A stretch of 64,000 nt of DNA from Eucommia ulmoides (lineage: Eukaryota > Streptophyta > Magnoliopsida > Garryales > Eucommiaceae): positions 15,459,905-15,523,904 of the forward strand of contig CM028335.1 of the NCBI GenBank assembly GCA_016647705.1, read 5' to 3'. Of this stretch, positions 1-64,000 are shown in pieces. The notes beneath the pieces were generated by a model that searched no databases, was not told where the DNA came from, and saw only the letters and a program-made list of their open reading frames with translations. A program made the translations under genes and the position numbers. How positions within the stretch are numbered: position 1 is the stretch's first letter; each line of letters starts with the position of its first letter.

Positions 1-9
1 ATACACATA

Positions 10-40
10 CTAGGGTATGACCCGTGCCTGAAGGCACGGG
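10..40 (-). other. Helitron 3' terminus (hairpin plus CTAG)
   Basis: On the minus strand a hairpin with stem CCCGTGCC/GGCACGGG (21-40, loop of four bases) is followed by seven bases and then CTAG (10-13), with T next on that strand (A at position 9 on the plus strand). This is the standard Helitron 3' end, CTRR followed by a host T, with the terminal hairpin a few bases upstream. It lies downstream of the helicase remnant on the same strand, as expected. Confidence 0.8.
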
Positions 41-205
41 CGTTAAAAAAAATGAACCTATCTCTTATCTTTGTATAACATTCTATACCATTTTCATTAA
101 AATATCAACAATAATTAACAATCACCAACAAACAATATAGTATGGGATATACAACACAATCAGTATAAAATAACATAAATATTCGGCTTCTGGCACGGGT
201 GTAAA

Positions 206-236
<31 letters not shown>

Positions 237-237
237 C
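206..237. repeat. CA-repeat followed by poly-A tract
   Basis: A short ACAC run is followed by about 22 consecutive A residues. It is simple sequence between the two Helitron-type termini, and no gene is associated with it. Confidence 0.8.
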
Positions 238-273
238 ATTCCATACCTGTAAAATATTTGTATTCAAAAACGT

Positions 274-303
274 CTAATGTAAACCCGTGTCTGAAGGCAC
301 AGG
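274..303 (-). other. Second, decayed Helitron-type 3' terminus
   Basis: A second hairpin of almost the same sequence (284-303, arms CCCGTGTC and GGCACAGG) is set six bases inside CTAA (274-277; TTAG on the minus strand). Spacing and sequence match the terminus at 10-40 with a few changes. It is either an older end of the same family into which a later copy inserted, or an internal duplicate end. A further half-hairpin (GGCTTCTGGCACGGG) lies near 185-199. Confidence 0.5.
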
Positions 304-1588
304 TTTTAATTTTATAACATTACCAAACTCTCAACTCATGTTTTGTAATGAACACTACATAAACAAACATGATTAATAGAAAATTTAAAATATGGACATA
401 ATCCCCTTTGCTTATACGATACACTCCATTATTTGAAAATTGGACATAATCCCCTTTATTTATTTGACATTCCAAATTATCAACTCATATTTTTAAACAA
501 CACAACATTAATAAACGCAACTACTAACAATCACGCACAACAACTAACACAGTGAACTTTAACAATACGACAGACAATGACAATTAATCATATATATTAT
601 AAACTTAGTAATAAAAAGTCCACCACCCAAGACTACAGGAATACCTTAAACACAAATATCATACTTCTACAACATAATTCTGCAAGTTGTTAATCGATAT
701 GTTGCAACATCAACTTCAGTCACAGAAACTGAACCTCCAAGAAGGTCGAGCATCAGACAAAGCCTAGCACCTAAAGAAATAATAGAAGTAAAAATTAATT
801 AGGAATGGACACTTTAAACCTTCCTCAATCAACATTAGAGAGAGGAGATGATAGAAATAGTAAGATTCAACTCCCCAGTATTGGCAAAGGAAAAAATAAT
901 GACTTTTAACACTACTACAACGATTTTCTATATCCAAGGTGCATTCTTGATGTTTATGTATGCATGTTATAAAAAAAATAGTATTTCTAGTGTAAAATAA
1001 AACTGGATTCAATGTAGTTGTAACAACTCATAAAAAAAAAAATAGTACTTGAGCATTTCATGGCCTGAAATCGGATTCAAGAGAAGAATCAATTCCTATA
1101 GCTCATAAAGAATAAAAAAAATTGGGTTAATTAGGATCAATATGTTGTGGTTGGGGGAGCGAAAGTGTTAAATATTAGTGCATCAATAATATCCGATTGC
1201 ATTCCATTTTTATTATTTAAAAAAAGGATTAATTATACTTTGCACCCTCTATAGTTAGATCAAATTACACTTTACACTTTAAAAAAATATTTTTGTACCT
1301 CTTTTTTAAAATTATTATTTTTTATTTAGAAAAATAAATTTTTGAATTTCTTTCTATTTCCTATTCGAGTTTTCTAATTAATGAGGTTTGAAATACAGTA
1401 AAGGGGTGAAACTCTAAAATGAGGTATGAAATAAGATGGAAAATGCATACCAAAGCCATCGGGTCATAATTATTCGCCCAAGCATATATAACGGAATGAG
1501 GGGCAATCCGTGAGGATATAATGAATTCCTCTAGCCCCCCAGAAAATTCGGTCAGCTTAAATCAAGCCACAAGCCCTTGCAAATTCAT
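304..1588. other. AT-rich non-coding DNA, nothing identified
   Basis: This stretch is AT-rich with short direct repeats (an 'acataatcccctttg'-like phrase near 400 and 445) and no credible reading frame. Near 1227-1300 the phrase TTAATTATACTTTGCACCCT resembles one end of the MITE family seen complete at 16518-16748, but no second arm was found here, so it may be only a fragment. Confidence 0.4.
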
Positions 1589-1810
1589 GAAAATTATTCC
1601 TCAAGAAATATGCACAAAATCAATCTCAGGTGGTAGCCTAGTAGTAGGCCTACCACTTCCCCACGCAGGTGGTATGGGATTCGAATCCTACCGGGTTCGT
1701 GAGGATTGGTATTGCGAAAAAATGCATAAAAATTATTGCTCAAGAAAGATGCACAAAATTGATCTTAGGTGGTAGCCTAGTGGTAGGCCTACCACCTCCC
1801 CACACAGCTT
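1589..1810 (+). repeat. tRNA-derived SINE, tandemly duplicated (second unit partial)
   Basis: The unit GGTGGTAGCCTAGTGGTAGG looks like a pol III A box, and GATTCGAATCC (about 1678-1688) looks like a B box. Together they give the head of a tRNA-derived SINE. The block from about 1589 ('aaaattattcctcaagaaatatgcac') recurs at about 1728 with roughly 90% identity by eye. The second unit stops shortly after the A-box region at about 1810, so unit two is partial. The 138-139 bp period suggests a tandem duplication or two insertions at the same A-rich site. Assignment to a named SINE family is not possible by eye. Confidence 0.6.
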
Positions 1811-2147
1811 AAGTCAAAAAAATTTATAATGCCAATCCAAATCTGATTACTATTTTTTTAAGAACATAAACAATCAATAATACAACAATAATAACAAACA
1901 ATTTAGATAATAAAACTCAAAATCGATCATAAATAAGCAATACTTCATCACAATTTAATTGAATACCTTTTGTCCAAATTCACAGATTTGTAGTTATCTT
2001 GGTCAATCGTACAATGATTAGAGCCAGTAGATCTTAATCATGTATAATCAAATTCAAATCAATGTTTTGATCTCGTAAATCAAAAAATAAGGTAAACTAT
2101 TTGTTTATTAGCATTGGTACCTTTATTTTATTTAAGACAAATTATAA
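1811..2147. other. Helitron 3' non-coding region
   Basis: AT-rich sequence between the helicase end on the minus strand and the SINE. No coding potential was seen. Confidence 0.4.
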
Positions 2148-4447
2148 CAGAACTTCAGGATAAACAATGTTCGTTGTTGACAGAGATCCCTGATTAGGCA
2201 GTAGGACACTTAATCGATTAGAGGACGTACATCTCGATAGAGCAACGTAAAGTTAACCATGACTAAACATCGGCGTGGTTAAGTCAACTTCAACATATTT
2301 TACGGACTGTCCTTAGGATTTATTGATGCTCATAGCATACGACAAACAAATTGGGAATTGCTATCTTGTCATTTTGAATGGAAATTCAGTAGTTGAAGGT
2401 GTCAAAGAAATTCTTGGAATGAACGCAGTATTTTCAACTTTTTTCCAGTTAAATTTTTTGCCTCTATTACACATGAGAAACACATCTTACAACCATCAAT
2501 CGTATGACATTGCAAAGCCCCTCACTTAGTGCGATGTTTCGCAACAACATAATTGAACAACCAACTTTAAGATCTAGCTTAAAAGGAGGCAATTCAAGAG
2601 GGTCTAATGAATTCAAATACTCATTAGGATAACGATTTGTAATTTGAGGATCAGCTCCATATTCTTCGGACATTTTATCTGCTGCCAAGTACGTAATGGT
2701 ATTGCCAGGAAACATTTCTAATGCATTAGAATTTAATACGCTGACATCATCATTTCGTGAAGAAATAATGGTTCGCTCGGTAAGAAACATAGGAGTGACA
2801 ATACTTGTTGTATTAATTCCTGGATAAACAAATGACATTAATTCATCCATATTACAATAACAATATATGTTTGATGGCAACTGTATAATTTCATGTGAAT
2901 TTTTTCAATCTAAAATTTTGAAACATAAACATCCAATTTAGTTACGTTGAAAAAGTAATTAAGTATTCACAAATCGTAAAACTCAATAACGACAACTGTA
3001 GTTTACCTGTAGCAGAAATTCTTAGAATTCTGTATTTCGATTATTTGTGCTACTTATGCGTATGTTTAATTCTAGTGTCAAGACAATAATATGCCTCTAG
3101 AGGTTGGAACATTTTGGCGTCGAAGCAAGAATTTGTTGGAAGACTCCTTTTGGTATAACAAGTAGGATTTGCCTGAATTCTCCTCCCAAGTACCAAAGTT
3201 ATACCCCCGAATAGCTTGTTGTTATCTCGATTATCTTGTAACATTCGATCGACAGTTTCAACGCAGTATCTATGTTGTATTGGAACTTTATCCCAAACAA
3301 TAAGCTTGGTTTCTCTGAACAACTCGGAATGCAACGACTGATTACTGAAGCCACATACTGAATTATCCAGTATGTCCAATGGGTTACGGAATGTAAAATG
3401 TGTTGTTCGACCTTCTTCTAGCAATAGTGATGATATATCAGACGATGCAACTATAATAACAATATGACCAAGAGAACGACATTTTGTTGCAATTGTATTA
3501 TAGATAAATATTTTTCAGTACCAGCACCATTATTAAGGTGTTCGATAGTAGTCTTAATATTCAATCGTTGTACCCTATGTTGCAATTGTGTGTGTTCTCA
3601 TATTAGCCTATTTCCAACAACTGTATTCCCGTCCATCACAAGTTGTGGCATTAGGGGAAAATCGATTAAACTTTTGTCACATTCTTGCAATAGTTGATTC
3701 AAAAGATACAAACTATAATTTTTAATCTAGTCTTTAGTTGGGTAAGAAATTATGTATAATATACATTGTTTATGTGGTATATCATCACATAAATATAATG
3801 AAAATTGATCCCAAAGTTCATGTGGATTTATCGGTGAACAATATGTTAGAAGTACACTAAACAATCTCCTTAACTGATGACCAGTTCTAATGATAGACGC
3901 TTCTTGAAGACACTGTATCCACACACCATCATCTTCTAAGGGTCCCATTGCCACACATGTAGCCTTAAATGTCATATGTTCGAAGTTATTCACGATACAT
4001 AGGCACTTAAATAACTTTGGTCCTTTGGTAACTGTTAACAGTAGACGTAGATAAAATCATTCACCCGAATTAGGAGGCACAAAGTACATTCTACCAATAG
4101 CAAACCCCTTCTATATTGGTTTCCATATTTTTTTCACTTTTTATCCCAATAAATTATTAGGAAAACTCTTGATAAGTGTATGCACGCGCCTCCTCATGTA
4201 CTGCGCAATAGTCAAAATAACCCATCAGAGTTGATACTTGTGATTGCGCCCTAGAAACTATAGCTTCCATACTTTCATTAGGAATAAAAAGAACTTGATT
4301 CATTCCAGACAAATAAATTTTCAATTGTACAACATTTGGACTCTCGTTGTGCAAAGGGAAACTAAAAAGTCTCCAAGCCGCTTCCGATGGCCCTATATAC
4401 CTTACATTATGATATTGCTTGATTTCATCTATTTCTCTCAAAGTCAA
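2148..4447 (-). pseudogene. PIF1-type helicase part of the Helitron, broken
   Basis: Pieces in order: 4157-4447 (DEIKQYHNVRYIGPSEAAWR, the Rep-helicase linker); 3727-3993 (TFKATCVAMGPLEDDGVWIQ); 3050-3424 ([20 protein letters not shown], the Walker B region where D-E is usual and here reads D-K); 2467-2880 ([20 protein letters not shown] and [10 protein letters not shown]); and a tail near 2390-2150 with CLSYAMSINKS, GQSVKYVEVDL and LYVALSR, the last helicase motifs. I did not find a clean Walker A. Stops and shifts separate the pieces, so the enzyme is dead. Confidence 0.85.
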
Positions 4448-4449
4448 TG

Positions 4450-4981
4450 TTGTCCAATATCCACCTTTGTAGATATAGTTGTGAATATATATAACACATC
4501 GAATTCCTACTCAAGCCTCAACATTAATATGACAATCGAACATTTTTCAAAGGTGCAGATTGTAAGGAACGACATCCCTATTATCAACTTGGTGTCCCCT
4601 AACAGTATAAACTTTACCATTATTACGACGATGGTAAATAGGATAACCATCTTGATCCATGGTTGTTTCATCTACCTAAACCCTTGGATACCTCTTCATG
4701 CATCTACCATTTTCCATGCAAATAGATTTTGGATTTCAAATGTCGCGTGGCCCATAAACCATACATTTCATTACAGTCTCAAAAAGTTCTGGTTCTTCTA
4801 TTTGGTCTGGGAATTTTGCACATACTATTCGATCCACTTGATAACATGTTCGAATTTCATGTGGCCTGTCAAGGAAAATAAGCAGGTGTATGTGTAGTAG
4901 TTCTATTTTTTTGTACTCAATTGTGAAAACATGTGCAATCTTTTTCCCAAAAACTTGTGTTTTTTCAACCTCTTTCATCAA
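4450..4981 (-). pseudogene. Rep (HUH endonuclease) domain of the Helitron
   Basis: The minus frame has ELLHIHLLIFLDRPHEIRTC near 4900-4840. H-I-H is the metal-binding HUH motif, normally 'GLPHxHxLxxL'. Further down, VIYIHNYIYKGGY near 4500-4455 matches the catalytic-tyrosine region (normally 'vkYlyKYvyKG'). Between them a 'VVPYN..L' phrase also fits the family. The domain would nick DNA and hold the 5' end through tyrosine. Both catalytic motifs are recognisable, but the frame is interrupted. Confidence 0.8.
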
Positions 4982-5149
4982 AGCATTCCACTTTTGTTAG
5001 AAAACACGGGCAATTAAGTCTAGGCGATCACTTGGCTTTTGATTCGGAGGTAAGGCTAAAGTCACTTAATTCCAATTAGGATTTGCAGTCATAGTTAGAA
5101 AAATATTTGGATGATAGTTGAGACGCATTATAGCCATTGAGTCTTGAAA

Positions 5150-5893
5150 TATTTTAAACATATGCCTTGGTCTATCGATGAATGAAGAAGGCAAAACTAT
5201 TCACTTACCTATTTGATCAGGTCCCAACCCGTCAAATGATACGTCGGTAAGGTTTTGATATAGTTCAGCACATAGATTTGATTGATTAAGTCTGTGGTAA
5301 TTCAATCGATTTTGCTCTATTGCAGCCCAAGCATCAACTAATAATTCTTTGAGTAAATTTCCACCCCTTAGAATCGATGAATACTCAGTCGGTCGTTCAA
5401 ACAATCAATAACTATAAAATTGCATCTGAGCTTACCGATCATCTGTATATTGGCCATTTAACACATCCCACTATCTTAATCCAGGTTCTTATCCAAGCTC
5501 ACCAAAAGGAAATAACATAACATAATGCAATGATAAATATGCAGGATGACATTCATTAATTCTCAATAATTCGTTACCTGCCCTTAAGTGTAGAACAATG
5601 TATCTCACACCACCAAAATGAATTCTATCTCTTGATAATATGACTGCAACCTCATCCGTTGTAGGAAAATTATACCATCAACGATCTGTACTTGAATTGT
5701 ATTGAAGAATTGCAGGCAACCTTTGAACATTCAAATTTAGCTGATTTAGAATCGCGTAAGCCTGTCGAAACTTATCTGTGAATGCATTGTTTTGCAACAA
5801 ATTATCTTGAATAATTTGTAGAACATCTCTTCTCAAAGAATGATTTATGTGACATCTAATGCTATGAGCATGTGTGGGATCATAAATATACAA
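5150..5893 (-). pseudogene. Helitron-like N-terminal domain, broken
   Basis: Two open pieces (5678-5893 and 5201-5404) carry the Helitron_like_N domain. The second contains DAWAAIEQNRLNYHRLNQSN and then LCAELYQNLTD, the usual 'run.Rl.y.r.nQ..lR.elyq.l.d' block. The first contains the 'fRqay.iLNq.Nln' block. The frame changes between them. Confidence 0.75.
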
Positions 5894-6067
5894 TTAGGAG
5901 TAAATAGGATCTTGTCCGTCTGCAGAAATTAATGATCCTGTTCGATGGCATAGTTCAACATGAATAGTAAATGATGTTGGGCCTCTTCTAGTAAATATCC
6001 TTTGATCCAATCTGGCACCAAGGCTTGTATAAGCATTTGTTGCATTGTACTCTAGAATGTAATAACA

Positions 6068-6360
6068 TCATGATATAGATTTATCATCTATCCCATCAAA
6101 TAACGCTTTGATTTGTAGAGGTGGCATTATAAGCAAAGATAATCTAACCTTACCTTGTAAGCAACATGTTCCAAATAAAGGACATGTTATTGTTGATTTT
6201 GCTAACCTTTCGTCCATCCAATGCAAAACAGAACAATAAGTCCATATGACATCCATTTTTCCTAGAGTATGATGATTCAACATTGTATTATTGAAATGAT
6301 TAATTGTTATATTTTGCAAGTCATCACTGTTTTGACTTTCATCAAAGCATTCAGCTGCAG
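6068..6360 (-). pseudogene. Helitron cysteine-rich pre-Rep segment
   Basis: The minus frame includes WTYCSVLHWMDERLAKST and FGTCCLQGKVRLSLL. Both correspond to a conserved cysteine-rich block in front of the Rep domain of plant Helitron proteins: a C..C..hW.dER pattern, then FgtCC..GKV.L. An AG acceptor candidate precedes it near 6373. The frame ends at a stop at 6068. Confidence 0.75.
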
Positions 6361-6439
6361 ACGTTGGCCTATACCAAAGGAAAAATTAATTCATTAATTT
6401 CATCCTAACAAATTTAATGATCTAGGTAGAGAGGATAAT

Positions 6440-6653
6440 GTTACCATATACGATCGGAATCTAAGACATTTGGTCGCAATTCCACGCTAGATACGTTGTG
6501 GATATTGTGAGTGGAAGTTAAGTTCAAATGAACAGAGAAAGGCAGTGCATTTGCAAGTCCATATTGACCATTTTCACTACGACTAATATGACGATTTGAT
6601 CTCTCACGTTTTCTTCTCGTTCGTTGTGCAGGAGTAACGTTAGATATGTTTTG
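6440..6653 (-). CDS. Helitron protein segment with basic RTRRKRERSNR patch
   Basis: The minus frame reads ISNVTPAQRTRRKRERSNRH and continues open for about 70 codons to near 6440. The arginine-rich patch is like the pre-Rep region of plant Helitron proteins, which often holds a nuclear localisation signal. It sits just before the cysteine-rich segment, in the right order. Confidence 0.5.
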
Positions 6654-7291
6654 ATGTCAAATAATTGTTAACAGAGTCAAAGTAAATGTAATACATATCA
6701 GTTAGATAATTAACTGGATCATACCTGTTCATCTTGCAAAATTGACTCTTCATCAATAATGGGCATAGAAGATAAGTTTGTATCTATAGCACGTTCGATT
6801 TCAGTATCCACACTCATGGGTCGTTGTGGATCTTCAATCATAAATCCACCATATGTACGACACAAAAGCAGACAATTTATGTCTTCTCACTCGTTATGCT
6901 AGTGTAGCTTTTGATACATTTTATATTCATGCAATACATTTATCATTTGTGTGAATTTAACTATAGCGAGATATAGTTAAAGAGTAGTTGTTTATTTAAG
7001 TTGAACACAATAAGGGTGACACACATGTCCATCTTGCATCATCTCAGCATCCACCATTGGTGTAGTAGTTAGATCATTAAGAATGTCCACAACCATTCGC
7101 AGTTGTGGAATAATTCTGATGAATGAACCAGTTGTAGGCTTAGTATGATTTGTACAGTTTAGATAACATTCTCTCTTTCTTTCCCATCATGCTCGTTGTG
7201 CGATAGCAGCTTTTGATATGTGCTGAATATTATTGAGATCAAAATGATCATTGGCCATGCAATTAAGTTGGTCAATAATTGTTTACAATTC

Positions 7292-7425
7292 GATCTAGCA
7301 AGCGAAAGAAAGATTACACACTTGTTCACATTGCACAGTGGTGTGTTTGAGCACTCTCTTTTTATGAGTTTGTTCGACTTTTTCTCGTTCCCTTATCTTT
7401 TTTTGGGCCAAGGAGGCGATTGATA
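7292..7425 (-). CDS. Probable second exon, basic helical segment
   Basis: After an AG on the minus strand near 7426 the frame reads ISIASLAQKKIREREKVEQT and continues with a lysine-rich run (HKKRVLKHTT), ending at a stop near 7290. The composition suggests a charged helix like the leader of many plant Helitron proteins. It could instead be chance coding-like sequence between introns. Confidence 0.35.
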
Positions 7426-7637
7426 TGCTCTAGAGATATGAAAAAAACAAAACAAAACGATGCATTCAATATTTTATCTATGTAATTAATTCAGGATAAT
7501 TGTTTTTGAATAAGTTAGAACCACCATGAAAATTATAGATTTGCATTAATGATATAATAATGGTGTATGAAATTAGATTTAAACATGTTCAATTGATAAA
7601 AACTATAAAGATAGTTTGATAACTAAAATATCTATAC

Positions 7638-7709
7638 CAAGTTGGGAGGAACGTTCTCCTTTTCTTTAGTCTTTCCTTTGCAGTTTACATCTTTATTTTG
7701 TTGGGCCAT
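7638..7709 (-). CDS. Probable first exon of the Helitron gene
   Basis: An ATG at 7709-7707 opens 24 codons, MAQQNKDVNCKGKTKEKENV and then PPNL, rich in lysine. It runs straight into GT at 7637-7636 (TTG then GTATAG), a fitting splice donor. The lysine/arginine bias is typical of the nuclear-import-like head of plant Helitron proteins. The exon is too short for ORF calling. The start is chosen because it is the first ATG on the correct strand with a donor. Not proven without a transcript. Confidence 0.45.
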
Positions 7710-8373
7710 TTTGTTATCCTTAAAATAATTAACCGTAGAATTGGAAAGATATAAAAGAAGATTTAAAGCAATTATTTATTTTTAAACAATCTACTTAAGC
7801 TTAATATTGGATTTGCAGTGTTTAATTTCTTTTAGGACAGAAAACTTTAATATATAAGATAGATGGCAAAAAAATAATTTTAAGCAAACTTTTTTTTGTG
7901 AACTTTTTCTTTAAATTAAGGTACAAAAACATTAAGGTAAAATACATTAAGCTTTCAAATGATAGAATTTTTGTATTTTTATTTTATTTTTTTTAAAAAA
8001 AAAAAAAAAAAAACACTTTAACATGGACCAGTCATTGATCGGATGGATTAGCTTCAGGGTTGTTTAACGTTTATGCATAAACAATTGACAATTTGAAAGA
8101 GATTTTGACAATTTATACCCTTGAAGTTTAATTAAAATTTGAGTTTGGTTCACATGTTTCATTTGGAATACATGAAATTTCCTAATCATCCCATTGCCAT
8201 CCGAAATTCTGATTATAATTTTGGATAGAAAATTATCATTTACCGTGCATGTAACTACTTATCATTGTTTTTTAGGCCTGTTCATATCACCAATTCGGTT
8301 TACATTTTGGTTGTTGGCTTCGGTTGTGTGGGAAATTGCAAAAGCTGGATTTGTTCTGTTATAGAAATCGCGA
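7710..8373. other. Non-coding, AT-rich upstream region of the Helitron gene
   Basis: Holds a poly-A tract (about 7997-8013) and the phrase TTAAGCTTTCAAATGATAGA, which recurs near 20231 and 20354. The repeat suggests a copy of the same promoter-side sequence further right. No gene was seen. Confidence 0.45.
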
Positions 8374-8667
8374 ATGGAAACCCTCCACTCGTACTTGACT
8401 AGGCAACCCGTAAAGTACGTCAGAGGCGTCGATCCCGTCGTCGATCTCTTACGCGCAACCAGTGTTGCAGCCCTCGTGGTGTGGCCTCCTCATACTTGAT
8501 CAAACACCACCTATCTACAATCGAAATCGCAACTTGAGGGAACCAAAGCATTTCGTAGTGGTAAAACCTCATCTCTCTTAATTTTTTAATGGAATAATGA
8601 AAATTGATAGATTTTAATCTCTTCTCTTTTTGGTCAGTGGCAGTTCCTCAAATGTATTCCAAAATAG
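8374..8667 (+). pseudogene. Unidentified captured host gene fragment, two exons
   Basis: An ATG at 8374 opens METLHSYLTRQPVKYVRGVD and continues to a TGA at 8497-8499. The same frame then stays open to a GT donor at 8561 (exon 1, 8374-8560). A 30 bp second exon (8638-8667) follows AG and precedes GT. The phases agree, giving ...KAF RSVAVPQMYSKIG across the junction. The GC-richer exon 1 stands out from AT-rich surroundings, as expected for captured host coding DNA. I do not recognise the protein. A second copy of the short exon with the same borders lies at 19691-19720. Helitrons and MULEs commonly pick up such pieces. Confidence 0.45.
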
Positions 8668-8775
8668 GTCTAGATCTCTAATTGTTTCATCATTTAATTT
8701 TTATTTTTGTATATTCTTAATGAAAAATAGGCAATTCTTTGGTTTTTTATTGTTTTTGTTCAATTTTAAGAAGGC

Positions 8776-9291
8776 GATCCTTGCTATGCAAATGTAGCAA
8801 CAATAATTGTTTGCTTATGAAGATAAATTTCAACTGTTTATTTGACTGATTTGTTTTTCGTGCAGTTGTGTCTTTTCAATTGCAGATACAAAATCCACAT
8901 TGGAACCGATTTTTTCTTCACTTTTTTTAGGCATATAGATTTTTTATTTTTTATTTTATGTTTGGTTCATTATAAGATTAAAAATAATTTTTGCCACATT
9001 TACTAAATTTGGAGCACCTGGCGTTTTCATATCCTGCATTCACATAAAAAGGTGAATATTTCCTTAACTATTATATGGTAAATTAATTAATTAATTTTTT
9101 TCTCCAAAAAAATCATATTTATTTTGAATGGTAGGGTAGCAATGGTGCTTCGACTTCAACCGCGATGGTCTGGAACCCACGATCGTCCATTTTACTCATT
9201 TTCAGATTTATTTTAAAAATTATTTTAAGCTCATTTCTTGATTTTTTTTAAAATAATTTTTAATAGCAGTACGATTATTGAGCTTCACCAT
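8776..9291 (+). repeat. First copy of a ~516 bp tandem duplication
   Basis: The sequence from GATCCTTGCT (8776) to the CACCATGG phrase near 9290 is repeated directly after itself. Copy two starts at about 9292 (GATCCTTGCTTTTT), is interrupted by the LTR element at 9333-14115, and resumes at about 14116 with CAACAATAATTG, as at 8801. Shared phrases include TGCTTATGAAGATAAATTTC, TTTTCAATTGCAGATAC and ATTAAAAATAATTTT. Identity is roughly 80% by eye. Confidence 0.6.
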
Positions 9292-9332
9292 GGGATCCTT
9301 GCTTTTTAACTGTTACTGTAACGATAATAACA

Positions 9333-9794
9333 TGATGGGAGTATTTTTGGCACCTCTGAGTCAGCATTTGGGACCCAACCACGTGTTTGTCGTTGTAATG
9401 ATAGGGATGCATTTCGGAATCCACAACGCCACGCTGGATCATACATCGACCACGACTCCTCCCTAGAACCTCATTTGCATCCAAGGAGAAGCGAAGAGAC
9501 TCACAGGGATATGCCACTCTAAGCTCTACGTCGTACCCTGAGTGACCAATCTCAAGAGCTCAGTCGTTCACCTCGACCAGCTCCCCCTTCCAGCTCGTTT
9601 CCTCTCCAGGACTCCATGAATCCCCGCTCTCCTCCACTAGCTTACCACCACGGACCTAGCAGAGGCCTGTGGGCTTTGCCAAATGGGCCCAAAAGCCCAA
9701 ACCCAATGGTTATCTCCTAAACGCCCGGATTACCAACTAAACACAATATTTCGACTAATTAACCATGTTTAGGCCTGACTAATCATCTACAACT

Positions 9795-9828
<34 letters not shown>

Positions 9829-10081
9829 GGGCTATGCAAGCCTGAGGTATGCTAGAATACGCTTGACATTACACACAAGTTTATTTATTTACTTGCTGCA
9901 TTACTGTATATTTTCTCTCTAATCACTGATTACCACATCAAAGGGGTTTTACAGGGATAAATCTCGGTTTGAGACTTCTGTAGGTACACCCCCTAAGGAG
10001 CACGACTCCACTCAACAAGAGGACCCACATATCATCCGACTGGACCATACTTGAGGTGTGTTCTAGTTTTATACACCAAAA
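9333..10081 (+). repeat. 5' LTR of the Tat-like non-coding element
   Basis: Matches 13311-14115 along its length (for example GGCACCTCTGAGTCAGCA at 9349 and 13328, and AGTTTTATACACCA at the end). A TATA-like tract, CTCCTATATATATATA near 9795, precedes CGAGGGCTATG and suggests the promoter. The final base is uncertain by about three positions. Confidence 0.75.
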
Positions 10082-10894
10082 ATCCTTCTCCTGATTATTG
10101 CTTTCTACTTAACTGAGTCTGGATGATCACAAGGTCCGGTCAGATAAATCAAGCGAGAAGATCAATTTCTTGTAGTGGATAGAAACCTGAGCGATCAACT
10201 GTGTCGAAAACCCCAAGGGCTCACCCCCTCTCCCGCTCCACTAATGAGGATAAATGCCCCCTCAAGACCTAACAGGGCCATCTACCCAGCCACCTTGAGC
10301 TGTGGGATAGACCTCAGGAGTCGCTGAGCCTTCTCAGATTGATCTTCTTAAGCACCAGATGGGCGAGTTCAAGTCGTATGTATAGCTCCTCCTTGCGTAC
10401 CCGCCACTGCTCCCCATCTAAGGGGGACTAGGTCTCTAGACCACAGGGCTCGAGGAGCAACCTCAAGGCCACGATGCTCGTGTGGAATCTTTGAAGGGGT
10501 ACGCACCCAGGAATTGCCCTACGCCCTGTGACCACGAATTTGCAGGACCCCAGAAGGGTCTCCTGGCTACATCGAGATCCCTTCCTCTACAAAAATATGG
10601 TGCAAAGAATTAACCAGGGTTATCCTTATGCTTAGCGCCTAGCCACATAGCAAAAACTGACCTGAGGGTCCGTCGTGGGCAAGGGCAGGCACCTACTCGC
10701 CGCCCTCGCTCCACCGCAGTATCCAAACAGTGGCCAACTATGCACATGCAACTCAAAAGCGGAGACGAGTTATCCTCCTCCCTACTAGAGACGAAGACGA
10801 GCACCCTCCAGCCTAACACCAAGCGAGGCTCAAAGGCATAGATGAGCTACCCTTTGCCCAACTTAGCGGAGATGAGCGCCCTCTAGCTTGTCTC

Positions 10895-11225
10895 CAACAA
10901 TGACATTTCGACCCCCTAAGTTGTATGTTGGCTCCAGCACCGTGAGTGATTCTTCATGGCTGCATTCCGACCTCTTGAGTCGCATCCTGATTCTAGCGTC
11001 ACGAGTGATTCTCCACTGTTGCATTCTGACCCCCTAAGTCGCAGATGATTCTCCAGATCAGCATCCCAACTCTCGGCATCGCAGATGATTCTCTCGAACG
11101 GTATTCTAACCCCCTGAGTCATGAATGATTCTCTACTCAACATCCTGACTTTCAACGTCGCGAGTAACTCTCCATAAGGCTCATCCCGGTACTCAGCATC
11201 GAAGGTGACAACCATACCTTCTCCG
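10895..11225 (+). repeat. Degenerate short tandem repeats in the element interior
   Basis: A unit of about 55-60 bp with the phrases 'GATTCTCC', 'GCATTCTGACCCCCTGAGTC' and 'GTGATTCTC' is repeated about five times with much variation. The matching zone of the 27962-48874 element (around 41900-42090) is organised in a similar repetitive way. Confidence 0.5.
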
Positions 11226-12305
11226 AAAGTCAATAGTTTATACCAAGGGACAAACCAAGGTCATCCACCAAGGGCAGGACATTGATTAGGTCTAAGGGCC
11301 TGCAGCTAAGTACCTCTCTCCACCAGTCGACTTCAAGTCTGACATTCTAAAAGGGAAGGTACCCATGCATAGACTAAAATGGAGATAACCTTAAAGGGTT
11401 CTTAAATGGGCTTGACAATAGAGAACTCCCCGATGACCAGCCACAGGGATCCAATCGTCGCATTGCGCCCTTCCAGACAGAGAGGACCAGGCACCTTGGG
11501 AAACTCTCATCTTAAGTCCACGATACGATTTTCTTACAATCAACTCATGTCCCAGACTAGGGGCTAGTGGTCCATAGTCCTAGGCAGATGCGAGGAAGTT
11601 TTCAAAATTTTACACCTCTGAAGACGCATCCAAGTAGAAATTGACTTGGCAAAAACGTCGAGAGGAAAAAGTAGTCTCTGAAGTACCCTGGCTATGTCGC
11701 TCAAAAGCTTACACGCTTATGTACAGAAAAACAAGAATAAGTGAAAGAAGCCTACAAAATCCTAAGTTTCAAAAAAACGATGGTCCGAGCTCAGTCCTCT
11801 TCGCCCTCATTATGAGGGACGTCCGTGAGAGGAGAAGTGACGTCAATCTCGCCCTTCTGAAGGGGGTCCTTATCAGCACTGTCCTTATCAACATCTCTCT
11901 GCTCGGTGCCCTTATACGTGGCACCATCTAGGGGTTCAGCATCAATGCCCCGTAACCAAAATTATCAGGTTTAACAGGCACTGTCTTTCCACGCTACCTC
12001 TAGCCGGTAGGGTCCAAGAAGCGACGGGTACCACCCTGCCGTGCCACTCCTAGCCAGCAGGGTCCAAGTGACAACCTTCTCCAAAAATATCGTTCAGGAG
12101 TGCCTTCTAGAAATTTTGCCACATCTCCTTGGGTCGGCGTTATCTTAATCCTACTCCTTCCGCCTTGTCGTGTTGCCTCAGGCCGGCAAGAGGCAGATAG
12201 GGGTTTATCTCAAATTCTCCTCTGAAAATAATTCATAGGTGTAGAATAAAAAGGTGAACTAATACTCTTAGAATTCCAAAATATTCTAAGTGTTTAAAGT
12301 GTGTT

Positions 12306-12660
12306 GCCTTTTCTCTCATTGCATCTTGTTGCCCCCTCTGTGCTGAAGAAATAAAAAAGAGAATAGGGGCAACCCCCTCCATGCTGGCCCTTTCAAGGGG
12401 ACAGCTTCAAACCCAAAAAAATAAAAAAAATAATGATAAAAATAAAAATGGTTGTTGGCCCCTTCAAAGGGCCAGCAGCGGTAAAAGAAAAAAAGAAGGG
12501 GATTGTTGCGCCCCCTCCTATGCTGGCCCCTGGGACAACAATAAAAAAGAGGGAGGGCAGCACTTCCCCATCCCCCCATGTTGGTCTTGTGGCCAACACA
12601 GACCAGCGCCCCCTTGGGGGGCACTAGGCACTGTCCAAGAGGCCAACTAGGGCTAGCCCG
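12306..12660 (+). repeat. Segment of GGCC-rich inverted motifs and A-rich spacers
   Basis: TGCTGGCCCCTT-like and AAGGGGCCAGCA-like words alternate with A-rich spacers, forming several short inverted repeats (for example GGCCCCTT and AAGGGCC near 12458-12475). Apparent open frames here on both strands come from low-complexity sequence, so no gene is called. Confidence 0.45.
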
Positions 12661-12844
12661 CTAGCCCCAGCCGGGCCAACACGTCCCCGGACGACCAGTC
12701 AGCCCCTGCACGCACCCGACACCTTTGGAGGGCACACCGCCTCGCCCCCTAACCTTTTACTGGGTTCACCTCCCTAGGGATCACCTCTATTTTCTCTATG
12801 GTGAATGTCAGTCTATACTCAGGGCTTATTCACGGTGAATGTGT

Positions 12845-13200
12845 GTTGTCTTGAAAATCGAAAAAAAATTAGGGTCGTCCTGCCATGCTACCTGACCCCA
12901 ACCGTATGGAAGCCTATTTCAAATTAGCTCCTAGGAAAAAACTATTCGTGAGAAAAACGACGCCCTAAGAATAAAAAAAAATCGGGGTTTCCCCGCCGTG
13001 CTACTTGACCCCAGACCCTGATCGTATGGGGGCCTATTTCAAATTCGCTCCCCAAAAAGAGTCAACTCTTGAAAAACTATCGTCCTAAAAATTAAAGAAA
13101 TTCGAGGTCACCCTGCTGTGATACCTGACCCTGGACCCCGACTGTTTGGAGGCCTGTTTCGAATAAGCTCCACAGGGAAAATCTCACTCTCGGAAAAATG
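12845..13200 (+). repeat. ~115-120 bp tandem repeat, three units
   Basis: Units begin at about 12878 (CCTGCCATGCTACCTGACCC), 12992 (CCCGCCGTGCTACTTGACCC) and 13112 (CCTGCTGTGATACCTGACCC). Each continues through GGCCTATTTCAAATT and an A-rich end. Weaker copies extend back to about 12000. The array ends just before the 3' LTR. Confidence 0.7.
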
Positions 13201-13310
13201 TCAATTAAAGATGTTTCTCACGCTTCAAAATGTCCAAGATGCTCATTCCAACCAGGAATTGATATCCCTGACCGCCTCTCTTTCCTCGCCATACAAGGCT
13301 CGAGGGCAAC

Positions 13311-14115
13311 TAATGAGGGTATTTTAAGGCACCTCTGAGTCAGCACTTGGGATCCAACCATGTGTCTATCATCGTAGTGATAAGGACGCATTGCGGAATC
13401 CACAACACCACACTAGATCATACGCCGACCACGACTCCTCCCTGGAACCTCATTTACATCCAGGGAGGAGCGAGGAGCCTGACAGGAATATGCCACTCTG
13501 AGTTCTACGTCGTGTCCTAAGTGACTAATCTCAGGAGCTCAGCCGTTTACCTCGATCGGCTCTCCCTTCCAGCTCGTTTCCTCTCCAGAATTCCACGGAT
13601 CCCCCATTCTCCTCCACCATCTTACCACTACGGGCCAAGCAGAGGCTCCTGGGCTTTTCTAGATGGGCCCAAAAGCCTAAGCCCAACGATTATCTCATAA
13701 ACGCCCCAGATTATCAACTAAACACAGGGTTTCAACTAATTAACCGTGTTTAGGACTGACTAAACATCTCCAACTCATATATATATCGGGGGCTATGTAA
13801 GTACGAGGTACGTTGGAATACGATTGACATTACGATCGAGTTTATTTGTTTACTTGCTGCATTACTGTACTTTTTCTCTTTGAGCACTGATTACCACACC
13901 AGAGGGGCTTCACCGGGACAAATCCCAGTTTGTGCCTTCTGTAGGTACACCCCCTAAGGAGTAGAACTCTAGACATAGCAAGTTAGTCCTTCCCGGACCC
14001 AGTACAGCTCACCTGAAAAATGTTCAACCGATGACTCCACCTCAACAAGAGGACCCACCCACTTGTCATCCAACTAGGCTATACTCAAGGTGTGTACCAG
14101 TTTTATACACCAACA
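13311..14115 (+). repeat. 3' LTR of the Tat-like non-coding element
   Basis: Counterpart of 9333-10081. It carries about 60 bp of extra sequence near 13970-14040 and a shorter AT run at the TATA region, so the two LTRs have diverged by both point changes and length changes. Confidence 0.75.
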
Positions 14116-14463
14116 CAACAATAATTGGTTGCTTATGAAGATAAATTTCAATTGTTTATTCGACTAATTTCTGCAGTTGTATCTTTTCAATTGCAGATAC
14201 GAAACCCACGTTAGAAACGGTTTCTTGTTCACTTTTTTAGGCTCATAGATTTTTTATTTTTGTTTTTAGCTCATAAGATTAAAAATAATTTTGGGCAGAT
14301 TTACTAAATTTGGAGCATCTGTTCACTAGCGTTTTCATATCGTGCATTCATATAAAAGGCTGGATTATTTGTTTCGATATTATAGGGTAAATTAATTATT
14401 TGTTTTTTCATCCAAGAAAATCATATTTATTTTGAAAATTAAATTTAATTAATTTTATTGTAC
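14113..14463 (+). repeat. Remainder of the second tandem copy
   Basis: Continues the copy begun at 9292-9332 after the LTR element. It is similar to 8801-9290, including a conserved CAGTTGTATCTTTTCAATTG phrase, and ends with ACCATGG as copy one does. Confidence 0.6.
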
Positions 14464-14736
14464 CATGGTGAAACAAACATTGGCAGGACTGCATGGGGGT
14501 CCTTTTATCGCCTCTAGCTATGACTATAATGTTCCTCTTAATGTATATGGTATGAATAAAAATGTAATATTTCTCTTTTAAATTCATATAATTTTCAATT
14601 ATTTAATCTATCTGCATTTTAATAACTATGTATATTGATCAACAAAGTGTTGTTCATTTACTGTTTTCATTGTTAATTTACTGTTTTCATTTTAAGAACT
14701 ATATATACTGATCGATAAGAAGTTGTATTTTAAGAA

Positions 14737-14945
14737 GAGAAAAGTACATTTTAAACCCTCTAGGTATTGACGAATTTCTTAATAATCCCTCTCCGTTTGA
14801 GCGTTTAATTTTAAACCCTCTATATATCAACACGTTTTTATTTGGTCTTTTTATCAAAAAAAAAAAAAAAAAATTGGCTAAGCTAACAGAATTTTGAGGG
14901 CAAAATCGTCATTTTTTCATTTTTTAATATTTTTTTCTTTTTCTT
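14737..14945. repeat. Left terminal inverted repeat of the Pack-MULE
   Basis: Starts GAGAAAAGTACATTTTAAAC. It matches the reverse complement of the right end through TTTTAAACCCTCTA, TTTGAGYGTTT and AACACGTTTTTATTTGGTC. A run of about 18 A residues near 14858 interrupts the match. Confidence 0.85.
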
Positions 14946-14949
14946 TGAC

Positions 14950-16120
14950 CCCCTCTCTCTCTTCCACTCTCTCTCCCAAGTTCCTCTGTATCTAGATTGG
15001 ACACAAATCTCAAAAACTTCTTCCTTGCCACTAATTCCTCCATAACCGCCACCATATTCTCCAAGTTCTTCCCTTTCAAAGCAGACACCAAAGCCTCCTT
15101 GTGCCTGAACTTCTTCAACAACTTATCATGCTCTGCTAATTTCACCTTTTTAGGCCTCATGACCAAGTAATCACCTTTCCTTGGCTTCTCATTTTGGCCA
15201 TGATGAAAATATCAAAAATTCATAGGCCTTAAAACTGGCCTCTGAAGCTCCTCTACAGGGCCAAAACCAACAAAATCACCGAATTCCGACTCGATTTTTT
15301 CTTTCACTTTCCTCTTGCCTATATAGAAAACCCCATTTGAGGTTCTAATCACTCTAGTGGAACAATCAGGCAAGAACCCAACAGACATAAGAGGATTAAG
15401 GTACCTCATTGAATTGGTGATTTTAAACTTGGCATAATCGAAAACTTTCATAAACCCGTCTAATGCTACACTCATAATTCTGTTTTGTTGAGCTTATTCC
15501 CCACTTTCTTTATGAATCTTTCTCACACAAATTGATGATACTGTCGTGTTGTGACTCTCCATTGAATACAATAATCTCCCACCACCAATCATATCCCATA
15601 TTTTCACCAAATGTCCACTTGTCGTCGCAACTAACCCTCCTAAAGGCAATTTGATTGCATCCTCTACCGGCTTCCCATGGTTCATTTCCATTACTGAACT
15701 TCCACTCGAAACCCTAATGTCCCAAACCTTAACCGTATGATCATATGAACCAGTAACAAACATATCGTCACTCGCAGATGAACCATCGTCGCACCGGACA
15801 TAATCTTTGTGCCCGTGAAGATCAAGGATGGTAGTTTGTGAGGTCACATCCCCGTACTTCACGATGGCATCGTCCCCGCCCGAGAATAGGTAGAGCTTGT
15901 CGAGGCGAGGGTAGCGGACAAGGCAAATAGGGCGAGAGTGGCCGCAGAGGTTCTGGAGGACGGATCAAGACTTAACATCGAATAGTGGACTTTTCCAAAG
16001 AGGTCTTTGGCAGCAAGTAAGCAACCATCAGATCGGAAGGAGGCAGAAATGGCGGTATCGGAAAAGGCCGACGTGATGGTGGATTTAGGTAGGTTCTAGT
16101 GTCTCGGCAGAGAAGATAGT
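14950..16120 (-). pseudogene. UTP15: UTP15 fragment: WD40 repeats and start of the C-terminal domain
   Basis: UTP15 is a WD40 subunit of the nucleolar U3 small-subunit processome (t-UTP subcomplex), needed for pre-18S rRNA processing. On the minus strand, SAFSDTAISASFRSDGCLLA (about 16085) leads into the WD40 blades: DLHGHKDYVRCD, TGSYDHTVKVWD (about 15760-15730), GHLVKIWDMIGGGRLLYSME and SVALDGFMKVFDYAKF. The UTP15 C-domain follows (MRPKKVKLAEHDKLLKKFRH, VAVMEELVARKKFLRFVSNL, DTEELG). It ends there, at the inverted end, so roughly the last fifth of the protein is missing. There is a frame change near 16000, a GAA-to-TAA type stop near 15490 and a CGA-to-TGA type stop near 15212. No introns are seen. 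Not functional as UTP15. Confidence 0.92.
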
Positions 16121-16517
16121 TGTTGGTCCAGTAGAATAGCCAAGAAGGTGGGTGAATTGGGTAATTAAAAAATATTATCAGAATATACTTGAATAAATCA
16201 AATAATTAATTTTATACCTAAATTAATTATTATTTTTATACCATAGCGGAATTAAAATAAATTTAAGTGCACACCCAAACAACAAAAATAAACAAATTAA
16301 GAAAGCAGCACACCAGAGATTTATATTGGTTCACTAAGCTACTCTTGGCTAATCCAGTCTCCCAAGCTCTACGGAGGTCGCACCCACTAAAACCAAGATC
16401 CCTTTAAAGGTAGAAACCAAACTCGCACAATGATTCTTTTCAAAGGCTCAAAATCAACCTCTATTTTTTACAGGCTCATGAATAACCTTTACAACTTCCT
16501 TTTCCCAGACTCAGGAA

Positions 16518-16748
16518 GGGTTAATTATATTTTACTCCCCTGTGGTTTGGCCAATTTCCACTTTACCCCCTATGGTTTGGAAATCGCCACTTACCCCCCT
16601 GTAGTCAGATTTTCAAACCACTTACCCCCCTGATAAAGGGGTAAGTGCGCTAAATATTTGACCACAGGAGGGGTAAGTGACGATTTTCAAACCACATGGG
16701 GGTAAGTGCAAATTGGTCAAACCACAGGGGGTAAAGTATAATTAACCC
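16518..16748. mobile_element. 231 bp MITE with MULE-type target duplication
   Basis: Starts GGGTTAATTATATTTTACTC, and its other end is the reverse complement (AAGTATAATTAACCC). The arms include GGTTTGGCCAATTTCCACTT and its inverse, so the whole element folds back. An exact 10 bp duplication GACTCAGGAA lies at 16508-16517 and 16749-16758. A 9-11 bp duplication points to a Mutator-derived MITE. No coding capacity. Confidence 0.9.
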
Positions 16749-17869
16749 GACTCAGGAATAACCTCTACTTTTTCAAGGCTCAAGAATAACCTATCTTTTT
16801 ACAGGCTAAAGATTTACCTAATTATTTGTATCACTACGGCTCAAGAATCAAAACCTCTCAAAATACTCCAAGTATCATTTTCACAGGTAAGGATGAAACA
16901 TTTACAATTCACTCACACTATTTCTATTCAGGAAGAATTAATACATCAATCTCTTTACAGGAAGAGACTGAAACCCGGCTACCCTTGATTAAATATCCCC
17001 AACAGTATTCAATTCATCACAACTCACTAATACACAAATTGATAAGAAGTAAATCTCACTCAGGAGCTTCTACCACCCTAGATAAATAATAACTCAATTA
17101 ATATCCCAACTAGTAATAGAAAAACATGAGATACAAAAATCTGATTTTAACAAAAATATGGGTAGCAAATTGGAGCACGTAATCAGATGTAAGAAATTGT
17201 TTATAAAAATATTTTCTTCAAAAATCAGAAACAAATTTCTAAGATCAATTTTCAAATATAGAATAATAAATAAAACGTTAAGCAATATGGAAAAATCTCA
17301 CCCGGAATCCACAGAAATAATGATTAGAACAATATAGCTTTAAATCCGATAGCAATAAAGATAAACAACAATTGATCTTTAAGATCGTCTCTCAGAAAAG
17401 CTCACAATATTTCAGAAAAATAACTCTTATAAAAACTCACAAATAATATGATATGATTTCTCTCTTGTTTTATGCTTAATTGCTAATGAAATTCGCAGGT
17501 CTATTTAAAGGCATATGTAATCAGCCTTCTAACGGTTAGTTTACAAGTGTCATGATAATAAAAAAGCTCTTATAGACCCCTTATAACATAAGGACTTCAT
17601 TTAGGTTCAATTTCACTTAAAAACAACTTTCAAATCTTTCAATTAAATCTCCAAAATATTTCTCAATCAAAATAAATAAGTGTAGAATCCATTTTAATTA
17701 CCAAATTGAGAAACCTTAATATTTAATTAACCATATTGAAAGGATTTAATTAGTATATGAACCATATCTTAAATATTAAGAATATCCCTTAAATCTCTCT
17801 CAAATCCTAACAAAAAATTGTTACTTTTAGATTTAAAATCGGATCAAACAATATCCTAAACCAGCACAT

Positions 17870-18105
17870 TCGGTCAACTGCCTAGTCGACTGCCCAAAGC
17901 CATACCATCGCCGCAGTGAGAATAAGTCGACCGCTCGATCGACTCACAAATTCAGAGAGTTTGTCATGCTTTTACCGGTCGACCACTTGGTCGACTCGCA
18001 GATTCAGAGAGTTTAGATGTTTTCACAGGTCGACCAGTCGATCGACTCTTCAATTCTGGATGTTTCATCTTCCTTCTCTGATCGACTCCTCAATCGACTG
18101 CCTCC
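17870..18105 (+). repeat. ~52 bp tandem repeat with GTCGAC/GATCGAC core
   Basis: Units start at about 17926, 17978 and 18029 with GTCGACC, then a GATCGACTC or GGTCGACTC word and 'AATTCAGAGAGTTT', with weaker partial units on each side. Cores are dyad-symmetric (GTCGAC, CGATCG). It lies near the right end of the LTR-like insertion. Confidence 0.7.
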
Positions 18106-18564
18106 TTCTGAATCACTTCTCTGATCTCGTTTTTAACCTACTTTCTTTTACGATTTCGCCCATTTATCCATTTTTATATTTAAATAAGCTCCACTAATAT
18201 TCTTATATTCCATTTTAGTCATTCAAAAATATTTATTTTTAATTCACATAGGAGTAAATAAATATACTTAACAAAAACACACATAAAAGATAAAATTCAT
18301 TTTGTGTCATGTGTGTGTTCCTAAATGGGATATTAAGAGTTAATATTTACCTGGGTTGTTTTCCTTAATTTCTTCAAACTCTGAATGCTTCTTCATCATC
18401 TTGATATCTTCATTAAGCATCCATTCCATTTGACATCTTCATTTAGCATCCATTCAATTTGATATCTTCATTACAGGAACTTTAAATCACTGAAACACTT
18501 GATCAAATATTAGTTCTACCAAAACATAAATACTTAATTGTTCATAAAAATCTTGGGATCAATA

Positions 18565-18773
18565 ATAGTAATGGTTGTGGAATGAGGGGCGGAAAAGTCG
18601 TAAAACGATGTGGGGGAAAAAGAAAGAGAAGTAATTGCAGAAAGTAGGGTTTGGGTTGGGTTTTCTTTCGGCGCTTTGAATGACTTCCAGTACTTAGATT
18701 CTATGGTTGGTGTAGACTTGTTTGAGGTGGATTTGAGCTTCGGCTTCACCGGAAAGGCCTCAGTGGTTCCCAT
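18565..18773 (-). pseudogene. UTP15: UTP15 N-terminal fragment
   Basis: The frame starts at the ATG 18773-18771 (MGTTEAFPVKPKLKSTSNKS) and runs through ESKYWKSFKAPKENPTQTLL and SLSFSPTSFYDFSAP, the usual UTP15 head before the first WD40 blade. It is cut at ATAGT (18565-18569). Joining it to ATAGT at 16116-16120 on the minus strand restores TTITIFSAETLEP in frame, proving that the two UTP15 pieces were once continuous. A GA-rich leader (about 18780-18840) lies upstream and may be captured 5'-UTR. Confidence 0.9.
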
Positions 18774-18844
18774 CGGTAGGGAAAGAGAGAGAGGGAGGAA
18801 GAGAGAGAGATGAGCGAAAAAGAGAGAGAGAGAGAGAGAAATGA

Positions 18845-19058
18845 AGAAAAAGAAAAAAGAAAATTAAAAAATTATTAAAAAATTAAAATATGTAAAATGA
18901 CTATTTTAGCTCTCCATTCTATTATTTTTTATGGATATTTTGACAGAATGACCAAATAAAAACGTGTTAATATATATAGGGTTTAAAATGAAACACTCAA
19001 ATGGAGAAGGACCATTTAAAAATTCGTTAATAACTAGAGGGTTTAAAATATATTTTTT
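18845..19058. repeat. Right terminal inverted repeat of the Pack-MULE
   Basis: Reverse complement of the left end: GACCAAATAAAAACGTGTTA (about 18950), then 'GGGTTTAAAAT' twice (near 18978 and 19039), ending at 19058 just before TATTTTAAGAA. It diverges from the left arm mainly by point changes. Confidence 0.85.
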
Positions 19059-19069
19059 TATTTTAAGAA

Positions 19070-19650
19070 CTATGTACATATGATTAAATTCCTCAATCTC
19101 TGTTTTCGTTCCCAAAATTTTGATTTAAAATCTAGGAGGAAATTGCAAAACATATAATTTTCTCTTTCTTTTTATTTCCATTTTTTTTCTATTCTAAGTT
19201 TCTTCAAAACAAAAACACAAAGGTGGTGCTTGGTTGGTGCTGATTTGTACCGTTCTGTACTGCATTCATTGGTAATGTGCTTATTTGTAATATTAATAGA
19301 AAATGTACATTGTTTGTTTTGGTTTAACCAAATTTAGTTGATGAAATTAAGTCATTATTCGGCATTATTTGATCATGAATTACTACATCAAATTAAGTAA
19401 TTATTTGATTGTTTGTGTTGTCTCTTTTTCGTAATTGTAATATACATTGTTGACGGGTGCAGGTATAAATGTTAATTATTATTGACATTTAATAACACAG
19501 GTGTAGAATGATCTATAATTAGAGGTTATTATAGTAATTTTTTAGGTGTATTTGTTTTATGCATGTGCCTTTAAGGCAGATTAAGGTGATTTTTTTAATT
19601 TTTTTCTTTGAATTGCAAACAGTTGACGATTTGCAACCAAGTATGGATAT
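19070..19650. other. AT-rich spacer, no gene seen
   Basis: No coding frame was found. A short hairpin TGCC/GGCA (about 19565-19577) after TTAGG (about 19543) faintly resembles a Helitron 3' end on the minus strand, but the stem is only four base pairs. Confidence 0.3.
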
Positions 19651-19800
19651 CATAGGAGGTTTAATCTCTTTTATTTTTTATTTTTTTTAGTGATAGTTCA
19701 TCAAATGCACTCCAAAACAGGTATGGATATCTAATTTTTCCATTATTTGAATTTGTCCTTTGGTTTTTCACCTTTTTTTTTTTGTCAATTTTAAGCAACA
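19651..19800 (+). pseudogene. Second, partial copy of the unidentified gene fragment
   Basis: Resembles 8600-8780: 'TTTAATCTCTTTT', AG, a 30 bp exon-like block TGATAGTTCATCAAATGCAC (19691-19720), a GT donor, then intron-like text ending 'TGTCAATTTTAAG'. Exon borders and length (30 bp) match the copy at 8638-8667. The remaining exons were not found. Confidence 0.4.
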
Positions 19801-20219
19801 GTGCTTTGTAATCTATTTGAATTTGTATCTGCATGCCCAGTTGAATTCATTGAACTTGATATTGTTGTTCAAATTCTTGGATAGAAACTCATGCAATTCT
19901 CGCATTTCTTTTCGTTTTATCTAACTATTCAGATTTGTGGTTTTTTAAATAATGAATAAGAGGATTTTTAGATTTTTAGGCTTGATATTGTTGTTCAAAT
20001 TATTTTTTAAATAATCTAACAATTCTCGCCTTTTATGCCCTATTTTCTAATAGATTTTTCGACCTGCAATATTTGTTTTGAGGAGTTATACATCTGCAAT
20101 TGGAGAGGCAAATTATCTTTATGTCAATCTGTTCATGCTCGCACATCTATTTTTTCTAATTTTTGTTTCAAATTCAGTTCGATTGGTTATTTTTTACATC
20201 ACAATTTATGTTAACGGGT

Positions 20220-20480
20220 AAAAAAGCATTAAGCTTTCAAATGATAGAAAGCTTTTTAAAAAAACAACTTTAAGAATGGACCAGTGATTGCAAACTTGTC
20301 ATCAAACTTTTTTTTTTTTCAAATTAAGGTAAAAAAGTTAGGTAAAAACATTAAGCTTTCAAATTATAGAAAGCTTGAAAAAAAAAACGACTTTAAGAAT
20401 TGGCCACATCATTGGCAAAAAAATATAATTGACTACATCATTGAAAAAAACGACTTTAAGAATTGATCCCACAAAAAAAA
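20220..20480 (+). repeat. Repeated TTAAGCTTTCAAATGATAGA segments
   Basis: The block 'AAAAACATTAAGCTTTCAAA...ACTTTAAGAATGGACCA' occurs at about 20222 and 20345, and in related form at about 7940-8030 next to the Helitron gene. It looks like a duplicated piece of the Helitron's upstream region. An apparent 60-codon frame here is low-complexity. Confidence 0.45.
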
Positions 20481-20746
20481 AATTAAAAAAATCTCGACTT
20501 TTTCAAACAAACGAAAATCAAGTTTTAAAAGTTCTTTACTAATCTTATTGTTGTGCTTTTATAAAAATAAAAAATAAATAAATAAAAGGAAAAGTGTAAA
20601 GGTTTTTTAATTATTGTTTATTTCAATAATTGTGGGTAAGACACTAGACCCGGAATTCTTTTTTAGATGATAACTCAACAGTGTCATTCCAAAAAAAAAT
20701 CATCAACATTGACCAAATCATTGTAGATTTTTTTTTTTCAATTTCA

Positions 20747-20751
<5 letters not shown>

Positions 20752-20807
<56 letters not shown>
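20752..20807. repeat. (TA)n microsatellite
   Basis: About 28 uninterrupted TA units. The apparent YIYIYI peptides in both directions are artefacts of it. Confidence 0.95.
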
Positions 20808-20809
<2 letters not shown>

Positions 20810-21668
20810 CATAGAAACACCAACCATAAGCTTGGTAATGCAGAAAAATGCTTAGATGATGCTCTTAACATCAACATCACCTTTACCAGAATACCATTCA
20901 TGAAGGCAAATCTTAAGCATATGCTACCATTCAAAAAAGTAAAATTATAAGCTCGAAAAAGGGAGAGAAACAACACAAAGGAAAAAAAAACGTTTAGCAT
21001 GTCAACGTCAGTGCAGGGAACACACAAATATAGCTAAAGATTCATACTTGAGAAGAATGGACTGGATCAGAATCTAGCTAAAATTACAAATGCAAACCAA
21101 AGTAGTGAGCTGAGAAATGGAAATGAAACCAAATTTGAATTAAACCGACGCAGTGGATTGGAATCTGATTTCAAACCAAAGAAGAGGATAAGAGGAAGAG
21201 GGTTAAGGATCTACAACGAAGAAAAGAAATTCAGGTAGACCAGGAGAGGTGATGAATCTGGAGGGAAAAAAAAAGATAAACCAGAAATTATAAGAAAAAA
21301 TAAATTAAAAAAAATAAAAATGGAAAAATACAATTACCTATTGTTCTCTCACCTTCGAATCGATATTCACCGCAAGGAGATGAACGATGGTGATTTCATG
21401 GTCTAATATCCAAAATTTATTTCAATTTCAAACCCAAAATGGACGATTGTGGCCTTCGAAGAGGAGAGAACTGGCGTCGGTGCGGTGGTGGTGGCAACGG
21501 TGACCTTGGAAGAGGAAGCCAGATCTGTGAGTCAATTGTGCGAGTCGTTGGCGATGGCGATGTGGTGGGAAAATGGCAATGGCAAGTGGTGATGGCGATG
21601 GCGATGATCTCAGTAGCGGCGTCGGGTGAGTCATTGGCGATGGCAACGGGGCGGAAGAGAGGTTGGGA
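20808..21668. other. Unassigned sequence, GC-richer at 21430-21660
   Basis: No recognised gene. The block 21439-21660 is GC-rich with GGCGATGGC-type repeats and frames open on both strands, which suggests captured host coding or leader DNA of unknown origin inside the candidate Helitron. Confidence 0.3.
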
Positions 21669-21669
21669 T

Positions 21670-21735
<66 letters not shown>
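21669..21735. repeat. (GATA)n then (GA)n compound microsatellite
   Basis: About seven GATA units run into about 14 GA units. Simple sequence. Confidence 0.95.
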
Positions 21736-21738
<3 letters not shown>

Positions 21739-22014
21739 GGACCCAAGTGAGAAGCATAAATCGGTGAGAAGGGTTTTGAAACCCAATTTGATCTAAGCCT
21801 TTGAATCAAAAGTAATCTAAGGGTAAAAAATGTCTCCCATTGATGGTGCAATATAGACCCTTTGATAGGAGATCCAAGGGTCTAAAATGTTTGCCTCTCA
21901 AAAATAATTTTAGTTACTGTAGCACACATTTTTAAATTAGGATCTAATTTTTATTATAGATATATATTGGATAAAAAACTTCTTATAGTAATATAAATAG
22001 CTATTTCAATCGGT

Positions 22015-22400
22015 TAGGATTCTCAAACACGGAAAAGGATCCAATGACTTCGAAAGAATTGAACAAGGAACCGTTTGAGAGACGGCCCATCCACTCGGCA
22101 CCGTCAGATCACTAAGGCCGACTTTAAAGGTTGATGCTGTAAAACTTCTCTAATCTTGTCAAGGACCTCACCCCTCTTAGCAAGGGAATGAAATATTTTT
22201 TATTTCCTATTTTTTCGTGATCTTCAACCAACTATGCGCTTCGATATAATTACCGGGGGAATTAGCTCCTTCCGAGCGTATTTTTCCCGAGATGAAAGAA
22301 AAAATAGGCAATCTTTCTTTTCAGAGCTATCGCCCCAATCAAAAATATATTCTTATGGTAGGCCCAAAACCCTTATTCTTCTTAATATAGCTAACAATTG
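22015..22400 (+). other. Possible organelle-derived insert with a 55-codon frame
   Basis: Base composition changes sharply here. The text (GGATCCAATGACTTCGAAAG, CGGCCCATCCACTCGGCACC) resembles plant mitochondrial DNA in style. An open frame from the ATG at 22233 reads [20 protein letters not shown] and ends at TGA near 22400. I cannot name a source gene. This is inference from style alone. Confidence 0.25.
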
Positions 22401-22800
22401 AAAAACTCTAATACCCTAATACAATTTCACTCTCTCTCATTTTCAATTTTCAGCCGATCTCAATCTCTATTCTCTCTCTTTCGTGTTCGCAAAAGCCTAG
22501 CGTCACCGTCGCCGTCTAGCCACCGTCTATCGTTATCGTTCAGTCGGTCTGCTCACTAGTTCTCTCTCTCCTCAATCGCCAAAGAAAACTCAAAGGAACC
22601 AAAGTTGCTCACCATCGTCGTCCAGCTTCGCCGCATCGTCGACCAGCCATCGGCGGTTCTCTCTCTCTTTCTTTCTATCCTTCTCTTTCTCTCTCTCGGT
22701 CTGGATTCCCAAATCTGAGATTCTCAAATCTGGAAATTCCAAATATGAGATTCTCTCTCAAGAATTGAAAGATTGGAATTGGAATTGAAAATGTAGGCAT
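22400..22800 (+). other. CT-rich, leader-like segment
   Basis: Runs of CTCTCT and a GCCGTCGCC-type pyrimidine/GC mix resemble a plant 5'-UTR. No coding sequence follows. It may be the stranded leader of a lost or captured gene. Confidence 0.3.
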
Positions 22801-23199
22801 GTACTTTTATTTTATTTTACTTTTATATGGGTCCATTTCTAATTCCAATTCCATGGAACCAAATTCTATATGAAAGTATTGTTCATGCATTTTTAGAAAA
22901 TTTCGGATCTAAATTCAGGCAAGTATTAGATTGCATATGATTTTCAACTTTTGATTTTTCGCTGGTGCTTGAAATGGCTGTGAATATGCCTATGATGCGG
23001 TTGTTCATTGACCATATATCCTGGTAACCTTGTATGCTACTCATATGTGGGGATTTATATTTTTGGTTTTGATTGTTTTTTAATATGTTCCCTGAAACTA
23101 GGAAAAAAACAGTGAAATAGAAAACAATTTTGTTAAAATTATGAACATATTCATATTATGAGGTAGGAAGAATTCAGAGAAGTTGAAATTGAGGGAGAT

Positions 23200-24130
23200 T
23201 CTCGAGAGTGAAATATGTTTACTTGAATGTTTATGCACAATTTTAAATGTATTAATTTGTTGGTGAGATTCAAATCGAATAGGTAATATAGGGAAAGAAC
23301 GATTTTGCGTGAATGTTAATGTGTTTTATCCCATTTCTTAGGTTTAAAATATATGATACGTGAATATTGACGCATATGTGGCAATTATTTATGTTCAATG
23401 GAAATTGAGTAAATGTTAAGTGAACAATTATTCTGAATTTTTTGAATAATATTAAGTGATTATGGATTTGAGTTAACTTAAACTATGTTTTGAAATATTG
23501 AGTAAATATTCACACAAATATATGAAAGAAATTTGAGTGGACTGAAATACTATTTTGAAATATTGAGTAAACAATCACATAGAATATTCGAATAAAAATT
23601 GAAATATTGAGTGACTATTATGTCAACATTAACATAGTGAAATATGTATGACTTTAATTAACTTTTAAGCACAATATAGATATGAGATTCAAATTTAATA
23701 CTGTTCGAGTTAAATATGTTTTACTTAAACGTTTACGCACAATTAAAAATGTATTTGTAGGTGAGATTCAAATCGAACAAATAGTATAGGGAAAGACGTA
23801 TTGCTTGAACATTTACGCACAGAATATAAATGAGATCAAACCTAACATTTTTAAGAGTTTGAAAAGCGTATCTGTAAAGACATATTTTCTTGAACATTTA
23901 CTTATAGATAGAAATGTATCTTAATCAAACATTTAATTGTTTGAAAAAAGTATTACTTGAAGGTTTGTTTTTGCATTATTAAAATGTGAGATTCAAATCG
24001 TAGTTGTAATGTAGGTAAAGTGTATTACTTGAACATTTACGTTAACATTAACGTCTTTCACCTCCACTAATTAAGATTTATGTTAACGTTTACATATCAT
24101 TTAAATCATAGTTGTAATGTAGGTAAGATG
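23200..24130 (+). repeat. Field of degenerate repeats
   Basis: Words such as 'CTTGAACATTTACGCACA', 'GTGAGATTCAAATCGAA' and 'TATAGGGAAAGA' recur at about 23230-23300, 23720-23800, 23800-23880 and 23980-24040 in a similar order with many changes. This is an old, eroded tandem array. No gene was seen between 22800 and 24415. Confidence 0.45.
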
Positions 24131-24521
24131 TAGATCTTTTTCTGCGGGTTATTTTGATATTTTTTTTCTAATATTTTCAATATGTTTTATGCTTGTAAGA
24201 AAGGATTTTGCAATGGTGATATTTTTGTTGCAAATATGGAAAGTTCCATTACTTTTGTCTCGTTACAAAGGACAAAATGGCAGGATCCTTAAATATGAGT
24301 GACAATTGGGGGTAATATTAGGAAGTTTTTTCTACAAAGTCTGTGAGAACTAAAAACTTAAATAATTTAGTCAAAGGTCTATTTTCCAATTTAAATATCT
24401 TTGGGGGACTATATATGTCACACCTCACCCCGGACTCTCGTCACCATGGGGTTGGCATGACATCACCTAACTGACTAGACAACCACACTATGTCAATATA
24501 TAACCAAATTATCTATCCAAC

Positions 24522-24526
<5 letters not shown>

Positions 24527-24578
<52 letters not shown>
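24527..24578. repeat. (TA)n microsatellite in the solo LTR
   Basis: About 25 TA units close to the LTR start. Confidence 0.95.
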
Positions 24579-24579
<1 letters not shown>

Positions 24580-25091
24580 ACTGATAGGGGCACACTGTCC
24601 CAAATATAAGAACAACCAAACTAATCCCATGAACCTCACTTAAACTTAACTCTGACACCTTGCCTCGCAATTTTTCTCAAATGACTCCATCGCATGACCC
24701 GTATAACTCTATTTAGCGCCAATAGGGGACCGACCGACTTCTAGCTGTTTTACCTGCGAGTGTACTGCCATCTTATTAAAAATATTTTGTAATAATAAAT
24801 CATTCTACAACATCTAAATGGGTCAAGCGTAGGTATGTAAACAACGCGTAGCTAATAAAATCCTCCATAATATAAACAGTGGAAATAAACCCATCAGTAT
24901 AAGTTTCATCCAAATCCATCTAATATAAAATCATATCAATCACCAGGGTAGATAATAAATTATCCAATATAAGTAAAACACCACATCTCAAACACACACA
25001 CTAGCCAGCCCTAGTGATCGTTTTAACCTTACGATCGGAAGTTTGCAATGGTACCGTACCATCCGTAGGATATGCCTTTCTACGAACACCC

Positions 25092-25230
25092 ATCATTCCG
25101 CCGAAGCGGATAATTACTGCGCAGTATAAATGTCTAACATTACTCTGTCGAAGCAGATAAACATCACTCCGCCGAAGCAGATAACATCACTCCGCCGAAA
25201 CAGATAATATCACCCTACCGAAACAGATAA
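25092..25230 (+). repeat. ~22-25 bp minisatellite in the solo LTR
   Basis: The unit 'ATCACTCCGCCGAAGCAGATAA' occurs about five times with small changes. The relative in the second solo LTR has a different minisatellite in the same place. Confidence 0.8.
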
Positions 25231-27315
25231 ATACTATGGCATCGTCAAATCAAATACAGCATCATCGAATCACAACTCAATAAATATCGTCTACTCAACA
25301 TCGTCAAATTACCACGTCTATCGCTTTTTCACAAAACCAAATTTTAAATCCAGAAATCATATATCACACTTTCTTTTAAAGAAAACGTCTGATTTTATTA
25401 AAATCACTTTTCCACCCTTTATTTTTAGAAAACCAGGCATTTCTAGGAAATAGATGTTTTCTATTCTCTTTTAAAAACACCATCTGATTTCACCAAATCC
25501 AACAAAAATTCATTTTCAACTTCATTTCGAAAACCACCGAAATCTTCCGGAAATCCAGTTTACCAACTCACCCACCTCCTACTTGATCCATATAATTTAT
25601 AAAATCGTACGGTTTAAGTAAACCAACATTTCATCATATATATACAAAAATAATTTAGCAAGAAGACAATACACTCACCTTGATTCCCGCGCTGAAAAAC
25701 TATTACCGTTCAAATCCTACTGGGACGTTGGCGCCTGCGAACTTAATAGCGATAAGATCTAAATTAATGGTTTATTTTAAATAACCCAACATGCAATGTA
25801 AACCCTAAATTTCATAATTCCCTATTTTTCAGATTTTATTATGAAAAATTATCATTTCATCCGTTCCGTTACACTGATATTCACCGCACCAATTTATTTA
25901 GATTGACGATTAACAAAATATCAATATGGTTTTGAAATTCCTTCCATGATTACGAAATTCTTAATACTAACAATTTAATTTAACAAAAATAATACCTGAT
26001 TAAAATTTTACCTGGTTCCGAAACCCCCGCTAGCCACGAATTGGGTTTTTAAATTCTACTGGGGTGGTTCATGTAATTTATTTATTTTTTTCCTTTTTCT
26101 TCCCCTTTTCCTTCTTTCCTCTGCTCCTTTCTTTTCTACTTGCATTTACCGTTCCCGTTTCTCCCGTTTTGATGCCTCCGGCCACCTCTCTCTCTCTCTA
26201 CTATTACCACCCACTGGAGGCTTCCCACGCCACGCCGCCCTCACCATCGGCCCTACTCCATCCCCCACTACCAATCACCAACCACCACCGGCCACCCTAT
26301 CACCAAACGCACCTACCCACAAAAACTACCGCCACCACCGTTGACAACCAAACTCACGCTGCCCCCCCCACACCCACACGGTCACACACGACGTTCGGAA
26401 CACACACATACAGCAACCATAATACTCACTATCACACGCACAGCAGACACACACACGCACGCACAGCTTTCTCTCTCTAACTCACCACCGGCAAAAACCG
26501 GCGACAGCGGCGACCACACCGACACCCTCATCTGACCGAACGGAACACGCCCACAACCTGATCTCATACCCACACGCAACCCACATGCACAACCATACAC
26601 ACAAACACAAAATTGGTACAAAAAACAGAGCATCCACACACACAACGTCGGAACGGAACAGAGCACACCCACCTCCGGCTGCATGACGGTCTGAACGACG
26701 GATAAACTACACACATACACAAATTCGACCGAATGGATGGCCACCACCCACGCCGGACTGCACCCCATCGCCGGCGAACTCACCATCCCAAACCTTCTCC
26801 TCTCCTTCTCGGTTTTTCTAATTTCTTCTTTTGAGGTGCTCCCCTACTGAATTTCACACATATACATATATATATGCATGATAATAGTAGAAAGGTTTTG
26901 TTCCCTTCACGCCACGTCGCCACTTTCCGCTTCCCTTGTCTCCGACCGAATTTCACGGCACCGCCCATGGTTGGTTATGTATATATATATAATAATAATT
27001 TTTGTCTAATTACTCTTTCCTCCTCTATTTTCCTTAAAACCTTCATTTTAATCAATTTTGCTTTTACAAGTTTGAGAAATTATAATTTCACCCTAAATTT
27101 ATTTATTATTATTTATTATTTATTATTATTTTTTCTTTTTTTTTTCTTTTGTCAATTTGAATCTCAAGTTTAAATTTAATGTTTCTAAATTTTCAATTTT
27201 TGCCCCTAAACTTTTGATTTGAATTTTTAATTAACAAAAAATTTCCCCGAATTTTCCCAAAGCTCTAGAATGTAATTAAAATGACGTGCGTGCTAAACCG
27301 GGGTCTTACAATATA

Positions 27316-27961
27316 ATTAATTACCCTAAAAATAACTAGTTTTGCACAATAGATAATAAAATTCTAAACCAATTCTAATATTTTGTGTTGCGTAGTTCCC
27401 CACTCAATCCATAGAAAAAAAAAAATTAAAGAGAATCTAATCTAACGAATAGATCCATATTTTAGTTTGCTAGGCTTAATCGATATCTAACATCTCTGTC
27501 AATTCTATCCTAGTGCTTGATTCTTGGAAAAACTATTCCTTGAAAAAATTTGCACGTCGAGTAACAAATACGTTTGTTCCTCTAGGTGATAGAAGAAGTA
27601 TCTATGGATTTCCCTAGGATACCTCACAAACCTGCAAATGTAAATTCTGGATTCCAACTTGTCTGCTTCAAATCTTTTGACATAAGTCCAACAACCCCAA
27701 ATCTTAACATAGGACTTATGCCACAACTTATGTGGTGTCCCAGACACAGATTTAGTTGCAATTTTATTTAGTAAACGAGATGTGGTCATCAAAGCATATC
27801 CCCAAAATAAAATGGGTAAATCAGTATAACTCATCATCGATCTGATCATATCTCATAGGGTCTAAATTATCCTTTTTCATACACCATTTAATTATAGTGT
27901 AGCAGGAGGAGTTCACCGACAAAGTATACCATTAAATTTGAGATAGTCCAAAAATTCCATT
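27316..27961 (-). mobile_element. Copia fossil, integrase C-terminal part
   Basis: On the minus strand the segment 27480-27961 encodes the end of a Copia integrase, with DLPILFWGYALMTTSRLLNK and KLWHKSYVKIWGCW typical of the family. It is one half of an element split by the Gypsy insertion at 27962. The other half resumes at 48880. The element is broken in several places and has lost its reverse transcriptase side. Its end on the left is unclear. Confidence 0.8.
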
Positions 27962-28411
27962 TGATGAGTGTTAAAATGGGCACTCCCACGCAACCAATAA
28001 GGAATCACCACGTGTCAAGAACCTCTTCAATAAGACCTGTGCCTACCAAAGATAAAGTATGAAGATTATGCTGGGAAGAGGCATGCCTCAGCCCAAGCCG
28101 GCCATTCCAAAAACCTCACCAGAAATACCCTCCGAGAGGAGCAGGCAAGCCATCTTCGGGATGGGAAAACCTCTCATATCTCGAAATTCTCCACAGCGGT
28201 GCTGCCCATCTTAGAACTCGAATCCACAATCTCCTCAGCAAAGTGCCCCATTCCCATCCCCGGCTATTCAGGAAGGGTAGGCAGGAAACTCCCTCCTTCC
28301 GGTCTTCGGCTATCCAGGAAGGGTAGGGGACAGAACTCCCTATCTTGTCGGCAACAGGATGAACTCATCTCGGATCATGGGCCCTGTCACTTCTTCATTT
28401 CCTAATATTTT
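27962..28411 (+). repeat. 5' LTR of the Tat-like Gypsy, left part
   Basis: Matches 47759-48210 of the 3' LTR (CACTCCCACRCAACCAATAA, CTATCCAGGAAGGG). It is interrupted at ATTTT (28407-28411) by a nested element and resumes at 33732. Confidence 0.85.
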
Positions 28412-28739
28412 TTGTGGCTGCTAACTAAGCGCTGCCACTTTCACCGCAAGCGTACGGATCAAGTTTTAGTATAATGAACCTTTCGGTCGGGTATCGTATC
28501 CACAGGGATTGGTGTTGTTACTATCAAGTACCACGATTGTCATAACCTGACTTTATCTAAGCGACCAAAAATGTAATTTAATTAACTAATACTAATACTA
28601 ATAGAGCTTAATTTAATCTATACCAATACTAATATTAATATGAGATAGTTTTGAGAGAATAGGTTATCTCGGGATTAGTTTCGTTTATGAATATGTGTTT
28701 AGTCTCGTTTTAGTTTATGTTAACGGCGTTCGACTTATT

Positions 28740-29215
28740 CAACAATCTCGGTATCTAAAACTCTTCCACCACCTCTCTCGAGTATAAGACGGGGGATATA
28801 ATACAACTTTGTGTCAACGAAGAAGTCCCCCTCAACGTCTTAACAACCCTAGGTTGCGCGAGTCTTGCCCCAACATCATTGATTGCACACAAAATCTCAG
28901 TTCGTAAACTCCCTCGCCACATCTCCCGAGTATAAGACGAGGGATATGACATGACTTCAAATCAACAAAGAAGTCCCCCTCAACGTCTTAACGACTCTAG
29001 GACACATTAGTCTCTCCCCAACGCCATTGATTTCGTGCGTTGTGTTTACCCCATCGACAATTTTGGTATCTAAAACTCTCTCGCCACCTCTTTTGAGTGT
29101 AAAACAAGGGAATACCCAACTTCGAATAAACGAAGAAGTCTCTCTCAATGTCTTAACAACTCTAGGCCACTTGAGTCTTGCCCTAACATTATAGATTGTC
29201 CACAATTCTTACCCC
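28740..29215 (-). repeat. 150-165 bp tandem unit, three copies, within the LTR
   Basis: Units centre on 'CGCCACCTCTCYCGAGTRTAAGAC' at about 28765, 28914 and 29083, and on 'GAAGTCCCCCTCAACGTCTTAA' after each. Copy number differs between family members: two at 32460-32770, 46400-46730, 59050-59400 and 62770-63110, and one at 39640-39800 and 56620-56800. Confidence 0.8.
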
Positions 29216-29739
29216 GACCGGGTTATAGGATTGTGGCGTTTGTTTATTCTAGTCCGAATCCGGGATTTGTCAAACCCTATATTCTAGATATGTAAATCTA
29301 AGAAATATAAACAAACAATACGGCATACACAATCAACATAACGAAGAACAATCGCAAACAAAACACAAACTCAACTAAACAATGTTTTTATAAATTATAT
29401 TAATAATTTTTATACAACCTATGTTTAGCTAATGGCCATAACCACGTATACAATGTAAAATGACGTAAACATGCTCAAAAACTACCAAAACAAAGAAAAC
29501 AAATAGAAGAAACAAGAGACTTAACCAATATCCAAAGAATAGCCGCTAGAACCGTCAAACGATCGTTTCCCTCTTCATCCTCCACCTCGGGTTGAGAGCT
29601 CTCCCTAAAAAACCCCTAATCCTAACCCTAAAATATGGCTTAAGACCTTAGGGGTTGAAGAATTCGAAAGAGATGAGGAGAGAAGGGTATAAATAGGCCA
29701 AAAAATATCTCAAAAATATCTCCCACTATGCAGAGTTTT

Positions 29740-30000
29740 CCGCCTAGGCGAAGGTATGTCAGTTAAGGGTTTCGCCAAAGTGATGGAGTCAGCAGTGGAC
29801 GAGGAACACATTCTGCTGGATTTTCTCCTAGGCGGTGGAATTTCTACCTAGGTGAAGGGACTGCTTCCAACATTCTGTCCTTTTTTCACCTAGGCGGAGA
29901 AATTTCTGCCTAGGCGGTGGTCCGCTAGTAACAAAATGTGTTTTCTCTACATCTTCACTGCCTAGGCGGAGGTCTGGACGCCTAGGCGGTGGGCTTCCTT
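29740..30000 (-). promoter_or_regulatory. Palindromic CCTAGGCGG array in the LTR U3
   Basis: About six GCCTAGGCGG/GCCTAGGCGA words spaced 20-90 bp apart. On the element's sense strand they lie upstream of the GGCCTATTTATACCC TATA box (about 29683-29697), which puts them in the promoter half of U3. An enhancer or factor-binding role is inferred from symmetry, repetition and position. Confidence 0.5.
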
Positions 30001-30214
30001 CAAAATTTAGCCTCCATGCTCATTTTTCCACCGTTCTCCGACCGTTCTCGATACGAATTGATCATTTATGCTCCGATTTCATACATTTTCATCCCACGCA
30101 CCTGTTTTAATACAAAAAGAATAAAAACATATTAAAACATATAAAAATAACTATAAATATACTCGAAAACTAACAAATTCAAATTGAAAATACATAGGTA
30201 ATTTACACCTATCA

Positions 30215-30830
30215 AATACCCCCAAACTTAGAATTTTGCTCGTCCTCGAGCAAAACACCCATACAATACAAGAAAATATACAAACTAATTACAAAATTGA
30301 AAACTAAAAACGAAAAAACACTAAAAACAAAAATGTGAAAGTTTTTATTATCATCTACAGGCCAAAAAAAATTCCCTCATCGACCCCCAATCCTATCAAG
30401 TTCAAGCATAAATCACACTATGTGGTGTTCTAGAATTTCAACGTTCAAAAATAGTAAGCACCATTCTAGACCCTGTTTAAGTGTGTGTGATTAAACTCAA
30501 ATAGACTACTATCTATTGATTAGATGGGATTATCCCTAAATAAAGATCATGACTAAAACCTTTTAGGTATAGGGAATCCATATGCCTGACCCGGGATCTA
30601 ATCTCTACTAATGTAGGCTCGGAGGTTCATAAAGATCAATAGGTCTTGGTTCGGTTTTGGAATAATGGCCACAGGTACTTTGGAATTGGGAAACGAAACG
30701 TCGTTAACTTAACGTTACTCGAGGCACATCGCTTGGCACTCTCACACTCGAAACCCCATAGTTTATTTAGAAACAACCCTGAACGAACGTTTAAGAATGT
30801 CGTACTCACTTGTCATGTCAAAAAGAAATG

Positions 30831-30901
<71 letters not shown>

Positions 30902-32105
30902 ACTGCACATCACACCCCCAAACTCATTTGATTTGTAATATTTAAGGGGTGTGTGAAAAACAAACAAACACGACAAGTGAGTACTCGAATACCGAACCAA
31001 TATAAAGTTCACCCTAAACCCAACCGCTCACTTCAAGTAGCATTTGCAACTACTAACTTGATTCACTCGCATTGTGCCTTTAGTATAGCGATAAAGGTCT
31101 GGAAAAAGTTCAATCGGCTATGGTATTTGTTTAGTGTTCAGAATTGAAATGGATTTTAAGCTTCGACAGGGTAATGAAGAGTAATGATTTAACAGGGTAA
31201 GCTTCAAAAGGCTCAAGTGACAGAATGACTGCCTAAATCATATTTCTTAAATAACCTCACCTAGGATTTTGCCTCGAATTTCTCCCAAATCAAGTTCTAG
31301 AATCCCTATCGTTATGAAATTGGTTTCAAGTCAATTAGATAGTGCTGTATTGAGTTTACGTGCTCGTGCATTTAGGATTTACAATAACTTTTACTAAGAC
31401 GATACGTTAAGCACACAGAATCACACATGAATGAGCTTTACGCTCGACCTCAAAACAATCAGGGGACAGAGTCATCATCGGGTAAAGACCCAGATGACAT
31501 CAAAACTCAGCATAAAACAACAACTAAACTAAACAAACTAATCCTAAACAAGCATACAAACTATAAAAACAGTAAAATTTAACTAAAAACATAAACACAT
31601 ACTAAACATACTAACACATCACCACCAACTTAAAACAGGTAATGTCCAAAACAACCCATCAACGATCCCAATAGACAGAATACAGCATGATATTGAAGAC
31701 AGGGGTTTAGAACACATACCTGGAAGGCGAGAGGATCTCGCCACCGATTCAAGTTAGATGTAACGGATTTAACTTATTTGACCATAGGTTGCCTCCCAAG
31801 AAGCACGTGGTTTAATGTCCTCGGCCCGACATTTTCAGAACGCCCTCAAGATTGGCAAGGTTTTGCTTTGGATGGCTCAATCTTTCAAAGAAATGCCTCA
31901 ACCGCTTATGTGCTTGGCCAAGCAACATAAAACGGATTGGAATCCCGTCGAAAAGGATGCATCAATACCCGTCGATCTAACATCGCCAAGTACCATGCAT
32001 TGGAAATAAAAAAACAATATCGATAATAACAACAAATCAATGCCCGAAAAGCGTTACCAAAAACTTGGTAGCGATCGCCAAGAACTGAATTCGCATAACG
32101 ACCAA
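30215..32105 (-). other. Interior of the non-coding LTR element
   Basis: No coding frame longer than background. It holds the purine tract next to 30215, an (AT)n tract at 30836-30898 and the phrase GGTTGCCTCCCAAGAAGCAC near 31787. It is similar along its length to 60410-62414. Open frames here do not match between the two copies, so none is called as a gene. Confidence 0.7.
30836..30898. repeat. (AT)n microsatellite
   Basis: About 31 AT units. The matching place in the sister element (61045-61125) carries a TTTTC repeat instead. Confidence 0.95.
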
Positions 32106-32129
32106 TCCCCAGCAACGGTGCCAAAAATT

Positions 32130-33726
32130 TGGTGGCCGCTAAATAAGCACTGCCACTTTCATGGGAATATACGGATTAAGTTTTAGTATAATGGACCTTT
32201 TGGTTAGGTATCGTATCCACAGGGATTGGTGTTGTTACTATCGAATACCACAATTGTCATAATCTGACTTTATCTAGGCGACAAAAATGTAATTTAATTA
32301 ACTAATACTAATACTAATATAGCTTAATTTAATCTATACTAATACTAATATTAATATGAGATAGTTTTGAGAGAATAGATTGTCTAGGGATTAGTTTCAT
32401 TTACGAATACGTGTTTAGTCTCGTTTTAGTTTATGTTAATGGCGTTAGACTTATCTGATAATCTCGATATCTAAAACTCATCCGCCACCTCTCCTGAGTG
32501 TAAGACGGGGGATATAACGCAATTTTGTGTCAACGAAGAAGTTCCCCTCAACGTCTTAACGACCCTAGGTTGCGTGAGTCTTGCTCCAACCTCATTGATT
32601 GGACACAATACCTCAGTTCGTAAACTTTCTCGCCACCTCTCCCGAGTGTAAGACGAGGGATATGACTTGACTTCGAATCAACAAAAAAGTCCCCCTCAAT
32701 GTATTAACGACTCTAGGTCACGTAAGTCTCGCCCCAACATCATAGATTGTCCACAATTCTTACCCCGACCGAGTTACAGGATTGTGGCGTTTGTTTATTC
32801 TAGTCCGAATCCGGGATTTGTCAAACCCTGTATTCTCGATATGTAAATCTAAGCAACATAAACAAACAATACGGCATACACAATCAACATAACGAAGAAC
32901 AATCCCAAAAAAAAACACAAACTCTATTAAACAATATTTTCATAAATTATATTAATAATCCCTATACAACATATGTTTAGCCAATGGACATAACCATGTA
33001 TACAATGTAAAATGGCGTAAACATACTCAACAACTACCAAAATGAAGAAAACAAAGAGAAGAAACGAGTGACTTAGCCAATATCCGAAGAATAGCCGCTA
33101 GAACCGTCAAACAATCACTTTCCTCTTCATTCTCCACCTCGGGTTGAGAGCTCTCCCTCAAAAATCCCTAATCCTAACCCTAAAATATGGCCTAAGGCCT
33201 TAGGGGTTGAAGAAGTTGGAAGAGAGGAGGAGAGAAGGGTATAAATAGGCCAAAAAATATATCAAAAATATATCCCACTGTGCAGAGGTTTCCGCCTATG
33301 CGGTGGAATTTTCGTGTAGGCGGAGGTATGTCGATTAAGGATTTCGCCTAAGCGGTGAAATCAGTGGTGGACGAGGAACACATTCTGCTAGATTTCCGTC
33401 TAGGCGGAGGGACTGCTTCGAACATTCTGCCTCTTTTCCACCTAGACGGTGGTCCATCAGTAACAAAATGTGTTTTCTCTGTATCTTCACCACCTAGGCA
33501 GTGGGCTTCCTTCAGAAGTTAGCCTCCGTGCTCATTTTTCCACCGTTCTCGGACCGTTCTCGATACGAATTGATCGTTTATGCTCCGATTTCATACATTT
33601 TCACCCCACACACCTGTTTTAATACAAAAAGAACAAAAATATATTAAAGCATATAAAAATAATTATAAACGTACTTGAAAACTAACAAATTCGAATTGAA
33701 AATACACAGGTAATTTACACCTATCA
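32130..33726 (-). repeat. 5' LTR of the nested non-coding element
   Basis: Starts TGATAGGTGTAAATTACC and ends GCGGCCACCA on the minus strand, followed by the primer site. It contains two internal tandem units and a reduced palindrome array (about 33290-33500). Confidence 0.85.
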
Positions 33727-33731
33727 ATTTT

Positions 33732-34378
33732 CAACCATGGGCCTCAACAAAAGGGCCAAAAAGCCCAGGCCCACGAAATTAGGCTTTCCATTTTCCCTCT
33801 TATTGGTCACGCGTCGAAATGGGACATTAATCCATGCTTAAGCCCCTAAACTAGCCAATCCATTGCCTATATAAAAGAGGGAATACCGATGCGCAAAGTT
33901 ACACCAAACTTTGTTTCCTCTTCTCGGTAGCATATTTATAAATCTTTCCCCTGAGCATTGATTCTCGTGCCGGAAGGGACACGCAAGGTCCATCCTGGCA
34001 AGTCTTTTGTGTAGGTATCAAGGTGTTGCCCATCCCAGCTTAGACTTATCCTAGCTCAAACCCATCTCTCCACGGATCAGAAGACCAGAAGGCATTCGAG
34101 CTCATCCCAGCTCAGACCTATCTCTTCTCAGACCGGAAGGTAGTTGAGTTCATTCCATCTCGGACTCATCTATTCCCTGTTAGAAGATTCTCCATGGATT
34201 AAAAGACACCCAGGTTGTTTCACCACTCGGTCCCCATCCTGTGTCGCTCTAACTTTACCCATCCCGGGTCAGATGGACTGATCCCGAACCTTTCCATCTC
34301 CATCCTACTAAGAAAACAGATCTCCATCAACGGTTACTAGACTATACCATTGAGATCGTCCAAGATTTAACATCAACA
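33732..34378 (+). repeat. 5' LTR of the Tat-like Gypsy, right part
   Basis: Matches 48210-48874. It includes CCTATATAAAAGAGGG (33865), the probable TATA box, and ends ACATCAACA just before the primer site. Confidence 0.85.
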
Positions 34379-35129
34379 GTTTGGCACTGTCTGTGAAAAA
34401 TACTATTAAAAGCCTTTCTTCCATCATCATCAGCTCTCTTCTCGACTAGAGGTTTGATGAGTACAAAGTTTGGTCATACCACACGGCCGAGAGACCCGAA
34501 CAGCGTGGTGAATAGTAACCCACTCGGAGAGATATCAAGGGTCCCTAGACCAGATACGTGGACTTCAATCCCATTCTAGAAGAAGAAGAAAATGCACCTC
34601 TGGCTGACCAGTCAAGTTAGTCGGCTCTGCCCTTAGGAGTTCACGCTAGGCCAGATACTGGGGCTACGGATACAGTACAGATTAACAATTTGGAGCACCA
34701 GCTAGGCCAATTCCAATCTTGACTTGATGTTATCCTCTTTTGCCTAGCACCGCCCCAGCTTAGGGAGGACTGGTTCTCCAGAATACAGGGGAAGAAGAGA
34801 GCCACCAGGAGTCGGATCGTGTGATTCACTCTAAAGGGCATATCTCGAGGGACCATCCTCTTTATCGTGATTGTCCTGTCCAGGAACAGAATTTCTCCCC
34901 GCCGGCCAATTCAGACTATGTGTCTCTACCCTCACAGGGTTGCCGAATAGAGGATCGCCATGAGTCCCAACCGAGAAGAACTTACAGCAACGTTACCTAT
35001 ACCGAGCGTATGATTCACTGTGTTTAAGAGAAATATTCCCACTCTTCTCCCGCCAGGAAGTAGGGATCCAAAACTGCTACGAGCTAAGTTACAGCACCGT
35101 CCAAGAGAGAGGCCACCTTAGAAAGATGC

Positions 35130-35552
35130 ATGGCCGAGATGGATACACTCATTCATATACGTGGTCCTAGGGAGGAAGTAGGCCTCTCTTTAGGGATAAT
35201 GTATCCCTTTATTGATGAGATCGTGTTTAAAGTGGTTCCGTACAGGTTTCCTAGTCCCCAGATAGCTCTGTACGACGGAACTACGGACCCCATCGATCAT
35301 CTCACTGTTTTTGTTGCTCGCATGGATATGCACACGGCTTTCGTTGCGATTAGGTGTAAGTCATTCCCTTTTACCCTTTCCGATATAGCGAGCACTTGGT
35401 TTCGGGGCTTGGATCCTACCTCAATCTCAAACTTTACCCAGCTCGAACAGCTCTTCCTGACCCAGTTCAACTGCTCCCAACGAAGGCCTAAAATAGCAAC
35501 CCACAAGAATCCACATCTTTGCCCTTTTTGCAAGAGATTAGAGAAAATTTAG
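35130..35552 (+). pseudogene. Gag remnant of the Tat-like Gypsy
   Basis: The retrotransposon gag fold is recognisable: LYDGTTDPIDHLTVFVARMD, CKSFPFTLSDIASTWFRGLD and SISNFTQLEQLFLTQF match the family pattern. The capsid-forming region is only partly preserved, and the element as a whole is broken. Confidence 0.8.
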
Positions 35553-36165
35553 GCAATTTTGTAAGCAGTTTGCATTTGTAAAGTTTGTGTTGAGAATACC
35601 TCCCGAATGCATTGGCCCTAAACGCATTCATCGACGGACTGAGGCATCAGAGGTTATCTTACGACTTATGCTCGTGACCCGTGCCTAACCTTGTTGTTGC
35701 CCTGTCCAAGGGTACGAGATTCTACGAGACAGACCTCAGGGACACCGTAAAGCGTGACCGCGAAGAAAGTCAAAAAAAAAAAAAAAGGTCGAACAGAGGA
35801 GGTACTGAGCCGAGAGTAGGGTTCTTGGAGGTTGCAGGCCAAGGGACATTTGGGACCTCTTCCCAGAGAACAGAGGTTCCCTCCACCCCCAGGGACTCAT
35901 CGGGGGTTGAATCCTTTAACAGTGTCCATTCCAACATTCATTGTTGAAAATGCGGGAAGATGATTATTCCCTCTTGCTCCTTCCCCTAGGGGGAAACCCA
36001 TGGGAAAATCCTTCTCCAAATACTGTGAGTTCCACTGTGACCGCAACCACACAACGAACGAATGGTACTAGCTCCGAGAAGAGATTGAGGCCCTTATAAA
36101 ATGGGGGTATCTTAGTCATTACGTTCGTAGAGAGAACGCAGGCCCAACGAAAAGTATCCGCCGAG

Positions 36166-36750
36166 ATGAGCATAGGGGCTAACCTGGAAGGGAAAATCAT
36201 GGTGGCCTCCGCCTCAGAGAGTAGACAACCTTTTCGCGGAAGAGGTACAAGTGGTAAAGGAAAGAGGAAAGCTAACGAGGACGTATACAAGGTGAGTACA
36301 ACTGCTATGCACAACATCATCTCTTTCAGCAAAGCTAACCTTCGAGGAGTACATACCTCTCACGACGACGCCTTGATAATTTTGGCTCTGATCAACCACT
36401 ACAAAGTGGGACGGATCCTGATCGACGGAGGAAGCTCCATGGATATCATCTTCAAATGGACATTCAACAAAATAAATGTGAGTTCGGGCTCCGTGAAACC
36501 CACTATCTCCCTTCTTGTCAGTTTCGATGGGGATGTCGTGAGCTCCATTGGCTGGATTTTTCTTCCCGTTATGGTCGGCAATGTGCCCTCCTTGGCCACG
36601 ATTTGTGCCAAATTAATTATTGTAGACCAACCCTCTCTGTATAACACCATCATTGGGAAATCAACTTTAGCTGCCCTAAAGGTCGTGTCCTCTCCCTATC
36701 ACCAATCACTGAAGTTCCCCCACAGAGGGAAGAATGGGAGACGTGCATAG
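36166..36750 (+). pseudogene. Protease region of the Tat-like Gypsy
   Basis: Contains GRILIDGGSSMDIIF, the aspartic-protease signature in its usual Tat/Gypsy form, followed by the YNTIIGKSTLAALK block that ends this domain in plant Gypsy elements. Fossil. Confidence 0.75.
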
Positions 36751-37079
36751 AGATTAGGAAATAGCCAGATCATACGCTAGGAGGGCGCTCAAGAAGAGTA
36801 AATAGAAATCAGCGGCCAAGTTCGGGAACAACGAGATCAAGCTTATGGCCCTGTCTGATCTCAGAACCGTGTCGATCGACAACCGCAGAGATGAGGAGCC
36901 TCGTTTGCGGCCCCATGAAGACCTGTTGGAGATACTCATTCATCCCACCATTGAGGGAAGAACTGTCCAGCTAGGCACTAAGCTCAGAGCGACATAGCAA
37001 GAAGAGCTCACCAATCTCCTCAGGAAAAACTACGACGTGTTCGCCCGATCTCACAACAAACTTCCTGGGATCGATCCAA

Positions 37080-38960
37080 GTGTAGCTATGCATCGTGTCC
37101 ATGCTGATCCCTATCATCCCCCCGTATGACAGAAACAGAGAAAATTTCATCTGGAAAACCAGAAGCTCATTGAGCAAGAAATGGACAAATTGGTGAAATC
37201 AACCATAGTGGAAGAAGTTAAGTTCCTGGATTGGCTCTCCAATGTCGTCCTTGTGCCCAAGGCTGGAAATAAGTGGAGTTTTTACGTGGACTTCAAGGAC
37301 CTCAACAAGGCATGCCCCAAGGATTTGTTTCATTTGCTAAGAATAGATATGGTCAAAGATGCAACGGCCGGACACGAGCTCTTAAGTTTTCTTGATGCTT
37401 ATGCTGGGTATAATCAAATCCCCATATTTCCTCCTGACAAGGGTAAGACCTCATTCATCACAGACAGGGGCACCCACTGTTATAAGGTAATGTCCTTCGG
37501 CCTTCGTAATACCGGGGCAACCTAATAAAGGCTTGTGAATAAGATGTTCAAAGAAGAGCTTGGTTTGACGATGGAAGTCTACATTAATGATATGCTTGTA
37601 AAGAGCACCAAAGCGTCTGACCACATCGTCCATCTCCAAAACTACTCTGATAAACTCTGAGCTTATCGCATGAAGTTGAACCCTACAAAGTGTATTTTTA
37701 GGATTTCAGCAGGAAAGTTCCTAGGCTACATGGTCTCCCAGCATGACATTAATGTCAACCCTGATAAGATCAGCGTCGTTCTTAGAATGGCCTCTCCACA
37801 AACAAATAAAAAATTCCAAATGCTCACCAGTAGATTAGCCGCCATGAACCGCTTCATCTCGTACTCCTCAGAGAAGTGCCTCCATCTCTTCAAAATTTTA
37901 CGGGCCAACAAAACCATTGAATGGACAACAAAGTGTAAGACCTCCTTCTAAGATCTCAAAACTTACCTCTCCTCGACATCGCTACTCAGTACCCCAAGGA
38001 TAAAGAAGAATTGTTCCTGTACATCGCTGCTTCAGATACCGCTGTCAGCGCGGATCTTGTCCAAAGAGATGAGGGGATCTAAAGACCCATGTATTATTCA
38101 AGTCGAGTACTGATTGACGCTGAGACAAGGTACCAGCGATTTGAGAAATTGGCTTATGTCTTTCTCATCGCATCGAGAAAGTTGAGATAGTATTTTCAAG
38201 CGCACGTAATCGTCGTCCTTACTGATAAACCTTTGAGGAAAGTTCTTTACTCCCCAAATGTCTCTGGTTAGCTCATGAAATACAGCCTTGAGCTTGGCCA
38301 ATTACACATTGATTACTGGCCCAAGACAACCATTAAGGAACAGGTCCTGGCTGATTTTATTACCGAGTTGACCCTTTCAGAAGAACTCATCCCGGATGAC
38401 CATGACCCTACCCAGCAAAAGACTCGTCTCAGCCCAGCAGAGGCGCCAGTCCCGGAAAAGACTTCATCATATCCCGGATCAAATGATGATCTCCGTCCAG
38501 ACCAGTAGCAGCTCTTCACAAACGAATCCTCAAACATTGGAGGTTGTAGAGCCGGGATAGTCCTGGTAGCCCCAAACTAGCGAGAGACTGAATATGCCCT
38601 CTGATTACGGTTCCGAGCCAACAACAATTAAGCCCAATATGAAGCCCTTCTCTCCAGACTCAGGCTGGCAAGAGAATTCAACGCCAAGAATCTTCAAGTC
38701 TTTTGTGACTTACAACTTGTCGTAAACCAAGTTAATAGTGAGTATGCGGCTAAGGATCCAAGCATGACCACTTACCTCGGGATGGTGAAAACACTTACGA
38801 AAAATTTTAAAAATGTCAAAATAAGGCAGATTCCCCAAGAAGAGAATCGGCACGCCGATGCTCTCGCCAACTTGGCCTCCGCAGTGGAATTTACCCTAAA
38901 AAGGAGCGTCCCCGTTAAATATTTGGAGGGACCGAGCACAACAGTTTTCGACTAGGTGTC
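37080..38960 (+). pseudogene. Reverse transcriptase and RNase H remnant
   Basis: RT words such as KWSFYVDFKDLNKACPKD and FLDAYAGYNQIPI are followed by the thumb region (MKLNPTKCIFRISAGKFLGY). Toward the end, IRQIPQEENRHADALANLAS marks the end of RNase H. Domain order is normal for Gypsy. Broken in many places. Confidence 0.85.
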
Positions 38961-38989
38961 CACCATATGTGCCCTCTCCGATGCACAAA

Positions 38990-41780
38990 CCTAGATAGAC
39001 CCGAGAAGAGGTTATCTCCAGTACGGAACGCTCCCCTCTAACCAAGCAAAGGCCAGGCAGATGCACTATAGGGCAACATGGTACACCCTCATCAATGGGG
39101 TGCTTTACTGACGATCTTTCTCGGGACCGTACTCCCGCTGCCTAAGGCCCGAAAAGGCTGATTACGTGATGAGAGAACTTTATGAAGGAGTGTGTAGTAA
39201 CCACTCGAGAGAAAGGTCCATGGTTCACAAGCTCATCAGACATAGATACTTCTGGCTGGACATGCATAAGGACTCCATGGAATTTGTGAAAAAATGCGAT
39301 AAATGTCAAAGGTTCGCTTTTGGTGGTCGCAAATAATGCGCTGCCACTTTCACCGCAAGCGTACGAATCAAATTTTAACATAGTGGACCTTTCGGTTGGG
39401 TATCGTATCCACAGGGATTGGTTGAGATTACTATCGAGTATCGCGATTGTCATAACTTAATTTTATCTAGGCGCTAAAAATAGAATTTAATTAATTACTA
39501 ATACTAAACTAAAATACTAATTAAGTTAACTATACTATAAATACTGATTTGAGATTGTTTAGGGGAATAGATTTCCTAGGGATTAACCTTATTTACTTAA
39601 ATGCATTTGATTTCGTTTTAGTTAACATTAACGGTGTTCGGCGTATTCGACAATCTCGGTTCCTAAACTCCCTCGCCACCTCTTCCGAGTGTAAGACGAG
39701 AGAATACATGACTTCGTGTCAACGCCGAAGTCCCCTTTGATGTCTTACGACTCTAGGTCACGTGAGTCTCGCCCCAACGTCATCGATTGCACACTTTCTA
39801 ATGCCCTCCCAGGTCGTTAGATTGTCGTGTTGTGTTAATCCTAGTCCGAATCTGGGGTTATCCCTCCCAAGTGTCAAACCTCGTATTCTCAATATATCTA
39901 AACTAGCATATAATCATAGAAAACACGGAAACACAATCAACATACGAAGAACAACCAAGAACGAAACACAAATTCAACCAAAAGTACATTTTCATAAATA
40001 ATACGTTAATTCCTATTACAATCCATGTTTAACTCATGGACCTAACCATTTATACAATGTAAAACAAGCTAAACATGCTCAACAACTACCAAAATGAAGA
40101 AAACAAAGAGAAGAAACGAGTGACTTAGCCTATATTCGAAGAATTGGCGCTAGAACCGTCGAACAATCGTTTTCCTCTTCATCTTCCACCTCGGGTTGAG
40201 AGCTCTCCCTCCAAAATCCCTAACTATACCCTTAGAGATAGCCTAAGGGGCTCAAAAATGCAAGAGAGGCCGGAGAGGGGAGAGGAGAGGGGATATTTAT
40301 AGCAAAAATATCCTAAAAATATCTAAAAAATATCTCAAGACTGTGCAGGGCAAATCCACCTAGGCAGTGGAAATTGCGCCTAGGCGGAGTCAGGTCAGTT
40401 CGGTGTGATCGCCTAGGCGGTGAAGTAGGCGGTGGACTGGGAGAATATTCTATTGGATTTCTGCCTAGGCAAAGAAAACTTCGCCTAGGCAAGCGGCTGT
40501 CAGTAGCCCATTTGCGTCCTCTGCTGGATTTCCACCTAGGCGATAGAATCTTCGCCTAGGCGGTCGTCCGTCAGTAAAACTTTTCTCTTCTCAGCATCTT
40601 CACCGCTTAGGCGGTGGTCTGGACACCTAAGCGGTGGGCATGTTTCATCTTTTAGCCTTCGAGCTTGTTTATCTACCGTAACTTCGAACCGCTTTGGTTC
40701 GATCTCATTGTTTTAGCTCCAGTTTCCTATCTCCACACACCTGATTTATACAAAAAGTATAAAAACATATAAAAATAACTATAAACGTACTCGAAAACTA
40801 ACAAATTTGGATTGGAAATAGATAGGTTTTTCACACCTATCAGTTTTCTATCCCTAGCTCCCCCCCAACTGTTCTCATCCCCATAACGAGTCCCTAGCCC
40901 TTTGCCCAATGAGGCATTGACCTTCTCAGACCATTTCCCCAAGGGATCGGGCAAACAAAATTTCTCTTTGTTGCAATCGACTATTTTGCAAAATGGGTAG
41001 AGGCTAAACCCCTTACACGAATCTCGAAAGAAATTATCATAGACTTCGTTTGGGAAAACATAGTTTGTCATTTCGGAATACCCAAGGCTATTGTCTCCAA
41101 CAACGAGAAGCAATTCAACAATGATCTCTTTGTGAAATTCTGTGTTGGGCTGGGGATTCAGACCCACTTTTCCTTTCCAGGGCATCCTCAAACCAACGAA
41201 CAAGTGAAAGTCACCAACCGAACCATTCTTCACGGACTCAAGACTAGGCTAGATAAATCAAAAGAAACATGGGTTGAGGATGTGTGCCCCGTTCTCTAGG
41301 CATATCACACCACGAAAAGGACCCCCACGGGGAAAACCCTTTTCACAATGACCTTCGGATCAGAAGTCGTGATCCTTGTCGAGATCGACATGACCTCTCC
41401 TCGGACAGCAATGGTCTTCAGCCTAGAAGAGAATGACGTCTCTTTGGCCCTTAACCTTGACCTTCTTAAAGAAAATAGAGAGTGTGCCCGTGTCCGACAA
41501 GCAGCTTATCAATAAATGATGTCCAGATATTACGACATAAAGGTCCACCCTCGGTCATTCGATGTGGTAACCTCATTCTCTAAAAAGTAACCCTAGCCAC
41601 CAAGGATCAAACCATGGGCAAGTTAGTCCCAACCTGGGAAGGGCCATACCGTGTCACTCATATTTCCTATCCTGGCACCTATAAGCTGGAAACGAAAAAG
41701 GGTGTCCTATTGAGGCATCCCTAGAACGCAGAGCATCTAAAGCGCTACTACCCCAGTGAGGAAGATCCGATGGATTTGTA
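38990..41780 (+). pseudogene. Integrase remnant, split by a solo LTR
   Basis: The zinc-binding head and start of the core lie before 39320. The core resumes after 40848 with DYFAKWVEAKPLT and runs to a C-terminal region ending near 41780. The interruption is the solo LTR at 39321-40842. Fossil. Confidence 0.8.
39321..40842 (-). mobile_element. Solo LTR of the TGATAGGTG family in Gypsy integrase
   Basis: On the minus strand it starts TGATAGGTGTGAAAAACC and ends GCGACCACCA, with near-identical flanks GCTTT (39316-39320) and GTTTT (40843-40847). It has one copy of the internal 150 bp unit and a full palindrome array at about 40350-40640. Confidence 0.85.
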
Positions 41781-43300
41781 AAATATTTCACTTTTTAAAG
41801 TTTGTAATGATGATACTTATCAATAGAAGACATGTTTGATTCAACCTATTCTTCATTCTCTAAATTCTGCTAATGATGGAGAAGAGTAGTCTCCCGTCCC
41901 CATCACGAACAGGAATGTGTAGCCCTACATTCAATCGTTGAGTAAAACGTCAGGCCAAGATGAGTAGCCCTATGTCCCATCTTAGACAGATATATGCTAC
42001 CCCTAGCCTTTCTCCAAAACAAATAGCACCCCGACGCATCGCGTCAAGGGTGGTCTCCAACAATGACCCCATCCCAGCACATCGCGTCGAAGGTGTAACC
42101 GGATCCTCTCCACAGGTCAATAGTTTGTACCCAAGGACTAAACACGGTCATCTTTCGATGGAAAAACATCAATCGGGTCTGAGGACCTACAGCTTAGCAT
42201 CCCACCCCTAACAGCCGAGTTAAGCTCAGGCGACACAAATGAACAATGCTCCAGTAAAGACAATTTGGGATAACTCGAAAAGGCTCAAGGATGAGCCCCA
42301 CCAAGAAGAACCCACCTATGACCAGCCACAGGGGGCCAACCGAGGGTCAACCCCGGGGGACTACGAGGGCAAGAAGCCATACGAGTACAACCCTCGGACT
42401 TAAACCTACTATCCAAGCTATGCTCGGATGCTAGGCTTGGGGGCAGGGAAGATATGGATATGGTAAACTAACATTGAACAATGTCTTTTCCAAGAAAGGA
42501 AGACGTGATTTATTCTCGGACACTTGGCCGAGAAGGTGCGTGAACCTAGAAATGAAGAACTTGAATTTTTCAAGCAAAAATTGCAAACACTAGCTTAAAT
42601 ACCCAACTTGAGGTCATACTAAACCTAAGTTCTGTGATAAAAAAGGGGTGGGACAAACGTGTTTCCCCATGACAGGCATGCCAGGATGAGATGGGAGGCC
42701 GAGATCAGGTCCCATGTCGGCCTCAACATATCGAAATTATAAATGATGTCGCCACTAGTAATTATTCCCAATGGAACGTCTAGCATAAAGCTTGAGGGAG
42801 AAAAAGGAAAAATTAATAAAACAACAAAGTGTCAAGGATTGTCCGTCTAGAAGCAGAGTACTGCTGAGATCGGGAAGAGTTGCAAAGGACATACGGTTAA
42901 CTAATCCAAAGAAAAGTCTACCAAAATGACCAAGCAGGGGCTTAGATCTATCTCCAAGATGAGTTCAGGAAATTCACCAAGCAAAAGTTCAACACCATGC
43001 TTAGATAACTTGTCGAGCTCAGATCCCTTTTTATCTTAGAATTTTCGAGATCGGGCTAGGGGTAAAGCTCCACCGTCGAGAAGAGGAGCCATTACTGTTC
43101 CCAAGGGGACAATTCTCCAAGGACAAACATAAATTTACAGACAATGAAGAAAATTATGCAAGTGTTTGAAATGTTCTGAGAAGAGATTAAAAGGCAGTCA
43201 TCATTCATTCAAATTTTTGTTACAACTGTGGGGTCCCAAAGCCCGTTAGAATAAGGCCCTTTCAAGGTAAAGAGACAGGGATGCCAGAAGGAAATACTAC
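41780..43300 (+). other. 3' non-coding region of the Tat-like Gypsy
   Basis: No gene. It is similar in part (about 42100-42350) to 11218-11460 of the non-coding element at 9333. Long spacers between integrase and the 3' LTR are usual in Tat elements. Confidence 0.7.
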
Positions 43301-45484
43301 AATAAAAAAAATTAAAAAAAAATAAAGAGAGAAGTACAAATTCTTGGGATCTTGCAGGACTGAATTTCGGGATTGAAATGGAGCTGCCTACTGGATGGCG
43401 GTAGAGAGGCCAGCCTCACTTCCTCTGGCTTCGGGATCACCGTGCTCGACTTCGGCCTCTCCCTGATCAGTCTCAGGTTTTCCCTGGTCAGTACAAATCT
43501 CGCCCTACCCCACCTCGGTATTTTCCTCCTCGGGTTTATTTTCTCCTTCAGAGTCAGAGTAGTTCGTGCCAATTTTATCAACTAGCAAACCAGGATACTA
43601 GCAGAGTAGATTATGGATTGTATACCTGTAGCCATCATGCACAACCTCCATGGCCAGGTCCATCATCATCTTTTTGTAAGCAGGGGTGAGTTTTCATTCT
43701 TTCACAACATCCTCCTTGGCCTTGGCAATTGTGGTGTTTTACTCCTATTCTATCTCTTGCATTCTCTCCTGCATGACAGTGAGGTCAACCTCAATCTTAC
43801 CAAGATGGGATTCAAGCTCCTTTTTTTCTCACCAGCCAATTTGGTCACGTTTGCTCCGGAACTGCTCTCACTCATCATCAGCTTCTTGATTTGCTCATGA
43901 AATCTCTTTATTTGGGCCAAGTGTAGTGCATGGTCCTCCCTGAGGTCCTTCTCTCTTTTTCAGCACTGAGTAGAAACTCTCCGACAAGGAGGTAGCCTTG
44001 AAAAGCATCTACATGGCAGATGTTAACCACTTAGCCAAAAATAAAGTACAAAGAGGAATCGAAATAAATCAGTATCCTGAAGAGCCTTACCAAAATTGCA
44101 TCCTTCTGTAGTACCGTGGTGATTTTTACATCTGGCTTAGAGTTCATTTGTTCCTGATCATGGGGCGAGATGATGAGATGGACGAAGTCCGGTAGTAGCT
44201 CAAGATGGTCTAAGATCCTTTGATCCTAGAGGAGGCCTGTGTCCGAAATAGAAAAAGATGCAGCGGCAAGAACTTTACCTAAATGGAGAGCATCAGAAAC
44301 TATCCCTTCCTCAGTGGGGACCTTCGATATGATCCTCTCTACCCTTACTCTCTTATTCTCTCTAGCCCCAGATTCTTCCATCTTTCTCTTCCCTTTGTCC
44401 TTGCTCCCTCCAGCAACGCTCTTCTCGGACGGGGACGAGAGAACCTGCTCTGGCTGGGATGGCGTCTCCCTTCTTGCCTCAGCCTTAGCCTCCCTTCTTG
44501 GTTTCTCTCTCCGTGTCGACAGTCTCAACTCTACCTCTACCCATCCCAAGACCTTAAAGGGGGGATTCTGTGCCGTCGTCGCCTCTCCTTCCTCAGAAGC
44601 TCCCCCCCTAGGGAGCCCCATCCTGGGGTTGGGAAGCCTGTTCCTTCTCGAAAACTTCTTTTGCGACTTTTTCTTTTAGTTCCCTTCTCAGTGCTGCTTT
44701 ATCCATCTCTGCCAAAGGAGCACCAGGACAGTTAAACAATAAAATAAGAGAAAAGAGTTGAAAAATTATAGTATCCGAAAATTTCTGAGAATGAAAAAAA
44801 CCTTATCGTTCTTAGTGTTTGGGTCAATGACTAGTGTGGGAAAATCTGGAGCGCGATAAAAATAGCGGTTGTACAGAGTGGACTCCAACAATTCCTCGAC
44901 ATTATTGAACTTCGTTTTCCAAATAACCTTCATTTGTTGCCGAATCGATGGGCTGGGCAGCACTCTTTTACTGCTCACTTTCTCCAGAACTGCACACAGG
45001 AAAGCCCATAAGAACATTCAAATTACACAAAGATTACAAAACCCAAAATTCACTCGCAAACAAAATTATCCTCACCTACAACACCCCACTCACTCAGGAT
45101 GGGGTTGACCTTCTCTTCTAATTGGCTAAACTCCCAACCAGTACCTCTCCCGAAAAGAATTGGGGCTTCCAATTCTTGACGGAGGATTCCAGACCCAAAA
45201 GGAACTGCTTCCTAGCCGCCATGTAACACTAACCCTTCCCGGATGACATCGATTTTGGAAAGAAAAGGGACTTAAAAAGTTTGATGGACAGCTTTATTCT
45301 CTCAGCTTTACAGATAATGTATGTGGCCACAAAGTCCATCATGAAATTCGGAGCAAGTTGTGACGAACACAACTGGTACTTCGCGCAGATGACCCGTATC
45401 CATGGATGGATCGAAAACCTCATGCCCCTATACAGATGCTCCATGTAAACGGTGATAAAGCCCTTAGGGAGAGTACAGGCCCTC
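43300..45484 (-). pseudogene. Antisense frame of the Tat-like Gypsy
   Basis: The minus strand carries protein-like pieces: YRGMRFSIHPWIRVICAKYQ and SSQLAPNFMMDFVATYIICK (45229-45444), a middle part near 45100-45230, and a charged acidic/basic stretch (44226-44621) rich in K/R/E. The first matches the plant 'putative gypsy-type transposon' domain (Transposase_28 type) found antisense between integrase and the 3' LTR in Tat elements such as Grande and Retand. Its role is unknown. Broken. Confidence 0.6.
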
Positions 45485-47051
45485 TGATAGGTGTGATCTA
45501 CCTACGTATTTTCAAACCGATTTTGTTAATTTTACAGTAGTTTTATAGTTATTTTTATATGTTCTAATGTGTTTTTATTCTTTTGTATTAAAACAGGTGT
45601 GTGGGGTAAAAAGGTATGAAATCGGAGCATAAACGATCAAATCGTATCGAGAACGGTGCAAAAATGAGAAAGGCGGCAAGATTCTGCAAACAAGGCCACC
45701 GCCACGGCGTCCAAACCACCGCTGCGGCTATGAAAAAGATGAGAAAATTCCATTTTTTATGAAACCTCACCGCCTAAGCGGTGAACCAGTAGAAACTTTT
45801 CCTAATCCATCACCTCCGCGAATAGTGAACCGACATATTCACCATCGCGGCGGTGGCCTCTGCACAGTTTAGATATTTTGTTTGATATTTTTGAGCCTAA
45901 CAATACCTTTCTCTCCTCCTCTCTTCCAATCTCTTCAGCCCCTAAGGCTTTAGGCTACATTTTAGGGTTAGGATAAGAGATTTTTGAGGAAGCACTCTCA
46001 ACCCGAGGTGGAAGATGAAGAGGAAAGCGATCGTTTGACGGTTTCAGCCGCTATTCTACGGATATTAGCTAAGTCGCTCATTTCTTCTCTTTGTTTTCTT
46101 CTTTTTAGTAGTTGTTGAGCATGTTTACGCCATTTTATATTATATACATGGTTATGGCCATTGGCTAAACATAGGTTGTATAGGGATTATTAATATAATT
46201 TATGAATTCGTTGTTTAATTGAGTTTGTATTTTGTTTGCGGATGTTCTTCGTTATGTTGATTATGTATGCCGTATTGTTTGTTTATCATGTTATGAGAAT
46301 GATATTATGAGAATACGGGATTTGACAAATCTCGGATTTGGACTAGAATAAATGAACGCCACGATCCAACAACCCAGTCGGGAGTTGGATTATGGACAAT
46401 CGATGACGTTGGGGTAAGACTCACGTGACCTACAGTCATTAAGACGTTGAGGGGGACTTCGGCGTTAACTCGAAGTCACGTATTCTCTTGTCTTACACTT
46501 GGGAGAAGTGATGGGAGAGTTTTAGAACTGAGATTGTCGATAAGGTAAACACAACGCGACGATCCAATAACTCAGGAGGGAGTTGGATTGTGTGCAATCG
46601 ATGACACTGGGACTAGACACACATAGCCTAGGGTCGTTAAGACGTTGAGGGGGATTTCGGCGTTGACACGAAATCGCATATTCCCTTGTCTTACACTCGG
46701 GAGAGGTGGCAAAGGAGTTTACGAACTGAGATTATCATATAAGTCGAACAACGTTAATATAAACTAAAACGAGATCGAACACGTATTCGTAAACGAAACT
46801 AATCCCTAGACAACTTATTCTCTAAAAACTATCTCAATATAGTAATTAGTATAGTAAATTAGTATTTTAGTATTAGTATTAAATTATTCCATTTTTGTCG
46901 CCTAGATAAAATTAGGTTATGATAATTGCGGTACTCGATAGTAATTTCAACCAATCCCTGTGGATACGATACCTGACCAAAAGGTCCACTATACTAAAAC
47001 TTTATCCATACGCTTGTGGTGAAAGTGGCAGCGCATTAATTACGGCCACCA
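45485..47051 (+). mobile_element. Solo LTR of the TGATAGGTG family, plus orientation
   Basis: Starts TGATAGGTGTGATCTACC and ends ACGGCCACCA, with exact duplication CCCTC (45480-45484, 47052-47056). It has two internal tandem units. Most palindromes in its U3 (45690-45870) read GCCACGGC or GCGGCGG instead of GCCTAGGC. Confidence 0.9.
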
Positions 47052-47056
47052 CCCTC

Positions 47057-47758
47057 TCTCCGGGAAGGAGAGGACAGACCTGCCCACTCCTCTGGGCAGG
47101 GGTAGTGCCAACACTAGGTCAACCCACTGAATCGAGGAAGCATTCAAGGATTGTTCAGGGGTGGTTGAGCCTGGCGAAGACCCTAGCGAGGACCCTAAAA
47201 AGAACCCCAACGCAGGCTGAGAAAAAAAAGAGATGAAGAACTAGAAGACATGATGGGAGGAAAAGGGTTACCTGCCGGGAAGGAAAGGTTGCTCCAGAAT
47301 TTGCAAAAGTGTGAAAATAGAGTTGAGGCGCCTCCTTTATATAGGGAACCCCTGTCCATCCAAACCGTCGTGAAGACAAATGATTTGAAATTTCCCAGAA
47401 CAGCGCACCGCTCAGAACCTTACGGACACGTGTCTTCCATCCGTCGGCTGGGTAGGTGGCACTTCAGGGAGTATTGAAGAGGTACAGACCTGATAGGACA
47501 TGTACATGACATGCGCATGGCATACGCAGACTTTTCGCAAGCCTAACAGGCTGAGCGTTACCCCTACCAATCCGACTGTTCTCATCTCGGAACAGCTCGT
47601 TCTCCTTCTCAAAAATGGGTTTGTTCCCTACACAACACCCCTCCAGGGTCAAAGATAGGCCCGAACACTCCAAAGAAGCACCATAACTCCTAAAAAGGCT
47701 CAGAGTGAAGTCTCCAGTGCTTCGGGTTCCTTCTCAACACTAGGTCCTAGGAGGCAAC
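47057..47758. other. End of the Gypsy 3' region
   Basis: Non-coding, with short frames on both strands that show no recognisable domain. It may hold the start-side leader of the antisense frame. The tract GGAGGCAAC just before 47759 is the likely purine primer of the 3' LTR. Confidence 0.5.
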
Positions 47759-48874
47759 TGACGAGTGTAAAAATTGGCACTCCCACACAACCAATAAGAA
47801 ATCGCCACGTGTCAAGCAATTCTCCAATAAGACCCGTGCCTACCAAAGACAAAGTATGAAGATTATATAGGGAAGATGCATGCCTCAACCCATGTCGACC
47901 ATTCAAAAACCTCACCAGAAATAACCTTTTGGGAGGAGTTGGCAAGCCGTTGTCAAGATGGGAAAACCTCTCCTATCTCGGTATTCTCCACAGCGGTACT
48001 ACCCATCTCGAAAATCGACTCCACAGGCTCCTCAACAAAGTGCCCCCTTCTCGTCCCTGGCTATCTGGGAAGGGCAAACAGGAAACTCCCTCATTCCTGT
48101 CTTCGGCTATCCAGGAAGGGCAGGGGATAAAACTCCCTATCTCATGGGCAGTAGGACAAACTCATCTCGGATCATGGGCCATGCCACTTCTTTATTTGCT
48201 AATATTTTCAGCCATGGGCATCAGCAAAAGGGCCAAAAAGCCCAGGCCCACGAAATTAAGCATTCCACTCGCCCTCTCATTGGTCATGTGCCGAGATGGG
48301 ACACTAATCCATGCTTAAGCCCCTAAACTAGCCAATCCATTTCCTATATAAAGGAGGGCATATCGATACCCAAAGGTACACCAAATTTTTCTTACTCTTC
48401 TCAGTAGCATATTTATAAATCTTCCCCCTGAGCATTGATTCTCTTGCAGAAGGGGACACGTTGGGTCCATCCCGGTAAGTCCATTGTGTAGGTGTCAAGG
48501 TGTTACCCATCCCAACTTAGACTCATCCCAGCTCAGACCCATATCTCCACAGATCAGAAGACTAAAAGGCATTCGAGCTCATCCCAGCTCAAACCTATCT
48601 CTTCTCAGACCGGAAGGCGATTGAGTTCATTCCAGCTCAAACTCATTCCTTCCCGGTCTGAAGATTCTCTACCGATAAGAAGACTCTCCACAGATCAAAA
48701 GACACCCAGGTTGCTTCACCGCTTGTTCCCCATCCTGGGTCGCTCCAACTCTGCCCATCCCAGGTTAGATAGACTGATCCTGGACCTCTCCATCCCCATC
48801 CTAGCAAGGAAGAACATCTCTATCAACAGTGACCAGACCATATCGTTGAGATCATCGAAGATCCGACATCAACA
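47759..48874 (+). repeat. 3' LTR of the Tat-like Gypsy
   Basis: Whole, 1116 bp, with no insertion. Its TATA-like CCTATATAAAGGAGGG lies near 48342. It is followed by CCATT, the target duplication, and then Copia sequence. Confidence 0.9.
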
Positions 48875-48879
48875 CCATT

Positions 48880-50445
48880 GATAAGTATTTTCTACCTCGA
48901 TCTGAACGAAGTGCCTTAATATTTTTTTTTCAGTTTTTCCTCTACTTCATTTCTAAATTCTTTGAACATTTCAAAGGAATCATACTTGTGTTTCATAAGA
49001 TGAACAAAATCATACTTAGAATGATCGCCGATAAAGGTAATAAATTATGAAAATCCTCCTCGAGCTATGTTACTCATGGGTCCACATACATCAGTATGTA
49101 CATACCTAATATTTCAGCAACCTTTTTTGAATGTCCAATAAAGAGTGACTTGGTCATCTTACCCATGAGACAAAATTCATAAGTTGGTAGTGCCTCCAAG
49201 TGAAATGGGCCCAAGAGCCCAACTTTTACCATCTTATCGATTATTTTCTCACTAATATGACCTAGTCTAAGATGCCACAAACAAGTTAGATTTTCATCTC
49301 TTAATATTTTCTCGTTCTACTTTCATTTGCTATGTTATTAATTTCACCACAAGTTTTTAAATAATAAAGATTGTTAAAACATATGTCCAAGCCAATAAAT
49401 TTTGAATTATTTATTGTTTGAATTAAAATAAATAATACAAATATCATATATATAAGGGCAACTTACACTTTTGATCCTCGTATTTACACCCGTTTTTCTA
49501 TTTGGCCCTCTATTTTATTTTATTTTTTGTCAAAGTGGTTCTTATAGCTAATGCAACAACTCTTACTCCATTTTTCACACGTAGCAAGTTTTTCTCTTTA
49601 CTCAGCCTTTTGTTACCTTTTGGACTCTATATAGTATTTTACATATGTGAATTAACTCCAGAGCCTAAAACCCAATTCAAAATATAATAGGTTGTCGAAC
49701 AACAAATAATAACAAGAAAGTCCGACATACCTTCCAAAGGTTTGTCCTTGGAACCTAGATACTCGGCATATATCATTTTCTAATGTCCTTGTTGACCACA
49801 ATAAAAGCATTTCCCTTTATCAGACCTTTTCACTTTCTTTGGCTTTCTGTTCGCTTTTAAAGATGAGTTAAATTTATTCTTCTTTTCCTTCTTCCCTTTT
49901 GAGGTCGAAGGCTCAACCATTACGAGCAACAAACGTTTGGACTTTTTAGCGGTCCCTTAGACAATTCTAACATGTTAAAAAGTTCGAAAGAGTGACTTAG
50001 AGCTTATTCATGATGAAGTTCACTACAAACTAATCGTATACATCTGACAGCAACTACAACACTAGGTCCATAGCCAGGTTCTACTCTAGAGTAGATCCCA
50101 ACCTTTTTAGTTCCACAACCTGGTTGATTATCTTAAGGATATAGGTCTTAAATGATGACCTTCTGGGTATCTTGGCCCTAAAAAGATCCTTTGAGACGTT
50201 GTACCTTGCAGTACGATTATGCTTACCAAAGAGAGGCTCCAGACACTACACAATCATATATGAGCTCCCCATCCATTTCAATTGTTTCTAGAGTTCATTT
50301 GTCATCGATGCTAAGATACAGAACTGAGCTTTCTTATCATCATCTATCTATTTTTGGATAGCAGCATGTTCTTCATCGGTGTTGGCATCATATTCCATTG
50401 GAACTAGACCCTTCAAAACATAGTCCAATTTTTAAGAAGTCAAAA
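48880..50445 (-). mobile_element. Copia fossil, gag zinc knuckle to integrase start
   Basis: Minus strand. A CCHC-type knuckle region (GKCFYCGQQGH, near 49800) is followed by the pre-integrase block HLRLGHISEKIIDKMV and YEFCLMGKMTKSLF (49100-49280), then the start of the integrase core toward 48880. It is the same element as 27316-27961, split by the Gypsy insertion, and on the right it is split again by the solo LTR at 50446. Broken. Confidence 0.8.
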
Positions 50446-51094
50446 TGTCACACCCCACCTCGGGGTCCTGACGCCCAAGGCCGGGAGTGACGTCGACTTG
50501 ATATTACCTGACCATCCAATAAAAAAATATTTATATAAATCTATACTACTGTAGATTTTTTTTTCTTTTCCAAAATATACTTACAATCTCAAAACCGTAA
50601 AATACACATGTCCCAAAATATCCTAACAAAACTACAAAAAAAAAAAACAGAATCTTTCACGGTTCACACCTGACCCGACAAACCTCCAGAAATGACTCTA
50701 TCTTTTGACTCTACCTAGTACCAGTAGTAGACCCGTCTCTACCTGCGGCACCTGAGACCAAATATTTTATCGGTGTACTGTCTTCATAATATAAAAATAA
50801 TTTATGGATCAAGCATAATTATCAAGTACCATTTTTCAAATATAATATAAATATAACCGCACACTGAGCAGAGATAACGTTCTACAACTATCATTGCAAT
50901 AAGATAATGCATTTAAATCAACCAATTAAATTATTCTGGTATATAATAAAGTATCGCACACATATTTCCCTACTAGCCATAAGATCGTTTCACATCACAA
51001 TCGGGAGTTACAACGGTACCGTAACCTGTACAACTGTGTTATCTAAAGTAGCTATCAGTACCAGGGTCATTTAATATCTCCAATGGTAGGAGCA

Positions 51095-51262
51095 ACCACC
51101 ATGCAGGACTTGCTTGACAGGTAACAACATATATTCACCATGTAAGACTTGTCTGACAAATAACAATATATATCCACCAGGCAAGACTTGTTTCACAAGT
51201 AACAACATATATCCACCCTGTAGGACTTGCCTAACAACATATATCCATGTCTCGCAGGACAT
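51095..51262 (+). repeat. ~47 bp minisatellite in the solo LTR
   Basis: The unit 'AACAACATATATCCACCATGTAGGACTTG...' occurs about four times. The apparent repetitive peptide on the minus strand (VLHGGYMLLLVKQ type) comes from this array. Confidence 0.75.
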
Positions 51263-51976
51263 GCCCTCCTGACGAGAAGACAACTATGGCATAGTCGGAT
51301 AATAAAAATCACTTTCCACATTTAAAAATTTACTTGATCCGCGTAACGTTATAAAATAATCCATTTTAATAAACCTTTTTTTCACATTTTAGTACGAAAA
51401 TATAATTTGACAATTTACATAGAAGACAGTATACTCACCTCGATTTTTGCGTTACTAAAAATACTATCGTCCAAATATTACGTGGTCAACGTCGCCTGTG
51501 AACCTAACAACCAAACAGCCTAAACTAAGAATTTATTTAAAATAAATCTAATATGCAATATGTGACCCTAAAATTCACCATTTTCCATTTTCAAATTTTT
51601 TTTTTATTATAAAAAATTATTTAACGCCTAATTTTTTAAGTTAATATTAACTGTACAAAAATTATTAGAATAACGACTACAAAATTCTTTACGTTAATAA
51701 TGTAATCTGCAAAAAAACTTTAATCGACTGTTAAAAATTTTATTGGTCAACGAAATACTAAAAATTATCGTTTTGATAAATTTTACAATTTTTATTTTAA
51801 ATTGTATTCTTCGCAAATTAGATATATTTATACCTACTATATTTCTCGAACCCACGTATATATTTTTGACATATAAATATACATATATACTTGTCCGTAT
51901 AGTTAGTCCTATAAATTGAATGTGTGATATATTTTATTCTAACAATATATATACACATATATATGTATACATATAC

Positions 51977-52164
51977 ATACACACACACACACACACACTT
52001 ATGAAAAATGGTGAGAAATACGTACATATACGTATACATATATATGTGTATATACTCTCGGCCTACATATACGTATACATATATATATGTGTATATACTC
52101 TTGGTAGTTGGTATTTCTCACCATTTTTCATAAGTGTGTGTATATATATGTGTGTGTGTGTGTG
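51977..52164. repeat. Hairpin: 30 bp perfect arms plus CA/TG extensions
   Basis: The arm 51992-52021 (CACACACTTATGAAAAATGG, then TGAGAAATAC) is exactly complementary to 52111-52140. CA- and TG-repeats extend the pairing outward. The 89 bp loop holds two direct copies of a 40 bp 'CATATACGTATACATATATATGTG...' unit. It is absent from the sister solo LTR and is therefore probably a later foldback insertion or duplication. Confidence 0.85.
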
Positions 52165-52622
52165 TTGAATCCACCGCCTCACCTTTTCCCTATTATTTAT
52201 TTACTTTTTTTTTGTTCATTAACAATATACATGCATATATTATATATTGTGGAAATAGTGAAACCACCAACCTTTTCTCTACTTTTCCAAAAAAAACAAA
52301 TTCAAAATCTGATCATCTCACACGTGTAATGTTTCTTTCCCACACATTTTTTGATTTTATCTCTTTGATCTTTATCCAATTCAAAGGACTTAAATATGGA
52401 TTTTATTTTTATTTTTATTTTATCAAATTACATTAATCTTCCACAAATATCTTTAAGATATCATTTAAGCCCAAAATTTAAAATTAATATTTTATAAATA
52501 ATAATTGACCCCTAAATTTTTAAAAATGAAATTTAAAATAACGCACTAGACCCAAATACTTTTTGAATGTTATAAAACGAAATCGAAAATATGAATAACC
52601 AAAAATTGGGTCTTATACAAAA

Positions 52623-52900
52623 ACTTGCTTAAGAATTCTCAACCAATCAAAGAGATTAGGTCATATTAAAATATTTTTCTTAAGGAAATATTATAATAGT
52701 TTGACATTTTGATATCTACATGAAGAAAATAAATGCAACATATAAGTTAAGTAGAAAAGTAATGTATATTAATTTTAGATCAAATGTCTTTTATGAATCT
52801 AAATGTACCCCCACTAAATTTATCGAATCTCACATCCCTTCTATAGAGAAAGAGGTACATTCCAAATGTTCCTAGTGACGCACCCCAATTTTTCAAAAAG
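52623..52900 (-). mobile_element. Possible 5' part of the Copia fossil
   Basis: Lies beyond the solo LTR in line with the Copia gag side. It is AT-rich, and no domain is visible. Assigned by position only. Confidence 0.35.
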
Positions 52901-54751
52901 ACAAATAAAATGAATAAATATATTTGAGCGTTCTTAGGGGGGGGGGGGGGGGAATTTATATTAAAGGGATTTTTTTAGCGTCGGTTTTCTTATAAGAGTA
53001 CTTAAGTCAATTTTAGGAAGAAAAAAAATTGATGGATGAAATTCCAAGGAAAAATCTCCTTCCTAGAACTCCCCTCCTCTTGAAGAGATTAGCCCCAAAA
53101 AAAAAATCTTTACTGACTTCCTTCCTCCTCCTATTTTCGTTGTCAATCCCCCTTCCCCCCAGAAAAAAAATCCTCTCGAATTTGGTCTAAATCCCCCAAG
53201 AAATACCCCCAAATCCCTCAATAATGGGCCCCACATCCCTCAAGAGTGGGGAACAAATGAACAAAAAATACTCCTTTGTCCCCTCCTTTTTTGGGTCTTG
53301 TGTGACCAGCCCATGCTGGTCACATTTATGTGACCGGCATGGGTTTTTTATTATTATTATTATTAAAATTAATTTTTTTTCGTGCGGCAGTTGCCCTTTT
53401 ATTTTTATTGCGCATGCACACCCTTTTATTTTATTTTTTTAAATCACAATTTTTTTATGAACCTAGGACCAACTATGGGAAGGAGAATAAACTTATCACC
53501 AAATCACACTTAGAACTTTTGTTTAAAATTTACTCCGTTTATTCCTATTTCTTTCCTCTTTTTCTTTTCTTTCACATTCTTATTTTTCTTTTCTTTTTTT
53601 TAATATTTTTGAAAATAAAACAGAATAAAAGATAAAATAATAAATAAAGAATAAAATATTTTTGTGAGGCGGTCAAAATGTCGTGTGTACACCTAGTCAT
53701 CAACGGGTCTTATCCGTCAACTAAGGCCGACTAATGATAGAGGATTGACAACTCTTGCCACTTACCTTTTGGTTAAGGTTCAATCCATATTTGGTCTCTA
53801 GTTTGATTATACCCTACCCTTCTGTTAAGTTTTTTCCCTAGTTAAGTTATACCTACATGACAGGGTCCAAACTAGTTCCAATGATCTCCCCATCCTACAG
53901 TTAAAGGAACTCATTTGTCTACTCTTGGCATGTTATCTTAATAAAGATAAGTTCATCGAGAGTTCAATTTCCAGGACACGACCTCTCCCATTAGTTAAGG
54001 ATCGACTTTAAGCATATGGAACTTCTTCCCAATAAATCTCCTGATGGAAGACCACGGCGACATATATTTCATATGCTCTCGCTTACAACTTAATATTTGA
54101 TTTGAGGGATATTTTTTTAGATCTCATTGGTTACTTATTTAATTTGTTTAACATGCATTTCACACATAAAAATACAAATTATACCCCATACACACATGCT
54201 AATTCGGCAAAAAATAAAGCAGCGTAAATATAATTATCCCATACACGCATATTAATCAACTACGAGGATCATGCACTTTTAATTTCGATTTGAGCAAGGC
54301 AATGGACCAAATCTAGGTTTAATTATGTTATATTGTAATTAATTATTTAACCGAGGTCAATGCATCTCATGAATCTCCTTTTTGGTTTCCAATGTCTTGG
54401 CCTCCAACGCTCCATGCTCTGATTCGGCTTCTCTTTTATTTGACTATGTTGGGCCTTCTCTTCATCTTCTTAAATTACAATCAAATTATAATAAAAATAA
54501 AAGGATACATTTCAAAGGGACAAACGGGTATCAAGAATTGGATAATACAGCAAAAAGAAATGAGACAAAGCATGCAAGCTCTTGAAAAAAATCCTCAATA
54601 AAAAATTATAACCTGATTGGGATAAACCATCTATCCAAAATTAAAACCAATTAATAAACCAAGCATATAAGTTAAATGTTTTTAGTACATGATCATCCCA
54701 TAATCAACATATATAATACATCTCATGTAAAATATAATAAACTGGTTAATC
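52900..54751. other. AT-rich spacer with homopolymers, no gene
   Basis: Contains a 16-G run (52937-52952), poly-A and pyrimidine tracts, and a near-perfect palindrome with arms TGTGACCAGC and GCTGGTCACA (53301-53324), followed by a weaker partner TGTGACCGGC. TGACGCACCCCAATTTTT near 52875 resembles an LTR start, but no end was found. No coding sequence was supported. Confidence 0.4.
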
Positions 54752-54816
54752 AAAGGGCAGCCCGGTGCTACAAAGCTCCTGTTATGCGCGGGATCCGGGG
54801 AAGGGTTGAACCACTT
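54752..54816 (-). repeat. Truncated Au-type SINE
   Basis: The minus strand reads the 3' half of the Au SINE (CCTTCCCCGGATCCCGCGCA, then CACCGGGCTGCCC, T-tail). Flanks 'AACTGGTTAATC' (left) and 'AACCTAGTTAATC' (right) form an imperfect target duplication, so 5' truncation happened at insertion. Confidence 0.75.
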
Positions 54817-55050
54817 AACCTAGTTAATCGTATTATGGAAATCTAATTTGGTTGTTAAATATCGGAGTTTCCTAATCTAATTCGAAAAATATTCTTATCT
54901 CATAAGAATTATTCCTCATATTTTAATAATATTTAAGTTTGACAAAATAAAAAAGTACAATTAAAGTATTGTTTTTCATCAAGGGTATTTTTTTCATTTA
55001 ACCAGTATTTAATAAATTATTTAACAATGATACTTACGCCGCGTTTTGTG

Positions 55051-55233
55051 AAGAGGAGCCTTGGCGCAACGGTAAAGATTGTCGCGATGTGATCTGGAGG
55101 TCACGGGTTCGAGTCGTGGAAACAGCCTCTAGCAAAAAGTAAGGTAAGGCTGCGTACAATAGACCTAAGTAGTCCGACCCTTCCCTGGACCCCGTGCATA
55201 GCGAGAGTTTTGTAGTACCGGGCTGCCCTTTTT
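55051..55233 (+). repeat. Full-length Au-type SINE
   Basis: Begins AGAGGAGCCTTGGCGCAACG (A box), has B box GGTTCGAGTC (55106-55115), and runs through GGTAAGGCTGCGTACAATAG to ACCGGGCTGCCC and a short T-tail. A 21 bp flanking duplication (55030-55050 ATACTTACGCCGCGTTTTGT.., and 55234-55254) is present with several mismatches. Length and structure match the Au SINE, which is widespread in flowering plants. Confidence 0.9.
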
Positions 55234-55254
55234 ATACTTATGCTGCATTTGGTG

Positions 55255-55516
55255 CGCTGAAATGAAATGCATTGACAATAAAATTGAAATCATTATGGGA
55301 ATGGAATGGAATGGTCATTATTGTTTCTATATTTGGGGACAAAAGGGATTAGAGGTGGCATTGAAATGACCATTCTCATTTTAATGTTTGATTAGTGTTG
55401 GAATAAATCAGGAATGGAATGCATTTTGTACAATAAAGTCTCCATTTGAAAAACATATAATTTTTTTAAATAAAGAATATTTGAATATAAACCAAATGAA
55501 ATTCCAAATAAGAGGT
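55255..55516. repeat. Possible foldback (MITE-like) sequence
   Basis: The phrase GGAATGGAATGGTCATT near 55302 and its inverse AATGACCATTCTCATT near 55365 form an imperfect inverted repeat. The 'GCATTTGGTGCGCTGAAATG' start is like the ends of common plant short repeats. Borders were not found. Confidence 0.35.
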
Positions 55517-55521
55517 ATATA

Positions 55522-57127
55522 TGATAGGTGTAAAATACCTATCTATTTCTAAACCAAATTTGCCAATTTTTGAGTATTTTATTAAAGTTTTAATTTCTTT
55601 TTAGCTGTTTTTTATAAGTCAGGTGTACGGACGTAAACAATCGACAAACTGAGCGAAACGGTGAAAAACATGGTAGCCAAAAGATAAAAAAAATAGAGGT
55701 TTCAAGAACAGCTGAATTTCGCCTAGGCGAAGTTTCCACCGCCTAGGCGGAAATCCGTCAGAAGGTTGGAAGTGCTGAAATGTTGAAATCCGCCAAGGCG
55801 AAGTTTCCACCGCCTAGGCGGAATTCTGTCAGAAGGTTGGAAGTACTGAAATGTTGAAATCCGCTTAGGTGAAGTTTCTACCGCCTGGGTGGAATTCCGT
55901 TAGAATGCTGGAAGTACTAAAATGTTGGAAGTGCTTAAATGCTGAAATCCGCCTAGGCGAAGTTTCTACCGCCTAGGCGGAAATCAGTCAGAATGAAAGA
56001 AGACGAAGAAGTTAGTCCTCCGCCTAGGCGAATAAACCATCACCTAGGCGGATTTCTAACCGACTTAAACTCCGCCTAGGTAAAGATTCTACAGCCTAGG
56101 CGAATTTCGCAGAACAGGGCAAAATATCTGTTTAGCTATTTTTAAAACCTTTGGCCTATATATACCCCTTTCCCACGTCTGAAAAAGAGATTTGATGATC
56201 CCTAACCCTAGTAGAGAGTTATTAAGTTATATTTGAGAGATCAAAGATGAGGTTCATCATTTGGACAAAGACGAATCACTTGCGAATCGATCATTAGCGA
56301 GAGTGGATCGTTTCACTTTCAGATTTGACCGTTCTTCTCTTGTTTTTATCTTTGTAATTACTTTTCCATAACTAATACTGTTGAATCCCTATTATTTTGT
56401 ATGGTATATGGCTAATCTCTTATAGTATTAATTAAATGTTACTTAGGTGTAGTTGAAATCATGTAAATGTTAAGTTGAATGAATTAATGTTACTTTAACG
56501 TGTTGTTTGTCTAAATCCGATTGTGTTTACCGTTATTCTTGATATTATGCTTATATTGATAAACCGAGAATATGGGGTTTGATACTCGAGAGAGGTAACC
56601 CTGGATTCGGACTAGGGTAAATGCAACGTGACGTTTTAACGGCCCGGGAGGGCGTGAGAACGTATGCAATCTATGACGTTGGCTTAAGATTCATGCGACC
56701 TAAGGTCATTAAGGCATTGAGGGGGACTTCTTCGTTGACACGAAATCGTGTAATCCCCCGTCTTACACTCAGGAGAGGTAGCGGAGGAGTTATCGATACA
56801 GAGATTGTCGGAAAAAATAAAAATCGTTATAGCTAACTAAATGACGTCAATTATGCATTATGTGAAAGAAATCAATACCTAAATAATTAGTGTAATTAGA
56901 ACTGACCTAATAGTTGTCATTTATCTTAATATATTAAATAGAATACAAACAATTTTTTATTAATCGAGATAATGTGAAACTATTGTAATCACAATATTCA
57001 ACCAAGTTACGCGTGTTCCCTGTGGAACGATATCCGATCTTACAAGATCCATTATATTAAAATTAGACCTCGTACACTTGTGAGTAGTCAATACCGTGAG
57101 GACGATGATGAAATCCTCACGCATACA
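55522..57127 (+). repeat. 5' LTR of the Athila-like element
   Basis: 1606 bp. TATA box GGCCTATATATACCCC near 56152, one copy of the 150 bp unit (56620-56800) and the most regular palindrome array (55720-56110). Confidence 0.85.
55716..56115 (+). promoter_or_regulatory. Paired CGCCTAGGCG palindrome array upstream of the TATA box
   Basis: Units start at about 55720, 55791, 55862 and 55950. Each pairs CGCCTAGGCGAAGTTTC with ACCGCCTAGGCGGAA, followed by a 'CAGAAGGTTGGAAGTGCTGAA' spacer. The array ends about 40 bp before the TATA box. Further palindromes follow at 56020-56105. The regulatory role is inferred. Confidence 0.55.
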
Positions 57128-57282
57128 AGTTTTTAGCGCCGTTGCTGGGGATTCACGGTGTTTTTCAATTGAGTTGATATTGTGATCAAATAGCTGAATG
57201 TTAATCACGATAATTCTTTTTCTTTTAATTTCATTCAATTCATTTATTTGTTTGATTTATTTGTTTGAACTAAGAAATGCAT

Positions 57283-58717
57283 GCGGCGTAGTCAACGCAT
57301 TAGTAAACAGAAAGAGGAGAAAGCTGCCACTATGGCCAAGGGATGTGAAAATGTTCCGCAACCGCCGGAGCCGCATGCACTCCAGCCTCCGGAGAAAGAG
57401 CGGCCACAATGAGTCCTTAGGGACTATTATCGGCCATTAATGCTGGATAATTATTCAGGCATCCGGAGGCAGCCGATCCAAGCAAATAATTTTGAGTTGA
57501 AGCCCACCCTAATCAACATGATTCAGCAAAACCAGTATGGCGGGAATCTTCATGAAGACCCCAACGTCCACTTGGCAATGTTTCTCGAGATTTGTGACAC
57601 TGTAAAAATCAATGGTGTTGCCGAAGATGTCATACGGTTGAAGTTATTCCCTTTCTCTTTACGAGATAGAACACGGGGTTGGTTCCAATCGATCCAACCG
57701 GGGAGCATTAATACTTGGGAGGACTTGCACAAAGGTTCCTCACTAAATTCTTTCCACCTTCTAGGACTTCTCAACTCCGAGGCGAGATTGCGCAGTTTCG
57801 CCAGAGAGACTTTGAGCCGTTATTTGAGGCGTGGGAGCGATTTAAGGATCTATTGCGAAGGTGCCCCCAACACAGGTATCAGGATTGGTTTCATACCCAA
57901 TTGTTTTATAATGGGTTGGATGGCCAAACCATAATGATCGTTGATGCTGCCTCAGGGGGATCGTTATTGTCCAAAATTCCAACCGAAGCTAATGTACTAT
58001 TGGAAGAAATAGCGGCTAACAATTATCAATGGTTGAATGAGAGGAACACGGGAAGACGGGTCTCTTCTATCCAAGAATCTGACCATATTGCAATTTTATC
58101 GGCCCAAGTTTCTAAGCTCTCAGATCAATTGGTCGTCTTGTCTACTAAAGGCGCTTTGTCAAGTCAAGGGAAGGATATGGCAGCAAGTTGTTCTCAATCC
58201 GGATTGGATAATGAGTTCGAGGAATGCCACTTTCTAAACAATCGAGCCTATACTTTCAGGCCCACTACCAACATTCCAACTAATTACAATCCTGGACTTC
58301 ACAACCATGAGAACTTCTCGTATGCGAACAATCAGAACTCTTTTGCAGCCACCTCCAGGATATGGAAATCAAGCTCCGGGATATCCGATGCAATCTAATC
58401 TTCAAATGCAACAACCACCAATGCATAATCCAAAATCAAATTTGGATGAAGTCTTGGGTTCGTTTATGAAAGAGACTCAGACTATGATGCGTGAGACGCA
58501 TAACCAGCTGAACAAACATGAAACACGGCTTGACTCAATCGATACAACTTGTACAAACACCAATGCCACGGTAAAGTCTTTAGAAACTCAAATCGCGCAG
58601 CTTACTAGGTCCATCCAAGAGCAACAAAAGGGGAAGTTTCCAAGCAACACGGAAACCAACCCTAGGGAATGCAAGGCGATTAAGTTGAGGAGCGGAAGAG
58701 AAGTGGAGGTGAGCAAG
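57283..58717 (+). pseudogene. Gag of the Athila-like element
   Basis: Recognisable blocks: QANNFELKPTLINMIQQNQY, FLEICDTVKINGVAEDVIRL, LFPFSLRDRTRGWFQSI and FEAWERFKDLLRRCP, the retrotransposon gag pattern of Athila. The C-terminal part is a coiled, Q/N-rich region (MKETQTMMRETHNQLNKHET). It stops where the next element begins. Fossil with several breaks. Confidence 0.85.
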
Positions 58718-60409
58718 TGGTAGCGTGGGAAAAACACGCTGCTACTTACACTCGCAAGTATATGAGGTCTAAGTTTTAGTATAGTGTGATCGTTAAGATT
58801 GGGTTATCGTATCCACAGGGATTATTGTCGTTACTATCGAATACCGCGTTTATCGTGACCTAATTTTATCTAGGCGAAAACAAATGTATTTAATTAATTA
58901 AACTAATACTAATATAACCTAAATTAACTACACTAATATGCTAATATGTTTTAGGGTGAAGGATCGCCTAGGGATTAACGTGTTTACAAATATGTGTTCG
59001 ATTTCGATTTACTTACGTTTACGGTGTTCGACCTATTTGACAATCTTGGTATATGAACTCTACCACCACCTCTTCCTAGTGTAAGGCGGGGGAATACATT
59101 GACTTCAACTCAACATAGAAGTCCCCCTCAATGTCTTAATGACCCTAGGTCATGTGAGTCTCGCCCAGCGTCATTGATTGCACACAATCCAACTCTCTCC
59201 CAGGTTATTGGATCGTCGCGTTGTATTTACCCTATCGACAATCTCCGTTTTAAAACTCCTTCGCCACCTCTCCCAAGTGTAATACGAGAGATATAACGCA
59301 ACTTTGAGTCAACAAAGAAGTCCCCTTCAACGTCTTAACGACCCTAGGTAGTGTGTGTCTTGTCCCACGTCATCGATTGTCCACGATTCAAAACCCGACC
59401 GAGTTATAGAATCGTGGCGTTTGGGGTTTGTCAAAACCCCGAATTCTCCATTTACCATTTAAGCATAATAAACAAACATGATAAATACAATCAAACTACG
59501 AAGAACAATCACAAACAAAGCACCGAAATCATCCAAACAACGTATTTATAAATATAGTGTTAATCCCTACTACAATCCATATTTAACTCGAGGCCATAGC
59601 CACATATACAATAAAATAACGAGCTAAACATGCTCACATGATCCTAAGATAAAGAAATAAGAAAAAACAATCAAAGAACTTAGCCTCGTCCGAAGATAAC
59701 CGCTAAGAACGCCCTACGATTGATTCGTCGTCTTCTCCACTTCGAGATGTGAGCTCCACCTCTAAAATCCCTAACTATACCCTTAGATATAGCCTAAGGG
59801 GCTCAAAAAGTCAAGGGGGCAAGAGAGTCACCGGCCAAGGGGGAGGAGAGAGGATATTTATAGCAAAAATATCCTAAAAATATCTTAAGACTGTACAGGG
59901 CAAATCCGCCTAGGCGGTGGAAATTGCGCCTAGGCAGAGTCAGGTTGGTTTGGTCTCATCGCCTAGGCGGTGAAGTAGGCGGTGGACTGGGAGAACATTC
60001 TGTTGGATTTCCGCCTAGGCGAAGAAAACTTCGCCTAGGCGAGCGGCTGTCAGTAGCCCTTCTTCGTCTTCTGCTGGATTTTCGCCTAGGCGATAGAATC
60101 TTCGCCTAGGCGTGCATCCGTCAGTAACATTTTGCTCTTCTCAGCTTCTTCACCACTTAGGCGATGGTCTAGACGCCTAAGCGGTGGGCCTGTTTCATCT
60201 TTTAGCCTCCGAGCTTATTTATCCACCATAATTTCGAACCGCTTTGGTTCGATCTCATCGTTTTCGCTTCAGATTCCTATCTTTTTGCCCCACACACTTG
60301 ATTTATACAAAAAGATATAAACTAATTAAAACATAATAAAAATAACTATAAACGTATTCGAAAACTAACAAATTCAGATTGGAAATAGATAGGTTTTTCA
60401 CACCTATCA
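58718..60409 (-). repeat. 3' LTR of the second non-coding element
   Basis: 1692 bp. Ends (minus strand) CCCACGCTACCA. Two internal 150 bp units and a palindrome array at about 59905-60185. The array and flanks nearly match 63645-63930. Confidence 0.85.
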
Positions 60410-62414
60410 ATACCCCCAAACTCAGAATTTGGCTAGTCCTCGAGCCAAACACACACACTAAAATGAAAAAAAAAAAAATACACAAATCGAAATAAATAAC
60501 AAACAACCTAAAAACAATTTAAACATAACAACATACGAGTTTTAAATTCTTCTAACGGCCTATTTATTTTTCCCTCAACAACCGCCAGTTATTCCGAGTT
60601 CAGATGGTAACACACAGCATGTAATGTTCTAGATTTTTGACATGCTATAATGGTGAACGCTATTCTAGATCCTGTAAACATGTTAGTGCGAGACTCAATA
60701 ATATAACTATACAACGATCGGATTGGATTATCCACCAACGAAATTCATGACTTAGACCGTGAAGGACTGAGATTTCCATAGGCTTGATTGGTGTCCACTC
60801 TCCACTAATGTAGGTTTAGTAGCTCATGAAGATCATTAGGACTTGGTTCGGTTTTGATACATTTGGCCAAGGGTAATTCGGAATAGAAAATGGGTTAACG
60901 TTGTTAACATAACGTTACCTAAGGCTCAACGCTAGGCGCATTCACTCTCGAATCCCCATAGAAAGATTGGAAACAATCTTGAACATGCATTTAAGACCGA
61001 CGTACTCACTTGTCAAAAGAAACATAAATAAAAACCATATTTACATTTGATTTGATTTTATTTTCTTTTATTTTCTTTTCTTTTCTTTTCTTTTCTATTT
61101 TTTTTTCTTTTCTTTTCTTTTCAATGAACACACCCCCAAACTTATTTGATTGTTACAATTTAAGGGGTGTGTGAAATACAAATGAAAACCGACAAGTGAG
61201 TACTCAAATACCGAACCAATTAGAAGTTCGCCCTAAACCCAACCGCTCACATCAAGTAGTATTTACAATTGTTAACTTGATTTACTCAAATGTGCCTTTA
61301 AATTCAGCGATTCAGGCTTGGAAAAAGATCCACTAGCCATGGTATTAGTTTATGTGTTCTGAATTGAATTTGCATTTAGGCTTCGACAGGGTAACGAGGG
61401 AAAAACATGTAATAAGGTAGTCTTAAAAAGGCTCAAGCAACAAAGAGAATGCCTAAATCACGTCTCCTGAACTACCTCGCCTAGGATTTCGCCTCAAGCT
61501 TCCCCTCAGTCGAGTTCTAGAATCCTTAATGTGTCATGAATTTGGTTAATCGATAATCATCCTCAAATTAATTGAATAACTATACATTGAGTCTATGTGC
61601 TTGTGCAATTTAGGATCTACAATAATTTTTACCAAAAAGCATCGTCAAGCACACAGAATCACGCATGCATTGGTATTATCCTTGACTTCGAAAACAACCA
61701 GGGGTAATTTTCATCATCGGGTGACGGGCCAGATGAATGCAAAACTCAACATATAAACAACAACACAAAAACATAAACACATTCTAACCTAAACACACAT
61801 GCAATATGAAAAAAATAATAACACATAAACTAACAATACTACTACTACACATCACCACCAAACTCAAAGTGGACAGTGTCCTTAGCGAACCCAATCATCA
61901 TTCTTCAACATATGGAATTAAAGCATGCTAACAAAGGCTGTTTAGAACACTTACCTGGGAGGCAAGAGGATCTCGCCTCCGTTTCAAGTCGGATGTGACG
62001 GATTTAACTTATTTGACCTTAGGTTGCCTCCCAAGAAGCGCGTGGTTTAATGTCCTCGGCCCGACATTAAGAATACCCTCAAGATTGGCGAGATTTTGCT
62101 TTGGATGGCTTGATCTTTCAATGAAACGCCTCATCGGTTTATGTGCTTGGCCAAGCACAATAAACGGCTTGGAATCCCGTCAAAAGGGATGCATCAATAC
62201 CCATCGATCTAATATCGCCAAGTACCCTGCATTGGAAACAAAAACAAAACTACAAACAAATATTATATACAAAGAAATGCCTAAATTAAAATTAAGTCAT
62301 TTACACACAATATCAAAACTAACGAAATCGCCAATCCCGGAAATACGAAACACTTGCTTCTCCTATCTAAAACTTAAGTCTAGAGCCGTTACTCCGACAA
62401 TAACATCAAATCAA
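60410..62414 (-). other. Interior of the second non-coding element
   Basis: Conserved with 30215-32105, including CTCGAGGACTAGCCAAAT next to the purine tract and GGTTGCCTCCCAAGAAGCGC near 62021. No frame is conserved between the two copies. Confidence 0.7.
61045..61125. repeat. (TTTTC)n microsatellite
   Basis: Pyrimidine-rich pentamer run at the place where the sister element has (AT)n. Confidence 0.9.
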
Positions 62415-62438
62415 TCCCCGGCAACGGCGCCAAAAACT

Positions 62439-64000
62439 TGGTAGCGTGAGAAAAACACGCCGCTACTTACACTCGCAAGTATACGAGGTCTAAGTTTTAG
62501 TATAGTGTGATCATTAAGATCGGGTTATCGTATCCACAGGGATTGGTGTCATTACTATCGAATACCGCGTTTGTCGTGACCTAAGTTTATCTAGGCAAAA
62601 AACAAATGTAATTAATTAATTAAACTAATACTAATATAACCTAAATTAACTACACTAATATGCTAATATGTTTTAGGGTGAAGAATCGCCTAGGGATTAA
62701 CGTGTTTACAAATACGTGTTCGATCTCGATTTACTCACGTTTACGGTATTCAACCTATTTAACAACTTCGGTACGTAAACTCCACCGCCACCTCTCCCGA
62801 GTGTAAGACGGGGAATACATGACTTCGAGTCAACGAAGAAGTCCCCTTCAACGTCTTAATGGCCCTAGGTCACGTGAGTCTCACCTAGCGTCATTGATTG
62901 CACACAATCCAACTCTCTCCTGAGTTATTGGATCGTCGCATTGTATTTACCCTATCGACAATCTCCGTTCTAAAACTTTCTCGCCACCTCTTTCGAGTGT
63001 AAGACGAGGGATATAATGCAACTTCGAGTCAACGAAGAAGTCCCCCTCAACATCTTAACGACCCTAGGTAGCGTGTGTCTTGCCCCACGTCATCGATTGT
63101 CCACGATTCAAACCCCGACCGGGTTATAGAATCGTGGCGTTTGTTTACTCTAATCCGAATCTGGGGGTTTGTCAAAACCCCGTATTTTCCATTTACCATT
63201 CTAAGCACAATAAACAAACAATACGATAAATACAATCAAACTACGAAGAACAATCAGAAACGAAGCACAAAAATTATCCAAACAACGTATTTATAAATAT
63301 AGTGTTAATCCCTACTACAATCCATATTTAACTCAAGTCCATAGTCTCATATACAATAAAATAATGATCTAAACATGCTCACATGATCCTAAGATAAAGA
63401 AATAAGGAAAAACAATCGAAGAACTTAGCCTCGTCCGAAGATAAACCGCTAAGAACGCCTTACGATTGATTCGTCGTCTTCTCCACTTTGGGATGTGAGC
63501 TCCACCTCTAAAATCCCTAACTATACCCTTAGATATAGCCTAAAGGGCTCAAAAATCCAAGGGGGCAAAAGAGTCACCGGCCAAGGGGGAGGAGAGGGGA
63601 TATTTATAGCAAAAATATCCTAAAAATATCTCAAGACTGTGCAGGGCACACCCGCCTAGGCGGTGGAAATTGCACCTAGGTGGAGTTAGGTCGGTTCGGT
63701 CTGATCGCCTAGGCAGTGAAGTAGGCGGTGGACTGGGAGAACATTCTGTTGGATTTCCGCCTAGGCGAAGAAAACTTCGCCTAGGCAAGCGGCTACCAGT
63801 AGCCCTTCTTCGTCTTCTGCTGGATTTCTGCCTAGGTGATAGAATCTTTGCCTAAGCGGTCGTCCGTCAGTAATATTTTTCTCTTCTCAGCTTCTTCACC
63901 GCTTAAGCGGTGGTCTGGACGCCTAAGTGGTGGGCCTGTTTCATCTTTTAGCCTCCGAGCTTATTTATCCACCATAACTTCGAACCGCTTTGGTTCGATC
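62439..64000 (-). repeat. 5' LTR of the second non-coding element, cut by the window end
   Basis: Near-identical to 58718-60280. Its palindrome array (63645-63930) is within the window, but its TGATAGGTG start is not. Confidence 0.85.

Follow-up and report, generated by a model that had tools for sequence, protein, structure and literature searches.

The window (the whole stretch of 64,000 nucleotides of Eucommia ulmoides DNA that was analysed) contains an element at 14737-19060 bounded by terminal inverted repeats (TIRs), which carries on its minus strand a decayed copy of the ribosome-assembly gene UTP15, interrupted by a later insertion. The features, from left to right, are:

14728..14736, plus strand: left copy of the 9-bp target duplication, TTTTAAGAA (the exact repeat reaches back to 14726)
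14737..14974, plus strand: left TIR, holding two internal repeats of ~60 bp and a CT-rich inner part
14975..16120, minus strand: 3' portion of the captured UTP15, to nucleotide 1365 of the parent coding sequence
16116..16120, plus strand: left copy of the 5-bp duplication ATAGT of the nested insertion
16121..18564, no strand given: later nested insertion, solo-LTR-like (TGTTGG...CAATA), 2444 bp including a MITE
16518..16748, no strand given: 231-bp MITE inside the nested insertion, with inverted ends GGGTTAATTATA
18565..18569, plus strand: right copy of ATAGT
18570..18760, minus strand: 5' portion of the captured UTP15, from nucleotide 32 (codon 11) of the parent coding sequence
18761..19060, minus strand: right TIR, including a GA/CT-rich "leader" and a TIR-derived ATG
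19061..19069, plus strand: right copy of the target duplication, TTTTAAGAA

The inverted ends of about 200 bp reported in a preliminary description of this DNA are real: they match at 81% over 145 nt without gaps and at 76% over 225 columns in a wider alignment, and they score 159 bits, where 200 dinucleotide shuffles reached 32.8 at most. The left TIR measures ~238 bp and the right ~300 bp, both inside the ~100-500 bp of Pack-MULEs, and the terminal bases on the right have degenerated to TAAAAAAATA, where most of the TIR family reads GGGAAAA or GGAAAAA. An exact 11-bp target duplication had also been described; the repeat TATTTTAAGAA is indeed exact at 14726-14736 and 19059-19069, but is best read as the 9-bp duplication TTTTAAGAA, because the ungapped end alignment pairs 14737 with 19060 and the duplications of the family were tested as 9 bp; the TA preceding both copies is best read as chance. 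At 9 bp it falls within the 9-11 bp of Pack-MULE duplications. The same string is found within a repeat of the flank, and as this flank is AT-rich and repetitive the duplication by itself is weak evidence; joining the two flanks rebuilds an intact repeat unit, which supports a genuine insertion. All ten open-reading frames of at least 60 aa overlapping 14400-19400 were searched against Pfam, entire or as their UTP15 part, and none matched a transposase, which bears out the earlier claim that the element has none, whilst two of the ten matched WD40-type propellers and UTP15_C.

The UTP15 copy covers nucleotides 32-1365 of the 1599 in the parent coding sequence (83%), in agreement with the earlier estimate of roughly four fifths, with a Pfam UTP15_C match at 14924-15166 (E 1.3e-13) and a PDB UTP15 homolog match at 15497-15964 (E 7.1e-39). 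The DNA match to the parent ends at 14975, which places the truncation at the left inverted end as first proposed, and no UTP15_C was found by Pfam beyond it in the three minus-strand frames of 14000-14736. With frameshifts at parent nucleotides 248 (+4) and 355 (-1) and stops at codons 125, 282 and 376, the window copy is dead and cannot yield a UTP15 protein as it stands. The preliminary description had the copy start at its own ATG behind a GA-rich UTP15 leader, and neither part survives. The parent starts MAEDRSGTISKAFPV, homology begins at 18760, and the ATG in question, at 18771-18773, is derived from the TIR and is absent from the other three captured copies; the leader is rejected because seven other family members (L002-L008) share the same CT-rich stretch as inner TIR and the parent 5' sequence differs. 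A TIR can give a captured gene an ATG and a leader-like stretch in this way, which may mislead gene annotation.

The TIR family is common in the 946.7 Mb of genome searched, with at least 43 matches listed and 2295 candidates. A partner end was present at 33 of 39 other TIR places, the remaining six having none in the stretch fetched; exact 9-bp target duplications occurred at 20 of the 39 and duplications with no more than one mismatch at 27, whilst at six places with both ends no 9-bp repeat appeared even when one mismatch was allowed. Shifting one end as a control gave 33 exact and 154 within one mismatch among 3514 end pairs, and random positions gave two exact 9-bp duplications in 4000. 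The ends thus recur elsewhere with duplications of the kind on which the preliminary description had staked its reading. One further place, with 3309 bp between its ends, was considered as a second cargo type and rejected; an insertion interrupts the left TIR there, and the element resembles an ordinary MITE of the family.

A parental UTP15, which the preliminary description had suggested seeking, lies untouched at C14:59714402-59716003 as a single intact, intronless gene of 533 aa, with no TIR match within the 8.5 kb fetched around it. The cargo is therefore a fragment of a host (non-TE) gene with a TIR-free parent elsewhere, as in Pack-MULEs. A protein search of the genome (E up to 1e-10) gave 15 matches, namely the intact gene, ten pieces of four captured copies and four further WD40-like sequences with 28-37% identity; the UTP15 DNA search gave seven matches out of seven candidates, all scored. 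Introns proved unusable as evidence of capture at the DNA level, the parent having none. Besides the window copy there are three copies bounded by TIRs or TIR remnants:

C11:35666734-35668513: captured copy with the 9-bp duplication TTTATTTAA
C3:33849442-33851624: captured copy with the 9-bp duplication TATATTTTT
C5, about 44.0086-44.012 Mb: captured copy with worn ends

In each copy, 149-306 positions share an exact 24-mer with the parent coding sequence. The C3 copy is a long form with 94% of the coding sequence, and the window copy and two others have a short 3' junction in common. The 5' junction between gene and TIR is identical in all four, and this single breakpoint points to one capture; the three copies with readable ends have different, exact 9-bp duplications, which indicates that the element moved after capture, as expected of a Pack-MULE. 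Only 2-3 bp of microhomology is present at the capture junctions.

Observed against expected amino-acid changes are 41/37.9 in the window copy, 15/19.5 in L037, 34/36.1 in L040 and 33/35.3 in L038, with lower-tail P of 0.06-0.87 (only borderline neutral for L037, P 0.056), and 4/9.6 in the parent (P 0.0015). The UTP15 copies evolved neutrally and the parent did not. Against this, pairwise Ka/Ks is below 1 in all ten pairs, six of which compare copy with copy (0.50-0.69).

A candidate fifth copy, L039 (C11:10511654), consists of UTP15-like DNA near a MuDR-type open-reading frame, and was rejected, having no match to the window TIRs. Its DNA is 69-76% identical to the 3' part of the parent, and a short 84% match at this place is included in the DNA search. 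Four inverted repeats of 55-62 nt all lie between its two UTP15-like fragments; of two more inverted pairs, of 31 nt at 71%, one (2497-2527/5313-5343, AT-rich) surrounds the fragments and is too weak to serve as ends. Its transposase domain scores below the Pfam cut-off.

The TIR family, the 9-bp duplications and the parent elsewhere support the original reading as a Pack-MULE with a captured UTP15, and we hold with high confidence that the window element is a decayed, non-autonomous Mutator-like transposon belonging to a multi-copy Pack-MULE lineage. A processed UTP15 pseudogene that inserted later into MULE MITEs, or came to be flanked by them, would likewise be intronless, but this is not decisive because the parent is intronless too, and we consider such an origin extremely unlikely: by eye there is no poly-A tract after the end of UTP15, the junctions lie inside the coding sequence between TIRs or their remnants (the 5' one the same in 4/4 copies, the short 3' one in 3/4), and the two other copies with both ends carry their own 9-bp duplications outside the TIRs. 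None of the seven DNA-search matches shows as a TIR-less UTP15 retrocopy with poly-A, the tail of the C11:10511654 match being left out of this comparison. We give almost no credence to two independent MITE insertions flanking a segmental duplication of UTP15 by chance; the abundance of the family would make such flanking easier, but all four places share the 5' junction, a target duplication lies outside the pair of TIRs in each of the three complete units, the listed L037 and L040 matches stop within the TIRs, and the left flank in the window is without UTP15_C.

That the element belongs to another TIR superfamily is very unlikely, yet the Mutator assignment is made solely from the 9-bp duplication and the 240-300 bp TIRs, no transposase being tied to these TIRs. 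MULEs are defined in PMC3310237 by 9-11 bp duplications and TIRs of 100-500 bp, whereas the target duplications given in PMC8903248 are 8 nt for hAT, 5 nt for CACTA in that study, TA for Mariner and mostly TTA/TAA for PIF; the duplications at 20 of 39 places here are 9 bp.

For this Pack-MULE lineage we propose that UTP15 was captured inside a family MITE, perhaps by template switching while a gap was being repaired or a fork had stalled, and that the element then moved by cut and paste with a MuDR-type transposase presumably supplied in trans. A later 3' truncation is common to three of the four copies; the copies have decayed neutrally, and the window copy has received an LTR-type element with a MITE inserted in turn inside it. 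Were the window copy transcribed from its TIRs, RNA matching the parent could result. It is conceivable but improbable that the lineage acts, or acted, in trans on the parent, with TIR-read copies feeding small RNAs that would tune UTP15 and, through it, ribosome assembly; on that reading the long form (94% of the coding sequence) would have spread whilst still nearly a whole gene.

Because the same captured copy is present four times in the genome, with its intact source gene on another chromosome, the UTP15 lineage adds a new, well-documented case to a known type of event; the general picture of Pack-MULEs is unchanged. Like the Pack-MULEs of rice and maize (Jiang 2004 and later), as described in PMC8277862 and PMC3310237, it is non-autonomous, has long TIRs and 9-11 bp duplications and carries a gene fragment with its parent elsewhere, and about a third of those elements are similarly said there to be multi-copy with distinct duplications; it differs in having captured a nearly whole (94%) intronless coding sequence, truncated later on the 3' side. 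Maize Mu13 is also a Mutator element with parts of a WD40-protein gene, but according to PMC3276141 it is active and its cargo is 73 + 42 codons from a different WD40 gene, whereas the window element has ~445 codons of UTP15 and is decayed. Mutator capture of WD40 fragments is thus known, and none of the papers searched mentions both Pack-MULE and UTP15, consistent with the earlier remark that this is not a standard example. Animal Pack-TIRs, in the account of PMC8277862, also capture DNA between their TIRs, and many of the breakpoints show short microhomology, but 87% of these elements belong to hAT or Tc/mariner and 57% have the parent no more than 15 kb away, whilst the four UTP15 copies lie on three contigs, none of them the parent's. 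The record of capture in this single genome is unusually complete: the parent is still intact, there is one capture junction, a long form like the ancestral one stands beside a truncated form that has spread, the target duplications differ, and the order of events can be read from neutral decay and the nested insertions.

The 2444-bp nested insertion and its MITE had been overlooked in the preliminary description. The UTP15 reading frame runs on across 16121-18564, and ATAGT on either side is a 5-bp target duplication, as expected of a solo LTR; the termini of the insertion (start TGTTGGTCC, end GGATCAATA) are TG...TA and not TG...CA, and we therefore name it only solo-LTR-like. The MITE within it is flanked by a 10-bp repeat, GACTCAGGAA, at 16508-16517 and 16749-16758.

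The UTP15-carrying element in the window is genuine and well supported, and belongs to an already known type, the Pack-MULE. The element and the insertions nested within it are:

14737-19060, TIR transposon with a minus-strand UTP15 copy
16121-18564, nested LTR-like insertion of 2444 bp with TG...TA ends, interrupting the UTP15 reading
within the LTR-like insertion, MITE of 231 bp with inverted ends and a 10-bp repeat, GACTCAGGAA

The inverted ends proposed in the preliminary description are upheld: they align with each other at 76% over 225 columns and score 159 bits, far beyond the maximum of 32.8 bits in 200 dinucleotide shuffles. In each end (14748-14827 and 18945-19049) a spaced repeat of ~60 bp (ATTTTAAACCCTCTA...) occurs twice, so that the TIR has a partly tandem structure of its own; tandem TIRs have been described in MULEs, but at a larger scale (PMC3310237). 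The proposed 11-bp target duplication stood only in part, as TATTTTAAGAA is exact on both flanks, but ungapped pairing of the ends (14737 with 19060) leaves a 9-bp duplication, TTTTAAGAA, preceded by a common 'TA'. Because the left-flank repeats contain ATTTTAA(G/T)AACTAT, the duplication alone is not strong. Joining the flanks with a single duplication copy restores an unbroken repeat unit (94% to the neighbouring unit over 17 bp), as expected of an insertion. The LTR-like insertion is bounded by a 5-bp duplication, ATAGT, the UTP15 protein stays in frame across it (HSTTI; TIFSAETLEP), and its subtraction leaves an element of 1875 bp. The element entered the repeat flank, the LTR-like element then entered the UTP15 copy and the MITE entered the LTR-like element. 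None of the six other open-reading frames of ≥60 aa in or around the element had a Pfam match.

The best captured piece matched solved UTP15 structures at E = 7.1e-39 (chain 7ruo_A), in a search whose 469 sequences also included numerous further WD40 proteins; weaker pieces matched UTP15 at 0.048 (N-terminal), 0.022 (second) and 0.022 (third). The C-terminal piece matched ribosomal S4 (0.16) ahead of UTP15 (0.51), both weakly, and a ribosomal identity is overruled by its Pfam UTP15_C match (1.3e-13, profile positions 11-75 of 147) and by the parent gene. At a GC content of 0.44, the copy is richer than the TIRs (0.27-0.31) and the flanks (0.27-0.33), which fits the reported tendency of Pack-MULEs to capture GC-rich sequence (PMC8277862), though the parent coding sequence is itself at 0.469.

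As a genome query, the UTP15 part returned seven rows including the window, comprising the only intact UTP15 gene found, further captured copies and a short match:

C14:59714402-59716003, parent UTP15, intact, intronless, 533 codons
C11:35666734-35668513, captured copy, duplication TTTATTTAA
C3:33849442-33851624, captured copy, long form, duplication TATATTTTT
C5, ~44.009-44.012 Mb, captured copy interrupted by an insertion and returned as two of the rows, its left end disappearing into a TA repeat

No TIRs were found in 8.5 kb near the parent. The remaining row, a short match, falls in locus L039 (C11:10508000-10515500), where diverged UTP15 3' fragments (2910-3988, 69-76% to the parent) lie ~1.3 kb from an open-reading frame with a weak, below cut-off match to a MuDR-type transposase (Pfam DBD_Tnp_Mut); this locus is possibly an older, separate UTP15 capture. 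The gene part starts at parent CDS 29-32 in all four copies, preceded by the TIR sequence ...GGAACCACC or one very like it. The C3 copy comprises CDS 30-1525 followed by the inner sequence of the TIR family, the other three end at an identical base, CDS 1365, and pass directly into CT-rich TIR, and by eye the capture points share 2-3 bp of microhomology (CC; GG or AGG). FastTree support (0.875 for parent with C3, 0.690 for window with C5) agrees weakly with one capture, as the long form, then deletion and spread of a short form.

The copy had been credited with UTP15's own ATG and leader, and neither attribution held. The parent begins MAEDRSGTISKAFPV, the window copy MGTTEAFPV; homology to the parent begins 13 bp downstream from the A of the window ATG, and in place of that ATG the other three copies have GCC. 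The ATG therefore arose within the TIR, and neither it nor the leader belongs to UTP15.

Relative to the parent, the window copy carries two frameshifts (+4, -1) and three stops, at codon 125 (CGA to TGA), codon 282 (GAA to TAA) and codon 376 (CGA to TGA). The C11 and C3 copies are, between them, L037 (no in-frame stops, but a 96-bp deletion and three indels that shift the frame) and L040 (six stops, one -1); the C5 copy, L038, has four stops and one -1. Over 1224 columns covering all five sequences, leaving out 48 more complex columns, private changes numbered 53 in the window copy, 29, 52 and 50 in the others and 14 in the parent, with uncalibrated branch lengths of 0.04-0.07 for copies and 0.015 for the parent. 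Under placement matched for base and CpG class, amino-acid changes in the copies were close to neutral expectation (P = 0.87 window, 0.056 L037, 0.32 L040, 0.27 L038), those of the parent too few (4 vs. 9.6 expected, P = 0.0015). Pairwise Ka/Ks was 0.37-0.69 (10 pairs, gapped or stop codons dropped), and between copies also below 1 (0.50-0.69), which we think comes from transition and CpG bias, ignored by the Ka/Ks method; neutrality of the copies is thus judged by placement. Some constraint may have acted during their spread, above all on L037.

Searching 946.67 Mb of genome, in which the window lies on contig C11, with the left TIR gave at least 43 matches (40 scored of 2295 candidates). All 39 listed places were examined apart from the row of the window itself and three further rows, each the partner end of a listed place. 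A partner end lay within the fetched stretch at 33 of the 39; a 9-bp duplication was exact at 20 and within one mismatch at 27. Among 3514 control end pairs with one end displaced by 30-120 bp, 33 had an exact duplication and 154 had one within a single mismatch; this control counts single pairs, whereas a place may give more than one. Twenty-five of the 27 span 0.5-0.95 kb, the larger two being L017 (3309 bp, holding an insertion) and the C3 UTP15 copy (L022). The family's inner TIR crosses the CT-rich stretch and reaches CCGACCGGAACCACC in the best-matching members.

The UTP15 sequence was captured, subsequently transposed and decayed. The simplest history is a single capture into a family MITE, which gave the long form; an internal deletion on the 3' side followed, and then the short form spread. 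By the mechanism proposed for Pack-TIRs (PMC8277862), the gene may have been copied into the MITE during repair or by fork switching, and a MuDR-type transposase acting in trans presumably moved the element. Rice has >3000 annotated Pack-MULEs (PMC8903248), and a maize element, Mu13, carries parts of a WD40 gene (PMC3276141). We found no report of UTP15 within a Pack-MULE in the literature searched, whose poor coverage of subscription papers makes this absence weak evidence.

Elsewhere in the window, minus-strand open-reading frames with PIF1 helicase domains (4e-29, 1.8e-13) at 2470-3514 are probably a Helitron remnant. The stretch 27962-64000, with direct repeats often 3.5-3.7 kb apart and pieces of gag, reverse transcriptase and integrase, probably comprises stacked LTR retrotransposons; by eye, repeat ends near 30200, 33720 and 60400 resemble the right end, GGTAATTTACACCTATCA, of the insertion splitting the C5 copy (L038 3538-5165).
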